Of a stretch of 64,000 bases of DNA, positions 1-64,000 are shown in pieces. The translations under genes and the position numbers were made by a program. The stretch covers positions 1-64,000 of the forward strand of contig JAJCZJ010000112.1 in assembly GCA_029262455.1 (NCBI GenBank), in the 5' to 3' direction. How positions within the stretch are numbered: the stretch's first letter is position 1; each line of letters starts with the position of its first letter. The notes beneath the pieces were generated by a model. That model searched no databases. It was given only the letters and a program-made list of their open reading frames with translations, and was not told the DNA's origin. This DNA is from Deltaproteobacteria bacterium (GTDB lineage Bacteria; Desulfobacterota; Binatia; HRBIN30; CADEER01).

Positions 1-2
1 AC

Positions 3-1628
3 AACCACTTCGACAGCAGCCTGGGGCAGATGACCCTCACCGACACCAATTGCGCGCTGACCACAGCACCGTCCAAGCAGGACACCGAGATCGTCATGAC
101 GGTCTACGACTCCAGCCCGAACGCAGCAGGTCAGGCGAAGCGGTCCGTGACAGTCCTCGAACCGCCGGCCGAGATCACGTCGTTTTCGGCGACGCCGAAC
201 TTGGTCGACCTGACAACTTCTAGCCAAGTCAAGCTCACCTGGTCCGTCAAAAACCAGCGAGGGGTCCAGATAAACGGTAAAACCGTCACAGGGACATCGA
301 AGGTCTACCCTATCACCGGAACTCAGCAATTTACCCTGACAGCTATCCCGTTCGGCACAACAGACTTACCCGTCCAGAAGACGATTACCGTCTTTGCCTA
401 CAAGACTTACGATCCCGTACTCGTCGGCGCTGCTGACGCGCCTTTCGGCTACGTGTTCAACCAGCCCCCTTCGCTGGTGGTGGCGAACCGAACGGCAAGC
501 GTGATCTACGCCGCCAACCCAAGGACCAGGGTGACCTACCAGATCAACCCGGCGACGAAAACGCTCTATCCGGGCACGATAGACGGCACATTGATCGCGC
601 TCGACGCATCCGAGACGACATTGCTCGCTACTCGCAGGTGGCAGGGTCCCACGTTCACCAACACGACTTTCTATTACGACCCCGGGACTAAAGCCCTGGT
701 CGGATCTAGTACGCTCGACGCACTCTTCGTCTACCAGGTCGCCTTGACCCCCGACGGAACCAAACTATTCGTTCTCACCCCATGGTCAACAAGCGAGTCC
801 TCAATAACGGTGTTCAGCGTGGATCCACCCAACCCGCTAACGCCTATGAAGGGTATCGACGCCGGATCCTACCCGACAGCATTCGTATTCGACGAAGGTG
901 TGGCACCGAAATACCTTTACGTCTGGGCTGGCAACTACTCGGGAATCACGCCTACCGGCGAGGGGCGGCTCTTTGCGATCGATGTCGCCACCAACACGGT
1001 CGCCGCAAAATCGAGCGACACCTACTGCTATTTCGTACACTCGATGGCTGTCGTCAACGACGCTCTCTACGTCGCCTGTACATCCGGGGCGGTAGTTCAC
1101 TTGTTCGACACAAAGACCTTGACCCACACATCCCAGATCACCGTTGGCAATGGCCCGTTCCGGCTCATCGTGAGCCCGGACTCAAAGAAGATCTTCGTCC
1201 CGAATAGTGCCGGCTCGACGGTTTCGGTCATCGATACCACCGACAATACAGTCAGCTCGATCCCCGCGGGCAATGGCCCCTCTGATGTCGCTCTGAGTCC
1301 CAATGGTAGTCTGACGTTCGTGTCGAACTACTGCGACAAGACTCTGACCATCTTCGACCTGATGAACAAAGAAACCGTAGGCACCGTAAGCCTCGGTAGC
1401 AACAACGGCAACCCCCTCGACATCGCTACATACCCGGACCTGAACAACTACACGGATCTCTATATCGCTAAGGCGTACCGCTCTTCACAAGAACTAATGA
1501 CCCCGGGCAGCCGATTCTGCCCCGGTTCGATCTCCGACACTGACCTCAACGTGTCGATCTTGTCCGTACAAGGGCTGGCTCCCACTCCTCACGCCCCCGA
1601 CGCGACAGTCGCAAGCCTGTGCCAATGA
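3..1628 (+). CDS. YVTN beta-propeller protein with Ig-like domain (5' partial)
   Basis: The frame is open to the left edge of the window, so the true start lies outside; the first in-window ATG is at 30. About residues 50-115 after that ATG look like a bacterial Ig-like domain (alternating hydrophobic strands, LTWSVKNQ, FTLTAIP). Most of the rest is a YVTN/Lactonase-type beta-propeller: blades read IVSPDSKKIFVPN, SVIDTTDNTV, VALSPNGSLTFVSN and LTIFDLMNKETVG. Such proteins are usually extracytoplasmic and structural or binding, and no enzymatic residues stand out. The N-terminal signal cannot be checked. Downstream is a 0.7 kb stretch without an intact gene. Confidence 0.8.
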   Translation, partial: NHFDSSLGQMTLTDTNCALTTAPSKQDTEIVMTVYDSSPNAAGQAKRSVTVLEPPAEITSFSATPNLVDLTTSSQVKLTWSVKNQRGVQINGKTVTGTSKVYPITGTQQFTLTAIPFGTTDLPVQKTITVFAYKTYDPVLVGAADAPFGYVFNQPPSLVVANRTASVIYAANPRTRVTYQINPATKTLYPGTIDGTLIALDASETTLLATRRWQGPTFTNTTFYYDPGTKALVGSSTLDALFVYQVALTPDGTKLFVLTPWSTSESSITVFSVDPPNPLTPMKGIDAGSYPTAFVFDEGVAPKYLYVWAGNYSGITPTGEGRLFAIDVATNTVAAKSSDTYCYFVHSMAVVNDALYVACTSGAVVHLFDTKTLTHTSQITVGNGPFRLIVSPDSKKIFVPNSAGSTVSVIDTTDNTVSSIPAGNGPSDVALSPNGSLTFVSNYCDKTLTIFDLMNKETVGTVSLGSNNGNPLDIATYPDLNNYTDLYIAKAYRSSQELMTPGSRFCPGSISDTDLNVSILSVQGLAPTPHAPDATVASLCQ

Positions 1629-1993
1629 GCACCCGAACGATCCGTTAGAGAATCAGACGCTGAGTTCGGCGCACATTTTCAAATCATTCGGCTCCTCTCA
1701 TTCGGCTCCTCGAGGCGCCGCTGCATTCCCCATCCCAGTTGATGAGTCGCACCCTCACGCGCGTAAACGAACCCATCGGCGGGACCGGGAAGCGCAACCT
1801 TAGCGCAATACTTCCTTCCGATAGGGACGCAAAAGACCGCTCACAATCCAAGAGCCACCAACTTGAGTCTACTCATGGATCCCCGTTGTTCGTGACGACT
1901 GGAACACTAGGAATCCAGAGAATTCACAGGCGTGAAACTCCAACCATCGGCGCGATGCCCCGGCTTGGACTCAATGGTTGCAGGAGCCTATGG

Positions 1994-2200
1994 CGACACG
2001 AGGCCGGGGATACGACGGTAGTCCCGATTTTCATTCGACACTGCGACTGGAAGGGTGCACCGTTTGGCGCCGTCCAAAGGCTGCCCGAGGGTGCCGCGCC
2101 GGTGTCCGCATTTGATGACCGCGACGAGGCTTGGGCCGGCGTTGCTTCGGCATTGAGGTTGGTGGTGGAAGGGATCGCGGGGGCGAGAGGTAGGGCCTAG
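1994..2200 (+). pseudogene. TIR-domain remnant (C-terminal part only)
   Basis: The last ~68 codons of an open frame read RHEAGDTTVVPIFIRHCDW, then GAPFGAVQRLPEGAAPV and DEAWAGVASALR. This is the layout of the C-terminal third of bacterial TIR domains (charged helix, V-I-P-I strand, R-x-C-D-W, LP-x-x-x-x-PV, D-E-A-W helix). The ~85 codons before it (from 1739) resemble nothing I know, and the TIR N-terminal half with its BB loop and catalytic glutamate is absent. I read it as a decayed gene fragment next to repeats. A short functional protein is possible but less likely. Confidence 0.6.
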
Positions 2201-2211
2201 TTGGAACGATT

Positions 2212-2229
2212 GTCAGGCTGAAGCCTGAC
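2212..2229. repeat. REP-like short palindrome
   Basis: A perfect inverted repeat: GTCAGGCT, a 2-base GA centre, then AGCCTGAC, followed by CTACGG. Palindromes of this GTCAGGCT...AGCCTGAC type are often dispersed between genes in GC-rich environmental bacteria. It lies just after the TIR remnant. Confidence 0.6.
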
Positions 2230-2254
2230 CTACGGTGATTCGGTGATACAGTGG

Positions 2255-2320
2255 TACGATCGTATGAGCCTGCGAGCCTGCGAGCCTACGAGCCTACGAG
2301 CCTACGAGCCTACGATCGTG
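2255..2320. repeat. 8-bp tandem repeat bracketed by TACGATCG
   Basis: Six direct copies of an 8-mer (GAGCCTGC twice at 2266-2281, GAGCCTAC four times at 2282-2313). The array is flanked by TACGATCGTA at 2255-2264 and TACGATCGTG at 2311-2320. It is non-coding as far as I can see. The near-identical brackets and the G-to-A change between early and late copies suggest slipped-strand expansion. Confidence 0.8.
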
Positions 2321-2355
2321 GCGCTGGCGGCATGCGGGGAGTGCTTGCGGTCGCC

Positions 2356-3570
2356 CTACTCCAGGTTCTCCCAGCGGGCTATGATTGCGGCGCCGACGCT
2401 GTCGCTCCATACGTTGACGCTGGTGCGACACATGTCGAGAACTCGGTCGACGGCGAGGATCAATCCGACGCCTTCCATCGGTAGGCCGACGGCGCGCAAC
2501 ACGACGGCAATCATCACCAGGCCGGCCATCGGAATCCCCGCGGCGCCGATCGAGGCTAGCAGGGCCGTGAAGAAGACCAAAATCTGCTCCGAGAAGCTGA
2601 TCTCGATTCCGTAGACCTGGGCGATGAACATCGCGGCGACGCATTCGTAGAGCGCTGTTCCATCCATGTTGACCGTCGCGCCGAGAGGTAAGACGAAGGA
2701 GGACACCTGATTCGGGACGCCGGCCCGGCGCTCGACGCAGTCCATCGTCAGCGGCAAGGTCGCGGAGCTTGAGGCGCTGGAGAACGCTGTCAGCAGTGCC
2801 GGCGACAGGCTGCGGGCATACTCGATCGGGTTGCGCCCGGTGATCAGGTAGAGCGCCAGCGGCAGCGTCAGGAAGGCGTGCGTGCCCAAGCTCAGCACCA
2901 CCGTCAGCATGAACTTCAGCAACGGGCCAAAGACTTCGATCCCGGCCGTTCCGACGACCTTAGCCATCAGGGCAAATACGCCGATCGGCGCCAAGCGGAT
3001 GATGAAGTCGGTCACGCGCATCATCAGATCGAAAAAGGCAGAAAAGAACCCGACGATCGTGCGCTTCTGATCGGCTGGCAGCTGGTTCGTAAAGATTCCG
3101 AGGACCAAGGAAAAGAAGATGATCCCCAGCATATCGCCGTCGGCCATGGCCTGGATCGGGTTCGAGGGAATGATGCGCAACAACAGGCCACCGATGCTGT
3201 CAACACCAACCGAGAGCCCCTCGGGGACCTCCTGCAAGGGCACTTCCGCGCCGACACCCGGACGAATGAGGTTCACCGCAATCAGACCAACGAAAATCGA
3301 GGCCATGCTCGTAGCCAAATAATACAGGGCCGCCTTGCCCCCGAGCCGGCCGATGCGGGTTGCATCACCGATCCCAGTCGTGCCGACGACCAACGACGAG
3401 ACCACCAGCGGGACGATCACCATCCTCAGGAGACGGAGGAAAACGTCGCCGAGCGGCGACACAATCGTCACGGACTCGCCGAAGACCATCCCAGCCAAGA
3501 CTCCGACGACCAGACCAATCAAGATCTGCCAATGCAATTCACGATACCAGGGGCGGCTCTGTTCACTCAT
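2356..3570 (-). CDS. Sodium:dicarboxylate/glutamate symporter (DAACS family)
   Basis: A 404-residue membrane protein of the DctA/GltP family, importing C4-dicarboxylates or acidic amino acids with Na+ or H+. Family marks are present in order: the serine-rich HP1 loop SSASSSATLPLTM, the TM7 motif GATVNMDGTALYE, and the TM8 motif DRVLDMCRTSVNVWSD. The start is placed at ATG 3570 (MSEQSRPWYRELHWQ), because the upstream extension of the frame is Trp/Arg-rich and unlike the family. Length fits. Divergent from an NtrC-type regulator 124 bp away, which could control it in the way DctD controls dctA. Substrate specificity cannot be read from sequence. Confidence 0.9.
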   Translation of the reverse strand: MSEQSRPWYRELHWQILIGLVVGVLAGMVFGESVTIVSPLGDVFLRLLRMVIVPLVVSSLVVGTTGIGDATRIGRLGGKAALYYLATSMASIFVGLIAVNLIRPGVGAEVPLQEVPEGLSVGVDSIGGLLLRIIPSNPIQAMADGDMLGIIFFSLVLGIFTNQLPADQKRTIVGFFSAFFDLMMRVTDFIIRLAPIGVFALMAKVVGTAGIEVFGPLLKFMLTVVLSLGTHAFLTLPLALYLITGRNPIEYARSLSPALLTAFSSASSSATLPLTMDCVERRAGVPNQVSSFVLPLGATVNMDGTALYECVAAMFIAQVYGIEISFSEQILVFFTALLASIGAAGIPMAGLVMIAVVLRAVGLPMEGVGLILAVDRVLDMCRTSVNVWSDSVGAAIIARWENLE

Positions 3571-3694
3571 CGACGCCTGCGTACCACATGCTCCCCGGCA
3601 TCGCACGCCGGGCGGCGATGGCCAGAATCGCCAAGCATTCCGCCAAGCTGTCCAACGATTGCCACGGCGCACCGGTTCCGCGACAATCGGGCCG

Positions 3695-5041
3695 GTGAAC
3701 ACTTCCGTAGTAATCATCGATGACGAAGAGCGCATGGGACAGATCATCGCCATCGCCCTGCAGCGCAACGAATACGAGTGCCACCCATTCACTGACCCCG
3801 CCGCAGCCTTGGCCCACATTGAGACGAACGCCACCGACGTCGTCATTACCGATCTCAAGATGCCGGACATCGACGGCCTCGAGGTGTTGAGCCGCGTCCG
3901 CCAAGGGTCCGATCCACCTCCGGTAATCCTGATCACCGCACACGGAACCGTCGCCAACGCAGTCGCCGCCATGCGCGATGGGGCCTTCGACTACGTCACA
4001 AAACCCTTCGACAACGACGAACTGCGCGCCATCGTTGGTCGTGCCGCCGAAGTGCACCGTCTGCGCAAAGAAAATCGCAACCTGCGCAAAGACGTCGGCG
4101 AGCGCTATGCGCCGTCATCGATCGTCGCCGAGAGTCCCCCGATGCGCGAGCTGCTCGAGATCCTGCAGCGCGTGGCACCGAGCAAAGCCACCGTGCTGGT
4201 CCAGGGCGAAAGCGGGACCGGGAAGGAACTGGTCGCCCGGTTGCTCCACTATTGGAGCAACCGTGTCGGCGAGCCGTTCGTCGCAGTGAACTGTAAAGCA
4301 TTCGCCGAGGGCGTGCTCGAGAGCGAGCTCTTCGGACACAGCAAGGGCGCCTTTACGGGAGCAACGGCCGACCGACGTGGGTGCTTCGAACGCGCCGCCG
4401 AGGGCACCCTCTTCCTCGACGAGATCGGCGAAGTTTCTCCCGATTTTCAAGCCAAGCTGCTGCGCGTTCTGCAAGATCGCGAGGTATTGCCGGTGGGGGC
4501 TGAACAGCCGCGGCCGATGCGCGCCCGTGTCGTCGCCGCAACCAATCGCGACCTCCGGGCGGAGGTGAGCAGCGGCAACTTCCGCGAGGATCTGTTTTTT
4601 CGGTTGAACGTCATCCCAGTCCAAATCGCCCCCCTGCGCGAGCGCCCGGCCGACATCCTGCCCTTGGCCGAGTTTTTCCTCGCCTCCTATTGCCGAGCCG
4701 AGGGCCGCGACTTGAGCTTCACCGGCGAATGCATCGCTACGCTGCAACAGCAACGGTGGAGCGGAAATGTTCGCGAGCTGGAAAACGCCATCGAACGCGC
4801 CGTCGTCCTCGCCACGGGGACTCAGATTGAAGCGCACGACCTCATGATCACACCACCAGCCTCGGCCCAAGAGAGCAGCGGCGGCGGTGTCACCCTGCGC
4901 GAGCACTTGGATCGCGAGACCGCCGGTCAGGTTCGCCAAGCGCTCGCCGCAACCAACGGCAATCGCGGCGATGCGGCCGAAATCCTCGGAATCGAACGCA
5001 CGACGCTCTACCGGCTGATGAGAAAACACGGTATCGACTGA
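3695..5041 (+). CDS. NtrC-family sigma54-dependent response regulator
   Basis: A 448-residue, three-domain activator. The receiver domain (~1-120) has the acidic pair IIDDEE, the phospho-acceptor region [10 protein letters not shown] and the KPF lysine. The AAA+ domain (~135-370) has Walker A GESGTGKE, the sigma54-contact loop GAFTGA and Walker [13 protein letters not shown]-terminal Fis-type helix-turn-helix follows ([19 protein letters not shown]). All key residues look intact. I chose GTG 3695 because [12 protein letters not shown] begins at the first beta strand; an in-frame extension upstream is unlike the family. Divergent from the symporter gene. No cognate kinase gene is adjacent. Confidence 0.92.
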
Positions 5042-5121
5042 ACCAAGCCACCTCGTGGCGACGAATGCGGCTACGAATTGCAAGCTTCGGGGCCGTCACG
5101 TACGGTGCGAGGTTCCCACTT

Positions 5122-6132
5122 ATGGCCACTGCAAAGCATCAGAACCGAAGCCGGATCAAGACTCTGCTGCTGTGCCTCGTCGTCTCATCCCTGTCCTTGA
5201 TTCTGACCGCGGAAGTGGCATTTCGCATTGCCGGCGCGTTCGTCGGCGGTCGAGAGAACCAGGTCCCCACCGACGGCGATCGCTTCCGTATCATGGTCAT
5301 CGGAGACTCTCACGCGTACGGCGCCATGATTCCGGAGAAAGAGGCATTTCCCGCCCATCTCCAGGCAAAACTCGAAGCCGCCCAACCGGGCAAGTACTCG
5401 GTATTCAACCTTGGCGTCCCCGGAACCAACACCGCGCAAGCACTGACTCGTCTACCGACCTTGATCGACACCTATCACCCGCAGATGGTGATCCTTTGGG
5501 GCGGTGTGAACAATGCCTGGAATCGCACCGGCAATTTGTCGCGCACGGATCAGTTGCGAAATCTCGGCGACAGGATTGCTTCACAATCCAAGGTGTACCG
5601 GTTCGTTCGCGTCCTGCTGCACCACCGATCGCTCGACCAATCGGTCGCCGCGGAGGAGCGCGGGTTGGGTCGCCGCCAACCGCAGAAATTCGACTTCGAA
5701 AAACGCATCTGGACCATCAAGCACCCGAGCTACAAAGAAGAAGTGCGCGGCACCGGGCGCAACATGCGCTCGGTCGAAGAGATGGAAGAACAAACGTACC
5801 AAGACGTCATCGCGATGCGCGCCTGGCTTCATGCCCTGGGCATCGAGTTCGTCCTGGTGACGTACCCATCGCCCGAGTCCGCTTTCGGTGCGGCCAACCG
5901 CGGCATCGTCAAAGCGGGGACCGAAACCGGCACACCGATCATCCTCTGGCCCGAACTGCCTGAGTTCAATGACGAGAACGGATTTGAGTGGCTATCCGGA
6001 GCGCATCCAAACGGGCCGCTATACGAGGTCATCGCCGAACGCGCATACGAGGCAATCCTGGCGCTGCACGTCGAACGCAACGCAGGCGTTTCCTCGCCCG
6101 GCGCCGATGACGCATCCAACGCCCCGAATTGA
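5122..6132 (+). CDS. SGNH/GDSL-type hydrolase, membrane-anchored
   Basis: About 336 residues with an N-terminal hydrophobic segment (TLLLCLVVSSLSLILTAEVAF) that acts as a signal or anchor. The SGNH fold follows: block I VIGDSHAYG (nucleophile Ser), a glycine in FNLGVPGTN, block III WGGVNNAW, and near the end GAHPNGPLYEVIAE with the catalytic His. The Asp normally three residues before that His is replaced by Ser (LSGAH), so catalysis may differ. Likely an esterase, lipase or acetyl-ester hydrolase acting in the envelope. An alternative in-frame start lies at 5065. The stop overlaps the next gene by one base (TGATG), suggesting coupling. Confidence 0.8.
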   Translation: MATAKHQNRSRIKTLLLCLVVSSLSLILTAEVAFRIAGAFVGGRENQVPTDGDRFRIMVIGDSHAYGAMIPEKEAFPAHLQAKLEAAQPGKYSVFNLGVPGTNTAQALTRLPTLIDTYHPQMVILWGGVNNAWNRTGNLSRTDQLRNLGDRIASQSKVYRFVRVLLHHRSLDQSVAAEERGLGRRQPQKFDFEKRIWTIKHPSYKEEVRGTGRNMRSVEEMEEQTYQDVIAMRAWLHALGIEFVLVTYPSPESAFGAANRGIVKAGTETGTPIILWPELPEFNDENGFEWLSGAHPNGPLYEVIAERAYEAILALHVERNAGVSSPGADDASNAPN

Positions 6133-6926
6133 TGGACATCGGGTCTTTTCTCGGCCTCAGGGCCACGCACAATAGGCACCGGTGGATCCTGCCGGTCGAA
6201 AAGAAGGTCTGCACACGCGGCGGCTTCATGTTTGGTGGGGCCGGGCTCGCGGCCGCGGTCGCGGCGCTCGAGTCAACATCCGAGCGCAATTTGGTCTGGG
6301 CAACGGCGCAGTACCTGTCGTTCGCCAAACCGCCCTCGATCGTCGACATCGACGTGACGATTCCGGTAGCCGGCCACAACACGACACAGGCACGCGCCAT
6401 CGGGCACGTCCTCGACTCCGAGATCTTCACCGTCAACGCGGCACTCGGTGATCGCCCCTGGCCCGACGCAAGGGAATGGGCTGTTGCACCAACCGTCCGA
6501 CCGCCATTGGAGTGTCCGCCGATGCCCGATTTGGACACGTCGCTCGAGTCGATCGCAACCCGGATCGAGTTTCGGGTCGCCAACGGCCGCTACGGCGAAG
6601 AGCGCGACGGCACCCACAGCACAGACGGCCGATCCGCGCTGTGGACGCGCATTCCCGACATCCCCGTCTCAGCCGGGTCGCTGGCAATCATCGCCGACTG
6701 GGTCCCCTCGGGAGTCGGTCAGGCACTCGGCCGCATGCTCTACGTCAGCAGCCTCGACAACACCCTGCGAATCGTACAGGTGCTGCAAACCGACTGGGTC
6801 CTATGCGACATCCGGATGCACGCCGTACGCAACGGCTACGCCCACGGCGCCATGCACCTGTGGACCGAGTCCGGAGACCTTTTGGCGACGGCCAGCCAGT
6901 CGATGGTCGTCCGCAACCGCGACTAG
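6132..6926 (+). CDS. Acyl-CoA thioesterase II-like (TesB/4HBT_3) protein
   Basis: 264 residues with the double-hotdog layout of TesB-like thioesterases. The N-terminal hotdog shows FGGAGLAAAVAALE and ATAQYLSFAKPPSIVDIDV; the C-terminal one shows ADWVPSGVGQALGR, SSLDNTLRIVQ and GYAHGAMHLWTESGDLLATASQSM, the last being the typical C-terminal strand of the family. It should hydrolyse acyl-CoA to free acid and CoA in the cytoplasm. The ATG overlaps the stop of the SGNH gene. Downstream genes (APH-like phosphotransferase) also belong to acyl-CoA metabolism neighbourhoods. Confidence 0.8.
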   Translation: MDIGSFLGLRATHNRHRWILPVEKKVCTRGGFMFGGAGLAAAVAALESTSERNLVWATAQYLSFAKPPSIVDIDVTIPVAGHNTTQARAIGHVLDSEIFTVNAALGDRPWPDAREWAVAPTVRPPLECPPMPDLDTSLESIATRIEFRVANGRYGEERDGTHSTDGRSALWTRIPDIPVSAGSLAIIADWVPSGVGQALGRMLYVSSLDNTLRIVQVLQTDWVLCDIRMHAVRNGYAHGAMHLWTESGDLLATASQSMVVRNRD

Positions 6927-6984
6927 GGGCACGAACCCCGCCGCCTTCAACCTCCGACACGATACCAGGGAGGTCGCGGCTCCG

Positions 6985-7019
6985 GCCGAGCCGCGGATCA
7001 ATCGCAAACGCGGCTCGGC
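6985..7019 (+). terminator. Hairpin after thioesterase gene
   Basis: A perfect 11-bp stem (GCCGAGCCGCG / CGCGGCTCGGC) with a 13-base loop, 58 bases after the thioesterase stop. No clear U-tract follows, so it may be a weak terminator or an RNA-stabilising hairpin. Confidence 0.45.
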
Positions 7020-7117
7020 AGGAACCGGGCCCTCCCAGGGTTCCGCCGCAAACACGTAGACCTCGCACTCGCAAGGCACAATGTACTAGAGAACCGATGA
7101 AGACTCGGAGACACACA

Positions 7118-8194
7118 ATGGCAGAGGAAAGCAGCCCGCCAAGCGACACATCGACTGGAACCGAAGGGCTCCTCGACATCCAGCGCTTGGCCCGTTGGAT
7201 GGACGAGCACCAGCTCCCCGGGTCTGGTGCACCCCTCTCGGCGACGGCCATCGCGGGCGGTGCGTCGAATGAAATTTTCGAGCTGCGGCGCGGCACCGAA
7301 CGCTTAGTTCTGCGGCGACCGCCGCGCAATGTTCCCCAAGGGCGCAACGCGACGATGCTGCGAGAGTTTCGCGTCATCTCGGCTCTGCGGGACAGCGAGG
7401 TTCCGCACAGCCGCGCCCATGCCTGGTGCGACGACACCGACGTCATCGGGGCGTGCTTCTACATCATGGACCACGTTGATGGCTGGACACCAATGGGACG
7501 AATCGATCCACCATTCGATACTGACATCGAGGCCAAACGCGGTCTCGGGTGGGAGCTGATCGATGCGATTGCCCAACTTGCACAAGTCGATTGGCGCGCT
7601 GGCGGGCTCGAGGATTTTGGCAAGCCAGAGGGCTTCCTCGACCGACAGGTAGATCGTTGGTTACACCATTTGTCCAAGTTCAAGTTCCGCGAGCTGCCCG
7701 GGCTCGAAGAGGCGGGTTCTTGGCTGCGTGCGCACACGCCGAAATCTTTCCGGCCCGGGATCATCCACGGTGACTACCAGTTCGCCAATGTCATGTTTCA
7801 CCATGGCGCACCGGCACGGATGGCCGCTGTCGTTGATTGGGAGATGTCGACCATCGGCGACCCGTTGCTCGATTTGGCGTGGGTATTGATGAGTTGGCCG
7901 AACCCAGAAGAAGAGCAAGCGTCGAAGCAATACTTCGACTACGAGGGCATGCAGTCGCGCGACGAGCTGATCGAGCGGTACGCGAGGCAAACCGGCCTAC
8001 CCGTTGAGCTGATCGACTATTACGTCGTCCTCGCTCGGTTCAAAATGGCTTGCGTGCTCGAGGGTGGTTACGCTCGATACGTTGGGGGCGGCGCCGACAA
8101 TCCGAAGATGGCCGCGTTTGGCGACGTCGTCCTCGACATGGCATCGAGGGCAGCTCAGTTGGCGCGTTCCTCAAAGTTACCCGCAACGCAATAG
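7118..8194 (+). CDS. Phosphotransferase family protein (APH fold, ACAD10/11-like)
   Basis: 358 residues with an aminoglycoside-phosphotransferase fold. Visible are the glycine-rich start AIAGGASNEIFELRRG, the catalytic loop IHGDYQFANVMF (HGD-x4-N) and the metal-binding VVDWEMSTIGDPLLDLAW. Close relatives in proteobacteria and actinobacteria are the kinase-like partners of acyl-CoA dehydrogenases (ACAD10/11 type), acting on hydroxyacyl-CoA, rather than antibiotic-resistance enzymes. I chose ATG 7118 because GGAG lies 7 bases upstream; ATG 7097 is possible. Confidence 0.85.
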   Translation: MAEESSPPSDTSTGTEGLLDIQRLARWMDEHQLPGSGAPLSATAIAGGASNEIFELRRGTERLVLRRPPRNVPQGRNATMLREFRVISALRDSEVPHSRAHAWCDDTDVIGACFYIMDHVDGWTPMGRIDPPFDTDIEAKRGLGWELIDAIAQLAQVDWRAGGLEDFGKPEGFLDRQVDRWLHHLSKFKFRELPGLEEAGSWLRAHTPKSFRPGIIHGDYQFANVMFHHGAPARMAAVVDWEMSTIGDPLLDLAWVLMSWPNPEEEQASKQYFDYEGMQSRDELIERYARQTGLPVELIDYYVVLARFKMACVLEGGYARYVGGGADNPKMAAFGDVVLDMASRAAQLARSSKLPATQ

Positions 8195-8277
8195 CAGCGC
8201 CGCTTTTCGTCGGCTCTCATCGACTTGCTATGGCTCTTGCGCTTGCTTACGCTCAACCCCAAAGAATGGAGGAATCA

Positions 8278-8670
8278 ATGCTTCTGAAATCACTACGACT
8301 TTCGGTGATCGCCTTTGCTGTAGCCATGTTGTCGTCGGCCGCCTGCGCCGACCATCACGCAGAAGGCGAGGCCAAGGAAAGTAAACCTGATGTCCGCCTC
8401 ACCATCGTGAACGTCATGACACCGCAGGGCGTGAAGATTTGGACGCCCGAGTCGATCTTTGCCAAAAAGGGCGACACGGTTCAGCTGCGGCTGATCAACA
8501 AGCTCGACAAAGAACACGGCTACTCGATTCACGCGTTCGGTGTCGAGAAGGTGGTCGCAGCGGAATCGGCCGAGACCGTCAACTTCACCGCCGACAAAGC
8601 CGGAATCTTCCCTATCTCCTGCCAGCTCCACCCGCCACACGTCGCGGGGCAGATCGTCGTACTCGAATAG
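8278..8670 (+). CDS. Secreted cupredoxin-domain protein
   Basis: 130 residues: a signal peptide ending near SSAACADHH (possible lipoprotein or Sec cleavage), then one beta-sandwich cupredoxin domain. The putative copper ligands are His in GYSIHAFGV and the Cys/His cluster ISCQLHPPHVAGQ near the C terminus. The usual methionine of type 1 copper sites is not obvious. The start is well supported by AATGGAGGA just upstream. A periplasmic electron carrier or copper-binding protein. The stop is two bases before the next ATG, so it is co-transcribed with a dihaem cytochrome c, a likely redox partner. Confidence 0.85.
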   Translation: MLLKSLRLSVIAFAVAMLSSAACADHHAEGEAKESKPDVRLTIVNVMTPQGVKIWTPESIFAKKGDTVQLRLINKLDKEHGYSIHAFGVEKVVAAESAETVNFTADKAGIFPISCQLHPPHVAGQIVVLE

Positions 8671-8672
8671 GC

Positions 8673-9449
8673 ATGCACTATCTCAGTGGCCTGGGGAAGC
8701 TCGCACTCGCGGGCTTCCTCTGCGCCGCGTGCAACACTCCCCCGAGTAACGGCGCCTCGCCAACGGCGGTTGCGCGACCGGCGACCGGAGCCACCGTCTA
8801 CGCAGAACACTGCGCCATCTGCCACGGCGACACCGGCAAAGGTGATGGTCCCGAGGCGAAGCGCTTCACCGCGGCACCAAGGGACTTCATCAAGGGCGAG
8901 TACCGTTTTCGCTCGACTGGCTCGGGCAAGCTACCGACCGATGACGATCTGCGCCGCAGTGTCGTGGCGGGGCTCGGCGGCACCGGAATGGTGCCGCAGA
9001 ATCACTTAAACGACACCGAGGTTGAAGCGGTCATCGACTTCATCAAGTCGATGAACCCGGGCTTCGCAGATGAGCCTCGCGCGAAAATCGTCAAGTTGCC
9101 GAAGGCCCCGGAGGTAGTCGACCTCAGTCGCGGTCGCGAAGTCTACGGCGAAGCTGGCTGCGACGGTTGCCACGGCGATACAGGCCGCGGTGACGGGCGC
9201 TCTGCCGCCGATCTATCGATCGCTCCGACCAATCTGGCCCGACATCCGCTCAAGGGAGGCTCGACGGCCGCCGACATCCTCAGAAGTGTCGTCACCGGAT
9301 TAAACGGCACCCCAATGCCCTCATACCATCTGCTGTTCGACGACGACGACATGTGGCATCTCGCCCACTACGTCGAATCGCTTGGCAGCGAGCAAGGGAT
9401 GACCGATCAGGAACGAATCGGTTGGGAGGTCGAGAAGCGAACTCCCTGA
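8673..9449 (+). CDS. Dihaem cytochrome c lipoprotein
   Basis: 258 residues with two cytochrome c domains, each with a CXXCH haem site: CAICHG with GDTGKGDGP, and CDGCHG with GDTGRGDGR. The second-domain axial Met is probably in GTPMPSYH, and the first in GTGMVPQ. The N-terminal segment LAGFLCAACN fits a signal peptide with a lipobox, suggesting a membrane-anchored periplasmic protein. It starts 2 bases after the cupredoxin stop. Relatives with this domain pair transfer electrons to or from periplasmic oxidoreductases. Confidence 0.88.
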   Translation: MHYLSGLGKLALAGFLCAACNTPPSNGASPTAVARPATGATVYAEHCAICHGDTGKGDGPEAKRFTAAPRDFIKGEYRFRSTGSGKLPTDDDLRRSVVAGLGGTGMVPQNHLNDTEVEAVIDFIKSMNPGFADEPRAKIVKLPKAPEVVDLSRGREVYGEAGCDGCHGDTGRGDGRSAADLSIAPTNLARHPLKGGSTAADILRSVVTGLNGTPMPSYHLLFDDDDMWHLAHYVESLGSEQGMTDQERIGWEVEKRTP

Positions 9450-9526
9450 CCAGAGGAACCGCAGATCAACGCCGGTAAACGCTGATCAGCGGTTTAGACA
9501 AGCGGCAACCGCGACCAGATCAAAGA

Positions 9527-9558
9527 CCGGTTCGAGGGGCCAACGCCCCCCGAACCGG
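9527..9558. terminator. Bidirectional hairpin terminator
   Basis: A 14-position stem with one mismatch (CCGGTTCGAGGGGC / GCCCCCCGAACCGG) and a CAAC loop. It sits between the convergent cytochrome c gene and the large secreted protein, so it may serve both strands. Confidence 0.65.
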
Positions 9559-9579
9559 CCTCGCATGACTCACGAAGTG

Positions 9580-12576
9580 CTAGTTGTCTTTGCGGCGATC
9601 AAATAGGTAGATCACCTTGTCCGCGCCCGGGTTGCCGCCGGTCAGATTCGCCGTTGATTCCCACACGACAAATCGTCCGTTCGAGAGGCGCGGCTTGGTG
9701 TTCTCGCCGAAGAAAGACCGAGAGATCACGATCGTCGTCCCCTTCTTGCGATCGAAAAGGATGACCCTGCGGTTGGTCAACGTATCTCCCGTGGCCTCGA
9801 CGTTGGAAGTTGACTCGAAGGTCACGAAACGCCCGCGCGGGTTGATATCTGGCGCAATGTTCTCGCCGACGGTCGTCGTCGTGATCTGCTCGAACACACC
9901 CTTCTCGATCACGAAAACCTCGATGTTGCCATCGGCGTTCTGGCCCGTGAAATCGCCGTTCGAGCTAAACGAAAGCGCCTTGCCGCGCCGGCCCAATCCG
10001 CCAGCGGTGTTCTCGACAGGTGCAACGGTGTTGGTCATTTGCGTGATCCTCCAGGAACCACGCTTGAACTCCGCCAAGAAGATCTCGCGGTTCCCGTCGG
10101 CGTTCTGTCCGCTCACCAGGTCACCGTCAGAGTCGAACATCACCTGGCGGCCGGTCTGCGTCGAGGGGCGACGATTCTCGACAACCGTTGAAACAGTGAT
10201 CTGCGTATACTCATCCTTGCGACTGTCGTAGACGAAGATTTCACGGTTACCATCGGCGTTCTGGCCGGTGAGATCGGAAAGCGACTCGAACATCACGCGC
10301 CGTGCCGAGCGATCCGCCTCCGGTGCCGTGGACTCCTCGAGATTCGAACCGTCGGAAATCTCGGAGATGACAATGTTCGGATCGGGCGGCTCATTTCGAC
10401 GAAAGTCGCGTCGGCTCCAGACCAAAGCCTCGAGCGACAGATCGGGATTTCCGCCAACCAGATCTGCGTCAGCAGCGAACACGACATCACCGCGTCGGTT
10501 GACGCGGGGGTTCAATGTCGCACCCGCACCACTCGGGTCGTTCGAGATCTGCGTGATCAACACACAGGCGCCCGCAGTCACGATCGGGTCCGAACCTAGA
10601 TTTTCAGGGCAATCACGCTGCCGCGTACACGGCGCCCCTGGGTTCGTGCCGCCGAGACAAAAAGCCCCCGCACGGCGGCTCGGCTTGCGATTCAGCAGAA
10701 AGGCCTCATCGCTAGCATCGGTATTATCGATGCTCACACGCTCGTCGCCGTTCAGATCTTCTCCCGACACGAAGGAGATGAAACGACCGCTCGATGAAAC
10801 ATCGGGGCTGTTGCCGATGGCGACGAAGAGCACCTCCTCCTCAGGCTCCACCTCGGGGCACAATCCCCCTACACTCGGGAACCCAGCAGGTGCGGGAGCA
10901 CAGAGAAACTCGACGAAGTCCGTATCGAGTCCGAGAATATCGTCGATCGAGTCACCCAGCCCGGCCGGACGCTCGGTCGGATGAAACGGCCCCGTCTGCG
11001 AGCCCCACCAGTTCAGGGTTGCATCGAGGACTCCGTCTGTCGCGATATTGCGCAGGCCCACAAGATTGTCTTCGATATTGTTCTGCACGATCCGAATCGC
11101 CGAAGCGTCGGAGCCAACATCAATTCCCAGGCCGTTGTTGGTGATCTGATTCTCGACGAGCGTGGGCGTCAGCAGCGCGGTCGGGATGTCGGACAGATGG
11201 ATGCCTCGACCGGCGTTCCCATCGACGATGTTCTGTCCCACCAAGAGCCCATGACCATGCCCGGCCAGGCTGACGGCGTCGTTGATCAACCCACCGGTGA
11301 CCGTGTTGGCGGTGATCGTGACAAGAACCGAGTGGGGTCCCACACCATTGCCAATTCGCACCGGTGCAGACGTCACATCGGTAATCGAATTTCCCGTAAC
11401 CAGCAGACAATCAACCTTTGCGAATACCCAGTTCAAACCGGCGATGCCGTCGCGGATCACGTTGTCGCTGATCGTCAGGTTGGAGCCGAAGCCAGGGTCA
11501 GCACACGCCCCTTCACCGAGGCCGCAGATATTATCGGCCAATACGACGGCTGTCGCCGTCCCAGCGACGAGAGTCAAATCGGAAATCGTCACACCACTTC
11601 GCTGCACATCGAAGATAACGTTGGCGGCCGACCCAGCATGAAGAGTTGTCAGGGCCGCGCCAGCACTCGAACGAATGGTGACTTCCTGGTCCACGGCAAC
11701 ACTCTCGAAGTACGTTCCCGGACAAACAGAAACGATATCACCGGGCGACGATGCGCTGACTGCGGACTGAATGTCCGCGAAGTCCGGCGCTCCACAACCT
11801 CCGACGAAACGCTCGGTCGGTATTCCCGCATGAGAAAACGTGCAAGCGGCTGAGATCATGCAGTCGTTCTCGCAACCGTCACCAGAGAACGAATTGCCGT
11901 CGTCACACTCCTCACCGATGAACGTTTCGAGGATACCGTTGCCACAGACCGGCTCACCGAAGGTCACCAATCCTGGTCCCGACGTCTCGAAGTCACCGGC
12001 CAAGCTGGGATCGATGAACAGCTCGATGCTGTCAATGTTCGCCAGATCGACCGTAGGAAAATCTGCATACTCAAACTGCACGAGGGCAAGACCACTCATC
12101 GTTCCAGCCTGGACATCGCTCTCGACGATGATGCCGTCCGAGAGCGTCAGTGTGAGTGCGTACGGGACGGAAGAAGCATCGGTCGCGAGCTCAATTTGAA
12201 TCCCTGTGCCCGAACTGAGATCGGCGGCGAGTCCAGCGCCGCTGGCATCGTAAAAGAGTTCGACCCCGCCGTCCGCGAACACGGTCGAAGAGTACGACAT
12301 GATCTCGACTGCAGGGATCACCCCCGCCGTCACATTCGGGCTCCCACCACCGGCAGCTGTCATCTCGACGGTGAGCGTGCGCGTACCGCCTATGACACCG
12401 CTCAGCCCGGAGTCGGTCGCGGCCGTCGAGCCGACGGTGGTGCGCGTTACCCCCGGGGGATCCTGAGTATTAGCACCGGCGTCACCAAAATCGTCGATGA
12501 TGGTCTGTCCAGAAACTTGCCCCGCGAAAAGCAGACAAACGAATACGACTGCGCGTCGCACAGAATTGAGCATCAT
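9580..12576 (-). CDS. Large secreted beta-helix and TolB-like propeller protein
   Basis: 998 residues. A signal peptide (VVFVCLLFAGQVSGQ) is followed by a ~190-residue N-terminal domain, then a Myxococcus-type cysteine-rich repeat (CGNGILETFIGEECDDGN..GDGCENDC). Next comes a right-handed parallel beta-helix (~270-560) with NXITDN-like turns such as LVTGNSITDV and LVENQITNNG. The C-terminal ~400 residues form a PD40/TolB-like propeller in which (D/G)xTGQNADGNxEIF recurs at least four times. A GGGGGG Shine-Dalgarno precedes the ATGATG start; 12576 is used. Likely extracellular; ligand unknown. No catalytic residues identified. Confidence 0.85.
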   Translation of the reverse strand: MMLNSVRRAVVFVCLLFAGQVSGQTIIDDFGDAGANTQDPPGVTRTTVGSTAATDSGLSGVIGGTRTLTVEMTAAGGGSPNVTAGVIPAVEIMSYSSTVFADGGVELFYDASGAGLAADLSSGTGIQIELATDASSVPYALTLTLSDGIIVESDVQAGTMSGLALVQFEYADFPTVDLANIDSIELFIDPSLAGDFETSGPGLVTFGEPVCGNGILETFIGEECDDGNSFSGDGCENDCMISAACTFSHAGIPTERFVGGCGAPDFADIQSAVSASSPGDIVSVCPGTYFESVAVDQEVTIRSSAGAALTTLHAGSAANVIFDVQRSGVTISDLTLVAGTATAVVLADNICGLGEGACADPGFGSNLTISDNVIRDGIAGLNWVFAKVDCLLVTGNSITDVTSAPVRIGNGVGPHSVLVTITANTVTGGLINDAVSLAGHGHGLLVGQNIVDGNAGRGIHLSDIPTALLTPTLVENQITNNGLGIDVGSDASAIRIVQNNIEDNLVGLRNIATDGVLDATLNWWGSQTGPFHPTERPAGLGDSIDDILGLDTDFVEFLCAPAPAGFPSVGGLCPEVEPEEEVLFVAIGNSPDVSSSGRFISFVSGEDLNGDERVSIDNTDASDEAFLLNRKPSRRAGAFCLGGTNPGAPCTRQRDCPENLGSDPIVTAGACVLITQISNDPSGAGATLNPRVNRRGDVVFAADADLVGGNPDLSLEALVWSRRDFRRNEPPDPNIVISEISDGSNLEESTAPEADRSARRVMFESLSDLTGQNADGNREIFVYDSRKDEYTQITVSTVVENRRPSTQTGRQVMFDSDGDLVSGQNADGNREIFLAEFKRGSWRITQMTNTVAPVENTAGGLGRRGKALSFSSNGDFTGQNADGNIEVFVIEKGVFEQITTTTVGENIAPDINPRGRFVTFESTSNVEATGDTLTNRRVILFDRKKGTTIVISRSFFGENTKPRLSNGRFVVWESTANLTGGNPGADKVIYLFDRRKDN

Positions 12577-12850
12577 AAATTCCCCCCAAAGGTATTGTCC
12601 GATCAGGTACAACTATCACGGCATTCATCCCACAAGCCACCTGACGTGCGCAAGAACAATCTCCGGTTGGCAGGGGGACACGGCACGGGTCCTGCCCAAA
12701 GCCCCGCTCGTCACCCGGTCACGAGACCGTTGAGCGCCCGATTCAACCGATCAATCGCCTCGCCTCTTGCCAGATGGTTTACAACCGGTAAGCATCACCT
12801 GAGCTTATCCAACACAGCGTTCAATACTGCCACTCCGAAGGGGAACAACC

Positions 12851-14830
12851 ATGCAAATTCCGTCCAGATTCCTGCTTCTACCCGTCGTTACACTCTTGTC
12901 GACCGGTGCCGCGGCTCAGGAATGCGAAAAATCCTTTGACAGCACCTACGAGCTGATCCAAGAGGCGATCTTCGAAAACAAAGGCTGTACAGCCCAAGCC
13001 TGCCACGGCGCGGACGCAGCCGGCGGACTCGATCTGAGCGCCGACGTGTCGTACGACAACCTGATCGAGCAGGCAGCGACGACGGTCACCACGAACGACA
13101 TCCCAGGCATCAAGCGGGTTGTCCCCGGCCAGAAGGACCAAAGCCTCCTCTTCCTGAACTTGGCAGCGGGCACTCTGCCCGACCAGTGGCAGGTTCCGCT
13201 GCGCTCCATGCCGCTTGGGCTAGACCCGCTCACGACAGACGAATTGGAAGCGGTACGCTCTTGGATCGAACAAGGCGCTCCCCGAGAAGGGACAGTGCCG
13301 GGAACAGGGGAACTCTTAAACGCCTGCTTGCCACCCGCCAAGCCACTTCCGATCGTTCCACTACCGGCTCCAGATCCCGAAGTCGGCCGCCAGATTCGGA
13401 TGCCGAAATGGACCCTACCTGCAGGGAGCGAAGACGAAGTTTGCTTCGCCAGCTACTTCGACATTTCCGAAGGTATCCCCGAGAGATTCCTCTCAGAAGA
13501 CGGCGAACGATTCCGCTTCAAGAGAAGCCAGATCCGCCAAGACCCCCTGAGCCATCACCTCATTGTCACGTACTACAATGGTACGGCTGCGTTTGACGAC
13601 CCGAGCTGGGGCGCATTCAAGTGCCGCGGTGGAGACAAGGAAGGCCAGGCCTGCGCACCGACCGACCTCGAGTTTTGCGGCGAGGGACTATGTGGAAGTG
13701 AGCCGAGACGGTCCATCGCATGCATCGCCTTTGGACCACCGGATCTTCGCACGCGGGGCATTGGGTTCCCCGGCACCCAAGAAGCATCTTTTGAACAGAA
13801 CTATCCCCCGGGTGTCTACAACGAGCTCCCCACCAAGGGGCTACTAGTGTGGAATTCACACGCCTTCAACCTGACCGATGAAGACGGTGGGCTTCAAGCG
13901 TGGACGAATTTCGACTTCGCCGAACCCGAGGATCAGAAGTTTCGCGTCAGCGGGATTTTCAATAACAGCCAAATCTTCGGGATGAACACTCCCCCCTTCG
14001 AGGCAGAAGAGCTGTGCAACCACCACGTATTCCCTCCAGACACACGCCTATTCGAACTGAACTCGCACAACCACCAGCGCGGTAAACGCTTCCGCACTTT
14101 CCAGGGGCGGTACGTTTGCGACGGCGGCGCGAATGCAGGTGCGGCCTGCTCACCAATTGAGGAGACCTCTTTCGAGATTCCGGATCTTTGCGCTGGCGCG
14201 CCCTGCGTCCGGATGATTCCGCCGGAGATGGGCGACTGCAACGGTGACGGGCGGGTCGGCATCTCCGACCTCACCACCTGCGTCAACATTTCACTTGGAA
14301 CGGTGCCACTTCGTCGGTGCCAAACCGGCGACGCGAACGAGGACGGCAAGGTCACCGTGAACGAACTGGTCAGGGCGGTGAATGCTGCACTCGACGGCCC
14401 GACGATCGACGACGCAGAGGCCGAATTGCTTTACACCAATCTGGTCTACAACGATCCGACCGTTGTCAGGTACAATCCCCCGCGCGAGTACCCTGGGCTT
14501 TCGCGGAGCGCTGCCGAGCGAACCCTGACGTACTGCTCGGTCTACGACAACGGTTACACCGATCCGGACGAGGTCAAAAAGAAATCCACCTCGCCGCCAA
14601 CACCGTTCGGTGCGCTCGCCCCGGGTGGTCCCTGCCCCGAAGCGTCCGGTTGTACCGAGGGACAGGTCGGAGCGGACTGTAGTGGCGATACCGCCGCCGC
14701 CCGCGACACTTCGTGCGACACGTCGCCCGGAGCCGGCGATGGCGTTTGCGATGCATGCGTCTTACGCGGCGGTGTGACCACCGAGGATGAGATGTACATC
14801 CTGATGGGAGCCTTCTACGTCGAGCGTTAG
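12851..14830 (+). CDS. Secreted PHM-like copper monooxygenase with CX4CH domain and inserted EF-hand pair
   Basis: 659 residues. Signal peptide 1-22. Residues ~28-142 form a cytochrome-like domain with C46-x4-C51-H52, then GGLDLS, PG-x4-SLLFLNL, RSMP and SWIEQGAP. Residues ~185-659 match the copper type II ascorbate-dependent monooxygenase (PHM/DBM) core: a HH pair (235-236), H337, HXH (406/408) and a terminal methionine in EDEMYILM (648), equivalent to the CuM Met. A two-EF-hand dockerin-like module (~460-516, GDCNGDGRVGISDL and GDANEDGKVTVNELV) is inserted between the HXH site and the Met. An AAGGGGA ribosome site precedes the ATG. Paralogue at 26264. Substrate unknown; extracellular hydroxylation is inferred. 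Confidence 0.75.
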   Translation: MQIPSRFLLLPVVTLLSTGAAAQECEKSFDSTYELIQEAIFENKGCTAQACHGADAAGGLDLSADVSYDNLIEQAATTVTTNDIPGIKRVVPGQKDQSLLFLNLAAGTLPDQWQVPLRSMPLGLDPLTTDELEAVRSWIEQGAPREGTVPGTGELLNACLPPAKPLPIVPLPAPDPEVGRQIRMPKWTLPAGSEDEVCFASYFDISEGIPERFLSEDGERFRFKRSQIRQDPLSHHLIVTYYNGTAAFDDPSWGAFKCRGGDKEGQACAPTDLEFCGEGLCGSEPRRSIACIAFGPPDLRTRGIGFPGTQEASFEQNYPPGVYNELPTKGLLVWNSHAFNLTDEDGGLQAWTNFDFAEPEDQKFRVSGIFNNSQIFGMNTPPFEAEELCNHHVFPPDTRLFELNSHNHQRGKRFRTFQGRYVCDGGANAGAACSPIEETSFEIPDLCAGAPCVRMIPPEMGDCNGDGRVGISDLTTCVNISLGTVPLRRCQTGDANEDGKVTVNELVRAVNAALDGPTIDDAEAELLYTNLVYNDPTVVRYNPPREYPGLSRSAAERTLTYCSVYDNGYTDPDEVKKKSTSPPTPFGALAPGGPCPEASGCTEGQVGADCSGDTAAARDTSCDTSPGAGDGVCDACVLRGGVTTEDEMYILMGAFYVER

Positions 14831-14870
14831 CCTGAAAAATCCAGAAGATCCAGGCTAGATATTCATCTGT

Positions 14871-14907
14871 GCGGGGCGCTCGGGCTCGACCAATTCGAGC
14901 GCCCCGC
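14871..14907. terminator. Bidirectional hairpin terminator
   Basis: A perfect 12-bp stem (GCGGGGCGCTCG / CGAGCGCCCCGC) with a 13-base loop, lying between the convergent monooxygenase-like gene and a lipoprotein gene. Confidence 0.7.
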
Positions 14908-14911
14908 AATC

Positions 14912-15451
14912 TCACTCGAACCCGACGCTGCGCTTTACTTCACCCAGCCACGCGACCAGATCGCGCGCCTCGACGGAAAAGTTTTTGGCAACCCAGTCCC
15001 CCGTACCAGCCAGGAACACTTGATTGTACCGCGCCTCGCGCGAATCGAAGACGTAGGCGACATCGAGCCCACCACTGCGCTCAAAGGACAGAGGATCGCG
15101 CATCACGCGCCCGCCGGCCGCCCCGTCGATCAGGGCAACCTTCTCGCGCAGAACCCGCGGATCGATCGATCCGACTCGCTTGGAGTCAGCGTACTTGCTG
15201 AGCAGGTCCGATTCGCGCACGACCGATGACTTCATCTCGGCCGGGTACCACGGCTTGTCGCGTTGGTAGCTCCACACGAGACCGTCGGAGTCGATGTAGA
15301 TGCCTTTCAGCTCGTACCCCCACTCCATTTCCAGACGAAACGACTCGAAGAGAATTCTCCCCTTCTCGAGATGCTTGTCTGGATCACCCGACCACAGAGA
15401 GCAGCCCGCACTCACAACTGCCAACAGCGCTACAACAATCACTTTCCTCAT
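14912..15451 (-). CDS. Hypothetical lipoprotein
   Basis: 179 residues. A short signal peptide with a clear lipobox (VVALLAVVSAGCSLW) is followed by a mixed charged domain containing DKHLEKGRILFESFRLEMEWGYEL, with strands and helices but no motif I recognise. GAGGAG 10 bases before ATG 15451 fixes the start; the frame extends further upstream without support. It ends next to the terminator shared with the copper monooxygenase-like gene. Envelope-located; function unknown. Confidence 0.75.
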   Translation of the reverse strand: MRKVIVVALLAVVSAGCSLWSGDPDKHLEKGRILFESFRLEMEWGYELKGIYIDSDGLVWSYQRDKPWYPAEMKSSVVRESDLLSKYADSKRVGSIDPRVLREKVALIDGAAGGRVMRDPLSFERSGGLDVAYVFDSREARYNQVFLAGTGDWVAKNFSVEARDLVAWLGEVKRSVGFE

Positions 15452-15554
15452 CACCACTCTCCTCAGGCCTTCGCGCCCCGGTTGACACCGGGAACCGGTG
15501 CATCGAAAGTGCCACACGATCCCGCGACACGCCATCCCGAGGAAAGGCCACATC

Positions 15555-16103
15555 ATGCCCATGCAACGTCTGCTCGCTCTGTTCGGCTCGTCGTCCGAAG
15601 CCGCAGCCTCTCGAAATCCCTTCGCAAAGAAGCTCGCCGAACACCTGACAGAACTCGCCCCAGAACGCCTCGAATATGTGGCGGGATTCGCCGGGCAGTT
15701 GACCCGGGTTGCCTACGCGGACAACGACGTATCCGAGGTCGAACGCACCGCAATCACAAGGGTCCTGCGGGAACGGTCGATTCTCCAGTCACGCGAAGCC
15801 GACGCCGTCATCGATCTACTGGTCGCCCAGCTCGAAGCACTGCGCGGCACCGAGGAATTCCAACTCAACCGTGCCATCAACAATCACGCCAGTGCGGAAG
15901 AGAAGGAGGCGTTGGTGGACTGTCTGTATGCCGTCGGCGCAGCAGACGACACGGTATCAAACATCGAGGACCAGGAGATCCGCACGATCTCCCACGCGCT
16001 CAACATTCCGAATGAGCGTCTCATGGACATTCGATCGCGCTATCGCGACCACCTCGAGGTCCTCAAGCACGCCGCTGCGTTGCGCAAGGCGAAACAGCCG
16101 TAG
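15555..16103 (+). CDS. TerB-family (tellurite resistance-like) protein
   Basis: 182 residues, all-helical. The TerB signature is visible: VAYADNDVSEVERTAITRVL, then a second acidic repeat DCLYAVGAADDTVSNIEDQEIRTI, each with acidic clusters that in TerB proteins bind metal. GAGGAAAGG upstream supports ATG 15555. It is cytoplasmic and usually linked to stress or metal responses; despite the family name no tellurite link is implied. Converges with the large dockerin protein, with only 7 bases between stops. Confidence 0.85.
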   Translation: MPMQRLLALFGSSSEAAASRNPFAKKLAEHLTELAPERLEYVAGFAGQLTRVAYADNDVSEVERTAITRVLRERSILQSREADAVIDLLVAQLEALRGTEEFQLNRAINNHASAEEKEALVDCLYAVGAADDTVSNIEDQEIRTISHALNIPNERLMDIRSRYRDHLEVLKHAAALRKAKQP

Positions 16104-16110
16104 TTGCTCC

Positions 16111-18450
16111 CTAGTCGCAGGTAGGAGCGTCCAGGAAGTAGAACGTCACCTGCGTGTCCATGGCGTTGTTGTCACCCCGCACCACCCCGATGGTCCTCTC
16201 GAAGCCGGGAAGCGAGTGGGGACTCGACCCCAACGAGTCGGCAGTGAGTGAGAACGGCGTGATGGTAGCGCGCTTTTCACCGGCCGTGTCGACCAGGTCG
16301 AAGACCGCCTGATTGCTTCCGTCGGAGAGCCGCTTGGCGTAGTGAACCACCCAGTCGTTGCCGCTCGCATGAACCCGCGTCGTCCATCGGTGGTTCGACT
16401 TGTCGTCCGGACCGTGCAGCACCTTGTCGGCAATGACGCTTCCGCTGGTCGAGAGGCGATCGAAAGTCGCAAATCGAATCTGCCAGTTTGATCCGTGCTG
16501 GCGGATAGCGTTCTCGGTCCATACCGCGGCGTAGTGGCTGCCGTTGTAGGCGAGATCGGGGAACTCATCCCAGTTGTATTCTTTGCTTGGCACCACCTTG
16601 ATATGGGGGCGCATCTGTCCAGTCGGCTCCCAATACTTGGTCATGACACCACCGGTTGCGATCTTGATGTCTTTGACGCTGAGGATCGCGTTGCCCTGGC
16701 CGTCATGAGCGACACGGGGATAGAACTGGTGTGTAAGATCGAAATCCACCAGGTTGACAAAGGCCGTCTCCGCACCGGTCGGGCTGAGCTTGAAACCATA
16801 ACTACAGGAGTGCCCGACACAGTCGCCCTCGACCACCGCAACAAAGCCGTCTTCGTAGCTCTCAATGTCGCCGTCTGCCTCACTGTCCCAAATCGAGGAG
16901 TAGAGCAGCTTCGGACCAACTTTGCGTCGCGCCGAAACAGCCCCGGCCTTGGTGACGGTGTGATAGTACATCGACGACTGTTCGGCCGTCAGAACACCAA
17001 AGTGATCCTCATGCCAGGCAGCCATGTAATAGCGATTGCGCCACTGGATCTTGGGAATGCTCGCAATCAACATTGGACCATCCGACACTTCGCCGTCGGT
17101 CTTGACATGGGCGTAGTAGAGCCGGGCCACAGAGGAAAATCCCGGGTCATCGCGGAGCCAGAAAATGCCCCAGCCGTCGTCGGTGGTGACGGTGTCCGTC
17201 AGCCACAAGTTTCCGAAGGCCTGGTTGCTGATACTCACCGGCGGGGACAATTGCCAGTCGAGACCCCCAGGACATGACGGAGTCGACGTCGGACTAGCCG
17301 TCGCCGTCGGCGTGGGCGTGCGTGTAATCGTCGGCGTCTTCGTCCACGTCATCGTCCGCGTAAACGTTCGCGTCCGTGTGTTGGTTGGCGTCCGAGTAAT
17401 GGTCGGAGTGTAAGACGGCGTCTTTGTCCGCGTCGAAGTCCGTGTCCGCGTATTGCTCGGTGTATAGCTCGGCGTACGCGTCGCAGTCGGCGTGCGCGTA
17501 TGAGTGACCGTGCGGGTCGGCGTGAAGGTTCGGGTAAATGTCTTCGTTCGCGTTGCGGTCCTGGTCCGCGTGGCTGTGTGAGTCGGTGTCTCGGTCCTCG
17601 TCGGTGTGTCGGTCCTCGTCGGCGTACCAGTGCGAGTCGGCGTTCCGGTCTGAGTCGGCGTCGGAGTGTCAGTCGAGGTTGCCGTCGGCGTCGCCTCGAT
17701 GACCGTGGCAGTGGGAGTGTTCGTTTGAGTCGGAGTGTCAGTCGACGTTGCCGTCGGTGACGCCTCCACGACAGTGGCCGTCGGAGTGTTCGTCGGGATC
17801 GGATCTTCGTCGACTCCCCAACTACCCGAACAATCGCCGATCAGAATCGCCGCAAAATCCTGCGAAGGAGCATCGCCTGTCAATGGATGGTAGCCGATCC
17901 CTCCAGGCTGGCAGCTGCCACTCGACAAGCTCGGATCGGCGACGGTCTGGTTCTCCCCCGAAGAGGCCAGCGGTACGAACAGCCAATCCGAGTCACATGC
18001 CTCGGCCGCTTCAAAGCGGACCAGTGACCCGATCGCGAACCGCAAGATGTGTGCGGCATCGAGAGCCGAAACGCTACCGTCCCCGGTGACGTCACAAGCG
18101 AGGGACTCAAACGTCCCAATCTCTTTCATCCCAACGACCGCTTGCAAAACGTAGGCGGCGTCCAAAGCCGTAACCGCCTCGTCCCAGCCGCCGGACTTGC
18201 CGGGCTCGATAGTGACCGTCGCACCGGCCGAACCGGCGCCGTCGTAGAATCCCGATTTATCGCTTTCGCCGCCAACACCACCGCCGCCGACGATGGCGAC
18301 CGACACATCCGTGACCGGTTCTGCTGTGTCGTAATACATGATCTCGCCCGAAATCAACGCGGCGTGCGCCGCCGCCCCCCCAGTGATGCATGTCGCAAAC
18401 ACAAGGGCGCGCTTTAGATTCTTTGAGAACACCTTCACCACACCACCCAA
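16111..18450 (-). CDS. Secreted dockerin-type protein with Thr/Pro linker and C-terminal propeller-like domain
   Basis: Up to 779 residues. Signal peptide to ~31; a carboxypeptidase-regulatory-like strand set (~33-80); a dockerin-type pair (~93-143: [15 protein letters not shown] and [19 protein letters not shown]); and a short CDSDW..GDCSGSW module (~150-211). A 175-residue T-x-T-P/T-R-T linker spans 217-391. The C-terminal ~385 residues have repeated W/Y-rich strands ([29 protein letters not shown]) like a six- or seven-bladed propeller. The listed start is TTG; GTG codons at 18441-18432 are equally plausible. The N-terminal half is homologous to the protein at 57860. Probably cell-surface; function unknown. 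Confidence 0.8.
17278..17802 (-). repeat. Low-complexity repeat encoding the Thr/Pro/Arg linker
   Basis: This part of the dockerin protein gene consists of degenerate short repeats of the CGTCGGCGTG / GTCCGCGT kind on the + strand. They encode alternating TPT, TRT and TKT units. The repeats are imperfect and in frame, consistent with expansion of a linker rather than a mobile repeat. Confidence 0.75.
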
Positions 18451-18587
18451 TCAGCAACAACGGTGCCATCCCTTGGTCGACCTCGCCAACTTGCCAAAAT
18501 CAGCGTCTTTCAAAGCATCGACACGAGCGCCGTCGCAATCGCGACACCGGTGACACAACGTCGTCCTGCTTCGCACAGTCAATCGGA

Positions 18588-19028
18588 TCAGCCAGACGCG
18601 GAATCTTCGCCCGAACCCTCCTCCGATTGCGTCGGCCCTAGCATCGGATTCGCGGCAGCGCTTTGCAGGATTGCTGCAGCGGCTCGAATTCGAACCATCG
18701 GATCGTCATCGCCCAACGCCTTCTTGAGCACTTCGACTGCATCCCCGGTGGTCGCGCGCAAACGTTGCAACGACTGCGACAGCCGGGCTCGCCCCGCGGC
18801 GTAATAGGCCGCCACAAAGCTCGGTTGCTCGAGCCATTTGCGCAGCGTACTCTCCTTTACGCCGCCAATTTTTGCGGCTTCGGCGAGAGTGTCCGTTTCG
18901 AGCAAGCCCCGAATCGATGCGATTTGTTTCGGAGTGAGCTGAATCCGATACGGGAGTTCGGAGGGGGTACCAGGAGGCCCTTCCCGATTCTCCTCAACCT
19001 TTTGCAGCGCATCCCAAATCTTGCTCAT
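18588..19028 (-). CDS. HTH protein, terminase-small-subunit/phBC6A51-like (copy 1)
   Basis: 146 residues. The N terminus MSKIWDALQKVEENR is followed by a helix-turn-helix region (LTPKQIASIRGLLETDTLAEAAKIGGVKESTLRKWL), then PSFVAAYYAAGRARLSQSLQRLR and a helical tail. The HTH plus the phenylalanine/tyrosine helix resembles phBC6A51-type and phage terminase small-subunit DNA-binding domains, although no other phage genes are near. It is a tandem paralogue of the gene at 19216, sharing the N-terminal motif, HTH and YYAAGRA helix. Probably a DNA-binding regulator. Confidence 0.75.
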   Translation of the reverse strand: MSKIWDALQKVEENREGPPGTPSELPYRIQLTPKQIASIRGLLETDTLAEAAKIGGVKESTLRKWLEQPSFVAAYYAAGRARLSQSLQRLRATTGDAVEVLKKALGDDDPMVRIRAAAAILQSAAANPMLGPTQSEEGSGEDSASG

Positions 19029-19215
19029 CGCCCGACGACCTCCACCGAATGCAACGTTGCCACACAGGCCTCGCCCTGAGAACTACCTCTGCACGCCTCC
19101 GGATTCGTCCGAAACTGCTCGGCCCGTCGCCTCGCGCCCGGTTGCAACTTGAATACGAGCCTGCTGTGCGATGTGGGCTCCAGGCTCACAAGCTGGAATC
19201 TGATCCACGGCCGAG

Positions 19216-19662
19216 CTAGGTCCGGGCACGATGGCCGTTCATCTCAGTCGGCCCGGCGCTCCCGTTTGCAGCGACCGGCTCGCCTTCCGTCTTCGCCCCG
19301 TTGCTTGCTAGCTCGGCGCGCTCTCGAACACCGCCCAGCAACCGATTTGCCTGCGCGAGAACAGCCGCCGCGGTCTCTGTCGCACGATCCAGGCGCTGCA
19401 TCGATCGCTCGATTTCCGCCCTTCCCGCCGCGTAATATTCAGCCACGAATCCCGGTCGCCCCAACCATCGGCGCAAGGTCATCTCCGTCACTTCAGCTGC
19501 GACCGCGGCCTCCTCGAGAGTCGACGTGCGCAACAGAGCCTGGACGGCCACCTGCTGCTTGGGAGTCAGCCGCATGCGCCCGACTTCCACCGGGACTACG
19601 GCTTCCACCTCTTCGTCACGGGCCTTCTCGACCTTCTGCAATGCTTCCCAAATACGACTCAT
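19216..19662 (-). CDS. HTH protein, terminase-small-subunit/phBC6A51-like (copy 2)
   Basis: 148 residues from ATG 19662 (MSRIWEALQKVEKARDEE); an in-frame start 18 bases further up is possible. The same plan as the neighbour at 18588: HTH (LTPKQQVAVQALLRTSTLEEAAVAAEVTEMTLRRWL), PGFVAEYYAAGRAEIERSMQRL, then a low-complexity tail. Divergence is high outside these blocks, so the duplication is old. The 187 bases between the two genes hold nothing recognisable. The regulatory target is unknown. Confidence 0.75.
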   Translation of the reverse strand: MSRIWEALQKVEKARDEEVEAVVPVEVGRMRLTPKQQVAVQALLRTSTLEEAAVAAEVTEMTLRRWLGRPGFVAEYYAAGRAEIERSMQRLDRATETAAAVLAQANRLLGGVRERAELASNGAKTEGEPVAANGSAGPTEMNGHRART

Positions 19663-19818
19663 TAGATCGATCGGACCCACCGGTGTGGGCTCCCCCTCGA
19701 CTACATTGGATACCAGGCTTCGAAGTGTAGGTAAATGAATAACTTATGGGGCGGTCACGGAGGGCCGGAATGGGGCAGTTGCCTTTGGTCCCAGCCTCAT
19801 CCAGTCTTGCCATTCGCT

Positions 19819-20757
19819 ATGGAGATCCTGCTCGCGCTGCTCGGCGCCCTCCTGCTCTACGCTGGGGGAGAGTTGCTGGTGAAGGGAGCAGTAAACCTGT
19901 CGCGGCTCTACGAATTGAGCCCAATGGTCATCGGCCTAACGGTGGTGGCGTTCGGCACATCGACCCCAGAACTCGCGTCGAGCTTGATCGCAGTTTGGCG
20001 CGAAGCCCCCGCCATCGCGGTCGGTAACGTCGTTGGCTCGAACATCGCGAATATTGGACTCATCCTCGGGTGCGCCGCCTGCCTCTTTCCAATCGCGGCA
20101 CGCTCCGAGTTCCTTCGCCGCGAAACTCCGATCCTCGTCGCCGTCACCGCATTGGTCCCTCTCGTACTCGCAGACCACACAGTAAGTCGCCTAGAAGGCA
20201 TCATGCTAAGTGCCTTGGTGATTCCATACCTGTGGCTCCTGCTGCGCCAAAAAGGCAGCGCCGATGTCGAGAAGGAATTCGAGCAAGAATACGGCGATGC
20301 AACAGGTAGCCCCATGCAGGCCGTGGGCTTTGTTGTCGGCGGTGCCCTTCTTCTAATTTTGGGAGCAACCGCGTTAGTCGAGGGGGCGGTGGCGCTAGCT
20401 CGCCAGTGGGGAATCTCTGAGCGGGTCATCGGCATTACCGTAGTGGCCTTCGGCACGAGCCTTCCCGAGTTGGCAACCGCCATCGTCGCGGCGTTGCGCC
20501 GCGAAGCCGATATCGCGCTGGGTAACGTCGTCGGATCCAACGTCTTCAACATTCTCGCGGTCCTCGGCCTCACGGCCGCGTCACGTCCGATCGCAGTGGA
20601 CCCCGGATCGATGACCATCGACGTCGGCGTGATGATGGCTCTCTCTTTGGCCCTAGTTCCGATGTTGCTCACAAAGCAGCGGATCAGTCGCATGGAGGGG
20701 GCGGTACTGATCTCCGCCTACGCGACGTACGTGTGGTTCCTCTTCAGCACGCAGTGA
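19819..20757 (+). CDS. Calcium/sodium antiporter (CaCA family, YrbG-like)
   Basis: 312 residues, about 10 membrane segments, with the two inverted alpha repeats of the family: VIGLTVVAFGTSTPELASSL with GNVVGSNIANIGLILG, and VIGITVVAFGTSLPELATAI with GNVVGSNVFNILAVLG. The conserved acidic and polar residues in both repeats are intact. Start ATG 19819 (MEILLALLGALLLYAGGELL) matches family N termini. It exchanges Ca2+ for Na+ or H+ across the inner membrane. Calcium handling is noteworthy given the many EF-hand modules nearby, but the link is only contextual. Confidence 0.92.
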   Translation: MEILLALLGALLLYAGGELLVKGAVNLSRLYELSPMVIGLTVVAFGTSTPELASSLIAVWREAPAIAVGNVVGSNIANIGLILGCAACLFPIAARSEFLRRETPILVAVTALVPLVLADHTVSRLEGIMLSALVIPYLWLLLRQKGSADVEKEFEQEYGDATGSPMQAVGFVVGGALLLILGATALVEGAVALARQWGISERVIGITVVAFGTSLPELATAIVAALRREADIALGNVVGSNVFNILAVLGLTAASRPIAVDPGSMTIDVGVMMALSLALVPMLLTKQRISRMEGAVLISAYATYVWFLFSTQ

Positions 20758-20765
20758 CGGCGGCG

Positions 20766-22637
20766 TCAGACGCGCTCGACACCTGACACGATTCGAGCGA
20801 CCAAAGGCGGGTCGAGTCGGAGATAGCGTCGGTCTCCGTCCGAGCGAAAAAAGACTGATTCGGCCACCTCCGAGAGATCGTACCCCTCGCGCTGTAGGCG
20901 CGTTTTACTGTGCTTCAGTGTCCCCGTCGTATCCATAGACCTCGAGAGTCGGACGAACAGTGGGCGCGCGTACGGCGGCAGGACGCGAGCAGCGAAATCG
21001 TAGTACCCGACCGGGTCGAAGTCGGCATCGTCTTCCAAGACGACCAATGCCATCCCCGCTCTCCCCTCGGTCCCAGGAACGCGTACGCCGTAGACAGCCG
21101 TCTCTAGAACCTTTGGGGCCCCGTTCAAAAGCTCCGCGACTTCCGCGGTCGAGACGTTCTCCCCTTTCCACCGGAACGTATCGCCGATGCGATCGACAAA
21201 GTAGTAGTAGCCGGCGCGATCTCGGCGCATCAGATCGCCCGTCCGCAAATAGACGTCACCAACCTCGAAGCAGTCACGGATCAACTTTTGCTCGTTGTCC
21301 GCGGAATTCACATAGCCATCGAAGCGCATCCGCGTCTTACTAGAGACCACGCTCACCAACTCTCCGACCTGGCCGACGCGGCATTCGATCAAGCGTCCAT
21401 CCTGGTTGCGTTGCGGAACCTGCTCGTCTGGATCAAAGCGCACTAACTTGAGATTGTCATGAGTTCCCGGGGCCGCCCTACCGATCGAGCCAACCCGCCC
21501 GCGACGATTCATCAAGCTTACGTTGGCCTCGGTTTGGCCGTACGTCTCGAAGATCTGATCGATCCCGAAGCGCTCCCGAAAACGCCGCCAAATGTCGGGC
21601 CGTAGGCCCGGTCCGGTCGCCAGCCGAATCGAGTGCGCTCTGTCGAACTCACTCGGCGGTTGATTCAAGAGGTAGCGGCACAACTCCCCTACATACATGA
21701 AGTGGGTCGCGCCAACCCGTCGCACATCCCCGAGAAAGTGGCGCGCCGAAAACCGATTCCTACTGGCGAAAGTGGTGCCACCGTGCAGCGCCGGCGAAAA
21801 GCCGACGAAGTTGGAGTACCCATGGTAGAGCGGCGTCGGCGCATACGAGCAATCGCCCTGCTCGATCCCGAGGGTCGCGGCCAACGAGACGCCGCCCATG
21901 GTGAAGCGCGCGTGACGCACGACGGCCGGCTTGGGATAGCCAGTCGTGCCCGATGTGTAGATATAGAGAAACACATCGCCCAACCCGACGTCGGCGATAT
22001 CGACTTCGGTGGAGTCTACGGCCGCGAGCGCTTGATCTAGATCCTCCACTCCGCAATCGGCCCCTCCGAGGGCCAAGATGTGCCTATCCGCGGAGGCTGC
22101 GAGTCGATCGTCCGCAACCAGCGCACGAGCACATTCGCGATCAGCCAACACCAAGCGCGCGCCACTTGCGTTCAACACGTGCGACAACGCGTCGCCGCGC
22201 AGCGATGTGTTGATCAGGGCGCCGATCACACCGAGCTTCGCACAGGCCCCCTGCGCCATCAGAAAGTCCGCTGAGTTCTCCATCATGATGCCGATTGGAT
22301 CACCGCGCCCGACACCGGCTTCTGTGATAACGCGCAAATACTGATTTACGCGTGCGTTGTACGCACCGAAGGTCACCGTTTCATCCGGAAAGCACAGAAA
22401 CTTCCGCTCCGGAATTCGCTCAGCCTGGCTTCGGATCACAAACCCCGCCGACTGCATGTCGGACTGCGCACGTTGCATCGCGAGCTCGATGCGGCGATGG
22501 TGCGGCGCCTCACGCAAGTCCTCGATCCACGTCAGCAAACGCGAGAGCGAATCTGTTTTCGTTGTTGCGCGGCGCACTAGTTCCAACCAAACACGACCCG
22601 CAGGGCAGCGCCCGAGTCGCGAATTGCCCCAGCCCAT
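20766..22637 (-). CDS. Long/very-long-chain acyl-CoA synthetase (FATP/FadD6-like)
   Basis: About 620 residues of an ANL-superfamily adenylating enzyme. Visible are the P-loop-like YTSGTTGYPKPAVVRH, IFETYGQTEANVSLMN, YLRTGDLMRRDRAGYYYFVDRIGDTFRWKGENVST and the C-terminal DTTGTLKHSKTRL lysine region. It activates fatty or steroid-side-chain acids to acyl-CoA. The FATP-type GDTFRWKGENVST motif separates it from classic FadD. The start is uncertain: ATG 22637, GTG 22577 and a longer frame to 22682 are open. Downstream of a P450 gene on the same strand. Confidence 0.88.
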   Translation of the reverse strand: MGWGNSRLGRCPAGRVWLELVRRATTKTDSLSRLLTWIEDLREAPHHRRIELAMQRAQSDMQSAGFVIRSQAERIPERKFLCFPDETVTFGAYNARVNQYLRVITEAGVGRGDPIGIMMENSADFLMAQGACAKLGVIGALINTSLRGDALSHVLNASGARLVLADRECARALVADDRLAASADRHILALGGADCGVEDLDQALAAVDSTEVDIADVGLGDVFLYIYTSGTTGYPKPAVVRHARFTMGGVSLAATLGIEQGDCSYAPTPLYHGYSNFVGFSPALHGGTTFASRNRFSARHFLGDVRRVGATHFMYVGELCRYLLNQPPSEFDRAHSIRLATGPGLRPDIWRRFRERFGIDQIFETYGQTEANVSLMNRRGRVGSIGRAAPGTHDNLKLVRFDPDEQVPQRNQDGRLIECRVGQVGELVSVVSSKTRMRFDGYVNSADNEQKLIRDCFEVGDVYLRTGDLMRRDRAGYYYFVDRIGDTFRWKGENVSTAEVAELLNGAPKVLETAVYGVRVPGTEGRAGMALVVLEDDADFDPVGYYDFAARVLPPYARPLFVRLSRSMDTTGTLKHSKTRLQREGYDLSEVAESVFFRSDGDRRYLRLDPPLVARIVSGVERV

Positions 22638-22776
22638 TGAGGAACAAGTCCCCGCATCAAAACGAAGCGGAGGCAGAGCCAAAGCTTTTTGTTGAGGGCT
22701 TCGCGCCTTGCTCTAACGCCAAAATCCTCATGTTCGCTCGCGCGCCTGTTTTTCAACGGACTGTTAGCCGGATGCG

Positions 22777-23952
22777 TCAGTCGAACCGCACGGGCAGGCG
22801 GTTTGGCGAACGGAACGCCATGCCGACGATCTGCACACCGGCATCACTCTCGAGGCGCAGTTTGGGCAAGCGATCCAATAGCGCATTGATTGCCGTTTTT
22901 GTTTCGAGGCGCGCCAAGTGCGATCCGGCACAGAAGTGTTGGCCAAACCCGAAACCCAGGTGGCTTTCGTTATTCCGCTCGATATCAAAGAGGTCTGGGT
23001 CGTCGAAGTGGCTTTCGTCACGGTTGGCCGAACCAATCAAGGCCGAAACGATTTGATCCGCCGGGATCTCAAGTTCCCCCAGGTGCGTATCACACGTCGT
23101 CTCGCGCGAGACCAGCTGCACAGGAGACTCCCAGCGCAGGACTTCGTCGATCAAGTCGTCGATCAGGGATCGGTCCTCTCGGACACGGCCCATTAGATCC
23201 GCATTGTCGAGCAGCACCCAAAGACACGTGCCAGTCAAGCGATAGGTCGTGTCAGCCCCGGCCGGTAAAAGTAGGCGAAGAAACCCCAGCACCTCCTCAT
23301 CCCCCAGCTTGTGCCCTTCCACTTCAGCGTGCAGTAACTTCGAGAGCAAGTCGTCGCCCGGCTCGACCCGGCGGCGCTCGATCAACGGTTTCAAGTAAAT
23401 CGACAACGACTCAGCGGCTTCGAAGCCTTTCGCTGGATCTTCCGTGATCGAGATGAGGTCGAGCGCCATGCGGTGGAAGGCACTATGATCGTCTATCGGA
23501 ACACCGATAATTTCGGCGATGACACGCATCGGGAATATGAAAGTAAACTCCGGCACCAGATCGGCGGCCCCACCCGCAGCAAACTTGTCGATCAGTTCAT
23601 TGACAATCTCGACAACGACCGGGGGCATGCTCGACCGCATGGCGAGTGGAGAAAAAAAAGGTGCGATAATCGACCGATGGCGAATATGTTCCTTGCCGTC
23701 CATTTCGAGGATCGTGCGGCCCATCACCATGCCAATCCCCCTGGCGTTGCCGCGCGACGAGAAGCGCTCGGCATCGCGGAGAACCGTTGCGACATCGTCG
23801 TAACGAGTCACGAGGTAATTGACGCCGAGCATAGTATCGACTGCAATTACAGGAACTTCCTTACGTAGACGACCGTAAACTGAATACGGATCTACGATCG
23901 GACTCATCATGGTTCCGCCGAACAATTTCTCCATCGTCGTGTTCTCAACCAT
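22777..23952 (-). CDS. Cytochrome P450
   Basis: 391 residues, a typical soluble bacterial class I P450. Visible are the I-helix LLPAGADTTYRLTG, the K-helix ExxR in DEVLRWESPVQLVSR, and the haem loop FGFGQHFCAGSHLARLE (~334-350) with the cysteine ligand. No fused reductase; it needs ferredoxin and ferredoxin reductase from elsewhere. It lies 139 bp upstream of the acyl-CoA synthetase on the same strand, suggesting hydroxylation followed by CoA activation of a lipid or terpenoid. Divergent from a small RHH protein. Substrate unknown. Confidence 0.93.
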   Translation of the reverse strand: MVENTTMEKLFGGTMMSPIVDPYSVYGRLRKEVPVIAVDTMLGVNYLVTRYDDVATVLRDAERFSSRGNARGIGMVMGRTILEMDGKEHIRHRSIIAPFFSPLAMRSSMPPVVVEIVNELIDKFAAGGAADLVPEFTFIFPMRVIAEIIGVPIDDHSAFHRMALDLISITEDPAKGFEAAESLSIYLKPLIERRRVEPGDDLLSKLLHAEVEGHKLGDEEVLGFLRLLLPAGADTTYRLTGTCLWVLLDNADLMGRVREDRSLIDDLIDEVLRWESPVQLVSRETTCDTHLGELEIPADQIVSALIGSANRDESHFDDPDLFDIERNNESHLGFGFGQHFCAGSHLARLETKTAINALLDRLPKLRLESDAGVQIVGMAFRSPNRLPVRFD

Positions 23953-24145
23953 GCCCCATACCCTTACCCCGAGATTCGCCGACTTACGTAAATTTTATCC
24001 CATCCCTCAGTTAACCTTGTCGCACCATACGATTTCCTATATGCGGCAGGAAATCGGCGCCTGCCCACACTTGGCATCGACAGCCGTCAGGACCGATCAA
24101 CTACAGACACTGCCACGAGCAAAAACTCAAACGGAGGGAAGACCC

Positions 24146-24400
24146 ATGCGATCCGAGCTTCGCCTCAAAGATCTGGGTGGTCACAAGGCTCCGAGCAAGT
24201 TGATGAACGTCAAAGTTCCCGATTCGGTCAGTAGCGCGATTGACCGCATCTCGCGTGAGCTGGGTTCATCTAAAACCGCCACTGTCGTGGCCCTGCTCAA
24301 CGAAGGCCTTGATGTGTTGGTGCAAACGACGCCGTCAGCCAGGAGTCGAAAGCCCATACAACGCCGCACGCCAAGGCGCGGGCGCCCGCCAAAGCGATAA
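24146..24400 (+). CDS. Small ribbon-helix-helix protein with C-terminal AT-hook
   Basis: 84 residues. The central segment MNVKVPDSVSSAIDRISREL followed by GSSKTATVVALLNEGLDVL fits a ribbon-helix-helix fold (one strand, two helices). The basic tail ends in RRTPRRGRPPKR, an AT-hook (RGRP). A strong ACGGAGGGAAG site precedes ATG 24146, which fixes the start; the longer open frame upstream is not supported. Divergent from the P450 gene, which it may regulate. The RHH/AT-hook combination is unusual in so small a protein. Confidence 0.8.
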   Translation: MRSELRLKDLGGHKAPSKLMNVKVPDSVSSAIDRISRELGSSKTATVVALLNEGLDVLVQTTPSARSRKPIQRRTPRRGRPPKR

Positions 24401-24444
24401 CGCGGGACCGGCGCCATGCCGACCCCACGCTATCGAACCGACTG

Positions 24445-25113
24445 CTAGGGGTTGTTGGCGCCGCCGTTTACCCACTCTCGAATCGTACTAATTTCCTGAT
24501 CGGTTAGAGAACCGATCAGCGGCATCCGACTGCCAAAGATCGGCGGCGGGTTCGAAGCGGTCTTGACCACCAGAAAACTATTCGTCGCGTCGCCGGGATC
24601 GACGCGCAGAATCCCATCCTCAGCAGCTGCGCCATTCGCCGGCGCTACCCCGACGAGCTCATCGAAAGACTCACCTTCCGCAAGCGAGAGATCCCCCGAC
24701 GCGAACTGCCCAACGTGACAACCGGGAATCGCGCACTTGTCGGTCAAGATCGCCTGCACCTCTGAAAACGCCACGGTGTCGACCGGCGTCTGCGTCGGCG
24801 TTGCGGTCGGAGCCTCTGTGTCAACCTCGGTTGGAGTTCTTGTTGGAGTTTCGAACCCACAGCCGTTCAAACTCGAATTGACAGCCGCGACCAGCTCGTT
24901 GATCGCGACGGCACCATTATTGTTCACGTCCATCGCCGGACAGGAATCTCGCAAGGCGCGACCGAGCAAAATGTTCACACCGGTCACCAACTCGTTGACT
25001 GCAACCACGTCGTTGCCATTACAATCACCTGGACAGCTCTGGGCAGCCAGGTGCGATCCGGACACGCCGATCAAAATCGCCGCAACCACCAAGACTCGAA
25101 AAACTTGCATCAT
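24445..25113 (-). CDS. Secreted EF-hand pair plus CX4CH cytochrome-like domain protein
   Basis: 222 residues. Signal peptide 1-25; a dockerin-like EF-hand pair (~27-86: CPGDCNGNDVVAVNELV and MDVNNNGAVAINELV); a short Thr/Pro linker (90-113); and a domain with C127-x4-C132-H133, then GDLSLAEG, DPG-x4-SFLVVK, SRMP and IREWVNGGA. This second domain matches the N-terminal domain of the two copper monooxygenase-like proteins at 12851 and 26264. GAGGAAAGGG upstream supports the ATGATG start. It could be a small extracellular electron-transfer or scaffold partner of those enzymes. Haem binding by CX4CH is not proven. Confidence 0.8.
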   Translation of the reverse strand: MMQVFRVLVVAAILIGVSGSHLAAQSCPGDCNGNDVVAVNELVTGVNILLGRALRDSCPAMDVNNNGAVAINELVAAVNSSLNGCGFETPTRTPTEVDTEAPTATPTQTPVDTVAFSEVQAILTDKCAIPGCHVGQFASGDLSLAEGESFDELVGVAPANGAAAEDGILRVDPGDATNSFLVVKTASNPPPIFGSRMPLIGSLTDQEISTIREWVNGGANNP

Positions 25114-25262
25114 TTACCAACCCTTTCCTCAATTCAGTCCCTGCTGACTAACTACCGAGTGACCGAATTGTGTCAATGCAGGCCGCCCAAACGGTCGCCT
25201 CGGGGTTCGTTTGACCAACAGTCCACACCGCTGGCGTTTGCTCGCGCCAGGAAGGTCCGTGT

Positions 25263-26090
25263 ATGGGCTGCGTGTCAATGGACCTTTCTGCGATCAAGTG
25301 GGCTACGGCGGGGATTGTCCTGGCCGCCGCATGGGTCGGCGGTTGGCTGGGCTATGGGCCAAGCCGATTGCGCCTCGGCCATCACGGGCTCGGATATAGC
25401 AACGCCTTTGCGTCGGGTGTGGTGCTCGGCACCGGCTTGCTTCACATGCTGCCGGAGGCCTCGCACGTTTGGAACGACCTCTATCCGCACTACCCCGTGG
25501 CGCCCTTTCTCGCCGGCCTCGCGTTCCTCCTGCTGTTGCTGATCGAGCACGTGCTGCTCAGCCACCGTGGCCACCGTCACGGAGAACTCGCTCCGCACGG
25601 CACGCACGAGCTAGCCGGTGAGCTGGCCGTGCACGCCGCCGATCGCCCGATCTCCGCGTACGTTCTATTGGTCGGGCTATCGATCCACTCCCTCCTCGCC
25701 GGAATCGCGCTCGGCGCGCAATCCGAGGTCCGCGGCACGATCGCGGTGCTGGTCGCTATCGTGGCTCACAAGGCAACCGAGGGATTCGCCATCGGGGTCA
25801 GTCTGGCAAGTAGCGAAGTCGCGCAGGCACAGGCCCTTCGGCTACTCGCAGCCTTCGCGACGGCGACTCCGATCGGTATCGCGCTCGGTATGATCGCGGC
25901 AGGCTCGATGTCCGGCACCGCCGGCCAAGCATTCGAGGCGAGCTTCTCCGCGATTGCCGGAGGAACATTTCTCTACATTGCGAGCCTCGACATGATCGGC
26001 GAAGAGTTTAGCCACGGTGAACGGTCATTCACCAAATGGTGCTGGGCGACCTTTGGTCTTTTGCTTGTCGCTTCGCTCGCCGGACACTAG
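25263..26090 (+). CDS. ZIP-family metal transporter
   Basis: 275 residues, about eight membrane segments. The ZIP signature region reads VAIVAHKATEGFAIGVSLA (HK-x-x-E-G), with a partner histidine in LVGLSIHSLLAGIALG. A histidine-rich loop (HRGHRHGELAPHGTHE) lies between segments, as in zinc/iron transporters. The start at ATG 25263 has AGGAAGGT upstream; ATG 25278 is an alternative. It likely imports divalent metal (Zn, Fe or Mn). It sits between two secreted redox-type proteins, but co-regulation is not shown. Confidence 0.9.
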   Translation: MGCVSMDLSAIKWATAGIVLAAAWVGGWLGYGPSRLRLGHHGLGYSNAFASGVVLGTGLLHMLPEASHVWNDLYPHYPVAPFLAGLAFLLLLLIEHVLLSHRGHRHGELAPHGTHELAGELAVHAADRPISAYVLLVGLSIHSLLAGIALGAQSEVRGTIAVLVAIVAHKATEGFAIGVSLASSEVAQAQALRLLAAFATATPIGIALGMIAAGSMSGTAGQAFEASFSAIAGGTFLYIASLDMIGEEFSHGERSFTKWCWATFGLLLVASLAGH

Positions 26091-26171
26091 ACACCGGCCG
26101 CCCCAGTTCCCGACCGGTTATCCCGCGCAGGGACTACACGATTCTCGGGACGGCCAGAAAGCTGCATTAAA

Positions 26172-26201
26172 TTGACCGGGTGGTCCATTTTAGAATATGA
26201 C
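26172..26201 (+). promoter_or_regulatory. Possible sigma70-type promoter
   Basis: TTGACC at 26172-26177 and TATGAC at 26196-26201, spaced by 18 bases in a locally AT-rich patch, about 60 bases before the copper monooxygenase-like gene at 26264. It matches the consensus at five of six and four of six positions. Confidence 0.35.
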
Positions 26202-26263
26202 TAATACTTGTGAGAGACGTCTTTTCGGCGTTTTATCGAGCAACGGAGTGGAGGAGCCACAGG

Positions 26264-28240
26264 ATGTCACCCATGAAACGACATTCCCTCGCGGTCGCGG
26301 TCGCAACCATCGGCCTGTTGTGCTTTGCGCAACCGGGCGCATTCGCAATGTGCGTTGGAGATTGCAACAGCGACGGTGAGGTTTCGGTCAGCGAGTTGAT
26401 GGTCGGGGTCAATATCACCCTGGGAACTATGCGCACGACAATGTGCTCAAATCTCGACGTCGGCGGCGACGAGAGAGTAACCGTCAACGAGATGGTCCAA
26501 GCCGTGCGAGCGGCGCTCGACGGCTGCCCGATCAACTTGCAGGCAAAAACTTTTCGGTCGGTGCAACAGATCTTCGACCAAAGCTGTGCGTTCAGCACCT
26601 GCCACTCGGCGATCGCACGCAAGGGCGGCTTAGTCCTCGCGTCCGAGGAGGTCTCGTACGCGAGCCTCGTCGATGTAGTCCCCGACCATCCAGACGCCCT
26701 CGCCGATGGCCTGATGAGAGTGGACTCCAGCAATCCTGAGAACAGCTTTCTACTTCGCAAGCTGCGCCACATGGGTCCCGGTGGCCCGATGCCGGAAGGC
26801 GGCGTGATGCTGTCCGAAGAGATCATCCAGGTCATCGAAGACTGGATCGCCCGCGGTGCCCACGAGACCCTCGAAGAGTGCGCCGCACTGGGTGAGGAAG
26901 AAGGATTCGAAGGTAGCGGGGCTCACGGTGGCGACGTGCAAACGGTCTGCGACTCCGAGCCCATCGAGCCAGGAGACTTCGTCTGGAAGCCGCAACCCGC
27001 CCTCGCAGTACCCGCTCCGAACGAGGGGATTCAGCTCTACGTCCCACCGAAAGACGTGGACTCCGGTGAGGAGTGGGAGACTTGCGTCGCTTTCAAGGTC
27101 GACTGGAGAGAGGCCGGTCGCAATGTCGGCATCAACGGCAGTCCAACCATCAAGTGGCAGGAATACCGGATGCACGACGGCAGCCATCACCTCTTGGTCT
27201 ACTCGTACTTCGGTGAGCACACCGATTGGGAATGGCCGGAAGGGCACTTCCCGTGTTCGGCCGGAAATTGCATCAACCCCGGCATCTGCACCGACGGAAC
27301 CTGCAGCTCCGGCAAGGTGGGCAATTCGTGTAGTGACGATACCGACTGTCGGGAGTGCCCGCCTGATGGCCGAAGCATCCTGCCAATCGGCGGCACGCAG
27401 GTCGCTGGCACCCGCTACCAAGTCTTCTACCCTGAGGGCGTTGGCATTCCTGTTCTGAACCCCCAAGCGGTGATTATCGCGAACCTGCATTACACCAATC
27501 CGTTCCAACCAGCCCAAGACATCGTCGCGGAGGCTTGGTTGAACTTCTATTTCCACCAACCCGGAGAGTTCAAAGCACTACTCGACGGAGTCTTCGCAAT
27601 CGGCTTCAACGATCTGTTCGTCGAGCCATTCGAGACACGCCGCATGAGCACCATCTGGCAGCCTAGAGGAATCATCACCGGACGAGACGACGCTTCGCTG
27701 TTCCAGCTCTTCGGACACATGCACAAACGGGGAACTTTGTTCCAAATCGACCTCATCAACGGCGGGTCGTGCTCCGAGGACGGAGACCTTTGCGCCACCG
27801 ATGCCGATTGTCGATGTCGCAACGCCGACCGCAACTGCGTCCCAGGTCAGGTCTGCGTAACCGGAGCGGATCTCGAGGATACGACGATCTACAAGACGAA
27901 CTCTTGGGACAACGCCCCTGTGGTCGACTACCCCGCCCCCTACCTGAGTGTTCCGAGAGACGCTGGACTGCGTTGGACCTGTGAGCACATCAACGGCGTC
28001 GAGGGAGACCCGAATTACCCGCCGAAGGTTTGCCACGAAGGCTGCGAGTCGTGCGGCTGGGAGGCCGACAATCGAACCTGCGTCTTTCGACGCGGTGTCC
28101 AACTCGGATTCCACGACGAGGCGCGCGTCTACCAAGAAGGTGAGCCGATCCCGTTGGTATTCGGAGAGCTCGCCGACGATGACATGTGCAACATGTTCGG
28201 CTACTTCATCCCGACCAGACTTCTCGATCGGTTGCCGTAA
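26264..28240 (+). CDS. Secreted PHM-like copper monooxygenase with N-terminal EF-hand pair and CX4CH domain
   Basis: 658 residues. Signal peptide to ~28; an EF-hand pair (~30-88: CVGDCNSDGEVSVSELM and GDERVTVNEMV); a cytochrome-like domain with C108-x4-C113-H114, RKGGLVLAS, NPENSFLLRKL, PMPEGG and IEDWIARGA; then a PHM-type copper core. Copper ligands: HH 308-309 (DGSHHLLVY), H409 (NLHYTNP), HXH 485/487 (FGHMHKRG) and Met in DDDMCNMFGYF (641), nearly the textbook CuM motif. Cysteine-rich inserts occur at 331-365 and 503-531. GTGGAGGAGCC precedes ATG 26264. Paralogue of 12851, with modules in a different order. Predicted extracellular hydroxylase; substrate unknown. Confidence 0.8.
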   Translation: MSPMKRHSLAVAVATIGLLCFAQPGAFAMCVGDCNSDGEVSVSELMVGVNITLGTMRTTMCSNLDVGGDERVTVNEMVQAVRAALDGCPINLQAKTFRSVQQIFDQSCAFSTCHSAIARKGGLVLASEEVSYASLVDVVPDHPDALADGLMRVDSSNPENSFLLRKLRHMGPGGPMPEGGVMLSEEIIQVIEDWIARGAHETLEECAALGEEEGFEGSGAHGGDVQTVCDSEPIEPGDFVWKPQPALAVPAPNEGIQLYVPPKDVDSGEEWETCVAFKVDWREAGRNVGINGSPTIKWQEYRMHDGSHHLLVYSYFGEHTDWEWPEGHFPCSAGNCINPGICTDGTCSSGKVGNSCSDDTDCRECPPDGRSILPIGGTQVAGTRYQVFYPEGVGIPVLNPQAVIIANLHYTNPFQPAQDIVAEAWLNFYFHQPGEFKALLDGVFAIGFNDLFVEPFETRRMSTIWQPRGIITGRDDASLFQLFGHMHKRGTLFQIDLINGGSCSEDGDLCATDADCRCRNADRNCVPGQVCVTGADLEDTTIYKTNSWDNAPVVDYPAPYLSVPRDAGLRWTCEHINGVEGDPNYPPKVCHEGCESCGWEADNRTCVFRRGVQLGFHDEARVYQEGEPIPLVFGELADDDMCNMFGYFIPTRLLDRLP

Positions 28241-28263
28241 GACAGAGACCTGATTCGGTTAGA

Positions 28264-28300
28264 AAAGGGGGTTTGGCGGATGTACCGCCAAACCCCCTTT
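28264..28300. terminator. Strong bidirectional terminator
   Basis: A perfect 16-bp stem (AAAGGGGGTTTGGCGG / CCGCCAAACCCCCTTT) with a 5-base loop. A-runs on one side and T-runs on the other make it suitable for both strands, between convergent genes ending at 28240 and 28348. Confidence 0.85.
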
Positions 28301-28347
28301 CACTTGACCACAGAGCGCCGGACTCGCCGGCGTGAGCGCCGGATTGA

Positions 28348-30513
28348 TTAGCCCTGGCAACCATCCAGTGCCGCACGAACCGCGAGCACCAACTCCGCGA
28401 CCGCAACCCGTCCGTCTGCATTGCGATCAAAGATCTCGCAACCTTCCGACACAGGCAAACCAAGAGCTTGGCGCACGCCGAGCGTCAACTCATGGACCTC
28501 GGGACGACCATCGAAGTTACAGTCGCCCGGGCACGCGATGGCTAGAGCCACCACCCCACCAAAGGTCCCGGACAAGCCGTAGCCGCTATAGGCAACCCCG
28601 TCGACAATCGCGGAACCACCTCGGATCGGTGCCGGCATCTCGAACCGCTTCAGGATGCGCCCGTCGGAAGCGTCGACCGCGTAGTAGGCACCGGGTCCGC
28701 ATTCCACTCCCTCTTCGCCGCAGTCGGGCCTGCAAGTTCCATTGCTTCCACAATCGCCGACAAACATGACGCCGTTCGCGACAGTGGTATCGCTCCAGGT
28801 CCGCTCGAAGTCCTGTGTCCAAGCGGTCATACCATCAGTGACCCGAAAGGCCTGCAGGTGAGCCGGCCCAACGGTCGGTGAAACGTCGTGGAGGCCAGCA
28901 TAGATGTGGCCCGACGAGTAGGCAATCGCGCCGTTGAAGAGGCCCCATGCCGCCAAGCCGGGAGAGACAGGAACTGGAACGACTTCGTTGGTCCAGACGT
29001 GTTCTCCGGTGTCGGAGTCCAACGCATACAGCGACCCATCCTTGCTACCCGAGACGACCAGTGACCGCCCGATTCCCGCCTCCCCCTCGGCGATATACAG
29101 CGGGCCGTTGAGAAATCCGAAATCGTGGAATACCCCCTTGCTGCGACATCCGCCGGCAGGGCAATCATCATCATCGCGACATTCGGTGTTGTTTTCCTCG
29201 CGACAAAATCCAAACTGTTCGGGCGGACGCACCCGGTTTTTCCAACGCAACTCCCCGGTCGCCGCTACAAACGACAGGATGGAGTCGGAGTCTCCGATCG
29301 AGGGAAATGTAAGACAGCCCACCGTATTCGCGAAGACGATTTCGCCGGTGGGATCCACCGAGGGCTGCGCCGTAATTCCCGCGCCCTCAGCGACGAGACA
29401 CTCCCCGCCACCCGGGCAGTCGCTCGACTCGTTGCAAATGACGCTGGTATCCGTTCGGCAGATCTTCTCCGGCGTCGTGATAAAGCGCCAAAGGACTTCA
29501 CCCGTATCCAGGTCGGCGGCGACGAGCTGTCCGTCAAAAGCGCACGGAGAGTCCGTCTTCGACGCCAACCCGACGAACACTCGGTTGTTGGCGACCCTAG
29601 CAGCTCCCCACATTTCCATCTGAGCGTTGTCGGTGAGCAGCGTCGACCAAAGCAAAGTGCCATCCCGCGCGTCGAGACACTCTAGGGTTTGATCTGCCGT
29701 GATCAGGACACGCCCATCCGCCGTCAGCGTCGGACTCCCTTCGAGACCGAGGAAATTGGCCGCTTCGTTCGCGTACTCCCAAACCACATCACCTGTCGCC
29801 TGGTCGAGAGCGTAGATTCGCCGATTCCAAGAAGTGAAGTAGACCATACCGTTGCCAACCGCCGGTGTCGAAGTCACCGACTTCAACCCGGCCCCGGCGA
29901 GGTCAAATCGCCACTTGATGCCCAGCGCACCGACGTTGCTGACATCGATCGACTCTTCCATGGGATTCGACCGATGGTTCGCGTAGCTGAAACCATGCGT
30001 CGGCCAGCCATGCGGAACGCATGTAAAAATCACTTGGTCCGCGTCCGTCACATCTCCGCTTGTCGTCGCCGACACTGCAACCGTAACCGAGGCAACTTCC
30101 CTTCCAAGGTTGACGATCTCGGTCTGGCCGTCGGTGCAAGCCGTCTCGGTCGCCGGCAAGATCCCGGCAAGCGCAGTCCCCAGGCTTTCTAGAGAGCTGC
30201 TGGCAGCCGAGATGTCTTGCGGGACACACTCCGGTAGATCCGGGTCCGCGTTGCGGAGGCAGACATCCACGTCGAAGGTGCACTGGCCATTCACCTCGCC
30301 GTCGAGGTCGCAACCGGCATCGCCGTCAAAGCAGCGCACTTCTGTGCGCGCCTCCGGAGCGCGCGGATTGAACGGAGGATAGTTGAGTTTCATTCGCGTG
30401 CTGGCAAACTCCACATGACAATCAGTCTCCGGAGATCCTCCACCCGGCAGGGGCAGACTCCAGGCTGTCGCTGCGCTAAGAGTCACACAAGCAATGAGAA
30501 TGGTACGTATCAT
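28348..30513 (-). CDS. Secreted PQQ-like beta-propeller protein with C-terminal EF-hand pair
   Basis: 721 residues. Signal peptide (MIRTILIACVTLSAATAW). An N-terminal cysteine-containing domain (~25-185) is followed by a PQQ-enzyme-type propeller (~190-640) with repeats such as IYALDQATGDVVWEY, LECLDARDGTLLWS, LVAADLDTGEVLWRF and LYALDSDTGEHVWTN. A vicinal-disulphide PQQ dehydrogenase active site is not obvious, so catalysis is doubtful. Cysteine-rich loops (CNESSDCPGGGEC) interrupt blades. The C terminus is a dockerin-like EF-hand pair (CPGDCNFDGRPEVHEL and FDRNADGRVAVAELV). AAGGAGGA precedes ATG 30513. Confidence 0.85.
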   Translation of the reverse strand: MIRTILIACVTLSAATAWSLPLPGGGSPETDCHVEFASTRMKLNYPPFNPRAPEARTEVRCFDGDAGCDLDGEVNGQCTFDVDVCLRNADPDLPECVPQDISAASSSLESLGTALAGILPATETACTDGQTEIVNLGREVASVTVAVSATTSGDVTDADQVIFTCVPHGWPTHGFSYANHRSNPMEESIDVSNVGALGIKWRFDLAGAGLKSVTSTPAVGNGMVYFTSWNRRIYALDQATGDVVWEYANEAANFLGLEGSPTLTADGRVLITADQTLECLDARDGTLLWSTLLTDNAQMEMWGAARVANNRVFVGLASKTDSPCAFDGQLVAADLDTGEVLWRFITTPEKICRTDTSVICNESSDCPGGGECLVAEGAGITAQPSVDPTGEIVFANTVGCLTFPSIGDSDSILSFVAATGELRWKNRVRPPEQFGFCREENNTECRDDDDCPAGGCRSKGVFHDFGFLNGPLYIAEGEAGIGRSLVVSGSKDGSLYALDSDTGEHVWTNEVVPVPVSPGLAAWGLFNGAIAYSSGHIYAGLHDVSPTVGPAHLQAFRVTDGMTAWTQDFERTWSDTTVANGVMFVGDCGSNGTCRPDCGEEGVECGPGAYYAVDASDGRILKRFEMPAPIRGGSAIVDGVAYSGYGLSGTFGGVVALAIACPGDCNFDGRPEVHELTLGVRQALGLPVSEGCEIFDRNADGRVAVAELVLAVRAALDGCQG

Positions 30514-30683
30514 CCGATCCTCCTTCGATGTCGAGAACGACTTGTAGGGGCTGTCTCGACCCGTCGTCAATCGCATCGACGCGAGCGGTCACGAACGCCG
30601 GCCAGCGCGCCGACGAAAACGGACGAGAACGATTGGCGAAAGCGACTGTCAAACAACGCGCACTTCGATTTTGGGAGAGTGGA

Positions 30684-31193
30684 ATGGCATCCGACACCGA
30701 CAAGCATCGAAAGCGCGACCCAAACAGTTGGCCAGCAGCCGCCATCGCCAAACTCGACGACATTCTCGTAGAAACCCGGGCCAGCGCCGGGCCAGCTGCA
30801 AGCGCCACTTTTGATCGCGCCGACCGCCACATGACGGCGATCGAGTTCGTCAAGTTTTGGAATGGAACCAAGGTCAAAGCAATGGCCACAACGAGCCCGC
30901 GCGGGACTCCGCACATCGCACCGATCCACGCATCGTTCGAGATGGGCAGGCTCCGGACGACCATCTACGTCAACGCCGTGCGCCGCCGGGACCTCCAAAA
31001 CAATCCGGCGGTAGCGCTCACGACCTGGGGCCCGGGCGGCGCCGCCGCCATCATCAACGGGCGAGCCCACGAAATTCCGGACTCGGAGAAAGACACGCGT
31101 CCGGGAGCCAGCGGTGAGGAGCGCCGCACTGTCGGGCTCGAGATCGAGATCCACGGGATCCACGCAATGAAAGCTCGACTCGACCTCGACTAA
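30684..31193 (+). CDS. Pyridoxamine-5'-phosphate oxidase-family (FMN/F420 split-barrel) protein
   Basis: 169 residues. The split-barrel strands read KVKAMATTSPRGTPHIAPIHA, TTIYVNAVRRRDLQNNPAVALTTW and GGAAAIINGRAHEI, typical of PPOX-class FMN or F420 binding proteins. Such proteins reduce or oxidise small substrates, or simply bind flavin. Start ATG 30684 follows GGGAGAGTGG; the longer frame upstream is basic and unlike the family. It converges with an Rrf2 regulator. Cofactor identity cannot be settled from the sequence. Confidence 0.75.
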   Translation: MASDTDKHRKRDPNSWPAAAIAKLDDILVETRASAGPAASATFDRADRHMTAIEFVKFWNGTKVKAMATTSPRGTPHIAPIHASFEMGRLRTTIYVNAVRRRDLQNNPAVALTTWGPGGAAAIINGRAHEIPDSEKDTRPGASGEERRTVGLEIEIHGIHAMKARLDLD

Positions 31194-31237
31194 AAGGGTA
31201 CCCAACGGACGGCGGCTGCCGACGGAGAGGGTTGCGA

Positions 31238-31714
31238 CTAGGTCGTTTCTGACGACTCGACCGCTACGGCCGGAACTGATGCCGTGACGCTGCAACGACG
31301 TTGCAAGCCCACTGAATCTGCCACGTCGGCTATCGACACGGAGTCGAGATAGTCGAAGAGTTTTTGCCGGGCCACTTTCCAAACGTCAATCTGAGTGCAG
31401 CCATCCGTAAACGAGCATGAAGAACCGGTGTCTCGAAGGCACTCGATCAGACAGAGCTCACCTTCGAAGCACTCGTACACTTGCAGAAAAGAAATCTCAG
31501 ACGCCGGCTTGTGCAACCGAAATCCGCCGCGCGCGCCAGCAACCGATTCGAGAAACCCGGCAGCGACCAAGGAGCGTAAGATCTTCGACAGAAAGTGACG
31601 CGGAATCCCCTGACAGGCCTCGATCTCGGATCGTCGGATCAGACGATGCTGCTCTTGGCCGGCCATGTAAGCGAGGGCCCGAATCGCGTAGTCGACCCGT
31701 CGGCCAACGTTCAT
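31238..31714 (-). CDS. Rrf2-family transcriptional regulator with Fe-S-type cysteine cluster
   Basis: 158 residues. The N-terminal winged helix begins MNVGRRVDYAIRALAYMA; the recognition region is IPRHFLSKILRSLVAAGFLESVAGARGGF, as in IscR/RirA/NsrR. The cysteines read CLIEC, then a further 7 residues to C and 5 to C (CX7CX5C), the spacing seen in RirA-like [Fe-S] sensors. It thus probably senses iron, Fe-S status or NO. GGAG before ATG 31714 supports the start. Divergent from the 2-oxoglutarate dehydrogenase operon, 295 bases away, an attractive but unproven target. Confidence 0.88.
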   Translation of the reverse strand: MNVGRRVDYAIRALAYMAGQEQHRLIRRSEIEACQGIPRHFLSKILRSLVAAGFLESVAGARGGFRLHKPASEISFLQVYECFEGELCLIECLRDTGSSCSFTDGCTQIDVWKVARQKLFDYLDSVSIADVADSVGLQRRCSVTASVPAVAVESSETT

Positions 31715-32009
31715 CAGCGAGCTCCGCTCCGAACACGGCTCCGGGTTCGCACCGACGACCCCGTTGTGGCCAGCCTTAGACAGTTGAATATCCGACTCAG
31801 ATTCCGACACGCTGCAACGGTGTCTGATCGCCGAAATGAAGTCAACGTAGCCTGCGGATGCCAGGAAATGCCCAAATTGTTCCATTGAATGAGCGTTGAG
31901 ATCGTGCCGCCGGCGGCCGCCGTCTTCGCTCACCGACGCGAATCAAGACCCGACGCGAGTCAAGACCCGACCCGATGCGTCCGCACTCCAATCTTGCTAT
32001 GGTTCGGAG

Positions 32010-34703
32010 ATGGACTTGGATTTCATCCTGCGGACCAATCCGACCTACGTTGACGATCTGTACGAACGATACCTCGCGGACCGCTCCTCCGTCGGCGAGG
32101 ATTGGTCGCACTTCTTCGCCGGTTTCGAAATGGGCCAAAGCAAACCGGGCAGACCCGAACCAACCGTCGGCGTTCTCGACTTAATCCACTCCTACCGTGA
32201 ACTCGGCCACCTGATCGCAGACCTCGACCCCCTGGGAAGCAGCCCCCAAAGCCACCCGCTGCTCGCCCTAGACCAATTCGGGTTCACCGACGCTGACTTG
32301 AGCCGTCGCATGAGCTGCCCAACGCCAACCGGTCAAGTCGAGGCGAGTCTCTCTGAGGTCGTCGCCCTCATGAAGGCCACCTACTGCCGAACCATGGGCG
32401 TCGACTACATGTACATCGACGACGCCGAACAAAGAGGGTGGCTCCAGGAACAGATCGAACCATCACTCAACGATCCAAAGCTCAGCCGCGAAGAACAACT
32501 TCAGATACTCGAGAGCCTGGTCGCCGCTACGGGTTTCGAAGAGTTCCTGCACGCGAAGTACGTCGGACAAAAGCGATTCTCCCTCGAAGGAGGTGAGTCT
32601 CTCATTCCGCTCCTCCATGCCGTTATCGAGGAATCAGGAGAACTTGGCGTATCCGAAATCGTCGCCGGTATGCCACACCGCGGCCGGCTGAACGTCATGG
32701 CCAGCATTCTTCGCAAACCCTATGAGATGATCTTTGCCGAGTACGAGGGCAGCTTTCTTCCGGCCGACATCGCAGGCGATGGCGACGTAAAGTACCACCT
32801 CGGATACGCCCACGATCACACCACCAGGAGCGCACAGCGCGTCCACGTCTCCCTCCTACCCAACCCCAGCCATCTCGAGGCAGTCGATCCTGTCGTCGAG
32901 GGCATCGTACGAGCGAAGCAACGCTATCTTCTGGACACCGAGTGTACGCGCGTCATGCCGTTGCTCCTACACGGAGACGCCGCATTCACCGGACAGGGGA
33001 TCGTTGCCGAGACGCTGGCCCTATCCGAACTGCCGGCCTACAAGACCGGCGGCACCATTCACATCATCATCAACAACCAAGTCGGCTTCACCGCCTCACC
33101 GGCCGACTATTGCTTCACCAGATACCCGAGCGACATCGGCAAGTTCATTCAGGCGCCCGTTTTCCACGTAAACGGCAATGACCCAGAAGCGGCGGTTCAC
33201 GCCGCACGGCTGGCTTCCCGTTTCCGCCATCGATTCAAGGTCGATGTCATCATCGATCTCGTCTGCTATCGGCGGCACGGCCACAACGAAGCCGACGATC
33301 CGACGTTTACCCACCCCGTAATGTACGAGAAGATCCGTGCGCTCGACACACCACGCGACATCTACGCGCAAGAGCTTCTTCAGGCTGGCGTCATCACCGA
33401 GGCAGACTACGAATCCCGAAAGTCAGAGCAGCGCGAAATTTTCGACGCCGCGATCGACTACGCCCGCGACTTTCTGCCGCGCCAGAAAGTGTTCGCACTC
33501 GGGGGCGTCTGGCAGGGAATGCAATGGGCTGGGGCAAATCGGGACGCAGACACGGCCGTCGCCGGAGACGATCTCAGAGCGATCGCCGCAAAGGCTGCGC
33601 AGACCCCCAAATCTTTTTCGGTCCATCCGCGCGCACGCAAGCTGCTCGACGGCCGGGTCGCCATGCTCGATGGTGACAATCAAATCGATTGGGGGTGTGC
33701 AGAGATGCTGGCCCTTGGATCACTCCTGCAGGAAGGGATCAATGTCCGCCTGACCGGACAAGATAGCGGTCGCGGTACCTTCAGCCACCGCCACGCCGTC
33801 CTCACCGACCTAAAAACCGCCGAACTCCATGTCCCGCTTCAGCATTTAAGCGATGATCAGGGTTGGTTCATCATCGCCGACTCGATGTTATCCGAAGCCG
33901 CAGCTCTCGGTTTCGAGTACGGTTTCAGCTCGGCCGATCCCCGCAATCTAGTGATCTGGGAAGCGCAGTTTGGAGATTTCGCCAACGGCGCACAAATCGC
34001 CATCGATCAATTCATCGCGTCGGCCGAGTCGAAGTGGCAGCGAATGAGCGGGCTCGTGTTGTTGTTGCCGCATGGCTACGAGGGCCAGGGACCGGAGCAT
34101 TCCAGCGCACGGCTCGAGCGCTACCTGCAGCTCTGCGCCGACGACAATTTGCAGGTCTGCAACTTGTCCACGCCGGCGCAGTATTTCCATGCCCTGCGTC
34201 GACAACAACTGCGCTCATTCCGAAAACCCCTGGTCATCATGAGCCCCAAGAGCCTACTCCGGCTGCCGGCCGCACGCTCCACTGTGCAAGATCTCAGCGC
34301 GGGTACTTTTCAGCCGATTATTGCGGAGGCTCCGACAGGCAAGAAGATCCGGCGCGCGGTCTTGTGCAGCGGCAAAATCTACTACGACATCGAACGCGTC
34401 AAGAAAGAGCGAGACAAGGACGATATCGCGATCATCCGGGTCGAACAGCTTTACCCGTTCCCGGCTCGAGAGATCGAAGCCGCTCTCGCGACTATCCCTA
34501 AACGCGCGGAACTTTGCTGGGTGCAAGAAGAACCGTGGAACATGGGTGCATGGCAGTACATTGCGGTGCGCAAGCACGAGTTTCTACCCGACTCACGCCG
34601 CATCGAGTACATCGGTCGAGACGAAGCCGCGAGTCCGGCCATCGGCTCGTACAAAGAGCACGCACGCGAGCAAAGCGAAATTATCGATCGGGCCCTCGCC
34701 TAG
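32010..34703 (+). CDS. sucA: 2-oxoglutarate dehydrogenase E1 component
   Basis: 897 residues. Thiamine-diphosphate-dependent E1 that decarboxylates 2-oxoglutarate and succinylates lipoyl groups of E2 in the TCA cycle. Seen: the N-terminal peripheral-subunit segment FILRTNPTYVDDLYERYL, GMPHRGRLNVMA, VVEGIVRAKQRY, NNQVGFTASP, CYRRHGHNEADDPTFTHP and GYEGQGPEHSSARLERYLQL. Length is normal for bacterial SucA. ATG 32010 is chosen from the family N terminus; no good ribosome site is seen. First gene of sucA-sucB-lpdA, 30 bp before sucB. Confidence 0.97.
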   Translation: MDLDFILRTNPTYVDDLYERYLADRSSVGEDWSHFFAGFEMGQSKPGRPEPTVGVLDLIHSYRELGHLIADLDPLGSSPQSHPLLALDQFGFTDADLSRRMSCPTPTGQVEASLSEVVALMKATYCRTMGVDYMYIDDAEQRGWLQEQIEPSLNDPKLSREEQLQILESLVAATGFEEFLHAKYVGQKRFSLEGGESLIPLLHAVIEESGELGVSEIVAGMPHRGRLNVMASILRKPYEMIFAEYEGSFLPADIAGDGDVKYHLGYAHDHTTRSAQRVHVSLLPNPSHLEAVDPVVEGIVRAKQRYLLDTECTRVMPLLLHGDAAFTGQGIVAETLALSELPAYKTGGTIHIIINNQVGFTASPADYCFTRYPSDIGKFIQAPVFHVNGNDPEAAVHAARLASRFRHRFKVDVIIDLVCYRRHGHNEADDPTFTHPVMYEKIRALDTPRDIYAQELLQAGVITEADYESRKSEQREIFDAAIDYARDFLPRQKVFALGGVWQGMQWAGANRDADTAVAGDDLRAIAAKAAQTPKSFSVHPRARKLLDGRVAMLDGDNQIDWGCAEMLALGSLLQEGINVRLTGQDSGRGTFSHRHAVLTDLKTAELHVPLQHLSDDQGWFIIADSMLSEAAALGFEYGFSSADPRNLVIWEAQFGDFANGAQIAIDQFIASAESKWQRMSGLVLLLPHGYEGQGPEHSSARLERYLQLCADDNLQVCNLSTPAQYFHALRRQQLRSFRKPLVIMSPKSLLRLPAARSTVQDLSAGTFQPIIAEAPTGKKIRRAVLCSGKIYYDIERVKKERDKDDIAIIRVEQLYPFPAREIEAALATIPKRAELCWVQEEPWNMGAWQYIAVRKHEFLPDSRRIEYIGRDEAASPAIGSYKEHAREQSEIIDRALA

Positions 34704-34733
34704 TCGAAGAAAACCACCATCGAGGAACGACGA

Positions 34734-36071
34734 ATGGAATCAATCACAGTACCGCCACTCGGAGAATCGATTACCGAAGGCGTCATCGTCCGTTGGATAA
34801 AGAACGACGGCGACAGCGTCGCCGTAGACGAGGCGGTGCTCGAGCTCGAGACCGACAAAGCCAGCGTAGAAATTCCTTCTCCCGTCGCCGGCGTGCTGCA
34901 CCAACGCAGCGCCGCCGGGGATACCGTTCAAGTAGGTGACGTGGTCGCGCAGATCGACCCGACGGCCGGCGCCAAAGCCAGTCAGGACGAAGGCGCAGCC
35001 GATGCGACGAAAAACCCGGCACCTGTGAGCGCGTCGGACAGCAAGAAGGTCGAGGAGGAGAAATCCGATTCCTCAGACAAAGCATCTGGCGCCGAGATTG
35101 CAGCGAAAGAGGAAAACGACGGACAAGGAAGGCGCCAAGCCAAGGCCGCCGACCAGGTCCAATCAGATCAACCATTGAGTCCAGCGGTGCGCCGCCTGGT
35201 CGACGAGAATGGGCTCGATCCGAGCGTGATCACCGGGACTGGGCGCGGTGGTCGCATCACAAAGGCCGACGTGATGCAGCACCTACAGGGCGATACGGCA
35301 TCTGAGACAAAGCCGCCTCGAGCGCCGACGCCCTACCCCTCGGACCAGCCAGCGGACGCCGACGCCCCATCAGGCGATGTCGAGCGCATCCCCATGAGCC
35401 GCATGCGCAAGCGTATCGCCGAGCGCTTGCTCGAAGCACAACGCCAAGCAGCCATCCTAACGACCTTCAATGAGGTCGACATGAGCGCCGTTCTCTCGAT
35501 ACGCAGCCGCTACAAAGAGGCATTTGAGAAGCGCCACGGAACACGTCTCGGATTCATGTCGTTTTTTGCCGCCGCGTGCGTCGCAGCCACACGCGACGTG
35601 CCCAGGGTCAATGCTCGCATCGAGGGAGAAGAGATCGTCCAGCCACGCGCCATCCACCTAGGCGTAGCAGTCGGAACCGAAAGGGGCCTGGTCGTGCCGG
35701 TCGTACACAACGCCGATGGACTGTCGTTCGCAGGAATCGAGGCGGAGATTGCGCGCCTCGCCGAACGCGCCCAGAACAACAAGCTGTCGATCGCCGACTT
35801 GTCGGGCGGAACCTTCACCATCTCCAACGGTGGCGTGTACGGATCGTTGTTATCGACTCCCATCTTGAATCCACCGCAAAGCGGAATTCTCGGCATGCAC
35901 AAGATCGAAAAGCGACCGATCGTGGTCGACGACGAAATCGTCATTCGCCCGATGATGTACTTGGCTTTGTCCTACGATCACCGCCTGATCGACGGGGCCG
36001 ACGCGGTCACTTTCTTGGTTCGTGTCAAAGAGCGCATCGAGGCGCCCGAAAAGCTGTTGCTCGGACTTTGA
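34734..36071 (+). CDS. sucB: Dihydrolipoyllysine-residue succinyltransferase (E2)
   Basis: 445 residues. One lipoyl domain (~1-80) with the lipoylated lysine in [12 protein letters not shown]; a charged Ala/Lys/Glu linker; a peripheral-subunit-binding domain ([31 protein letters not shown]); and a catalytic acyltransferase domain ending in [17 protein letters not shown] with the active-site His and Asp. It forms the E2 core of the 2-oxoglutarate dehydrogenase complex. ATG 34734 follows CGAGGAACGACG. Middle gene of the operon. Confidence 0.97.
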
Positions 36072-36095
36072 ACCCCGACACGTAAGGAGCGCACC

Positions 36096-37493
36096 ATGTC
36101 GACCTCGAACTACGACCTCGCCGTCATCGGCGCTGGCCCGGGCGGCTACGTCGCCGCCATCCGAGCAGCACAGCTGGGCATGTCCGTGGTCTGCATCGAC
36201 CGCGACAAGTCGCTGGGCGGAACCTGCCTGAACGTCGGCTGCATACCCAGCAAGGCGCTTCTCGATTCTAGCGAACGCTACGCTGAAGCGCGCAACGGAC
36301 TGTCCGACCACGGGATCGAGGTCGGCGAACTACAACTCGACCTCGACAAGATGATGAAACGCAAGCGGCGCGTCGTGCAAACCCTCACAAAAGGCATCAG
36401 CAGCCTGCTGCGCAAGAACGCCGTGGACTCCGTCGTCGGTAGCGCGAGCTTCGTATCCCCAACCGAGATCCAGGTCGACGGCGAGGCGCCGCAACGCATT
36501 CGGGCGAAACGGATCCTGATCGCAACTGGAAGCTCCCCCATCGAGCTACCGGTCGCCCCCTTCGACGGTCGCCGCATTCTCTCTTCGACCGAGGCTCTCG
36601 AGCTAGAAGCGGTACCGCAGAGTCTCGCGGTCATCGGCGGCGGCGCAATCGGCCTCGAGCTAGGATCGGTCTGGAATCGCCTCGGTGCGGAGGTCACTGT
36701 CGTCGAAATCCTAGACGAAGTGTTGCCGGGAATGGACTCCGAGGTTGCAAGTGGCCTGCGCAAGAGCCTCGAGAAGCAAGGAATACGCTTCCGCCTCAAG
36801 ACCCGCATGGTTTCGGCCGAGTCCGACGACAGTGGAGTCACCCTAAACCTCGACACCGGCGACGGCACTGACTCGCTTCGTGCCGACCATGTCCTGGTAG
36901 CGGTGGGACGGACCGCACATACGACAGGTCTAGGCCTCGAGACGATCGATGTTCGAACCGACGAGCGCGGCCGCATCGTCGTCGATCAAAAGTTTCAAAC
37001 CTCCGTCGAGGGGGTGTTCGCGATCGGCGATGTCATCACCGGCCCGATGTTGGCGCACAAGGCCGAAGAGGAGGGCATTGCTGCGGTTGAGCAGATGGCC
37101 GGAGTCGCCGGCCACGTCAACTACAAGACGATTCCGAACGTCGTCTACACCTGGCCCGAAGCGGCATCGGTCGGCAGCAGCGCAGAAGCCGCTGAGCAGG
37201 CCGGGCATGCTGTTCGCGTCGGCACCGCCGCGTTTCGTGCCAATGGTCGAGCGAGGTGTTCCGGGACCATCGACGGCTTCGTGAAAATCGTAGCCGACGC
37301 CTCGAACGACACCATCCTCGGGGTGCACATCCTTGGCCCACACGCATCGGAACTCATCGCCGAAGCCGCGGTCGCCATGGAATTCTCCGCAAGCGCAGAG
37401 GATATTGCGCGCTCAGTGCACGCCCATCCAACTCTCGCAGAGGGAATGAAGGAAGCCGCGCTCGCGGTCGGCGAGCGCGGCATTCACTCCTAA
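36096..37493 (+). CDS. lpdA: Dihydrolipoyl dehydrogenase (E3)
   Basis: 465 residues. FAD-binding GAGPGGYVAAIRAAQLG at the N terminus; the redox-active disulphide GGTCLNVGCIPSKALL; the NAD-binding VIGGGAIGLELGSVW; FAIGDVITGPMLAHKA; and the C-terminal His-Glu pair in HAHPTLAEGMKEAA. It reoxidises dihydrolipoyl groups with NAD+. Start supported by GTAAGGAGCG. Last gene of the operon, 24 bp after sucB; probably also serves other 2-oxoacid dehydrogenases if present. Confidence 0.97.
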   Translation: MSTSNYDLAVIGAGPGGYVAAIRAAQLGMSVVCIDRDKSLGGTCLNVGCIPSKALLDSSERYAEARNGLSDHGIEVGELQLDLDKMMKRKRRVVQTLTKGISSLLRKNAVDSVVGSASFVSPTEIQVDGEAPQRIRAKRILIATGSSPIELPVAPFDGRRILSSTEALELEAVPQSLAVIGGGAIGLELGSVWNRLGAEVTVVEILDEVLPGMDSEVASGLRKSLEKQGIRFRLKTRMVSAESDDSGVTLNLDTGDGTDSLRADHVLVAVGRTAHTTGLGLETIDVRTDERGRIVVDQKFQTSVEGVFAIGDVITGPMLAHKAEEEGIAAVEQMAGVAGHVNYKTIPNVVYTWPEAASVGSSAEAAEQAGHAVRVGTAAFRANGRARCSGTIDGFVKIVADASNDTILGVHILGPHASELIAEAAVAMEFSASAEDIARSVHAHPTLAEGMKEAALAVGERGIHS

Positions 37494-37519
37494 TGACGAA
37501 CTAGAGGTCCGGGTGCTGC

Positions 37520-37963
37520 TTAGGCAGCTTGGTGGTGCTCGTTGGAGTCCGAGCTGTTGTCCTGCGCCGGAATTCCCGGCTCCGCCGTACATACTGCTGG
37601 CGCCGCATCGCCGAGAAGTCCGCGACGCATCGGCTCAACCTCTAGATCAAGCTGGTCGCACAGACAGACAAACGAGTACGGCCACTGTCTGTCATTGGAC
37701 ATCACCCAGCGATACGCCTCCATATAAAGACGTTGCTGACGACGACGCTCCGCAAACCGAAACTTCCGAAGATCTTCCATCGACTGCTCGACCACCGACA
37801 AAGCCAAAGCGCGTTCCGGCCGGATCGCCCTCGTCTTGTGCCAGATGTCCTTGAGCTGTGACGGGAGAGCAAAATCTGGCGCGAGTATGTCATCCGGCAC
37901 ACTCGACCACATCTTTGGTACCCGCCCCTGCTGCTTGGCTCCGCCCCCGCTAATTCGTCCCAT
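37520..37963 (-). CDS. Conserved hypothetical protein with WPYSFVCLC motif
   Basis: 147 residues, charged, no signal or membrane segment. The core RRRQQRLYMEAYRWVMSNDR followed by WPYSFVCLCDQLDLEVEPMRRGLL resembles a family of proteobacterial hypotheticals with an (A)W-x-x-SDDxxWPFSF-x-N-x-C-E-x-LGL pattern. GGAG 8 bases before ATG 37963 supports the start. Converges with lpdA. Function unknown; the fold looks helical. Confidence 0.65.
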   Translation of the reverse strand: MGRISGGGAKQQGRVPKMWSSVPDDILAPDFALPSQLKDIWHKTRAIRPERALALSVVEQSMEDLRKFRFAERRRQQRLYMEAYRWVMSNDRQWPYSFVCLCDQLDLEVEPMRRGLLGDAAPAVCTAEPGIPAQDNSSDSNEHHQAA

Positions 37964-38645
37964 TAGTGAATCTCCAATCACTTGTGGTTTAGATGCAGTT
38001 TTCTTATCATGGACAAACCACATCTACAATAGAAATCGCTCAAAAAACTTCGGTCCTGGAAGAAATATTATTCATACGCCGCGATGGCCTCAAAGCCCTG
38101 ATTTTGTGCAATAAAACAAAGTTTCTGAATACAAAACAGAAAAGGAATCAATGAGTTGGAGACGATTAGGTTGCAGAAAACAGCATTCTGGATGGGGCTT
38201 TTGGTCTCGATGCCAGGCGGGTCTCGGGCGCAAACCCTTCTGAAAGGGAGACCTCCTGGAGGAGAGTATTCGGAAACGAAGATGCGGGCGGCAATTTAAC
38301 GACGCTTCGCGTAAAAGACCGCGAATCGAATCGCCGCACGCGGGCGCCGGATCGAGGACAGGGATCCTGACCGCCAACCTGTTCGTGCAAGCGACCGATC
38401 AATTGGGATTCGTGTTCGACGGTATGTTCGCCGAGGTCACCGATCAGGGAACCATATCAAAGGGCGACTCGTGACGCCGACTCGCCGCGCCGCCGCTAAG
38501 GCCGTCCTCAATCCATCGGGATCGTCGAACCGAAAGCCCGGCCGCGCGTTCGGTTGCGGTCGTCCGGGTAACGCGTTCTCCGAGCGACGCTACCTTGACT
38601 GCCATCGGCTGCTCTGGGAAGTCTGCGGATCAAAGGGAGCCGCCT
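37964..38645. other. 682-bp stretch without a supported gene; AT-rich patch
   Basis: The left part (~37980-38160) is AT-rich compared with the rest of the window. No intact gene, RNA or repeat could be supported. One frame open from 38244 to a stop at 38472-38474 ends in a protein-like stretch (TANLFVQATDQLGFVFD) but has no start, so it may be a gene remnant. The last ~15 bases hold the GGGAG ribosome site of the next gene. Confidence 0.5.
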
Positions 38646-40148
38646 ATGTCGTCACAAAATACCCCCGTCATCGTCGGAGTCGGCCAGCTTACGAACCGCC
38701 CCAGCTCGCCTGCCGACATCCTCGAGCCCCTGGAAATGATGGCGCGCTGCACCGAGGCAGCTGGCGAAGACTGCGGCGCCAGCATCCTGCCGCACCTTCA
38801 ATCGATCTCAGTTATCAATTTGATCTCGCACCGATATGCCGACCCCGCGGCACAGCTCGCGGCCCGCATCGGCACTAGCCCGACCGAAAAAGTCATGACG
38901 TCGATGGGCGGGAATTCCCCCCAGTTACGCATCAACGAGACGTCGCAGAAAATCGCCAACGGGGAGCTCGATTGCGCGCTCATCGCTGGGGCAGAGGCAT
39001 TCCACTCCCTGAAGATCGCTCGCAACGCCGGCGCCGAGCTAAACTGGGGACCCACCGGCTCTCCGGGAACCATCGTCGGCGACGAAAGAAAAGGCACCAA
39101 CGAGATCGAAAGCCGACATCAGGCGCAAATGCCCATTCGCGTCTACCCCCTCTTCGAGAGCGCCCTGCGTGCCGAACGCAAGATGTCGATCGAAGAGAAT
39201 CAGCGCCATATAGCGCGGCTCTGCGCTAGCCTTTCTCGCGTTGCCGGATCCAACCCGTACGCCTGGTTTCGCGCGCCGAAGGACGAAGCCGTCATTGGCG
39301 GAGATACACCTGATAACCGGATGATCTCGTTTCCCTACCGGAAGTACATGAACGCCATCATGAACGTCGACCAGGGCGCCGCTATCATCCTGACCAGCAC
39401 CGGTAAAGCGCGTCACTTAGGCATCCCGGAATCCAAGTGGGTCTACGTCCGCGGATGCGGGGACGCGCACGACTTGTGGCATGTGAGCAATCGCACCGAC
39501 CTCCACTCGTCGCCGGCAATCCGCTTGGCCGGGCAGCGAGCGTACCAACAGTCGGGTATCGATCCTTCCGAGATCGAGCACATCGACCTGTACAGCTGTT
39601 TTCCATCGGCCATCCAAATCGGAGCTCGAATGTTGGGGCTCCCCGACGACGGAAGTATCCCACTAACGACGACTGGAGCGCTGCCCTACCACGGTGGCCC
39701 TGGCAGCAACTACAGCACGCACGCTGTCGCCCAGATCGTCGACCGGATCAGAAGCCAATCTTCGACGAGTCACGGACTCGCGTCGGGAATCGGCTGGTAC
39801 ATGACCAAACACTCGGTCGGAATCTATTCCAACACCGAGCCCGAAACCCCGTGGCAGCGTCACGATTTTACAACCGACCAAACCTCCCTCGACGGCACTC
39901 CCCATCCAGCGGTCGACGAATCTCCGAGCGGCACCGCGACAATCGAAGCATACACCGTCTACCACGGACGCAGCGACAAAGAGAATTTTGGAGTCGCTGC
40001 CGTTCGCACAGCAGACGGCAGTCGGTCCTGGGCGAACATCTACGACCCGTCAGTCTTGCCTACGATGGAGTCAGAAGAGTTCGTCGGCAGGGTCGGTACC
40101 ATCACTCACGACCCAGAAACTCGAATCAACGCTCTCACATTCGCTTAA
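38646..40148 (+). CDS. Thiolase-like protein (TLP1/SCP2-thiolase type)
   Basis: 500 residues of thiolase fold plus a C-terminal OB-like extension. Seen: VIVGVGQLTNRP at the N terminus, LIAGAEAFHS, MNVDQGAAIILTS, IDLYSCFPSAIQIGARMLGL, HGGPGSNYSTHAVAQIVDRI and HSVGIYSN. The extension (~425-500) contains EAYTVYHGRSDKENFGV. The usual nucleophilic-cysteine region reads GGNSPQ, so the canonical Cys seems absent, as in type-1 thiolase-like proteins. Activity on acyl-CoA is therefore uncertain. GGGAG precedes ATG 38646. Confidence 0.85.
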   Translation: MSSQNTPVIVGVGQLTNRPSSPADILEPLEMMARCTEAAGEDCGASILPHLQSISVINLISHRYADPAAQLAARIGTSPTEKVMTSMGGNSPQLRINETSQKIANGELDCALIAGAEAFHSLKIARNAGAELNWGPTGSPGTIVGDERKGTNEIESRHQAQMPIRVYPLFESALRAERKMSIEENQRHIARLCASLSRVAGSNPYAWFRAPKDEAVIGGDTPDNRMISFPYRKYMNAIMNVDQGAAIILTSTGKARHLGIPESKWVYVRGCGDAHDLWHVSNRTDLHSSPAIRLAGQRAYQQSGIDPSEIEHIDLYSCFPSAIQIGARMLGLPDDGSIPLTTTGALPYHGGPGSNYSTHAVAQIVDRIRSQSSTSHGLASGIGWYMTKHSVGIYSNTEPETPWQRHDFTTDQTSLDGTPHPAVDESPSGTATIEAYTVYHGRSDKENFGVAAVRTADGSRSWANIYDPSVLPTMESEEFVGRVGTITHDPETRINALTFA

Positions 40149-40239
40149 CTTGACACAACCTTCGACCTCGGCAATGGGAGGGGTCGTACCATCACTTTAG
40201 CCACACGTCGCAACTTCACAAACCAAGGAGGAGAAATTC

Positions 40240-40872
40240 ATGGCTCTACGTCTGGGTGACACCGCCCCTGATTTCAAAGCTGATTCGACCGATGGGCCGA
40301 TTTCGTTCCACGACTGGATCGGAAGCGATTGGACCGTACTGTTTTCCCATCCAAAGGATTTCACGCCGGTTTGTACAACCGAGCTCGGAGAAGTGGCGCG
40401 GCTCAAGCCCGAGTTCGCAAAGCGCGGAGTTAAGGTCATCGGCTTGAGCGTCGATCCAGCCGACTCGCACAAGAAGTGGGCTTCCGACATCGAAGAAACC
40501 CAGGGGCACGCGCTGAACTTCCCTTTGATCGCCGATGCCGATCGAAAAGTGTCGGATCTCTACGACATGATCCATCCAAACGCCAATGACACTCTCACCG
40601 TGCGTTCGGTATTCGTCATCGACGCCAACAAGAAAGTCCGCTTGATCCTGACCTACCCTGCCAGCACCGGCCGCAACTTCTCCGAGATCCTCCGCGCTAT
40701 TGACTCGCTTCAGCTGACCGACAAACACAAGGTCGCGACGCCCGTCAATTGGCAGCACGGCGATGATGTCATCATCGTCCCAGCGCTCTCAGACGATGAT
40801 GCGAAAAAGCGATTCCCGGATGGCTGGAAGACGCTCAAACCCTATCTGCGAGTCGTGCCCCAACCGAAGTAG
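40240..40872 (+). CDS. 1-Cys peroxiredoxin (Prx6 type)
   Basis: 210 residues. The peroxidatic site is HPKDFTPVCTTELGEVARL with the single conserved Cys; HALNFPLIADADRKVSDLYDM and a long C-terminal domain follow (VNWQHGDDVIIVPALSDDDA, PYLRVVPQPK), as in Prx6/AhpC-like 1-Cys enzymes. It reduces H2O2 and organic peroxides in the cytoplasm. A textbook AAGGAGGAG ribosome site is present. Confidence 0.95.
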   Translation: MALRLGDTAPDFKADSTDGPISFHDWIGSDWTVLFSHPKDFTPVCTTELGEVARLKPEFAKRGVKVIGLSVDPADSHKKWASDIEETQGHALNFPLIADADRKVSDLYDMIHPNANDTLTVRSVFVIDANKKVRLILTYPASTGRNFSEILRAIDSLQLTDKHKVATPVNWQHGDDVIIVPALSDDDAKKRFPDGWKTLKPYLRVVPQPK

Positions 40873-40882
40873 TCGTCGCAAC

Positions 40883-40918
40883 CGGAGGGTTGGCGCCCAA
40901 GTTCGAGCCAGCCCTCCG
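40883..40918. terminator. Bidirectional hairpin terminator
   Basis: A 12-bp stem with one G-T pair (CGGAGGGTTGGC / GCCAGCCCTCCG) and a 12-base loop, between the convergent peroxiredoxin and aminopeptidase genes. Confidence 0.7.
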
Positions 40919-40927
40919 ATCCCGACG

Positions 40928-42238
40928 TCAGCTGCGCCGCAATGCTTCGATCTCGTCGATTTCCTTCGGGGCCGCATCACTCAAGACTTCGCATCCATTT
41001 TCGGTGACCAACACATCGTCCTCGATCCGGACACCGATCCCCTGCCATTGCGGTGCGACGTCGGTATGCTCAGCGAGATACAAGCCCGGCTCAACCGTCA
41101 GGACCATCCCCGGCTCCAGGATCCGCGACGCATCCCCTTCCCTGTAGCCGCCGACGTCGTGCACGTCCTTGCCGAGCCAATGACTGGTGCGGTGCATGTA
41201 GAACGGCCGGTAGCCCTCCTCCTCGACGATATCCTCGACCCTTCCCGCAAGTATCCCAAGATCCACGAGTCCCTCGACCAGAACACGCAAGGCCACATCG
41301 TGCACAGAGTCGAAGGTTACCTCCGGCCGCACCGATTCCACCGCGGATTTTTGGGCCGCCAGCACGATCTCGTAGACCGCCCGTTGTCTACCATCGAAAC
41401 GTTCGGCGACCGGAAAGGTGCGCGTGACGTCGCCGCAATAGCACTCTAGCTCTGCGCCAGCATCGATCAGCAAGAGAGCATCTTCCTCGAGCTCGCAACA
41501 GTTTTCGGTGTAGTGCAAGATCGTCGCATTGGCACCGCCCGCGACGATGGACGGATAGGCCGGCCCACTCGCACCGCGACGCCGGAAAGCGTACTCCAGT
41601 CTCGCTTCGACTTCATACTCACGCTCACCGGGACGCACGGAACGCATCGCCTCCTCGTGCGCCAGGCACGAGATCGCGGCAGCCTCTCGCATCCGCTCGA
41701 TCTCTTCTGCACTCTTGATCAGCCGCATCTCGTGAATCGACGGCCGCAAGTCATGCAGAATCGAAGGTGCCCTGCCGCTGCGCTGTCGGTTCGTCTGGAG
41801 CGATTCGATCCACCCAAGGATGCGACCGTTGTAGTCGCCTGCTCCGTCAATGCTGTAGTAGACCGCTTCACAATCCTTGATCAGTTCAGGGACCCGATCG
41901 TCGAGCTCCTCCAACGGGAAAGCCGCAGAAGCGCCGTAGCTCGCCACTGCGCCTTCGACACCCGAGCGGCGCCCTGTCCAAGTCTCCCGCTCCTGATCCC
42001 GTGGTCGCACGAACAACACGAACTCGGAGTCCGCGCTGCCCGGCAGCAAAAGACAAAGCGCATCAGGCTCGGGAAATCCGCACAGATAGTCGAAGTCGCT
42101 GGACTGACGGAAACGGTACTCGACATCATTTGAGCGCATCTTCTCGGACGCGGCTGGAACAAGGGCCACCGATCCGTGCCCCATGGATTCCGAGAGCTTT
42201 CGTCGTCGCTGGCGGTAAAACTCCGCCGTCATCGGCAT
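40928..42238 (-). CDS. pepP: Xaa-Pro aminopeptidase (M24B)
   Basis: 436 residues. N-terminal creatinase-like domain (SSDFDYLCGFPEPDALCLLLPG), then a pita-bread metallopeptidase domain with the ligands in LLIDAGAELECYCGDVTRTFP (two Asp), HRTSHWLGKDVHD (His), VLTVEPGLYL (Glu) and GVRIEDDVLVTE (Glu). It removes N-terminal residues preceding proline, in the cytoplasm. It starts 7 bases after the slipin stop, so the two form an operon. Confidence 0.93.
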   Translation of the reverse strand: MPMTAEFYRQRRRKLSESMGHGSVALVPAASEKMRSNDVEYRFRQSSDFDYLCGFPEPDALCLLLPGSADSEFVLFVRPRDQERETWTGRRSGVEGAVASYGASAAFPLEELDDRVPELIKDCEAVYYSIDGAGDYNGRILGWIESLQTNRQRSGRAPSILHDLRPSIHEMRLIKSAEEIERMREAAAISCLAHEEAMRSVRPGEREYEVEARLEYAFRRRGASGPAYPSIVAGGANATILHYTENCCELEEDALLLIDAGAELECYCGDVTRTFPVAERFDGRQRAVYEIVLAAQKSAVESVRPEVTFDSVHDVALRVLVEGLVDLGILAGRVEDIVEEEGYRPFYMHRTSHWLGKDVHDVGGYREGDASRILEPGMVLTVEPGLYLAEHTDVAPQWQGIGVRIEDDVLVTENGCEVLSDAAPKEIDEIEALRRS

Positions 42239-42245
42239 GGAATAC

Positions 42246-42989
42246 TCACCGGGTGCGGAAGAAGTTGCGAATCACGTCGAGGGGCAACGGGACAATGATC
42301 GTCTTGTTCTTCTCGGTGCCGACCTGCGAGAGCGTTTGGAGCATACGAAGCTGGATCGCGATGTCTTCGTCCTCCATCACCTCGGCCGCCTCCGCAAGCC
42401 GTGCCGAAGCCTGGAACTCACCCTCGGCCCCGATAACCTTCGCTCGCCGCAGGCGTTCCGCTTCGGCCTGGCGCGCCATCGCGCGCTGCATGTCCGCGGG
42501 CAAGTCGATGTGCTTGATCTCGACCAACATCACCTTGATACCCCAAGGCTCCGTGCTGGTGTCGATGATCTCCTGCAGCTGCTCGTTCAGTCGATCACGA
42601 TCGGCGAGCAGAGAATCGAGGGGGACCTGGCCACAAACACTGCGCAGCGTCGTCTGCGCCAACTGTGATGTGGCCTGCGAGTAATCTTGCACGTCAATCA
42701 CAGCTTTGGCGGGGTCAACGATGCGAAAATACAACACCGCGCTAACCTTCACCGACACGTTGTCGCGCGTGATTACGTCCTGCGACGGCACATCGTGCGT
42801 GATCGTCCGCAAGTCCATCCTCAGCATCTGCTCTAGAAACGGGACGACGATGACCACTCCTGGGCCTCGCGTACCGACCAACCGCCCAAGGCGCAAGATC
42901 ACACCACGTTCATACTCGCGGACGATCTTAACGGTCCGCCAGAGAAGCCAGACCAGCCCGCCCAAGGCGAATGGAACGAAAGGAGTCAT
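42246..42989 (-). CDS. Slipin/stomatin-like SPFH-domain protein
   Basis: 247 residues. One N-terminal membrane segment (FVPFALGGLVWLLWRTVKIV), then the SPFH/prohibitin domain (EYERGVILRLGRLVGTRGPG, DVITRDNVSVKVSAVLYFRI, TLRSVCGQVPLDSLLADRD) and a coiled-coil tail (MQRAMARQAEAERLRRAKVI). Relatives scaffold membrane microdomains and often pair with NfeD, which is not seen here. Start set at ATG 42989; a GTG two codons earlier is possible. In operon with pepP. Confidence 0.9.
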   Translation of the reverse strand: MTPFVPFALGGLVWLLWRTVKIVREYERGVILRLGRLVGTRGPGVVIVVPFLEQMLRMDLRTITHDVPSQDVITRDNVSVKVSAVLYFRIVDPAKAVIDVQDYSQATSQLAQTTLRSVCGQVPLDSLLADRDRLNEQLQEIIDTSTEPWGIKVMLVEIKHIDLPADMQRAMARQAEAERLRRAKVIGAEGEFQASARLAEAAEVMEDEDIAIQLRMLQTLSQVGTEKNKTIIVPLPLDVIRNFFRTR

Positions 42990-43149
42990 CGACACCTACC
43001 TAACAGGACTCTGGCCCCCGCCGCAAATTCCCCTCCGAACGAACACATGCTGTGCGCTCATCCATGGCATCTTCATCACGAGCATCAAAGTGGGCCAGAA
43101 GTTCTCGCTTCCTGACACCCCATTGCTAAGGTACCATTGGCTTTGCGCT

Positions 43150-45390
43150 ATGTCTGATCCGTGTGCAGAGCCTGCCAACAGCCGCGACATGACCTCCAAT
43201 CCCGCCGACTCCCGCCGCGAAGATCTCGGTTCGCGATTGCGGCCGGTTTTCCTAATAGCATCCGGACTCACGTGCCTGCAGCTGATCTTCGATCTCATCC
43301 GTGACGGGACACCGCCGCCGCTCAGCATGGCGATTTGGGCGACGATCATCCTCGTCCCTTTGCTAAGCGCTGCTCTCACCAACAGCCCTGTCGCGCGTCG
43401 GCATCCGGAACTCCTCGCCTTCGCCACCGACATATTTTTCACCCTTGCGATCTTAAGTTCGCTCCTGGCACCGGGCGTGGACCTGTCGACCACAGCGATC
43501 TCGATCTGCCTCAAGCTGCTCGCAACGGCAATCCTCCTCCCATGGTCGCCACTGCAACAGGATCTTTCGGGACTCATCACCAACACCCTGTACCTCGGCA
43601 TTGTTTGGGCGAGCGGGTTCCATATCGAAGAAACCCACCAAGTCGTCGCGCCCTTCCTGGCCGCTTTGCTAGCCTCCGCCGGTTGCCGCAGTTCGTCGCG
43701 CGCTGACTACCAACTCGCTCGTCACAGTCGCGAGATCGAAGCCTCGCAAGCGCGACTTCGACTAGCCCTCGATCACGAACGAGTCTTGCTCTCGATTGCC
43801 AACCAAACCAGCAGACTGGCCGACATGCACTCAACACTGGAGAGCCTCACCAAAGCGACAAGCGAATCCACGGGCTCCGACTTTTCCGCTGTCTTCACCG
43901 TGGACGACGATGCGATCACATTGGCGTCCATCCATTCAAAGAGCGCCAACCGTTCCGTCGCCGTCGGCTCTCAGTTTCCCGGCTGGAAGGGCAGCCGCAT
44001 CGAAAGCGCAGTCTCACTCGGCGATACCATCGTCATCAACGACATTCACAACCAAGACCTCTTCCCGTTGCATTATCTCGAGGAGTCCAACGTTCGTTGC
44101 CTCGCATTCAGCCCAATACGCAGCGGTGGCGAAGTGCGCGGCGTCCTAGCAGCGGGAATGCTCGAGGGGAGCAGCGCCGAGTACGACATTCACCATCGCT
44201 CACTCATGACCGGAATCGCTGCGCACGCCGCCGTCACCATCAACAACACCCGGCTCTACGACGATCTAACACAATCGGAAGCCGCCTATCGCGACCTCTT
44301 CGAACGTGCGACCGATCTCATCTTCGTCGCTGATAGCGGAGGGGGGATCCGCTTCGCCAACCACGCTGCCCTCACATTCTTCAGCATCGACGCGGGCAGT
44401 ATCCACGACGTGAGCTGGACTCGTTACCTGGCGGACAGAGAAATCGCGCTCTTGAAGCGACTAGGCCAATGGGCTCGTCGCCGCAGCGGCGCATCGGGAA
44501 ACCCTTTCGAAGTTCGCGTCAATCTCCCCAACGGCAACGAGGCAACCCTCGAGATTCGCACGCGATCGATCTCGCCACCGGGGCAAGACCCCGCTCTCTT
44601 CCAATGTATCGCTCGCGATGTAACCGAACGCCGCCGCCGTGACGAAGAGACCCGCGCTCTACTGATGCGCCTACAGGAGTCGAATCGCCTCCAAGACGAG
44701 TTCGTCGCCAACATGTCCCACGAGCTCAGAACGCCGCTCAACGTCATTATCGGATACGCCGACCTCATTTCCGAAGAGATCGACATGCCAATCAACAGCG
44801 ACGCACGCTCATTCCTCGACCGGATCAGCGCCGCATCGCGGGCTCTCCACCGCATGGTCGAGAGCATCCTCGAGTACGCCCGACTCGATCGCGGTCGTAT
44901 GATGGTGATACCGACGAACTTTTCCTCGGACCACTTGCTCTTAGAACTCCGAGGTCTCTGCAACGACGTGCGCAGTACTGTGGATGTCTCCCTCGACATT
45001 CAACAAGACGGCAGAGTCGATTTCGCCACCGACTACGACCGTCTCTTCTCTGTACTCAGCAATCTCATGCTCAACGCCCTCAAGTTCACCCCGCGCGGCA
45101 CCGTGTCCCTGCGCGTGCTCGCCCACGACGACCACGCCACATTCATCGTGCGTGACACCGGCATCGGGATTGAGCCGAACGAGTTACGCAGTGTCTTCGA
45201 GCCATTTCGCCAAGCCGATGGTTCTGACACACGGACGTTTGGCGGCGTCGGACTAGGACTCGCGATCGTCCGTCGCAACGTCGACCTCCTACGCGGCACG
45301 ATCGACGTCGACAGTACGCCCCAGGAAGGCACCACGTTCTCCGTCAGGATCCCGATCGAGCTCGAAGGAGCCGCGCGCTCTGCGGCTTAG
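43150..45390 (+). CDS. Membrane sensor histidine kinase (GAF-PAS-HisKA-HATPase)
   Basis: About 746 residues. Around five to six N-terminal membrane segments (~30-180), a GAF domain (~225-375), a PAS domain (~380-495), and a HisKA box with the phosphorylated His in NMSHELRTPLNVIIGYADL. The HATPase has N box SNLMLNALKFTPRG, G1 DTGIGI and G2 GGVGLGLAIV. All catalytic motifs are intact. No receiver domain and no adjacent response regulator, so it is an orphan kinase. The start is uncertain: ATG 43150 or 43189; no clear ribosome site. Confidence 0.9.
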   Translation: MSDPCAEPANSRDMTSNPADSRREDLGSRLRPVFLIASGLTCLQLIFDLIRDGTPPPLSMAIWATIILVPLLSAALTNSPVARRHPELLAFATDIFFTLAILSSLLAPGVDLSTTAISICLKLLATAILLPWSPLQQDLSGLITNTLYLGIVWASGFHIEETHQVVAPFLAALLASAGCRSSSRADYQLARHSREIEASQARLRLALDHERVLLSIANQTSRLADMHSTLESLTKATSESTGSDFSAVFTVDDDAITLASIHSKSANRSVAVGSQFPGWKGSRIESAVSLGDTIVINDIHNQDLFPLHYLEESNVRCLAFSPIRSGGEVRGVLAAGMLEGSSAEYDIHHRSLMTGIAAHAAVTINNTRLYDDLTQSEAAYRDLFERATDLIFVADSGGGIRFANHAALTFFSIDAGSIHDVSWTRYLADREIALLKRLGQWARRRSGASGNPFEVRVNLPNGNEATLEIRTRSISPPGQDPALFQCIARDVTERRRRDEETRALLMRLQESNRLQDEFVANMSHELRTPLNVIIGYADLISEEIDMPINSDARSFLDRISAASRALHRMVESILEYARLDRGRMMVIPTNFSSDHLLLELRGLCNDVRSTVDVSLDIQQDGRVDFATDYDRLFSVLSNLMLNALKFTPRGTVSLRVLAHDDHATFIVRDTGIGIEPNELRSVFEPFRQADGSDTRTFGGVGLGLAIVRRNVDLLRGTIDVDSTPQEGTTFSVRIPIELEGAARSAA

Positions 45391-45474
45391 TCGTTCCTCG
45401 AGAACGGCGCGCGACGTATCTGCGGCGCGAGAAGACCATTTGACGCGCGTGCACTGTTTTTCAACGACTAGCTG

Positions 45475-46503
45475 TCAGGCAGACGGTTCCAGCACTACTT
45501 TCACCGCGCCCGTCGTCTTATCGCTGGCTGTCTCGAAAGCGTTTTGAATCTCACTCAGGTCGAAACGGTGTGTGATCAGCTCACGGAGTCGAGCGCTATC
45601 AGAGTGCAGGATCGCGATGGATCGTTCAAAATCGCTCTCGCCTGCACGGCGATTGTAGACGATGGACCCCACGACTCTGACTTCCTTGATGAGGACGCCG
45701 ATCGCCGGGAACGGTGGATCTCCATCGAAGAGTCCCAGGAGTAACACCGTCCCGCCCGGCGCAACTGCATTCACCCCTTGCCGCAGGGTCGAGGCGGCGC
45801 CACCAACCGTCTCCGCGACGACATGGACGGCGTTCTTTGACGCCGCATCACGCAATGCGCGGCGCCCTTCCCTCTCGGTATCGAAGACCCGACACGCCCC
45901 CAAACGTCGGGCCAAAGCAGCCTGGTGGGGATGACGGGCCGTCGCCCACACTTCCCCCGCACCCAAATGCAGAGCCGCAACGATGGTCAGCAATCCTATC
46001 GATCCTGACCCCAGAACCAAAACGCGCTGATCGGGCTGGAGCGGCGCCAACCTGAGGGCGTGTACCGCCACAGCTAGCGGCTCGGTAAGCACTGCGTCAC
46101 TCAACGCCAGCCCGTCGGGGAGCTTGTACAACGCCCCCGCAGGAACCCGCACCAAGTCCGCCAGACCGCCATCCTCGTGGACCCCTAAGATATGCAAACG
46201 TGGGCAAACATTGTATTCGCCGCGACGGCATTCCGCGCAATTGAGGCAAGGTCGCAACGGCTCAACCGCAACCCGATCCCCTTCGCGCACCGCCGACGTG
46301 CGCGGAGCAGAGGCGACCTGACCCACCATCTCATGGCCCGGACACACCGACGGCGGAGGGGCGCCACCGCTGAACCAATGCAAATCGCTCCCGCAAATAC
46401 CGCACGCGAGCACCCGCACGACCGCGTCCTCAGGACCGGGAATGGGCTCCGGAACTTCGCGGAGCTCGATCAATCGAGCTCCGCTGCACAACGCCGCCCG
46501 CAA
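45475..46503 (-). CDS. Zinc-dependent alcohol/polyol dehydrogenase (MDR)
   Basis: 342 residues. Catalytic zinc ligands in ACGICGSDLHWF and PGHEMVGQV; structural zinc cysteines in CLNCAECRRGEYNVC; the Rossmann motif VLVLGSGSIGLLTIVAALHLG. Closest in style to sorbitol/threonine dehydrogenases using NAD(P). It lies 24 bp downstream of another MDR gene on the same strand. Substrate unknown. Confidence 0.9.
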   Translation of the reverse strand: MRAALCSGARLIELREVPEPIPGPEDAVVRVLACGICGSDLHWFSGGAPPPSVCPGHEMVGQVASAPRTSAVREGDRVAVEPLRPCLNCAECRRGEYNVCPRLHILGVHEDGGLADLVRVPAGALYKLPDGLALSDAVLTEPLAVAVHALRLAPLQPDQRVLVLGSGSIGLLTIVAALHLGAGEVWATARHPHQAALARRLGACRVFDTEREGRRALRDAASKNAVHVVAETVGGAASTLRQGVNAVAPGGTVLLLGLFDGDPPFPAIGVLIKEVRVVGSIVYNRRAGESDFERSIAILHSDSARLRELITHRFDLSEIQNAFETASDKTTGAVKVVLEPSA

Positions 46504-46527
46504 CTGCCTAGGCCAGAACGACTTCGA

Positions 46528-47688
46528 TCATACCGCTAGCGACTTGACCGATGCGGGCAAATCCTCGGCGACCTGCACGATTGGAATTCCGGTCTGGGTA
46601 TTGTGGTGCATCTCGCGCACGGCCCTCGGAAGTTCCGCAAACGTGTAGATCTCCTTGTGAACCGTTGGCTTGAACACTACCCCGTACAGTTCAGTGCAAG
46701 CGTTGCAGCCCACCACTGTGTCGTAGTGAGTGTGGTCCAGCGTCACCTGCTTCACAGACAACAAGGCCGAGTCGTAGCTAATCTTCTGGCCGAGCTGCCA
46801 TCCCGCGCTGACGTTGACCCCCTGCCGCGATAAGGCGGCCAAGCCGGCCGGAAACACCGCGCCGCGCAGCATGTCACACACGATGTGAATCCCCTCACCG
46901 TCGGTCAGCTTTTTGACCTCCTTGGAGAAGCCCTTGACGTCGCCGCTGCTGGCAAATCGATTGAACTTCTTTTGGTCAATCGGCTCAATCCCCTGCTCCT
47001 CAAGGTGCTCCCGCCGCTCAGCACTGCCAGAACAAAAGAAGGCGCGATGCCCTTCATGCCGCGCCAGCATCAGAAACAGCTCCGAGACGCCCCCACCAAA
47101 GCCCAGCACATTCAACCGCGCAAGATTCTCCCGATCGATCTTCAGGCGCAAGATCCCGAGGGCGCGGCGCCAGAGATGGTAGGCCGTCGGTGCCCGCAAC
47201 GGCAAGGCAGCGATCTCCCACAAGTTCAAGCCGCAATCAAGCGGCGCAGGGATCAGCTGCCAGTCCTCGACCACCGCTTCTTGGCCGTACCAACCGATCG
47301 ATTCCGGCTTGTCGTAGGCCCAGATTCGCTTCGGGTACCCGTAAATGTCCGGCTCACCATTGCAGTGAGTAATCACTACGTCTCCCGGCTTGAATCGGGT
47401 GACCTGGTCGCCAACCTTGACGACCTCACCAACAGCGCTGTTACCCGGGTAGATCTTGCCCCCCCGCAGCTCCGTGATGTTGACAGTGTCGGCCAGCACC
47501 GCGTGGTCGATGTTGTGCTCAACCGAGACCACGAGGACGCGGAAATGAACGTCCTTTGGTCCAAGCTCAGGTAGAACCAGCTCGTCGAGTTTGATCACAT
47601 TCGCTGCGTCGAATTTGTCTAGGTCGTTGTCGACCCTCGACCTCTCGGCCTGGATCGCTTCAGCTGTGATGGCGTATGATTGCGGCAT
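46528..47688 (-). CDS. MDR-family dehydrogenase/reductase (crotonyl-CoA reductase-like)
   Basis: 386 residues. GroES-like N-terminal domain (GNSAVGEVVKVGDQVTRFKPGDVVITH) and a Rossmann domain (LARLNVLGFGGGVSELFLMLARHEGH). The usual catalytic zinc cysteine-histidine set is not evident, which fits quinone/enoyl-CoA-reductase-type MDR proteins. GAGGAGGAGG precedes the ATG. Probably an NADPH-dependent reductase working with the downstream zinc dehydrogenase; substrate unknown. Confidence 0.8.
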   Translation of the reverse strand: MPQSYAITAEAIQAERSRVDNDLDKFDAANVIKLDELVLPELGPKDVHFRVLVVSVEHNIDHAVLADTVNITELRGGKIYPGNSAVGEVVKVGDQVTRFKPGDVVITHCNGEPDIYGYPKRIWAYDKPESIGWYGQEAVVEDWQLIPAPLDCGLNLWEIAALPLRAPTAYHLWRRALGILRLKIDRENLARLNVLGFGGGVSELFLMLARHEGHRAFFCSGSAERREHLEEQGIEPIDQKKFNRFASSGDVKGFSKEVKKLTDGEGIHIVCDMLRGAVFPAGLAALSRQGVNVSAGWQLGQKISYDSALLSVKQVTLDHTHYDTVVGCNACTELYGVVFKPTVHKEIYTFAELPRAVREMHHNTQTGIPIVQVAEDLPASVKSLAV

Positions 47689-47800
47689 GGAACCTCCTCC
47701 TCGGCAATCCCGGCAGGCTACCGAATCGCACCGACGTCTTCAAACCCGTCCCAACGGGCCCCACGTGCCGGCCGATCCTTCACAAGCTGAGCGGTGACCC

Positions 47801-48106
47801 GTGGCCTCAATTCTAGGTTTAACTGCCTTCTTCGCAGCGATCGTCGTGCTCGCACGAGCCTACCGAAACCGATCGCGCGATGGCAACAAAGAACTCGGCG
47901 CCACCCCCCGACGACCCATCGCAATCTCTAGCTTTCGTGACATCGATGACACGCTCGGAAACCAATCCTGCGCGTGCGGCGGTGACTTTCGCCTGCTGGG
48001 AGAAGGGCCGTCGGTCGACGCACCCGACGTTCGCTTCGCTCGCTTGGAGTGCTCACACTGCGACCGCGAACGAATCATCTATTTCGAAATCAGTGCTACG
48101 TCGTAA
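47801..48106 (+). CDS. Small membrane-anchored zinc-ribbon-like protein
   Basis: 101 residues from GTG 47801. An N-terminal hydrophobic segment (ILGLTAFFAAIVVLARAY), then SCACGGDFRLLGEGPS and RLECSHCDRERIIYFEI, giving a CxC...CxxC pattern of a rubredoxin-like or zinc-ribbon knuckle. Similar short proteins occur in related genomes from memory, but none has a known role. The GTG start is the main doubt. Confidence 0.6.
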   Translation: MASILGLTAFFAAIVVLARAYRNRSRDGNKELGATPRRPIAISSFRDIDDTLGNQSCACGGDFRLLGEGPSVDAPDVRFARLECSHCDRERIIYFEISATS

Positions 48107-48183
48107 AGCGACAACCAGCCATACCGATTGAGCCGACACGCTTTTGGGTTTACAATTGAGCCATCCAAAGGCGGTATCGAATC

Positions 48184-48981
48184 ATGCGCAACCTTCACCT
48201 TTCCAACCTGCTCTCCACTAGCGCCATCTCTTTGCTCGCCCTGGTTGGCTGTCAAGGTGAACCCTCCCCGCCTATGCCGCGTAAGATCGTAGATCTGTCA
48301 CCGGTAATCAGCCCCGACCTCATGGTTCGTCGGCTCGGAAGCCGGGCACTGGACTTTCTTGGTACCGACGGTAGGACGCGCACGTCCCCGCTCGTTCCGC
48401 CGATGGCCAACCAGGCTTTCGGACTCGACGAGATCCGGATTCTCTCGCACACCGGGGCCCACCTCGATGCCCCCTCTCGCCTTCTCCGTGGCGGAGAATC
48501 ACCCTCGCGGATCGGTCTCGACAAGGTGTTCGGAAAGGCACATGTCATCGATCTACGATGGCACAATCGCCAGTCGCCAATCGAAATCACGGATCTCGAG
48601 CTCAAGCCGCCGAAGGCGGGTGATATCGCGATCTTGCTGACCGGATACGAGGCTCCGAAACCAGAGCATTGGCCGCGCTTCGCGCCACTTTCAGAACAGG
48701 CCGCGCGATGGCTCGCCGCAAAGGGAATCAAAGCAATCGCAACTGATATGCCGATGCTCGCACGCCTCGACGACATCTCCGACCGGATGGAGAAGGGGCA
48801 TCCCCCCGAAGTCATCTGGGCCGAGTACTTACCCTTCTTTCAGAGTCAGATCCCCGTCATCGCCGGACTTTCACACCTCGAGGTCATCGCAAAGGAACCC
48901 CAAATCGTGTTCATCGGATTTCCCCTTGCCCTCGCAATCGGCAACGGAGCTCCGATGCGTGCGGCCGCGCTCGTGTACTAA
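48184..48981 (+). CDS. Cyclase-family (kynurenine formamidase-like) lipoprotein
   Basis: 265 residues. A lipoprotein signal peptide with lipobox (SLLALVGCQ). The cyclase/arylformamidase motif HTGAHLDAPSR (His-Gly-x-His-x-Asp) binds metal, and KAHVIDLR and AIATDMPMLARL follow as in the family. Known relatives hydrolyse N-formylkynurenine or isatin; being secreted and lipidated is unusual. Stands alone, divergent from nothing obvious. Confidence 0.82.
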   Translation: MRNLHLSNLLSTSAISLLALVGCQGEPSPPMPRKIVDLSPVISPDLMVRRLGSRALDFLGTDGRTRTSPLVPPMANQAFGLDEIRILSHTGAHLDAPSRLLRGGESPSRIGLDKVFGKAHVIDLRWHNRQSPIEITDLELKPPKAGDIAILLTGYEAPKPEHWPRFAPLSEQAARWLAAKGIKAIATDMPMLARLDDISDRMEKGHPPEVIWAEYLPFFQSQIPVIAGLSHLEVIAKEPQIVFIGFPLALAIGNGAPMRAAALVY

Positions 48982-49010
48982 CCTGCCAACCAATGGTCGC
49001 GACCGCCGCC

Positions 49011-50072
49011 TCACAGAGACGGTGGCGGCACAGTGTCGCTGCGCTCGGACGGATTGCGTTTCCTCGCATCATTCGTCCGTCCCTTAGCGCCGCGTGTAAT
49101 TTCCGTCGGGACACCGTTCTGGGCCTCGACCGCCTTCTGCAGTTTTCGAGCATCCACGAACGATGCCCAGCCACGCTTGCGCAGCAAGCGAACCGCTTCA
49201 CTGAACAACCCGGGAGTCAGGGTATAAATATCTCGGTGGACCTCGACGTAAATCCGCCCACCCCGGGCGCCGACCTTTACCGGCTGGTAGACGAACTCCC
49301 CGGCACTACCCACATTCACGGAGCCATATAAGCGCTCGATATCTTCCGGGTAGAGCCGTACACACCCGTGACTCACCTGCATTCCAACCCCGTAGGTCTT
49401 ATTGGTGCCGTGAATCCGGTACCCGGGCATCGTCAACTCGAGTCGATACTTCCCCAAAGGATTGCGCGGGTCACCGCCGGGGATCGATCGCTCGTCTAGC
49501 CCCTCCTCCTGAATTCTTTCTTGCCGAATCGATTCCGGGATCACCCAAGTCGGATCCTTGGTCTTGCCTTGAATCTTAAAAGCCCCATTCGGGGTCCGCC
49601 ACTCGTCGCGACCGAGTCCTACCGGGTAGGTGGTCACCTGGCCCTCGGCGTGTCCGCTCCCCTCGCGGAAGTGATACAGGCGCATCTCCGGGATATTGAC
49701 CACGACTCCCGCACGATCGACCGATGGCAACAGCCACTCTGTCGGCAACAACACTGACCGTTGCTCCTCCGGCAACCACGGATCCGCGCCAGGGTTGGCT
49801 TCTTCGATCTCGTTGTACCCGAGACCATAGAACCTCGCCAAGTCTAGAAACGTATCGCCCCGTTGCGGCACATAGAACCGGCGATGCCCGATGACAGAAC
49901 TCTCGCGCCGAAAATCGTCGTTGCGAAGATATTGATAAACCAGCTTCGTTGCAGCCTTGCGAAGAAAATCTTCCTCCGAGTAACGCAACGATTCCGAAGC
50001 CGGGGGCTCGGGGGCGGCGATCGCCATACCGCCCACTACAACTCCAATCATCAGGCCAATCCACAACTTCAC
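49011..50072 (-). CDS. L,D-transpeptidase (YkuD) with N-terminal LysM-like segment
   Basis: 353 residues. A signal peptide or anchor, a LysM-like unit (FYVPQRGDTFLDLARFYGLG, EEANPGADPWLP), then the YkuD domain with active site YGVGMQVSHGCVRLYPEDIE (His, Gly, Cys, Arg). It makes 3-3 peptidoglycan cross-links or attaches proteins in the periplasm. GTG 50072 starts a proper signal peptide; a GTG at 50165 would overlap the folP stop by four bases and give 31 extra residues; ATG 50051 also fits. Confidence 0.92.
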   Translation of the reverse strand: MKLWIGLMIGVVVGGMAIAAPEPPASESLRYSEEDFLRKAATKLVYQYLRNDDFRRESSVIGHRRFYVPQRGDTFLDLARFYGLGYNEIEEANPGADPWLPEEQRSVLLPTEWLLPSVDRAGVVVNIPEMRLYHFREGSGHAEGQVTTYPVGLGRDEWRTPNGAFKIQGKTKDPTWVIPESIRQERIQEEGLDERSIPGGDPRNPLGKYRLELTMPGYRIHGTNKTYGVGMQVSHGCVRLYPEDIERLYGSVNVGSAGEFVYQPVKVGARGGRIYVEVHRDIYTLTPGLFSEAVRLLRKRGWASFVDARKLQKAVEAQNGVPTEITRGAKGRTNDARKRNPSERSDTVPPPSL

Positions 50073-50161
50073 AGAACAAATCAAAGCATACCCTCGACAA
50101 TCCTCCAAGCTCGATTGGACTCGGGTAGACCGGTCGACGCTTTGCCCCGCCCTGAGCAATC

Positions 50162-51043
50162 TCACTCGTCGCGGTCGGCTGTGCGCAATCCGCTGTGTCC
50201 CATCACACCGGCGGTCACGCGGACCGCATCCACTGTCGCAGCCACGTCATGCGTTCGAATCACGGAGGCGCCGTTCCATACCGCCACCGCAGCGGCGGCC
50301 AACGAACCTGCCAAGCGATCCGCAGGGGACTTTCGGCCACTCAAGTCACCAATAAATGACTTGCGTGATACTCCCACGAGAATCGGTAAACCGAGGACGA
50401 GAAATTGAGATAGATGGCGCAGTGACGCGCAGGCAAACTCCGTTGGCGGTACGGAACTGTTCCTGTAGAACCCAATCCCCGGGTCGAGTACGATCTTCGT
50501 GCGGTCCACACCTGCCGCCTGCGCGCGCGCGAGCGCCGACCTCAGATCCTTGGTGACCTCCTGCACCGGAGTACCCGCATCCAGCACTTCCACATCCGCC
50601 GGCGGCGACGCCATCAACACGACTCCATCACTGCGCGCAGCCACGACGCCCATCCCGGGGCTTCGCAGCCCGCGAACATCGTTGACCAACCTAGCCCCAG
50701 CATCCAACGCAGCCGCCGCCACCTCGGTGCGCGTGGTGTCTGCAGAGATCGGGACATCGACTTCCGCGGCGACCGCCCGTACCGCCGCCACCATGCGGTC
50801 GGACTCCTCCTGCTCAGAGATGGCCGTATCGAGATACGGTGCCGTCGACATCGCGCCAAGATCAATGAAATCTGCACCGTCGCGAACGCAGCGAGCTGCT
50901 GCTGCCCGGATCGAGCCTGTGTCCTTCACGGAATCGCCGTAGAACGATTCCGGACTGACATTGATCGCCGCCATGATTCGCACCGGCGCGCCTCCACCAA
51001 CATCAACTCCCGCCAAACGGGCCCGCGCAATTGACGACGCCAT
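50162..51043 (-). CDS. folP: Dihydropteroate synthase, possibly of the tetrahydromethanopterin (archaeal-like) type
   Basis: 293 residues, TIM-barrel pterin-binding enzyme condensing a pterin pyrophosphate with an aminobenzoate derivative. The first motif is MAAINVSPESFYGDSV rather than the usual NVTPDSFSDGG; the second is IDLGAMSTAPY rather than D-I-GGESTRPGA. Then ISADTTRTEVAAAALDAG, VNDVRG, IVLDPGIGF and VGVSRKSFIGDL follow. SPESFY and AMSTAPY recall archaeal/methanopterin-pathway synthases. Start at ATG 51043, since the first codon of the longer frame is TTG. Upstream of the L,D-transpeptidase on the same strand. Confidence 0.85.
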   Translation of the reverse strand: MASSIARARLAGVDVGGGAPVRIMAAINVSPESFYGDSVKDTGSIRAAAARCVRDGADFIDLGAMSTAPYLDTAISEQEESDRMVAAVRAVAAEVDVPISADTTRTEVAAAALDAGARLVNDVRGLRSPGMGVVAARSDGVVLMASPPADVEVLDAGTPVQEVTKDLRSALARAQAAGVDRTKIVLDPGIGFYRNSSVPPTEFACASLRHLSQFLVLGLPILVGVSRKSFIGDLSGRKSPADRLAGSLAAAAVAVWNGASVIRTHDVAATVDAVRVTAGVMGHSGLRTADRDE

Positions 51044-51074
51044 TGGTCGACCCAAATCGACCGTGCGCTAGTTG

Positions 51075-51788
51075 TCAAACGGCGCCTACGATTCGGGCAC
51101 CTGATCGACGGCTACGGAGTGGCACGGGCTCCACAGAGCGTCTCGGAATCAGTACGCGTACGGTCAGACCGTCTTCGAAGCCTTCGAAAACCAACCGCCC
51201 ACCGTGAAGGGCGACGACACGCTGCAGAATCTCCAACTCCGGATCAGATGGATCCACGACTGCTGCCTGCGCTGGGCCGCGATCGGGTAAACTGATCTCG
51301 AGCACTCCGAAGACATCCTCCGCTGAGACTCGCAGTCGCAGTAAGTTGTCGGACCCTGCGTCAATGACGATCTTTCGCAAGGCCGCCCGCACCGCCATTC
51401 CCAGAAGGTCTCGATCGGCATGGACGAGTACTTCGCCGTCGCTCAGGTATCTCGTTTCGGCGGCTCGCGAGCCGACGTCGCGAGCGACCATACAGGCCTG
51501 GCGCACAAGCTCGCTTAGATCGACCGAACCCGGTCGAACCTCAATCTGTCCGGCACGCAGATCGTTCAAAGCAGAGAACTCCTCGAGAAGCGCCAAAGCC
51601 CGGTGAGCGTTGGCCACTAGCCTCTGCGTGAAACGCGCTCGCTCGTCATGCCCCGCGTCTTCAAGGGTTTCAGCGAATGCAATGATCACCGACAACGGGC
51701 TTCGCAAGTCATGAACCAGTCGATCGAGGTCCAGCTCAGATGAAGCGAGCGTCTCAACCGTGTGTCCTGCAGTTTTTTCCGCGAGCAT
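51075..51788 (-). CDS. Small histidine-kinase-like protein with degenerate ATPase domain
   Basis: 237 residues. HisKA box with His in LDRLVHDLRSPLSVIIAFAETL, followed by a dimerisation helix (ARFTQRLVANAHRALALLEEFSAL). The following region has the order of a HATPase domain but the N box (LGMAVRAALRKIVIDAGSDN) and G1 (DRGPAQAA) are worn, so ATP binding is doubtful. No sensor domain. GGAGG 6 bases before ATG 51788 fixes the start. Could be an inactive kinase, a phosphotransfer scaffold, or a divergent enzyme. Confidence 0.75.
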   Translation of the reverse strand: MLAEKTAGHTVETLASSELDLDRLVHDLRSPLSVIIAFAETLEDAGHDERARFTQRLVANAHRALALLEEFSALNDLRAGQIEVRPGSVDLSELVRQACMVARDVGSRAAETRYLSDGEVLVHADRDLLGMAVRAALRKIVIDAGSDNLLRLRVSAEDVFGVLEISLPDRGPAQAAVVDPSDPELEILQRVVALHGGRLVFEGFEDGLTVRVLIPRRSVEPVPLRSRRSGARIVGAV

Positions 51789-51974
51789 TAACATCCTCCG
51801 CTCTCGGGCAGTATGGAGAGCAAACCACATGCCAAGGACAGATCTCGTCACCCAGAGAGCGCAGGGGATTCCAGCCATTCCTCGCGGTGGCGTTTGGCCA
51901 CCTCGCCGAGTGCCAAATTTTGCTCATGGAAGGTTTCTTTCAATCCGCAAGTCGATACGTTAGCTGTGGCCACA

Positions 51975-52904
51975 ATGAAGCGGGTACTCATCACCGGCAT
52001 TGCTGGCGCCCAAGGCATGCTCGTCGCACAGCACCTGCTGACCAGCTCTACGGGCAAGTTTGAAGTATTCGGTGTCGATCGGAAGCCCTGGCCGGGGCGG
52101 CCGCGCGAAATTCACATGACCGTCGCCGACGTTCGCCAACGAAAGTTCGACGACGTCATCCGACGCGCCAAACCGGATGCAATCATTCATCTCGCGTCCA
52201 TTCGTCACTTTCGGGCCAACGCCGCAACACGTCACCAGATCAACGTCGTCGGCACCAAGAAGCTGATCGAGTTCGCCCTTCAACACGGAGTCGGTCAGAT
52301 TATCATCAACTCCAGCTCCTACGTTTACGGCGCCCTACCAGAGAACCCGTACTACATGGACGAATCCTTCCCTCTCAGCGTCAGCCAAACCTACCCGGAC
52401 GTTCGCGATCTGGCAGAAATGGACATGGTAGCGACATCCTCCCTCTGGCGACATCCCGAGGTCGCCATCGCGGTGATGAGGCCGGTCAACGTACTCGGGC
52501 AGCGCGTGCGCAACGCCATCGGCAAGTACCTGCGCAGAGAACTCGTACCGACTGTCATCGGGTTCAATCCAATGATGCAGTTCGTGCACGAGAACGATTT
52601 CGCGCAGGCATTCGTGCTTGCCGTTCAAAACAAGCTGCGCGGCGCATTCAATATCGCAGGCCCCGGGGCGGTGCCTCTGCACGCGGCGATCGAAGCGATC
52701 GGCGGTACAGCGCTTCCTATCCCCGACATTCTCCTGCGCACCGTCGTACAGCGCTTTTTTCGCTGGGGGCTCTATCCGTTCCCACCCGGCGCGATCGATT
52801 TTGCTAAGTATCAGTGCACACTCGATGACTCGAGATTCAGAGAGGCCACCGGCTACGAGCCTCAACACTCGCTCGCTGAGACGTTCTCGGACGCAAGCGT
52901 GTAG
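51975..52904 (+). CDS. NAD-dependent epimerase/dehydratase (extended SDR)
   Basis: 309 residues. The Rossmann start VLITGIAGAQGMLVAQHLL, AIIHLASIRH, NSSSYVYGALPE and VMRPVNVLGQRV fit an extended SDR; the usual YxxxK catalytic Tyr-Lys is not clear (YPDVRDLAEMD), so function may be altered. It is 20 bp before a PlsC-like acyltransferase gene. I recall such a pair in other genomes and suspect a lipid or glycolipid modification pathway. Start at ATG 51975. Confidence 0.8.
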   Translation: MKRVLITGIAGAQGMLVAQHLLTSSTGKFEVFGVDRKPWPGRPREIHMTVADVRQRKFDDVIRRAKPDAIIHLASIRHFRANAATRHQINVVGTKKLIEFALQHGVGQIIINSSSYVYGALPENPYYMDESFPLSVSQTYPDVRDLAEMDMVATSSLWRHPEVAIAVMRPVNVLGQRVRNAIGKYLRRELVPTVIGFNPMMQFVHENDFAQAFVLAVQNKLRGAFNIAGPGAVPLHAAIEAIGGTALPIPDILLRTVVQRFFRWGLYPFPPGAIDFAKYQCTLDDSRFREATGYEPQHSLAETFSDASV

Positions 52905-52924
52905 TCAGACCGGAGTCCCTGCAA

Positions 52925-53845
52925 ATGGCACAGAAGCCCAGAGAACGCGCCGAAAAAAAGTGGAAGCCGCGCCGAACTCCACCAACGGAGCAGTCTTGGT
53001 TCGACCTAATTCGACCAACAGTACTGCGTGAGATCGAGGACGAGGTCGCGGAGCGGCTCGAGCGTATCCCGACATCACTCAACGAGTACGGATACGATCG
53101 ATGGGGACTGGATATCCGATCGGTGCAGTCAGCGCTCACGATGGCCGTGGCCCTCTACCGCTACTACTTCCGCGTTGAGGTCTTCGGCATTGACAATCTG
53201 CCGGACGGAAAGATGCTGCTCATCTCCAACCACGCCGGGCAGATCGCCATCGACGGTGCGATGATCGGTGTCGCAACGGTCATGGAAGCCGAACCACCGC
53301 GCATCATTCGCGGAATGGGAGAGTACTGGTTGCCAACGCTCCCGTTTGTCAGTGAGGCAATGGTTCGCACTGGCTCGGTGGTCGGCACCCCCAAGAACTG
53401 CAACGACCTCCTCGATGCTGGCGAGGCTGTGATTGCGTTTCCGGAGGGCGTCGGCGGCATGAACAAGCTGTTTGCCGAGCGCTACAAGCTGCAACACTTT
53501 GGCAACGGTTTCATGCGTCTCGCGCTCACCAACGATACTCCAATCATCCCCGTCGCGGTCGTCGGTTCGGAAGAGCAGGCACCTGGCCTGGCCAATCTGA
53601 AGCCGCTGGCCCGCCTCCTCGGCATGCCCGCGTTTCCAATCACACCGACCTTTCCGCTACTCGGGCCGCTCGGCATGTTGCCGCTCCCGGTAAAATATCG
53701 CATCTACTTCGGCACACCGATGAACTTCCGGGGAGATCCCGACGACGAAGACGCGATCATCCGCAAGAAGGTCGCACGCGTGAAGGACCGCATTCAAACC
53801 ATGCTGGCCGACGGCGTCGCCGAGCGCGAGTCGATCTTCTGGTAG
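52925..53845 (+). CDS. PlsC-like (lysophospholipid) acyltransferase
   Basis: 306 residues. The active-site box reads LISNHAGQIAIDG, with His and Asp six residues apart instead of the usual four (HX6D variant). Further motifs are FPEGVGGMNKLF (block III-like, EG) and IIPVAVVGSEEQAP. A membrane-associated protein acylating a lysophospholipid or related lipid. Follows the epimerase/dehydratase gene by 20 bp and is probably co-transcribed. Confidence 0.85.
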   Translation: MAQKPRERAEKKWKPRRTPPTEQSWFDLIRPTVLREIEDEVAERLERIPTSLNEYGYDRWGLDIRSVQSALTMAVALYRYYFRVEVFGIDNLPDGKMLLISNHAGQIAIDGAMIGVATVMEAEPPRIIRGMGEYWLPTLPFVSEAMVRTGSVVGTPKNCNDLLDAGEAVIAFPEGVGGMNKLFAERYKLQHFGNGFMRLALTNDTPIIPVAVVGSEEQAPGLANLKPLARLLGMPAFPITPTFPLLGPLGMLPLPVKYRIYFGTPMNFRGDPDDEDAIIRKKVARVKDRIQTMLADGVAERESIFW

Positions 53846-53865
53846 ATAGACCCGCGCGCAGCAGT

Positions 53866-55656
53866 CTACTGGACGCGGATGACAATGCTCACGGCTTCGC
53901 CGAGTTGTCCGGCGATATTCGCGATCCGCACCGTGAGCACGGTATCCCCCGGGGGAAAGGCGATCTCCGTTCCGACACCCGGCGACGAACAGAATTGAAT
54001 TTGACTGGTCGACTCGACGAAGGATGAGACCGCCGTAAAGTCTCGGGTACAAGCATCACCGTCGTTGCCACGCGGCGTGAATCGACAGCCCATGTCATTG
54101 AGCGCGGCCGCCGCTGGTGCACCGAACTCAATCGGAACGACAGCAGGCACGCCACCCAACAGGCCCGCACTGCCATCATCGCATACAATGGTACTGCCAT
54201 TGCCGAGCGGCCGGCTCGCAACCAGTCGGAAGTCAGGCAGGCCGTTCGGCACGAAGGTCTGCGACCCTACGCGAAGAAAATCCGGACCACGTCGCGCCTC
54301 GGCGACCAGAAGAAACCCGCTGCCTAGTGGCCGATCGTAGATCGAGAACCCCTGGGGACTGGTGCCGATCGGATCAGTGACGATACCGTCGGCGCGGGCA
54401 ACCCCCAAGTAGGTCACCACCGCGCCTGAGCCCTCTACTGTGGGGGTCGGGGTCGCAGTCGGCGCTGGCGGCGACGTAGGGGTGCGGGTTCGTGTCGAGG
54501 TCCGCGTAAACGACGGTGTTCGCGTGTTCGTTGGCGTGCGGGTCGAGGTGTGCGTCCGTGTCGCCGTCGGTGTGCCGACAAACGTCCGGGTGCGCGTCGG
54601 GGTACGGGTTCGCGTGTTCGTGCGAGTGCCCGAAGGAGTTCGCGTCGACGTCTGCGTACGGGTCCCAGTGGGAGTCCGGGTTACCGTTGGAGTTCGCGTC
54701 TCAGTCCGCGTGCGCGTAAATGTCCGCGTCCTCGTGGAAGTGCGAGTGCCGGTCTCCGTGCGCGTACTCGTCGGCGTCCGCGTACCGGTCCGGGTACGCG
54801 TGCTGCTCGGGACCCGCGTCTCCGTCCGTGTCCGGGTAAACGTACGGGTCCGGGTATTCGTTCTCGTGTGAGAGGGGGTGCGCGTGATCGTCGGCGTACG
54901 TGTACCAGTGACCGTCCGGGTGCTCGTCGGCGTGCGCGTCCCGCCATTGGTCGTACGCGTGGCGGTCCAAGTCCGCGTTCGTGGCGGAGTCCGGGTCACC
55001 GAAGGCGTGCGTGTGAACGTGCGCGTCCGTGTACGAGTCCCTGTGCGGGTGAATGTCCGAGTCCTCGTAGGAGTCCGCGTAATCGTCGGCGTCCTGGTCG
55101 GGCTCGGCGACCGCGTATTCGTTCCCGTGCGAGTCGCCGTCGGCGTACGAGTGGGGGGCGACGAGGGAGTATCGGTAGCCGCCGGGGTCAGGGAATCGAT
55201 GAGCGTCCAAGTGGGAGTCGACGTCGGCGTCGGAGAATCCAACAACCCACCGGTAGGGGTCGACGTCGGCGTCGGAGAATCCACCAACCCCGCTGTCGGG
55301 GTCGGCGTCGGGGTCGGCGTCGACGTCGGAGTATCCACCAACCCGGCTGTCGGGGTGGGCGTCGGCGTCACGACATCCCCAACACAACCCTGTAGCAAGT
55401 TGCGAACCCCTTGGACCAGTTCGTTGATCTGGATTCGAACGTCGCCGTTGGCGTCCATCGCCGGGCAGTCAGCGGTCGAGCCTGTTCCGATCAGCGCCCC
55501 CACCCCGAGAATCAGCTCATTGATACTGACGCGCCGATCGGAGTTACAGTCGCCAACGCAGGCAATCGCTGGACCCTGCGCCCAAGAAACGCCCTGGTGA
55601 AACATCGCGGCCACCAACACTGCCGCCAGGAATATCATTCTCCGCATCGCACCCAT
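53866..55656 (-). CDS. Secreted dockerin-like protein with very long Thr/Arg linker
   Basis: 596 residues. Signal peptide (1-27); EF-hand pair (~33-91: CVGDCNSDRRVSINEL and MDANGDVRIQINELV); a ~310-residue linker (96-408) made almost wholly of TPT, TRT, TRTFTRT and TGTRT units; and a C-terminal domain (~409-596) with GFLLVAEARRGP, ASRPLGNG, GGVPA, CRFTPRGN, ACTRDF and FPPGDTVLTVRI. The C-terminal domain is shared with the protein at 57860. The linker is strongly basic and probably O-glycosylated or surface-extended. The start could be ATG 55656 or 55647. Confidence 0.85.
   Translation of the reverse strand: MGAMRRMIFLAAVLVAAMFHQGVSWAQGPAIACVGDCNSDRRVSINELILGVGALIGTGSTADCPAMDANGDVRIQINELVQGVRNLLQGCVGDVVTPTPTPTAGLVDTPTSTPTPTPTPTAGLVDSPTPTSTPTGGLLDSPTPTSTPTWTLIDSLTPAATDTPSSPPTRTPTATRTGTNTRSPSPTRTPTITRTPTRTRTFTRTGTRTRTRTFTRTPSVTRTPPRTRTWTATRTTNGGTRTPTSTRTVTGTRTPTITRTPSHTRTNTRTRTFTRTRTETRVPSSTRTRTGTRTPTSTRTETGTRTSTRTRTFTRTRTETRTPTVTRTPTGTRTQTSTRTPSGTRTNTRTRTPTRTRTFVGTPTATRTHTSTRTPTNTRTPSFTRTSTRTRTPTSPPAPTATPTPTVEGSGAVVTYLGVARADGIVTDPIGTSPQGFSIYDRPLGSGFLLVAEARRGPDFLRVGSQTFVPNGLPDFRLVASRPLGNGSTIVCDDGSAGLLGGVPAVVPIEFGAPAAAALNDMGCRFTPRGNDGDACTRDFTAVSSFVESTSQIQFCSSPGVGTEIAFPPGDTVLTVRIANIAGQLGEAVSIVIRVQ
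54433..55371 (-). repeat. Low-complexity repeat encoding the Thr/Arg linker
   Basis: About 940 bases of degenerate, in-frame, short repeats on the coding strand (ACxCGxAC-type codons). They encode TRT, TPT and TFTRT units. The antisense frames are open for the same reason and encode GVRVRV-type artefacts, not genes. Confidence 0.8.
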
Positions 55657-55748
55657 CCCGAACGAAAGGCCCTTAGACCCTCCAAGATATCGGATGCAGA
55701 GAACCTGGACTTTGCTGCAGCGTTAGCGACTTTTCCCTTGAGGAGCGA

Positions 55749-56522
55749 TCAGCTCTCTTGGGTGCGCCGCAGCGCGTCGGCAATGATCCGAAACTGAAAC
55801 TCCTCCGACATGGGATTGAGGCCGACGTCATCCTTCGAACCTGCGACTCGCTCCATCGACCGCGCCGGAGACCAACGAATCTGCGGTGGGAGGTCATCGA
55901 CAGTGACAATGTCGCTCCGAACTCGATCAGCGAACCGCGACGCTAGCTGCTCGAGCTCGCCAATGTTGCCTGGCCAGTCGTAGCTGAACAAATACCCCAT
56001 CGCAGCCTCAGCGAGCCTCAGATGTCCCGCACCCGCCTGGCCGAGAAATCCGTCCAGCAGCGTAGGGATATCGACACTATGGTCGCGCAATGGAGGGACG
56101 GCGACTGACGATGAAGCTGTCAGAAGGTCATAGAGCCGCTCGCGAAACAGCCCCCGATCCGTCATTTGCTGGATATCCGCCTCTGCGCTGCAGACGATCC
56201 TCAGACCTGTGCCGCCAGCTTCAATATGCTCCGCAAGAAGGTCCTGCAGCGCTAAATGCAACCACTCGACGCCGGACAGAAAAGCCGTCCCGCGTCCCCC
56301 TGCCTCGAGGAACACGAGGTTCTCCTGTGCTTCGCAGTCGAGAGCGACAAACGGACTCTGCGGCGATTCGCCCTGGTCGTGCAGATACTTGGCAACCACG
56401 GATCGCCCGGTACCCGGCTCACCAACAATCAACACCGGCTCATCGGATCGAGCCAGCCGTCGGGCGACGTCAAAAACACGCTGCATATTCGGATCGGTAG
56501 GAATTATCGGATCGCAAGTCAT
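55749..56522 (-). CDS. Degenerate sigma54-activator-type AAA+ protein
   Basis: 257 residues. Walker A VLIVGEPGTGRSVVAKYLHDQ is intact. The region that should contain the GAFTGA loop is deleted, and Walker B is replaced by GGRGTAFLSGVEWLHLALQDLL. The sensor and lid parts remain (RERLYDLLTASSSVAVPPLR, YLFSYDWPGNIGELEQLASRF, matching the WPGNxRELxN block). No receiver and no Fis HTH. It therefore cannot contact sigma54 in the standard way. ATG 56522 is preceded by GATGAGA; a longer frame starts at 56567. Possibly a repurposed ATP-binding regulator. Confidence 0.8.
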   Translation of the reverse strand: MTCDPIIPTDPNMQRVFDVARRLARSDEPVLIVGEPGTGRSVVAKYLHDQGESPQSPFVALDCEAQENLVFLEAGGRGTAFLSGVEWLHLALQDLLAEHIEAGGTGLRIVCSAEADIQQMTDRGLFRERLYDLLTASSSVAVPPLRDHSVDIPTLLDGFLGQAGAGHLRLAEAAMGYLFSYDWPGNIGELEQLASRFADRVRSDIVTVDDLPPQIRWSPARSMERVAGSKDDVGLNPMSEEFQFRIIADALRRTQES

Positions 56523-56742
56523 TGATTTCTCATCGCTCCTGACAAATCCCTTCGAAGCAAATGTCATGCCGGGCTGACGTCGTATCTCGCCAATCTATTT
56601 TGGCCTTTTCGAATTCGCTCAGAGTCGCAAAGTTGCAACAGCAAGTCCCGCAATCTCGCAACGCCCGCAGGTAGTTGAGTCAGGAGCTATCGAACAGCCA
56701 ACTACCTGATTTCAGGTTAGTTCCATCGAAGCCACATGCGAC

Positions 56743-57819
56743 GTGGCATCCAGGATCGATCACGGCTATTGTCTAGCCGCAGTGCCCAGCGACCGCCAAG
56801 AACAACGATTTCAGACCATTTGCCTTCTGGTCCTTACCAGTCTTGGAATCGCCTTCGCGCTCTATTGGCTGCGTTCGGCGATGATTCCATTCGTACTCGC
56901 GCTCTTCTTTTCCGTCGCGTTGAGCCCTTTCATCGACTTGCAGGTGCGTCTTCTCCGCATGCCCAACGGGGTGGCGGTTACAGCGACGTTGACGCTGGGA
57001 TTCGTCATCTTGACGCTGCTCGGGACCTTGGTGTCCGCCTCGGTGAGCGAACTGACGGCCAACGCTGCTGCCTATCAACAACAGATCGAGCGTCTCCCCC
57101 AGTACGTCGAGGATGCGCTGGCAAGCTACGGCATTCGCACACCCGATGCGTTCAGCCCAATTTCCCTGATCCAGCCCGGGACCATCGGCGGCTTACTCAT
57201 GTCGACCACAAATGCCGTCGTCGGTGTGCTCTCGCAGGGCACTCTGGTCATGATCTTTCTTTTCTTCTTGCTCGCCGGGCGTACGGTGACTCCCGAAGCC
57301 ACTGCTGGGGTTTGGGCTCAGATCGAATCGCGGATCAAACGATACGTGGTTACGAAGGTCGTTACTTCTGGAACGACCGGATCCCTGGTGTTCATGGTCC
57401 TCTCAATTCTCGACATCGACCTCGCATTGGTCTTCGGCCTGTTCGCTTTCCTTCTGAACTTCATTCCCAGCATCGGGTCCGTGATTGCGACCCTGCTGCC
57501 GCTGCCGGTGGTGCTCTTCAACCCAGAATTGAGCGCCACCACCGCTGCTTTCGCCATCGGCATCCCCGCGGCGATTCAGTTCACCATCGGCAACATCATC
57601 GAGCCCAAACTGATGGGGACGTCGCTCGACCTCCATCCCGTCACGATTCTGCTCGCCCTCGTGGTCTGGGGAACACTGTGGGGCATCGTCGGGATGCTCC
57701 TCGCAACTCCGATCACCGCGGTGATGAAGATCTTTTTCGAGAAGCTAGACCTTACGGCGCCGCTCGGGGAGATTCTCGCCGGACGGATCGGACCGAGGCC
57801 GGCGCGCGAGAACACCTGA
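56743..57819 (+). CDS. AI-2E family transporter
   Basis: 358 residues, about seven to eight membrane segments in the AI-2E/PerM arrangement: paired N-terminal segments (TLTLGFVILTLLGTLVSASV), a helical periplasmic loop (QIERLPQYVEDALASYGI), and C-terminal segments with FLLNFIPSIGSVIATLLPLP and IGNIIEPKLMG, the family's best-conserved block. The family exports small molecules or acts as a Na+/H+ antiporter; substrate unknown. GTG at 56743 or 56782 are both possible starts; neither has a clear ribosome site. Confidence 0.88.
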   Translation: MASRIDHGYCLAAVPSDRQEQRFQTICLLVLTSLGIAFALYWLRSAMIPFVLALFFSVALSPFIDLQVRLLRMPNGVAVTATLTLGFVILTLLGTLVSASVSELTANAAAYQQQIERLPQYVEDALASYGIRTPDAFSPISLIQPGTIGGLLMSTTNAVVGVLSQGTLVMIFLFFLLAGRTVTPEATAGVWAQIESRIKRYVVTKVVTSGTTGSLVFMVLSILDIDLALVFGLFAFLLNFIPSIGSVIATLLPLPVVLFNPELSATTAAFAIGIPAAIQFTIGNIIEPKLMGTSLDLHPVTILLALVVWGTLWGIVGMLLATPITAVMKIFFEKLDLTAPLGEILAGRIGPRPARENT

Positions 57820-57859
57820 GATCGCTTCGGAAACCACATCCGAGCGAACTAGCCAATGG

Positions 57860-59509
57860 CTAATGGATGGACCGCTCGTCCAAGATTGCGTTCGTCAACC
57901 GTATTTCCGGTGCCCCTCGGCGTCCTCCACGCAGAGCAGAAAACCTGAGTATCGCGACTGGCCGACCGTCCGACGCGATACGAATCGGCGAAGCGAGCGC
58001 GACACGCAAACGCCCGCTGGCATCGGCGCTAGCGGCAACGAGTGCCGATTGCGCAACTCCGGCTCGACGAACAGCAACCGGCACGAGGGCCTGTGCATCG
58101 TAGTGCACATCAAACGCCACCGACTGGAAATCGTCCGCAGCTGAATCGAGATAGACTGGCACTTTGATCCGACCCGAACGAGCGCGGCGGACGCGCCCAA
58201 TCCGCAAACCTCCTCCGTCAACCGCCTGAGTCGCCGCCCCGGCTCCGGACTGCCAGTTTCCCGTACAGTCGCCGAACGCATAGGCGATAAACGACTGTCC
58301 GGTCGCATTCGCGGACAACGGAGCAAAGTTGATCGATCCCGGGACGCAGGACGACCCACTGATCGCGGGAACCGTCGTTGTCTGATTCGGCTGTACATCT
58401 GGGAACGGGAAAAAGCCCCAGTCGGAGTCACACAAACTCGCGCCCGTGACCGCGAAGTCGCCGATCAACCCAACCTGCTGCTTGAGAATCTGAGAAGCAT
58501 CGAGCGCACTCACCGTACCGTCGCCCGTTACATCGCAGGCGAGTTCTTGCAACGAAGTAAAGCTGCGCGTAGCCGCCGCGAACTGCAGCACGTAGGCCGC
58601 GTCGAGGGCGCTCACTGCGGAACCGACACCGCCTTCCTTGCGCGGAACGATGCTCTCGTTCATGGCGACCAGGTCGATGAAGGAATAGCTGCCATCGGCT
58701 CCGGTCGTGTCGTCGGAGCCCGACATCGTCGATACCTCGACTCCTGCGACAGGTGCGCCTGTCGCAAAGTGTAGAACCGATCCCGAAACGTCGTGTGGCC
58801 CAACAGCTGTCGGTGTCGGGGTCGGGGTCGCGACCGGTGTCCCCACCCGCACGACAACCTGCTCGACCGGCCCAACATTGCCCGCACGATCCATCATCTG
58901 CACTGAAACCACGGTTTCGCCAGGTGGAAACTCTGCCGCCGTTGGCACCTGAAAGCAGAATTGCCGGCTGGTAGACGGGCTCATCGTCGAAAACCCGCCG
59001 AAACGGTTGCGCGTACAAGGTGTGCCGCTCGAGACCCACTCGAAGCGACAAGCAGCATCGACCATCGCGTCGGTCGTTGCCGCCTCGTCCAGACCATCAC
59101 CAGCTGGAACCCCACCGCTGACGTTGGTCTCGCATTCGATAAAGGGGTCGCCGTTGCCAAGAGCCCGACTGAAGAGAACCTGCATTCCCGGGCGGTCAAA
59201 GTCGCCCAAGCCTTCTAGCCGCCCCCGGCTATCGCGCGTTCCAGTAACGCTGGGGGGCAACAATGATTCTCCGATGGCCCCTTCGGCAATAAACAAGAAA
59301 CGACCGAGAGAACGAGTAAAAACGCGCCTTCCGAACGAATCGAACTCGGGCGTTGGCGTTGGCGTCTGACGACAAGAAAAATTGCAACAATCAGGACAGC
59401 CGCCCTGGTTGACCACCCCGGCCCAGGACACCACCGGCCCGGAAGTCGCCTCAGCGCCGGCCGCAAGCGTTAGAACAACGATTCCGAGCGCCAAAAGCGA
59501 CCCGGCCAT
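57860..59509 (-). CDS. Secreted multi-domain protein with dockerin pair and C-terminal cohesin-like domain
   Basis: 549 residues from ATG 59509. Signal peptide; a ~200-residue domain shared with the C terminus of the protein at 53866 (SLGRFLFIAEG, ALGNG, GGVPA, ACRFEW, FPPGETVVSVQM); a carboxypeptidase-regulatory-like domain (~240-282); a dockerin pair (~300-355: [13 protein letters not shown] and DVTGDGTVSALDASQIL); a CDSDW...GDCTGNW module; then GRIKVPVYLDSAADDFQSVA, DVHYDAQALVPVAV and RPVAILRFSAL, the strand pattern of a type I cohesin. Shares its central module with the protein at 16111. The start may also be GTG 59554. Confidence 0.8.
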   Translation of the reverse strand: MAGSLLALGIVVLTLAAGAEATSGPVVSWAGVVNQGGCPDCCNFSCRQTPTPTPEFDSFGRRVFTRSLGRFLFIAEGAIGESLLPPSVTGTRDSRGRLEGLGDFDRPGMQVLFSRALGNGDPFIECETNVSGGVPAGDGLDEAATTDAMVDAACRFEWVSSGTPCTRNRFGGFSTMSPSTSRQFCFQVPTAAEFPPGETVVSVQMMDRAGNVGPVEQVVVRVGTPVATPTPTPTAVGPHDVSGSVLHFATGAPVAGVEVSTMSGSDDTTGADGSYSFIDLVAMNESIVPRKEGGVGSAVSALDAAYVLQFAAATRSFTSLQELACDVTGDGTVSALDASQILKQQVGLIGDFAVTGASLCDSDWGFFPFPDVQPNQTTTVPAISGSSCVPGSINFAPLSANATGQSFIAYAFGDCTGNWQSGAGAATQAVDGGGLRIGRVRRARSGRIKVPVYLDSAADDFQSVAFDVHYDAQALVPVAVRRAGVAQSALVAASADASGRLRVALASPIRIASDGRPVAILRFSALRGGRRGAPEIRLTNAILDERSIH

Positions 59510-59679
59510 GGGGCCGATCCGATAACATCTAGGAGCTACTAAAACTGGTCGCACTTCTACCTCATGCTAGCGAGAGATTGGGCCATTTCAAATGCTATTC
59601 CCGCTTACATGGATGTCAACACTGCTCACTTTGCTGCAAATGGTGGCGAAGCCGCGAAAAAAGATCTGCCATTCAAGAC

Positions 59680-62433
59680 TCACTTCGATGCGATCATTCC
59701 ACGCATGACAGCCTGAAGGATCCCGCCGTGGCGGTAGTAGTCGACCTCGACGCTGGAGTCGATGCGCGACAGGACCTCGAACTCGACCTTGCCTCCGTCG
59801 GCCTTGGTAGCGCAAACCCGAAGCCGGACACGAGGCTGAAAGTCGCCTTCAATACCCGCAATCTCAAACACCTCTTCGCCGCTCAGCCCGAGAGGCCCAG
59901 ATCCTTCACCGTCGAGGAACTGCAACGGCAATACGCCCATGCCGACCAGATTGCTCCGATGGATCCGCTCGAAACTCTCGGCGATCACCGCCTTCACTCC
60001 GAGCAACCGGGTTCCCTTGGCGGCCCAGTCACGCGAGCTCCCGGTGCCGTATTCCTTCCCAGCTAAGACGATCAGCGGCACACCCTCAGACTTGTACTGC
60101 ATCGCCGCTTCGTAAATCGAGGTTTGTTCCCCAGAGGGCAGATGACGGGTCACCCCGCCTTCGGTGCCCGGGGCGAGCTGATTGCGCAAGCGAATATTCG
60201 CAAACGTTCCGCGCATCATGACGTCGTGGTTTCCTCGGCGGGCGCCAAAGGAGTTGAATTGGGCTGGTGACACTCCCTGGCCGATCAGGAACTTCCCAGC
60301 CGGCCCATCGGCCGGAATCGAGCCGGCCGGAGAAATATGATCGGTGGTGACCGAATCGCCGAGCAGCGCCAACACCCGAGCGCCCTCGATGTTCGCCAAG
60401 GCCTGGACATCCAGAGTCATCCCCTCGAAGAAGGGCGGATTCTTGATGTAGGTCGAGGCCGGATCCCAATCGTAAATCTCCCCTTGCGGGACCGGCAACG
60501 CTTGCCAGCGGGCGTCTCCCTCGAAAACACTCTCGTACTGCTCCTTGAACTGCTCCGGAGACAGAGACGAGCGAACAAGGCTGGCAATCTCCTGCCCAGA
60601 CGGCCAGATCTCACTGAGATAAACTGGCTTTCCGTCAGATCCCTTGCCGATCGGTTCGCGCTCGAAGTCGATATCAACGGTCCCGGCGAGGGCGTAGGCA
60701 ACCACGAGCGGCGGCGACGCGAGATAATTGGCCAGGGTGTGCGGATTGACTCGGCCTTCGAAGTTGCGGTTTCCACTCAGCACCGAAGCCGCAACGAGAC
60801 CGTTGTTCTGGACCGCCTCCGCGATCGGTTCGGGCAACGGTCCACTGTTCCCGATACACGTCGTACAGCCGTACCCGACGAGGTGAAAACGCAGCGCCTC
60901 CAGCGCTTCGATCAGGCCGGCCTTGCGCAGGTATTCGGTCACGACCTTCGACCCCGGGGCCAGACTGGTTTTTACCCACGGTTTCACCGTCAGCCCACGC
61001 TCGCTCGCATTCTTGGCCAGCATACCGGCCCCTACCATCACGGTCGGGTTGGAGGTGTTCGTGCAGCTGGTGATCGCCGCGATCACGACGTCCCCGTGCG
61101 TCAGGCCGAAGCCCTCGTCACTTTTTACGTCCACCGTCGCGCCAGAGTACGTCGCTTCACGCTCCGCGGTGCGCGCACTCCCCGCCGCGCCGAGCGCCGC
61201 CACGTCCTTATGGTATTCACTGCGCATCGCTTCGTTGAAGCTGGACTTCATCGCCGACAGGGGGATCCGATCTTGCGGCCGCTTCGGTCCCGCCAAGCTC
61301 GGCTCGACGGTACTGATATCCAGAGACAGAGTTTCCGAATATTTCGGATCCGCAGCGCCATCGGTCCTAAACATGCTCTGCTCGCGGAAGTACGTGTCGA
61401 CCAGGGAGACCTGCTCAGCTGATCGCCCACTGGCACGTAAATACTCGAGGGTTCCTTCATCAACCGGGCAGAAGCCCATCGTGGCGCCGTACTCGGGTGC
61501 CATATTTGCGAGCGTCGCACGGTCAGCGACCGACAGAGCAGTCAACCCGTCGCCGTAAAACTCGACGAACTTCCCAACCACTCCGTGCTTGCGCAAGATC
61601 TGGGTAGCGGTCAGCACAAGATCGGTGGCTGTTGCCCCGGCCGCCAGCTGACCAGTCAACTTCATGCCGACGACTTTAGGCATGAGCATGTAGTACGGCT
61701 GCCCCAGCATCACCGCCTCGGCTTCGATCCCGCCGACTCCCCAACCCAAAACTCCGATTCCATTGATCATCGTCGTATGGGAGTCGGTGCCGACGAGCGT
61801 GTCCGGATAAACGGCGGCTTCGCCTCCGATACTGCCGCGAAACGCTACCTGCGCAAGGTATTCCAGGTTGACCTGGTGACAAATCCCCGTCTCCGGGGGG
61901 ACGACACGAAAATTCTCGAAGCTGTCCTTGCCCCACCGCAGAAACACATAGCGTTCGCCGTTGCGTTCGAACTCGCGCTCGCCGTTGACACGGAAGGCTG
62001 CGGAAGTGCCAAATTCGTCGACCTGAACCGAGTGATCGATGACTAAATCCACCGGGATTTTGGGATTGATCCGCGAAGCATCCGCGCCCAATCGCTTCAC
62101 TGCATCCCGCATCGCCGCTAAATCGACGACCGCCGGGACCCCGGTAAAGTCCTGCAACAGCACTCGGGCCGGCATGTACGGAACTTCCCGTTCGCCGCCG
62201 CCACCATCCCAGGCGGCAATTGCCTCGACGTCCTCACCTCGGATCATCGCCCCATCCTCGTTGCGCAGGACGTTCTCGACCAGAACCCGGATACAGTACG
62301 GCAGACCGTCGACTCCCTTCCCTGTCTCTTCGGACAGGGCGGCTAACGAAAAGTACGTGTAGTCCGTACCCGCTGCCTTCAATACTCTCCGCGCACCAAA
62401 CGTATCTCGACCTGCCATGTCAGAACCTCCCAT
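59680..62433 (-). CDS. acnA: Aconitate hydratase A
   Basis: 917 residues. [4Fe-4S] cysteines in [14 protein letters not shown] and [12 protein letters not shown]; substrate loops [41 protein letters not shown] and [12 protein letters not shown]. Full-length AcnA of the TCA cycle, isomerising citrate to isocitrate; it supplies the pathway to the 2-oxoglutarate dehydrogenase operon. The start is duplicated: GGAGGTTCTGACATG occurs twice in tandem, so ATG 62433 and 62418 both have perfect ribosome sites. An even longer in-frame start lies at 62481. Confidence 0.97.
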
Positions 62434-62445
62434 GTCAGAACCTCC
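62416..62445 (-). repeat. Perfect 15-bp tandem duplication of ribosome site and start codon of acnA
   Basis: GGAGGTTCTGACATG twice in direct order on the coding strand. Each copy holds GGAGG, a 7-base spacer and ATG, in the same frame, giving MGGSDMAG at the N terminus when the first is used. Confidence 0.9.
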
Positions 62446-62560
62446 CTGGGGTTGCCGATTCGAGGCCGCGGTCCACGACAAATGGGACTCGCGAAGCCTC
62501 GGAAAAACAATCAGCTTCTAACTTATGGCTTTGGCCGGGCAACGGCAACGCCGGTGGCCC

Positions 62561-63394
62561 TCATCCGCCTCGTTCCAAACGCCGTTTCGTAAAGGCGTCA
62601 TCATCGAGTCCCGTGTTGAATTGCAACGATCGCACGACAGCAACCGTGTGGCTCCCTGCATCCACGTTGAAGATCCGCAGCTCGTGTGGCGCCGGAATCC
62701 CGTCAACCTGGCGAATATCCTTGAGCCGGAGTGTCTTCAGCACAACCCCATCGGCGTCGAGAAAGTCGTAGCGCCGGACCAAAAAATCACCCAAGCCGAC
62801 CCACAGCCGCATTTCCCCATAGCTGACGTCCTGCTTGGGTGTCGGGACCAGCCGCAGCACCGCACAGCTTACACCTTCGAGGTCTTCCTCGCGCAACAAT
62901 GTGCTGTTGGCATCTTCGACTCCCCAACGCACGACTTCCATCATTAGGCCAAGATCTTCGTAAGAGAAGTCCGTGCCGACAAAACTCTCCTTTTTTCGAG
63001 AACCGGTAATCTGACGCACCCGCTTCGACGACGGTAGGTACAGCCACTGCCGGTCCGGGCCGTCGGCATCAACCCATTGCAGAAATCCGACTCCCCTCGC
63101 TTGGGGAGGTTCTCGAAAGAACAAAATCGTCCGGCTCGAATCCTTCCCCTGGCGCTTGGTCCACATCTCGAGGCTGCGCTCGCGCACGCCTCCGCGACGA
63201 TCGGTGATCTGCAATCCCAACTCTTGCCGCCGGTCACGCCAATCCCGGGTACTGCGGCTAAGCTCCGCGGCGCGGTCGAGGATCTTCCTCGACCGCGGAT
63301 CGTCGTTCTCGGATTGCGTTGCGTCCGCCAGCGCAATGCCGATCAACAGGCCGGCCAAGGTGAGAGTCGTGTAGATCAGGAATCGGAAGCGCAT
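62561..63394 (-). CDS. Outer-membrane lipoprotein-sorting protein (LolA-like superfamily)
   Basis: 277 residues. Signal peptide (FLIYTTLTLAGLLIGIALADA). The body has the unclosed beta-barrel strand pattern of the family: LEMWTKRQGKDSSRTILFFR, FLQWVDADGPDRQWLYLPSSK, FVGTDFSYEDLGL, LVPTPKQDVSYGEMRLWVG and RRYDFLDADGVVLKTLRLKD. These relatives often accompany RND exporters of lipids or pigments; no exporter is visible here. It starts 5 bases after the stop of the upstream pgsA-type gene on the same strand. Confidence 0.85.
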   Translation of the reverse strand: MRFRFLIYTTLTLAGLLIGIALADATQSENDDPRSRKILDRAAELSRSTRDWRDRRQELGLQITDRRGGVRERSLEMWTKRQGKDSSRTILFFREPPQARGVGFLQWVDADGPDRQWLYLPSSKRVRQITGSRKKESFVGTDFSYEDLGLMMEVVRWGVEDANSTLLREEDLEGVSCAVLRLVPTPKQDVSYGEMRLWVGLGDFLVRRYDFLDADGVVLKTLRLKDIRQVDGIPAPHELRIFNVDAGSHTVAVVRSLQFNTGLDDDAFTKRRLERGG

Positions 63395-63399
63395 CGCCG

Positions 63400-63963
63400 T
63401 CAGTTCTCGTCGTCGACGCTACCGTGCCGCTGATGCCACAGCAAACCGAGGTAAACGTACTGTACGCCCGATGCCGCCGAGACGAGCGCTGTCAATCCAA
63501 TCATGCACCGGATGAACCAGGTGAGCGGAAGGTCTGGCCTGGCCTCACCGACCAAAGCGAATCCGACTGTGAACAACTGAACGAACGTACTCATCTTGCC
63601 GAGCCGACTGGGATCGATCTCGACCCACTCTTGATCGACGACAAAAATCGACACGTACCCCAGAACGACGATCACGTCGCGCATGACGACGAGGGTCACC
63701 AACCAAGCCGGCAACAAACCCGCCAGGCCGAGCATCAAGAACGAGCTCAACAGCAAGAGCTTGTCCGCGATCGGATCCATCACGGCCCCAAGACTCGATC
63801 GCGAGTCCGTCAGCCGCGCCACCGATCCGTCGACGACATCGGTCACTCCGGCGCCCACCAACAAGACAAACGCCGCCGCGTAGTTGTTGCGGGCCAGGAG
63901 CGTCAAGAAGACGGGAATCGCAATGATTCGCAGCAGGGTGAGGAAGTTCGGAAGGGTCAGCAC
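63400..63963 (-). CDS. pgsA: CDP-alcohol phosphatidyltransferase
   Basis: 187 residues, about six membrane segments. The full family motif D-x2-DG-x2-AR-x8-G-x3-D-x3-D is present (TDVVDGSVARLTDSRSSLG and VMDPIADK). N terminus LTLPNFLTLLRIIAIPVFL matches phosphatidylglycerophosphate synthases, so it likely makes PGP from CDP-diacylglycerol and glycerol-3-phosphate; other alcohols are possible. Five bases before the LolA-like gene, so probably one operon. Confidence 0.85.
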   Translation of the reverse strand: MLTLPNFLTLLRIIAIPVFLTLLARNNYAAAFVLLVGAGVTDVVDGSVARLTDSRSSLGAVMDPIADKLLLLSSFLMLGLAGLLPAWLVTLVVMRDVIVVLGYVSIFVVDQEWVEIDPSRLGKMSTFVQLFTVGFALVGEARPDLPLTWFIRCMIGLTALVSAASGVQYVYLGLLWHQRHGSVDDEN

Positions 63964-64000
63964 GGTGCGGGGATTGTACGCAATGCACGGAGTTTGGGAA

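Follow-up and report, generated by a model that had tools for sequence, protein, structure and literature searches.

The gene at positions 12851-14830 (+) of the window, by which is meant the whole stretch of 64,000 nucleotides analysed here (contig JAJCZJ010000112.1 of a Deltaproteobacteria bacterium, class Binatia), encodes a protein termed P0001, in which a dockerin-like cassette lies inside a copper domain of the PHM/DBH fold. P0001 is tentatively read as a dicopper monooxygenase-like enzyme fused to a cytochrome-like domain, whose cassette would dock to cohesin partners and in which calcium would fold the module, a reading to which a probability of about 0.48 is assigned. The open reading frame is intact, starting with ATG and coding for 659 residues, with the stop codon included in the coordinates. 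The residues named in a preliminary description of this DNA (H235, H236, H337, H406, H408, M648 and C46-X4-C51-H52), as well as its two EF loops (D462-D473 and D494-E505), were all confirmed at these positions. The gene is divided into the following parts.

12851..14830 (+): whole gene, 659-residue PHM-fold copper monooxygenase-like protein P0001 (AlphaFold pLDDT 90.9, pTM 0.86)
12851..12922 (+): N end, signal peptide-like, residues 1-24 (by eye; pLDDT below 50 at residues 1-19)
12923..13321 (+): cytochrome-c-like domain, about residues 25-157, with C46-X4-C51-H52 and M120 (PSCyt1 matches)
13349..14098 (+): first stretch of the PHM-fold region, residues 167-416, with CuH-type H235, H236 and H337 and CuM-type H406 and H408 (conservation, superposition, profile alignment)
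14099..14230 (+): Cys-rich lead of the inserted cassette, residues 417-460 (counterpart loop in the module-less L012, L074 and L076)
14231..14398 (+): dockerin-like EF-hand pair, residues 461-516, loops 462-473 and 494-505 (PF00404; VIA match to 6kgc_B)
14423..14827 (+): strand 525-530 and the remaining C-terminal region, residues 525-659, with M648 (model strands; M648 invariant)

The copper and cytochrome-like domains

The AlphaFold model of P0001 was computed with the 80-row alignment A2, which is composed of P0001 and 79 of the 80 listed stretches, L102 being left out. In VIA superpositions, the model matched PHM 5wja_D with Z 12.9 (rmsd 3.4, 265 residues aligned, 14% identity) and DBH 4zel_A with Z 10.9 (279 residues aligned). 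PHM or DBH took rows 1-26 among the 50 matches listed, and once these and the dockerins matching the module were set aside, no row of the 50 reached Z 7; matches to viral capsids and other jelly rolls, at Z below 8, were dismissed as reflecting a common arrangement. The first 28 Foldseek rows were likewise DBH or PHM (E 6.3e-9 to 5.5e-5), with low TM-scores of at most 0.32 by query length and 0.53 by target length. Direct Pfam, NCBIfam and PDB sequence searches gave nothing convincing for the copper domain, and viral protease matches at E 0.85 were dismissed as chance. Neither Cu2_monooxygen (PF01082) nor Cu2_monoox_C (PF03712) matched any of the 13 own-genome paralogues at E <= 1, and the protein is therefore filed as PHM-like and not as a PHM/DBH member.

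Conservation of the proposed ligands is nearly complete. The six copper-ligand positions are kept in all 109 rows of a wider set, from which 7 partial matches and duplicates (among them L073, a copy of L025 from the order-mate G009) had been dropped, the sole gap being M648 of L102, the C end of which is cut off. The four residues of the cytochrome-like motif (C46, C51, H52 and M120) are invariant in the rows of this set that cover the N-terminal part, so that all ten copper- and haem-motif residues are found in every row except L102 and L055, whose N end is cut off. The same ten are invariant in the 13 own-genome paralogues and in 80 of the 80 rows of A2. Since the loci from L049 onwards were chosen by patterns containing H235/H236 or H337, these histidines are partly conserved there by selection; in the rows chosen without such patterns, all ten residues are kept in 38 of 38.

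The gap between P0001 and the known enzymes is bridged by a second bacterial copper family, which was detected by PF03712 in 7 of 38 genomes and was not found in the window's own genome. Six of the nine PF03712 matches, all from the same class (L131-L134, L136 and L138), were assembled into the alignment A5, whose rows are recognised by PF03712 in 6 of 6 cases. A profile alignment of A2 with A5 covered 362 columns, the cytochrome-like domain included, with a probability of 99.9 and E 1.1e-31, and brought the HH pair, the third His and the HXH motif into register; it stops at residue 567, before M648, and the Met is matched by a DEM motif only. The A5 profile in turn found PHM chains with a best E of 2.1e-6. 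All six A5 rows keep HH, H and HXH and have the CuM Met replaced by His (NEHCN), and no dockerin-like module was seen in these six proteins. Taken together, superposition, ligand conservation and the profile bridge through A5 bear out the PHM-type fold and ligand set that had been proposed from the sequence of P0001.

The N-terminal domain carries an invariant CX4CH motif, which is found in some cytochromes. As this differs from the CXXCH haem motif, the domain is called cytochrome-like and is not counted as a c-type cytochrome member. Among 21 N-domains tested, of which 20 belong to the P0001 family and one to A5, PSCyt1 matched 16 at E <= 0.5, with a best value of 2.3e-4; for the domain of P0001 itself, E was 0.024 and the score 15.7 of 22 bits, below the curated cut-off, and with this qualification the cytochrome-like domain in cis of the preliminary description is upheld. 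Moreover, CTI matched 13 of the 21, while the NCBIfam dihaem cytochrome model TIGR03806 (best 2.7e-4) and an NCBIfam lipoprotein model matched 5 each, the window's own domain being among the latter five. A PDB profile search with the N-domain returned only a weak FoxE match (E 0.016), and in P0001 itself residues 115-147 resembled CTI weakly. As judged from its sequence, a haem in this domain would be a plausible electron donor in cis.

In the window, the gene at 8439-9449 (+) encodes a cytochrome c in which two stretches were matched, and past the next genes from it lies a protein with a dockerin-like repeat, recognised by eye, at 16111-18450 (-). L049, the nearest relative in the scan, is flanked by look-alike open reading frames, and its cytochrome lies about 110-180 bp upstream.

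The cassette, its site and its history

The module of the P0001 model superposes on seven dockerin chains in VIA; the best, 6kgc_B, gave Z 7.1 with 57 residues aligned (459-516) at 2.7 A, and six more chains gave Z 6.6-5.5, values to be read with the caution that the module is small and that Z below 8 alone can reflect a common arrangement. Dockerin_1 (PF00404) was found at residues 461-503 of P0001 with 22.9 bits against a cut-off of 22.9, beside weak matches to EF-hand models, and at E <= 1 in 5 of the 13 own-genome paralogues. In 41 of the 42 module rows, both calcium loops hold ligand-type residues, defined as D/N/E at position 1, D/N/S at 3 and 5 and D/E/N at 12; the exception is the second loop of L052.

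The two-EF-hand module does lie between the CuM HXH and the CuM Met in the primary sequence, as originally described. In PHM, the Met is also far downstream of HXH across the same hairpin, and a place in between in sequence need therefore not be a place in between in space. The cassette spans residues 417-524, starting about 8 residues past H408 at a strand end, and is bounded by the model strands 411-418 and 525-530, which are presumably paired. In the model of the module-less L085, which keeps the strand order of P0001 and matches PHM with Z 16.1 (rmsd 3.4, 253 aligned), the corresponding strands 393-399 and 405-409 are only five residues apart, and the cassette is accordingly read as replacing the tip of the hairpin after the HXH strand. 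In the lineage of P0001, this tip would have been exchanged for a cassette that begins with a loop rich in cysteines and continues with a dockerin-like domain folded by calcium. The catalytic fold would close over the cassette, and M648 would still reach the CuM histidines.

Among the 109 rows, 42 have the module at this site, 7 have a loop of 31-41 residues and 60 have a shorter one, which measures 6-9 residues in 57 rows and 18-23 in three; a short turn is hence present in 57 of the 67 module-less rows. L012, L074 and L076 hold a 41-residue Cys-rich loop with the module absent, and the short forms have no Cys-rich loop. In the own genome, 11 of the 13 paralogues carry the module, L012 and L013 being the two without it, and the module-less relatives, these two included, keep every ligand.

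All 42 module rows come from one order of Candidatus Binatia, and the window is accordingly assigned, with some likelihood, to the HRBin30 order of Binatota, which is named in PMC8262859. Relatives at E <= 1e-20 were detected in 23 of the 39 genomes searched, the own genome included. The match runs through the module in the own genome and in 9 of 14 others of the order. Outside the order, none of the 24 genomes searched gave such a match, and 11 of them match without the module. The module rows from named records belong to bins whose sequences recur in genomes of order-mates; genes of the P0001 family also occur in two records titled Klebsiella pneumoniae (L081 and L120), which probably represent a mislabelled metagenome bin. 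When the flanking open reading frames of 78 loci were clustered, no neighbour family other than the P0001 family recurred at more than 5 of them; the members of the second-largest cluster (30 open reading frames at 26 loci) seem, judging from their sequence, to be antisense frames of the gene.

In a tree of the 109-row set built without the insert columns, 40 module rows and the three Cys-loop rows formed one starred group. The remaining two module rows, L011 from the own genome and L072, were placed among the short forms, and this placement was starred in the whole trees. In each of four gene-part trees, the nearest rows to L011 and L072, after each other, were module-less, and the wider group around them was starred in two of the four. 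A single origin of the module was rejected, as one clade of all module rows failed the AU test (p 2.2e-5), which was run on 43 rows picked by hand from the 109, comprising 20 of the 42 module rows and 23 of the 67 others; long branches may still pull on the placement of L011 and L072. The cassette has probably arrived at this point on two or more occasions, either through new insertions or through transfer from one paralogue to another, and besides this repeated gain losses may have occurred elsewhere in the tree. L012, L074 and L076 fall within the main module clade, where they may have lost the module or may represent intermediate forms. With regard to a possible transfer of the cassette, the Cys-rich lead of L011 shares 57.5% identity with the lead of L007, compared with a mean of 44% for the other module forms, but the L011 module is nearest to that of L069.

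Cohesin partners and the role of the module

Outside the copper family, the module was matched at no fewer than 119 further places in the own genome; this number, which is left of 140 matches once 15 belonging to the copper family and 6 to the N-domain alone are taken off, is a lower bound, with 150 of 179 candidates scored. When every second further place was inspected (60 of 119), 28 modules were C-terminal, lying no more than 30 residues from the C end, 19 were N-terminal, lying no more than 125 residues from the N end, and 13 were internal. Of the 13 internal ones, 7 were followed by a cohesin-like domain and a CxGCxCx end, as assessed by eye. L149, L150, L151, L155 and others of the own genome end in this order of module, cohesin-like domain and CxGCxCx. 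Ten of the 13 genome matches of CxGCxCx lie at the ends of open reading frames, but as a C-terminal signal the pattern did not rise above its control, the reversed pattern giving 10 matches. Further module copies were noted in the window at 24856-25029 (-), 26351-26533 (+), 28360-28530 (-) and 55360-55557 (-), and the open reading frame holding the first of them also contains a CX4CH motif. The idea of a dockerin expansion confined to the order was dropped after PF00404 counts in 18 hand-picked genomes, in which G017, from outside the order, had 16 matches against 5-8 in three order-mates tested.

At E <= 0.01, the Pfam Cohesin model matched 15 of 15 genomes of the order, passing its cut-off in 14 of these, as well as 4 of 23 other genomes of the class, passing it in 2. 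Matches to this model also turned up in 2 of 14 control genomes, in one of them over the cut-off. Lipoprotein-like proteins that combine a stalk rich in P/T with 2-4 cohesins are encoded by order-mates, and a simple pattern found a lipobox-like word in 6 of the 7 regions with cohesin open reading frames. With a home-made cohesin profile derived from a G009 protein, such frames were found in 7 of 10 regions, and in 6 of these 7, G012 being the exception, a module open reading frame directly adjoined; the regions had been chosen for cohesin lipoproteins, three of them after the module neighbour had already been seen, and the six cases are not independent since G009/G011 and G006/G008 are close kin. 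The adjoining pairs are located at L218, L219, L220, L222, L223 and L224. A G004 lipoprotein with a weak Pfam cohesin match (E 0.0015) has a module open reading frame beside it as well, and in a second G013 region neither a cohesin nor a module open reading frame was found by profile.

In the own genome, Cohesin matched 10 places at E <= 1, of which 4 were over the cut-off, and the cohesin-like domains that were read lie mostly in proteins with a module of their own. The own-genome lipoprotein locus showed neither cohesin nor module by profile, and for both reasons any partner of the enzyme in the own genome is only putative. At this locus a C-terminal domain continues directly from the lipoprotein-like N region and its stalk, a fusion that was recognised by eye in two genus-mates too (L226 with L217 in the own genome, contig C75, and L215 and L216). 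The C-terminal domain of the fusion recurs in the module protein beside the G004 lipoprotein, with 44% identity over 344 residues (E 7e-64, the stalk partly included), and in a module-less G004 open reading frame, with 40% over 300 residues. By its sequence, the fusion resembles what would be expected if a fusion had replaced a cohesin-dockerin link.

On the docking reading, the module would serve to attach the enzyme, like many other own-genome proteins, to cohesin-bearing partners, and calcium would fold the module with no gating of the copper site. Secretion, loading with copper and haem, catalytic activity, electron delivery from the haem in cis and binding to cohesins would be expected of such a protein. 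What counts against docking is the unusual position of the module, since a docking domain would hardly be expected in the interior of a catalytic domain. A serious though less probable alternative is that the insert is stabilised by calcium and has no specific partner, being a dispersed domain that settled in a tolerant hairpin tip, where it would act as spacer or stabiliser. Its many architectures at the 119 further matches, the variable length of the loop at the insert site and the purely putative nature of any own-genome partner would suit such an insert, as would the lower conservation of the module relative to the enzyme body in the main module clade (mean identity 45% vs 55%, 780 pairs); yet calcium-loop residues kept in all but one module, cohesin lipoprotein-like genes adjoining module genes in order-mates and a cassette at the same point in two lineages are more readily understood if the module docks.

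A bolder extension of the docking reading, which is rather doubtful, holds that this Binatia order possesses a calcium-dependent, non-cellulosomal cohesin-dockerin surface assembly, that a large family of haem-fused PHM-type copper oxygenases would be among its cargo, and that in two lineages the catalytic domain would have received the docking domain between CuM ligands, so that docking might be mechanically coupled to the copper site.

It is also unlikely that the PHM-like domain is a copper electron-transfer, storage or sensor protein and not a monooxygenase, a proposal compatible with either role of the module. The low identity of the PHM superposition and the variation of the site within the group, exemplified by the His of A5, could be taken in its favour, but the ligand positions do not vary across the 109 rows, one cut-off end apart, and the fused cytochrome-like domain could supply electrons for catalysis.

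Least probable by a wide margin is the calcium gate of the preliminary description, in which the copper site would open or close as the EF-hand pair binds calcium: the module does separate the CuM ligands in sequence, and PHM has open and closed forms that differ by a hinge rotation of about 18 degrees, according to PMC6123673, but the module is a generic, removable dockerin-like domain of the own genome that no observation made here connects with the copper cleft, the cassette starts only beyond H408 at a strand end, module-less relatives with a short turn there keep all ligands and, in the modelled L085, the fold, and order-mates encode multi-cohesin proteins.

Comparison with known systems

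The matched PHM and DBH enzymes with solved structures are from rat and human, and the present family constitutes a large bacterial branch with 13 members in a genome. Its module-bearing and module-less paralogues, which differ at one site, offer a natural experiment in which a domain has been inserted beside a metal site and the ligands retained. Meanwhile, the cohesin lipoprotein-like genes of order-mates render the docking idea directly testable in a phylum represented mainly by uncultured genomes. Among open-licence papers, screened by titles and the starts of abstracts, none dealt with a P0001-type protein or with dockerins in Binatota.

P0001 shares with PHM (1phm, 5wja, 6ala) and DBH (4zel) the fold and the ligand order HH...H and HXH...M. 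It differs from them in being bacterial, in its fused CX4CH cytochrome-like domain and many conserved cysteines, in the dockerin-like cassette after HXH and in having no match to the PHM/DBH Pfam models. The A5 proteins are homologous to the P0001 family across the cytochrome-like and copper regions, whereas they have His in place of the CuM Met, show no module in the six rows and are seen by PF03712. To type I dockerins (6kgc_B, 2ccl_B, 4fl4_G; PF00404) the module is akin in its two calcium loops, spaced 32 residues apart, and in superpositions at Z 5.5-7.1 over 57-60 residues; unlike them, it sits inside a catalytic domain and keeps C463 in 26 of 27 rows and C490 in 26 of 26 rows that have a letter there. 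In PMC9012536, ANME archaea are described as holding non-cellulosomal dockerin and cohesin sets, the presence of which alone leaves their meaning unclear. The Binatia proteins resemble these sets in combining dockerins with multi-cohesin proteins outside cellulose degradation, and differ from them in their host class and in having copper enzymes among the carriers of the module.
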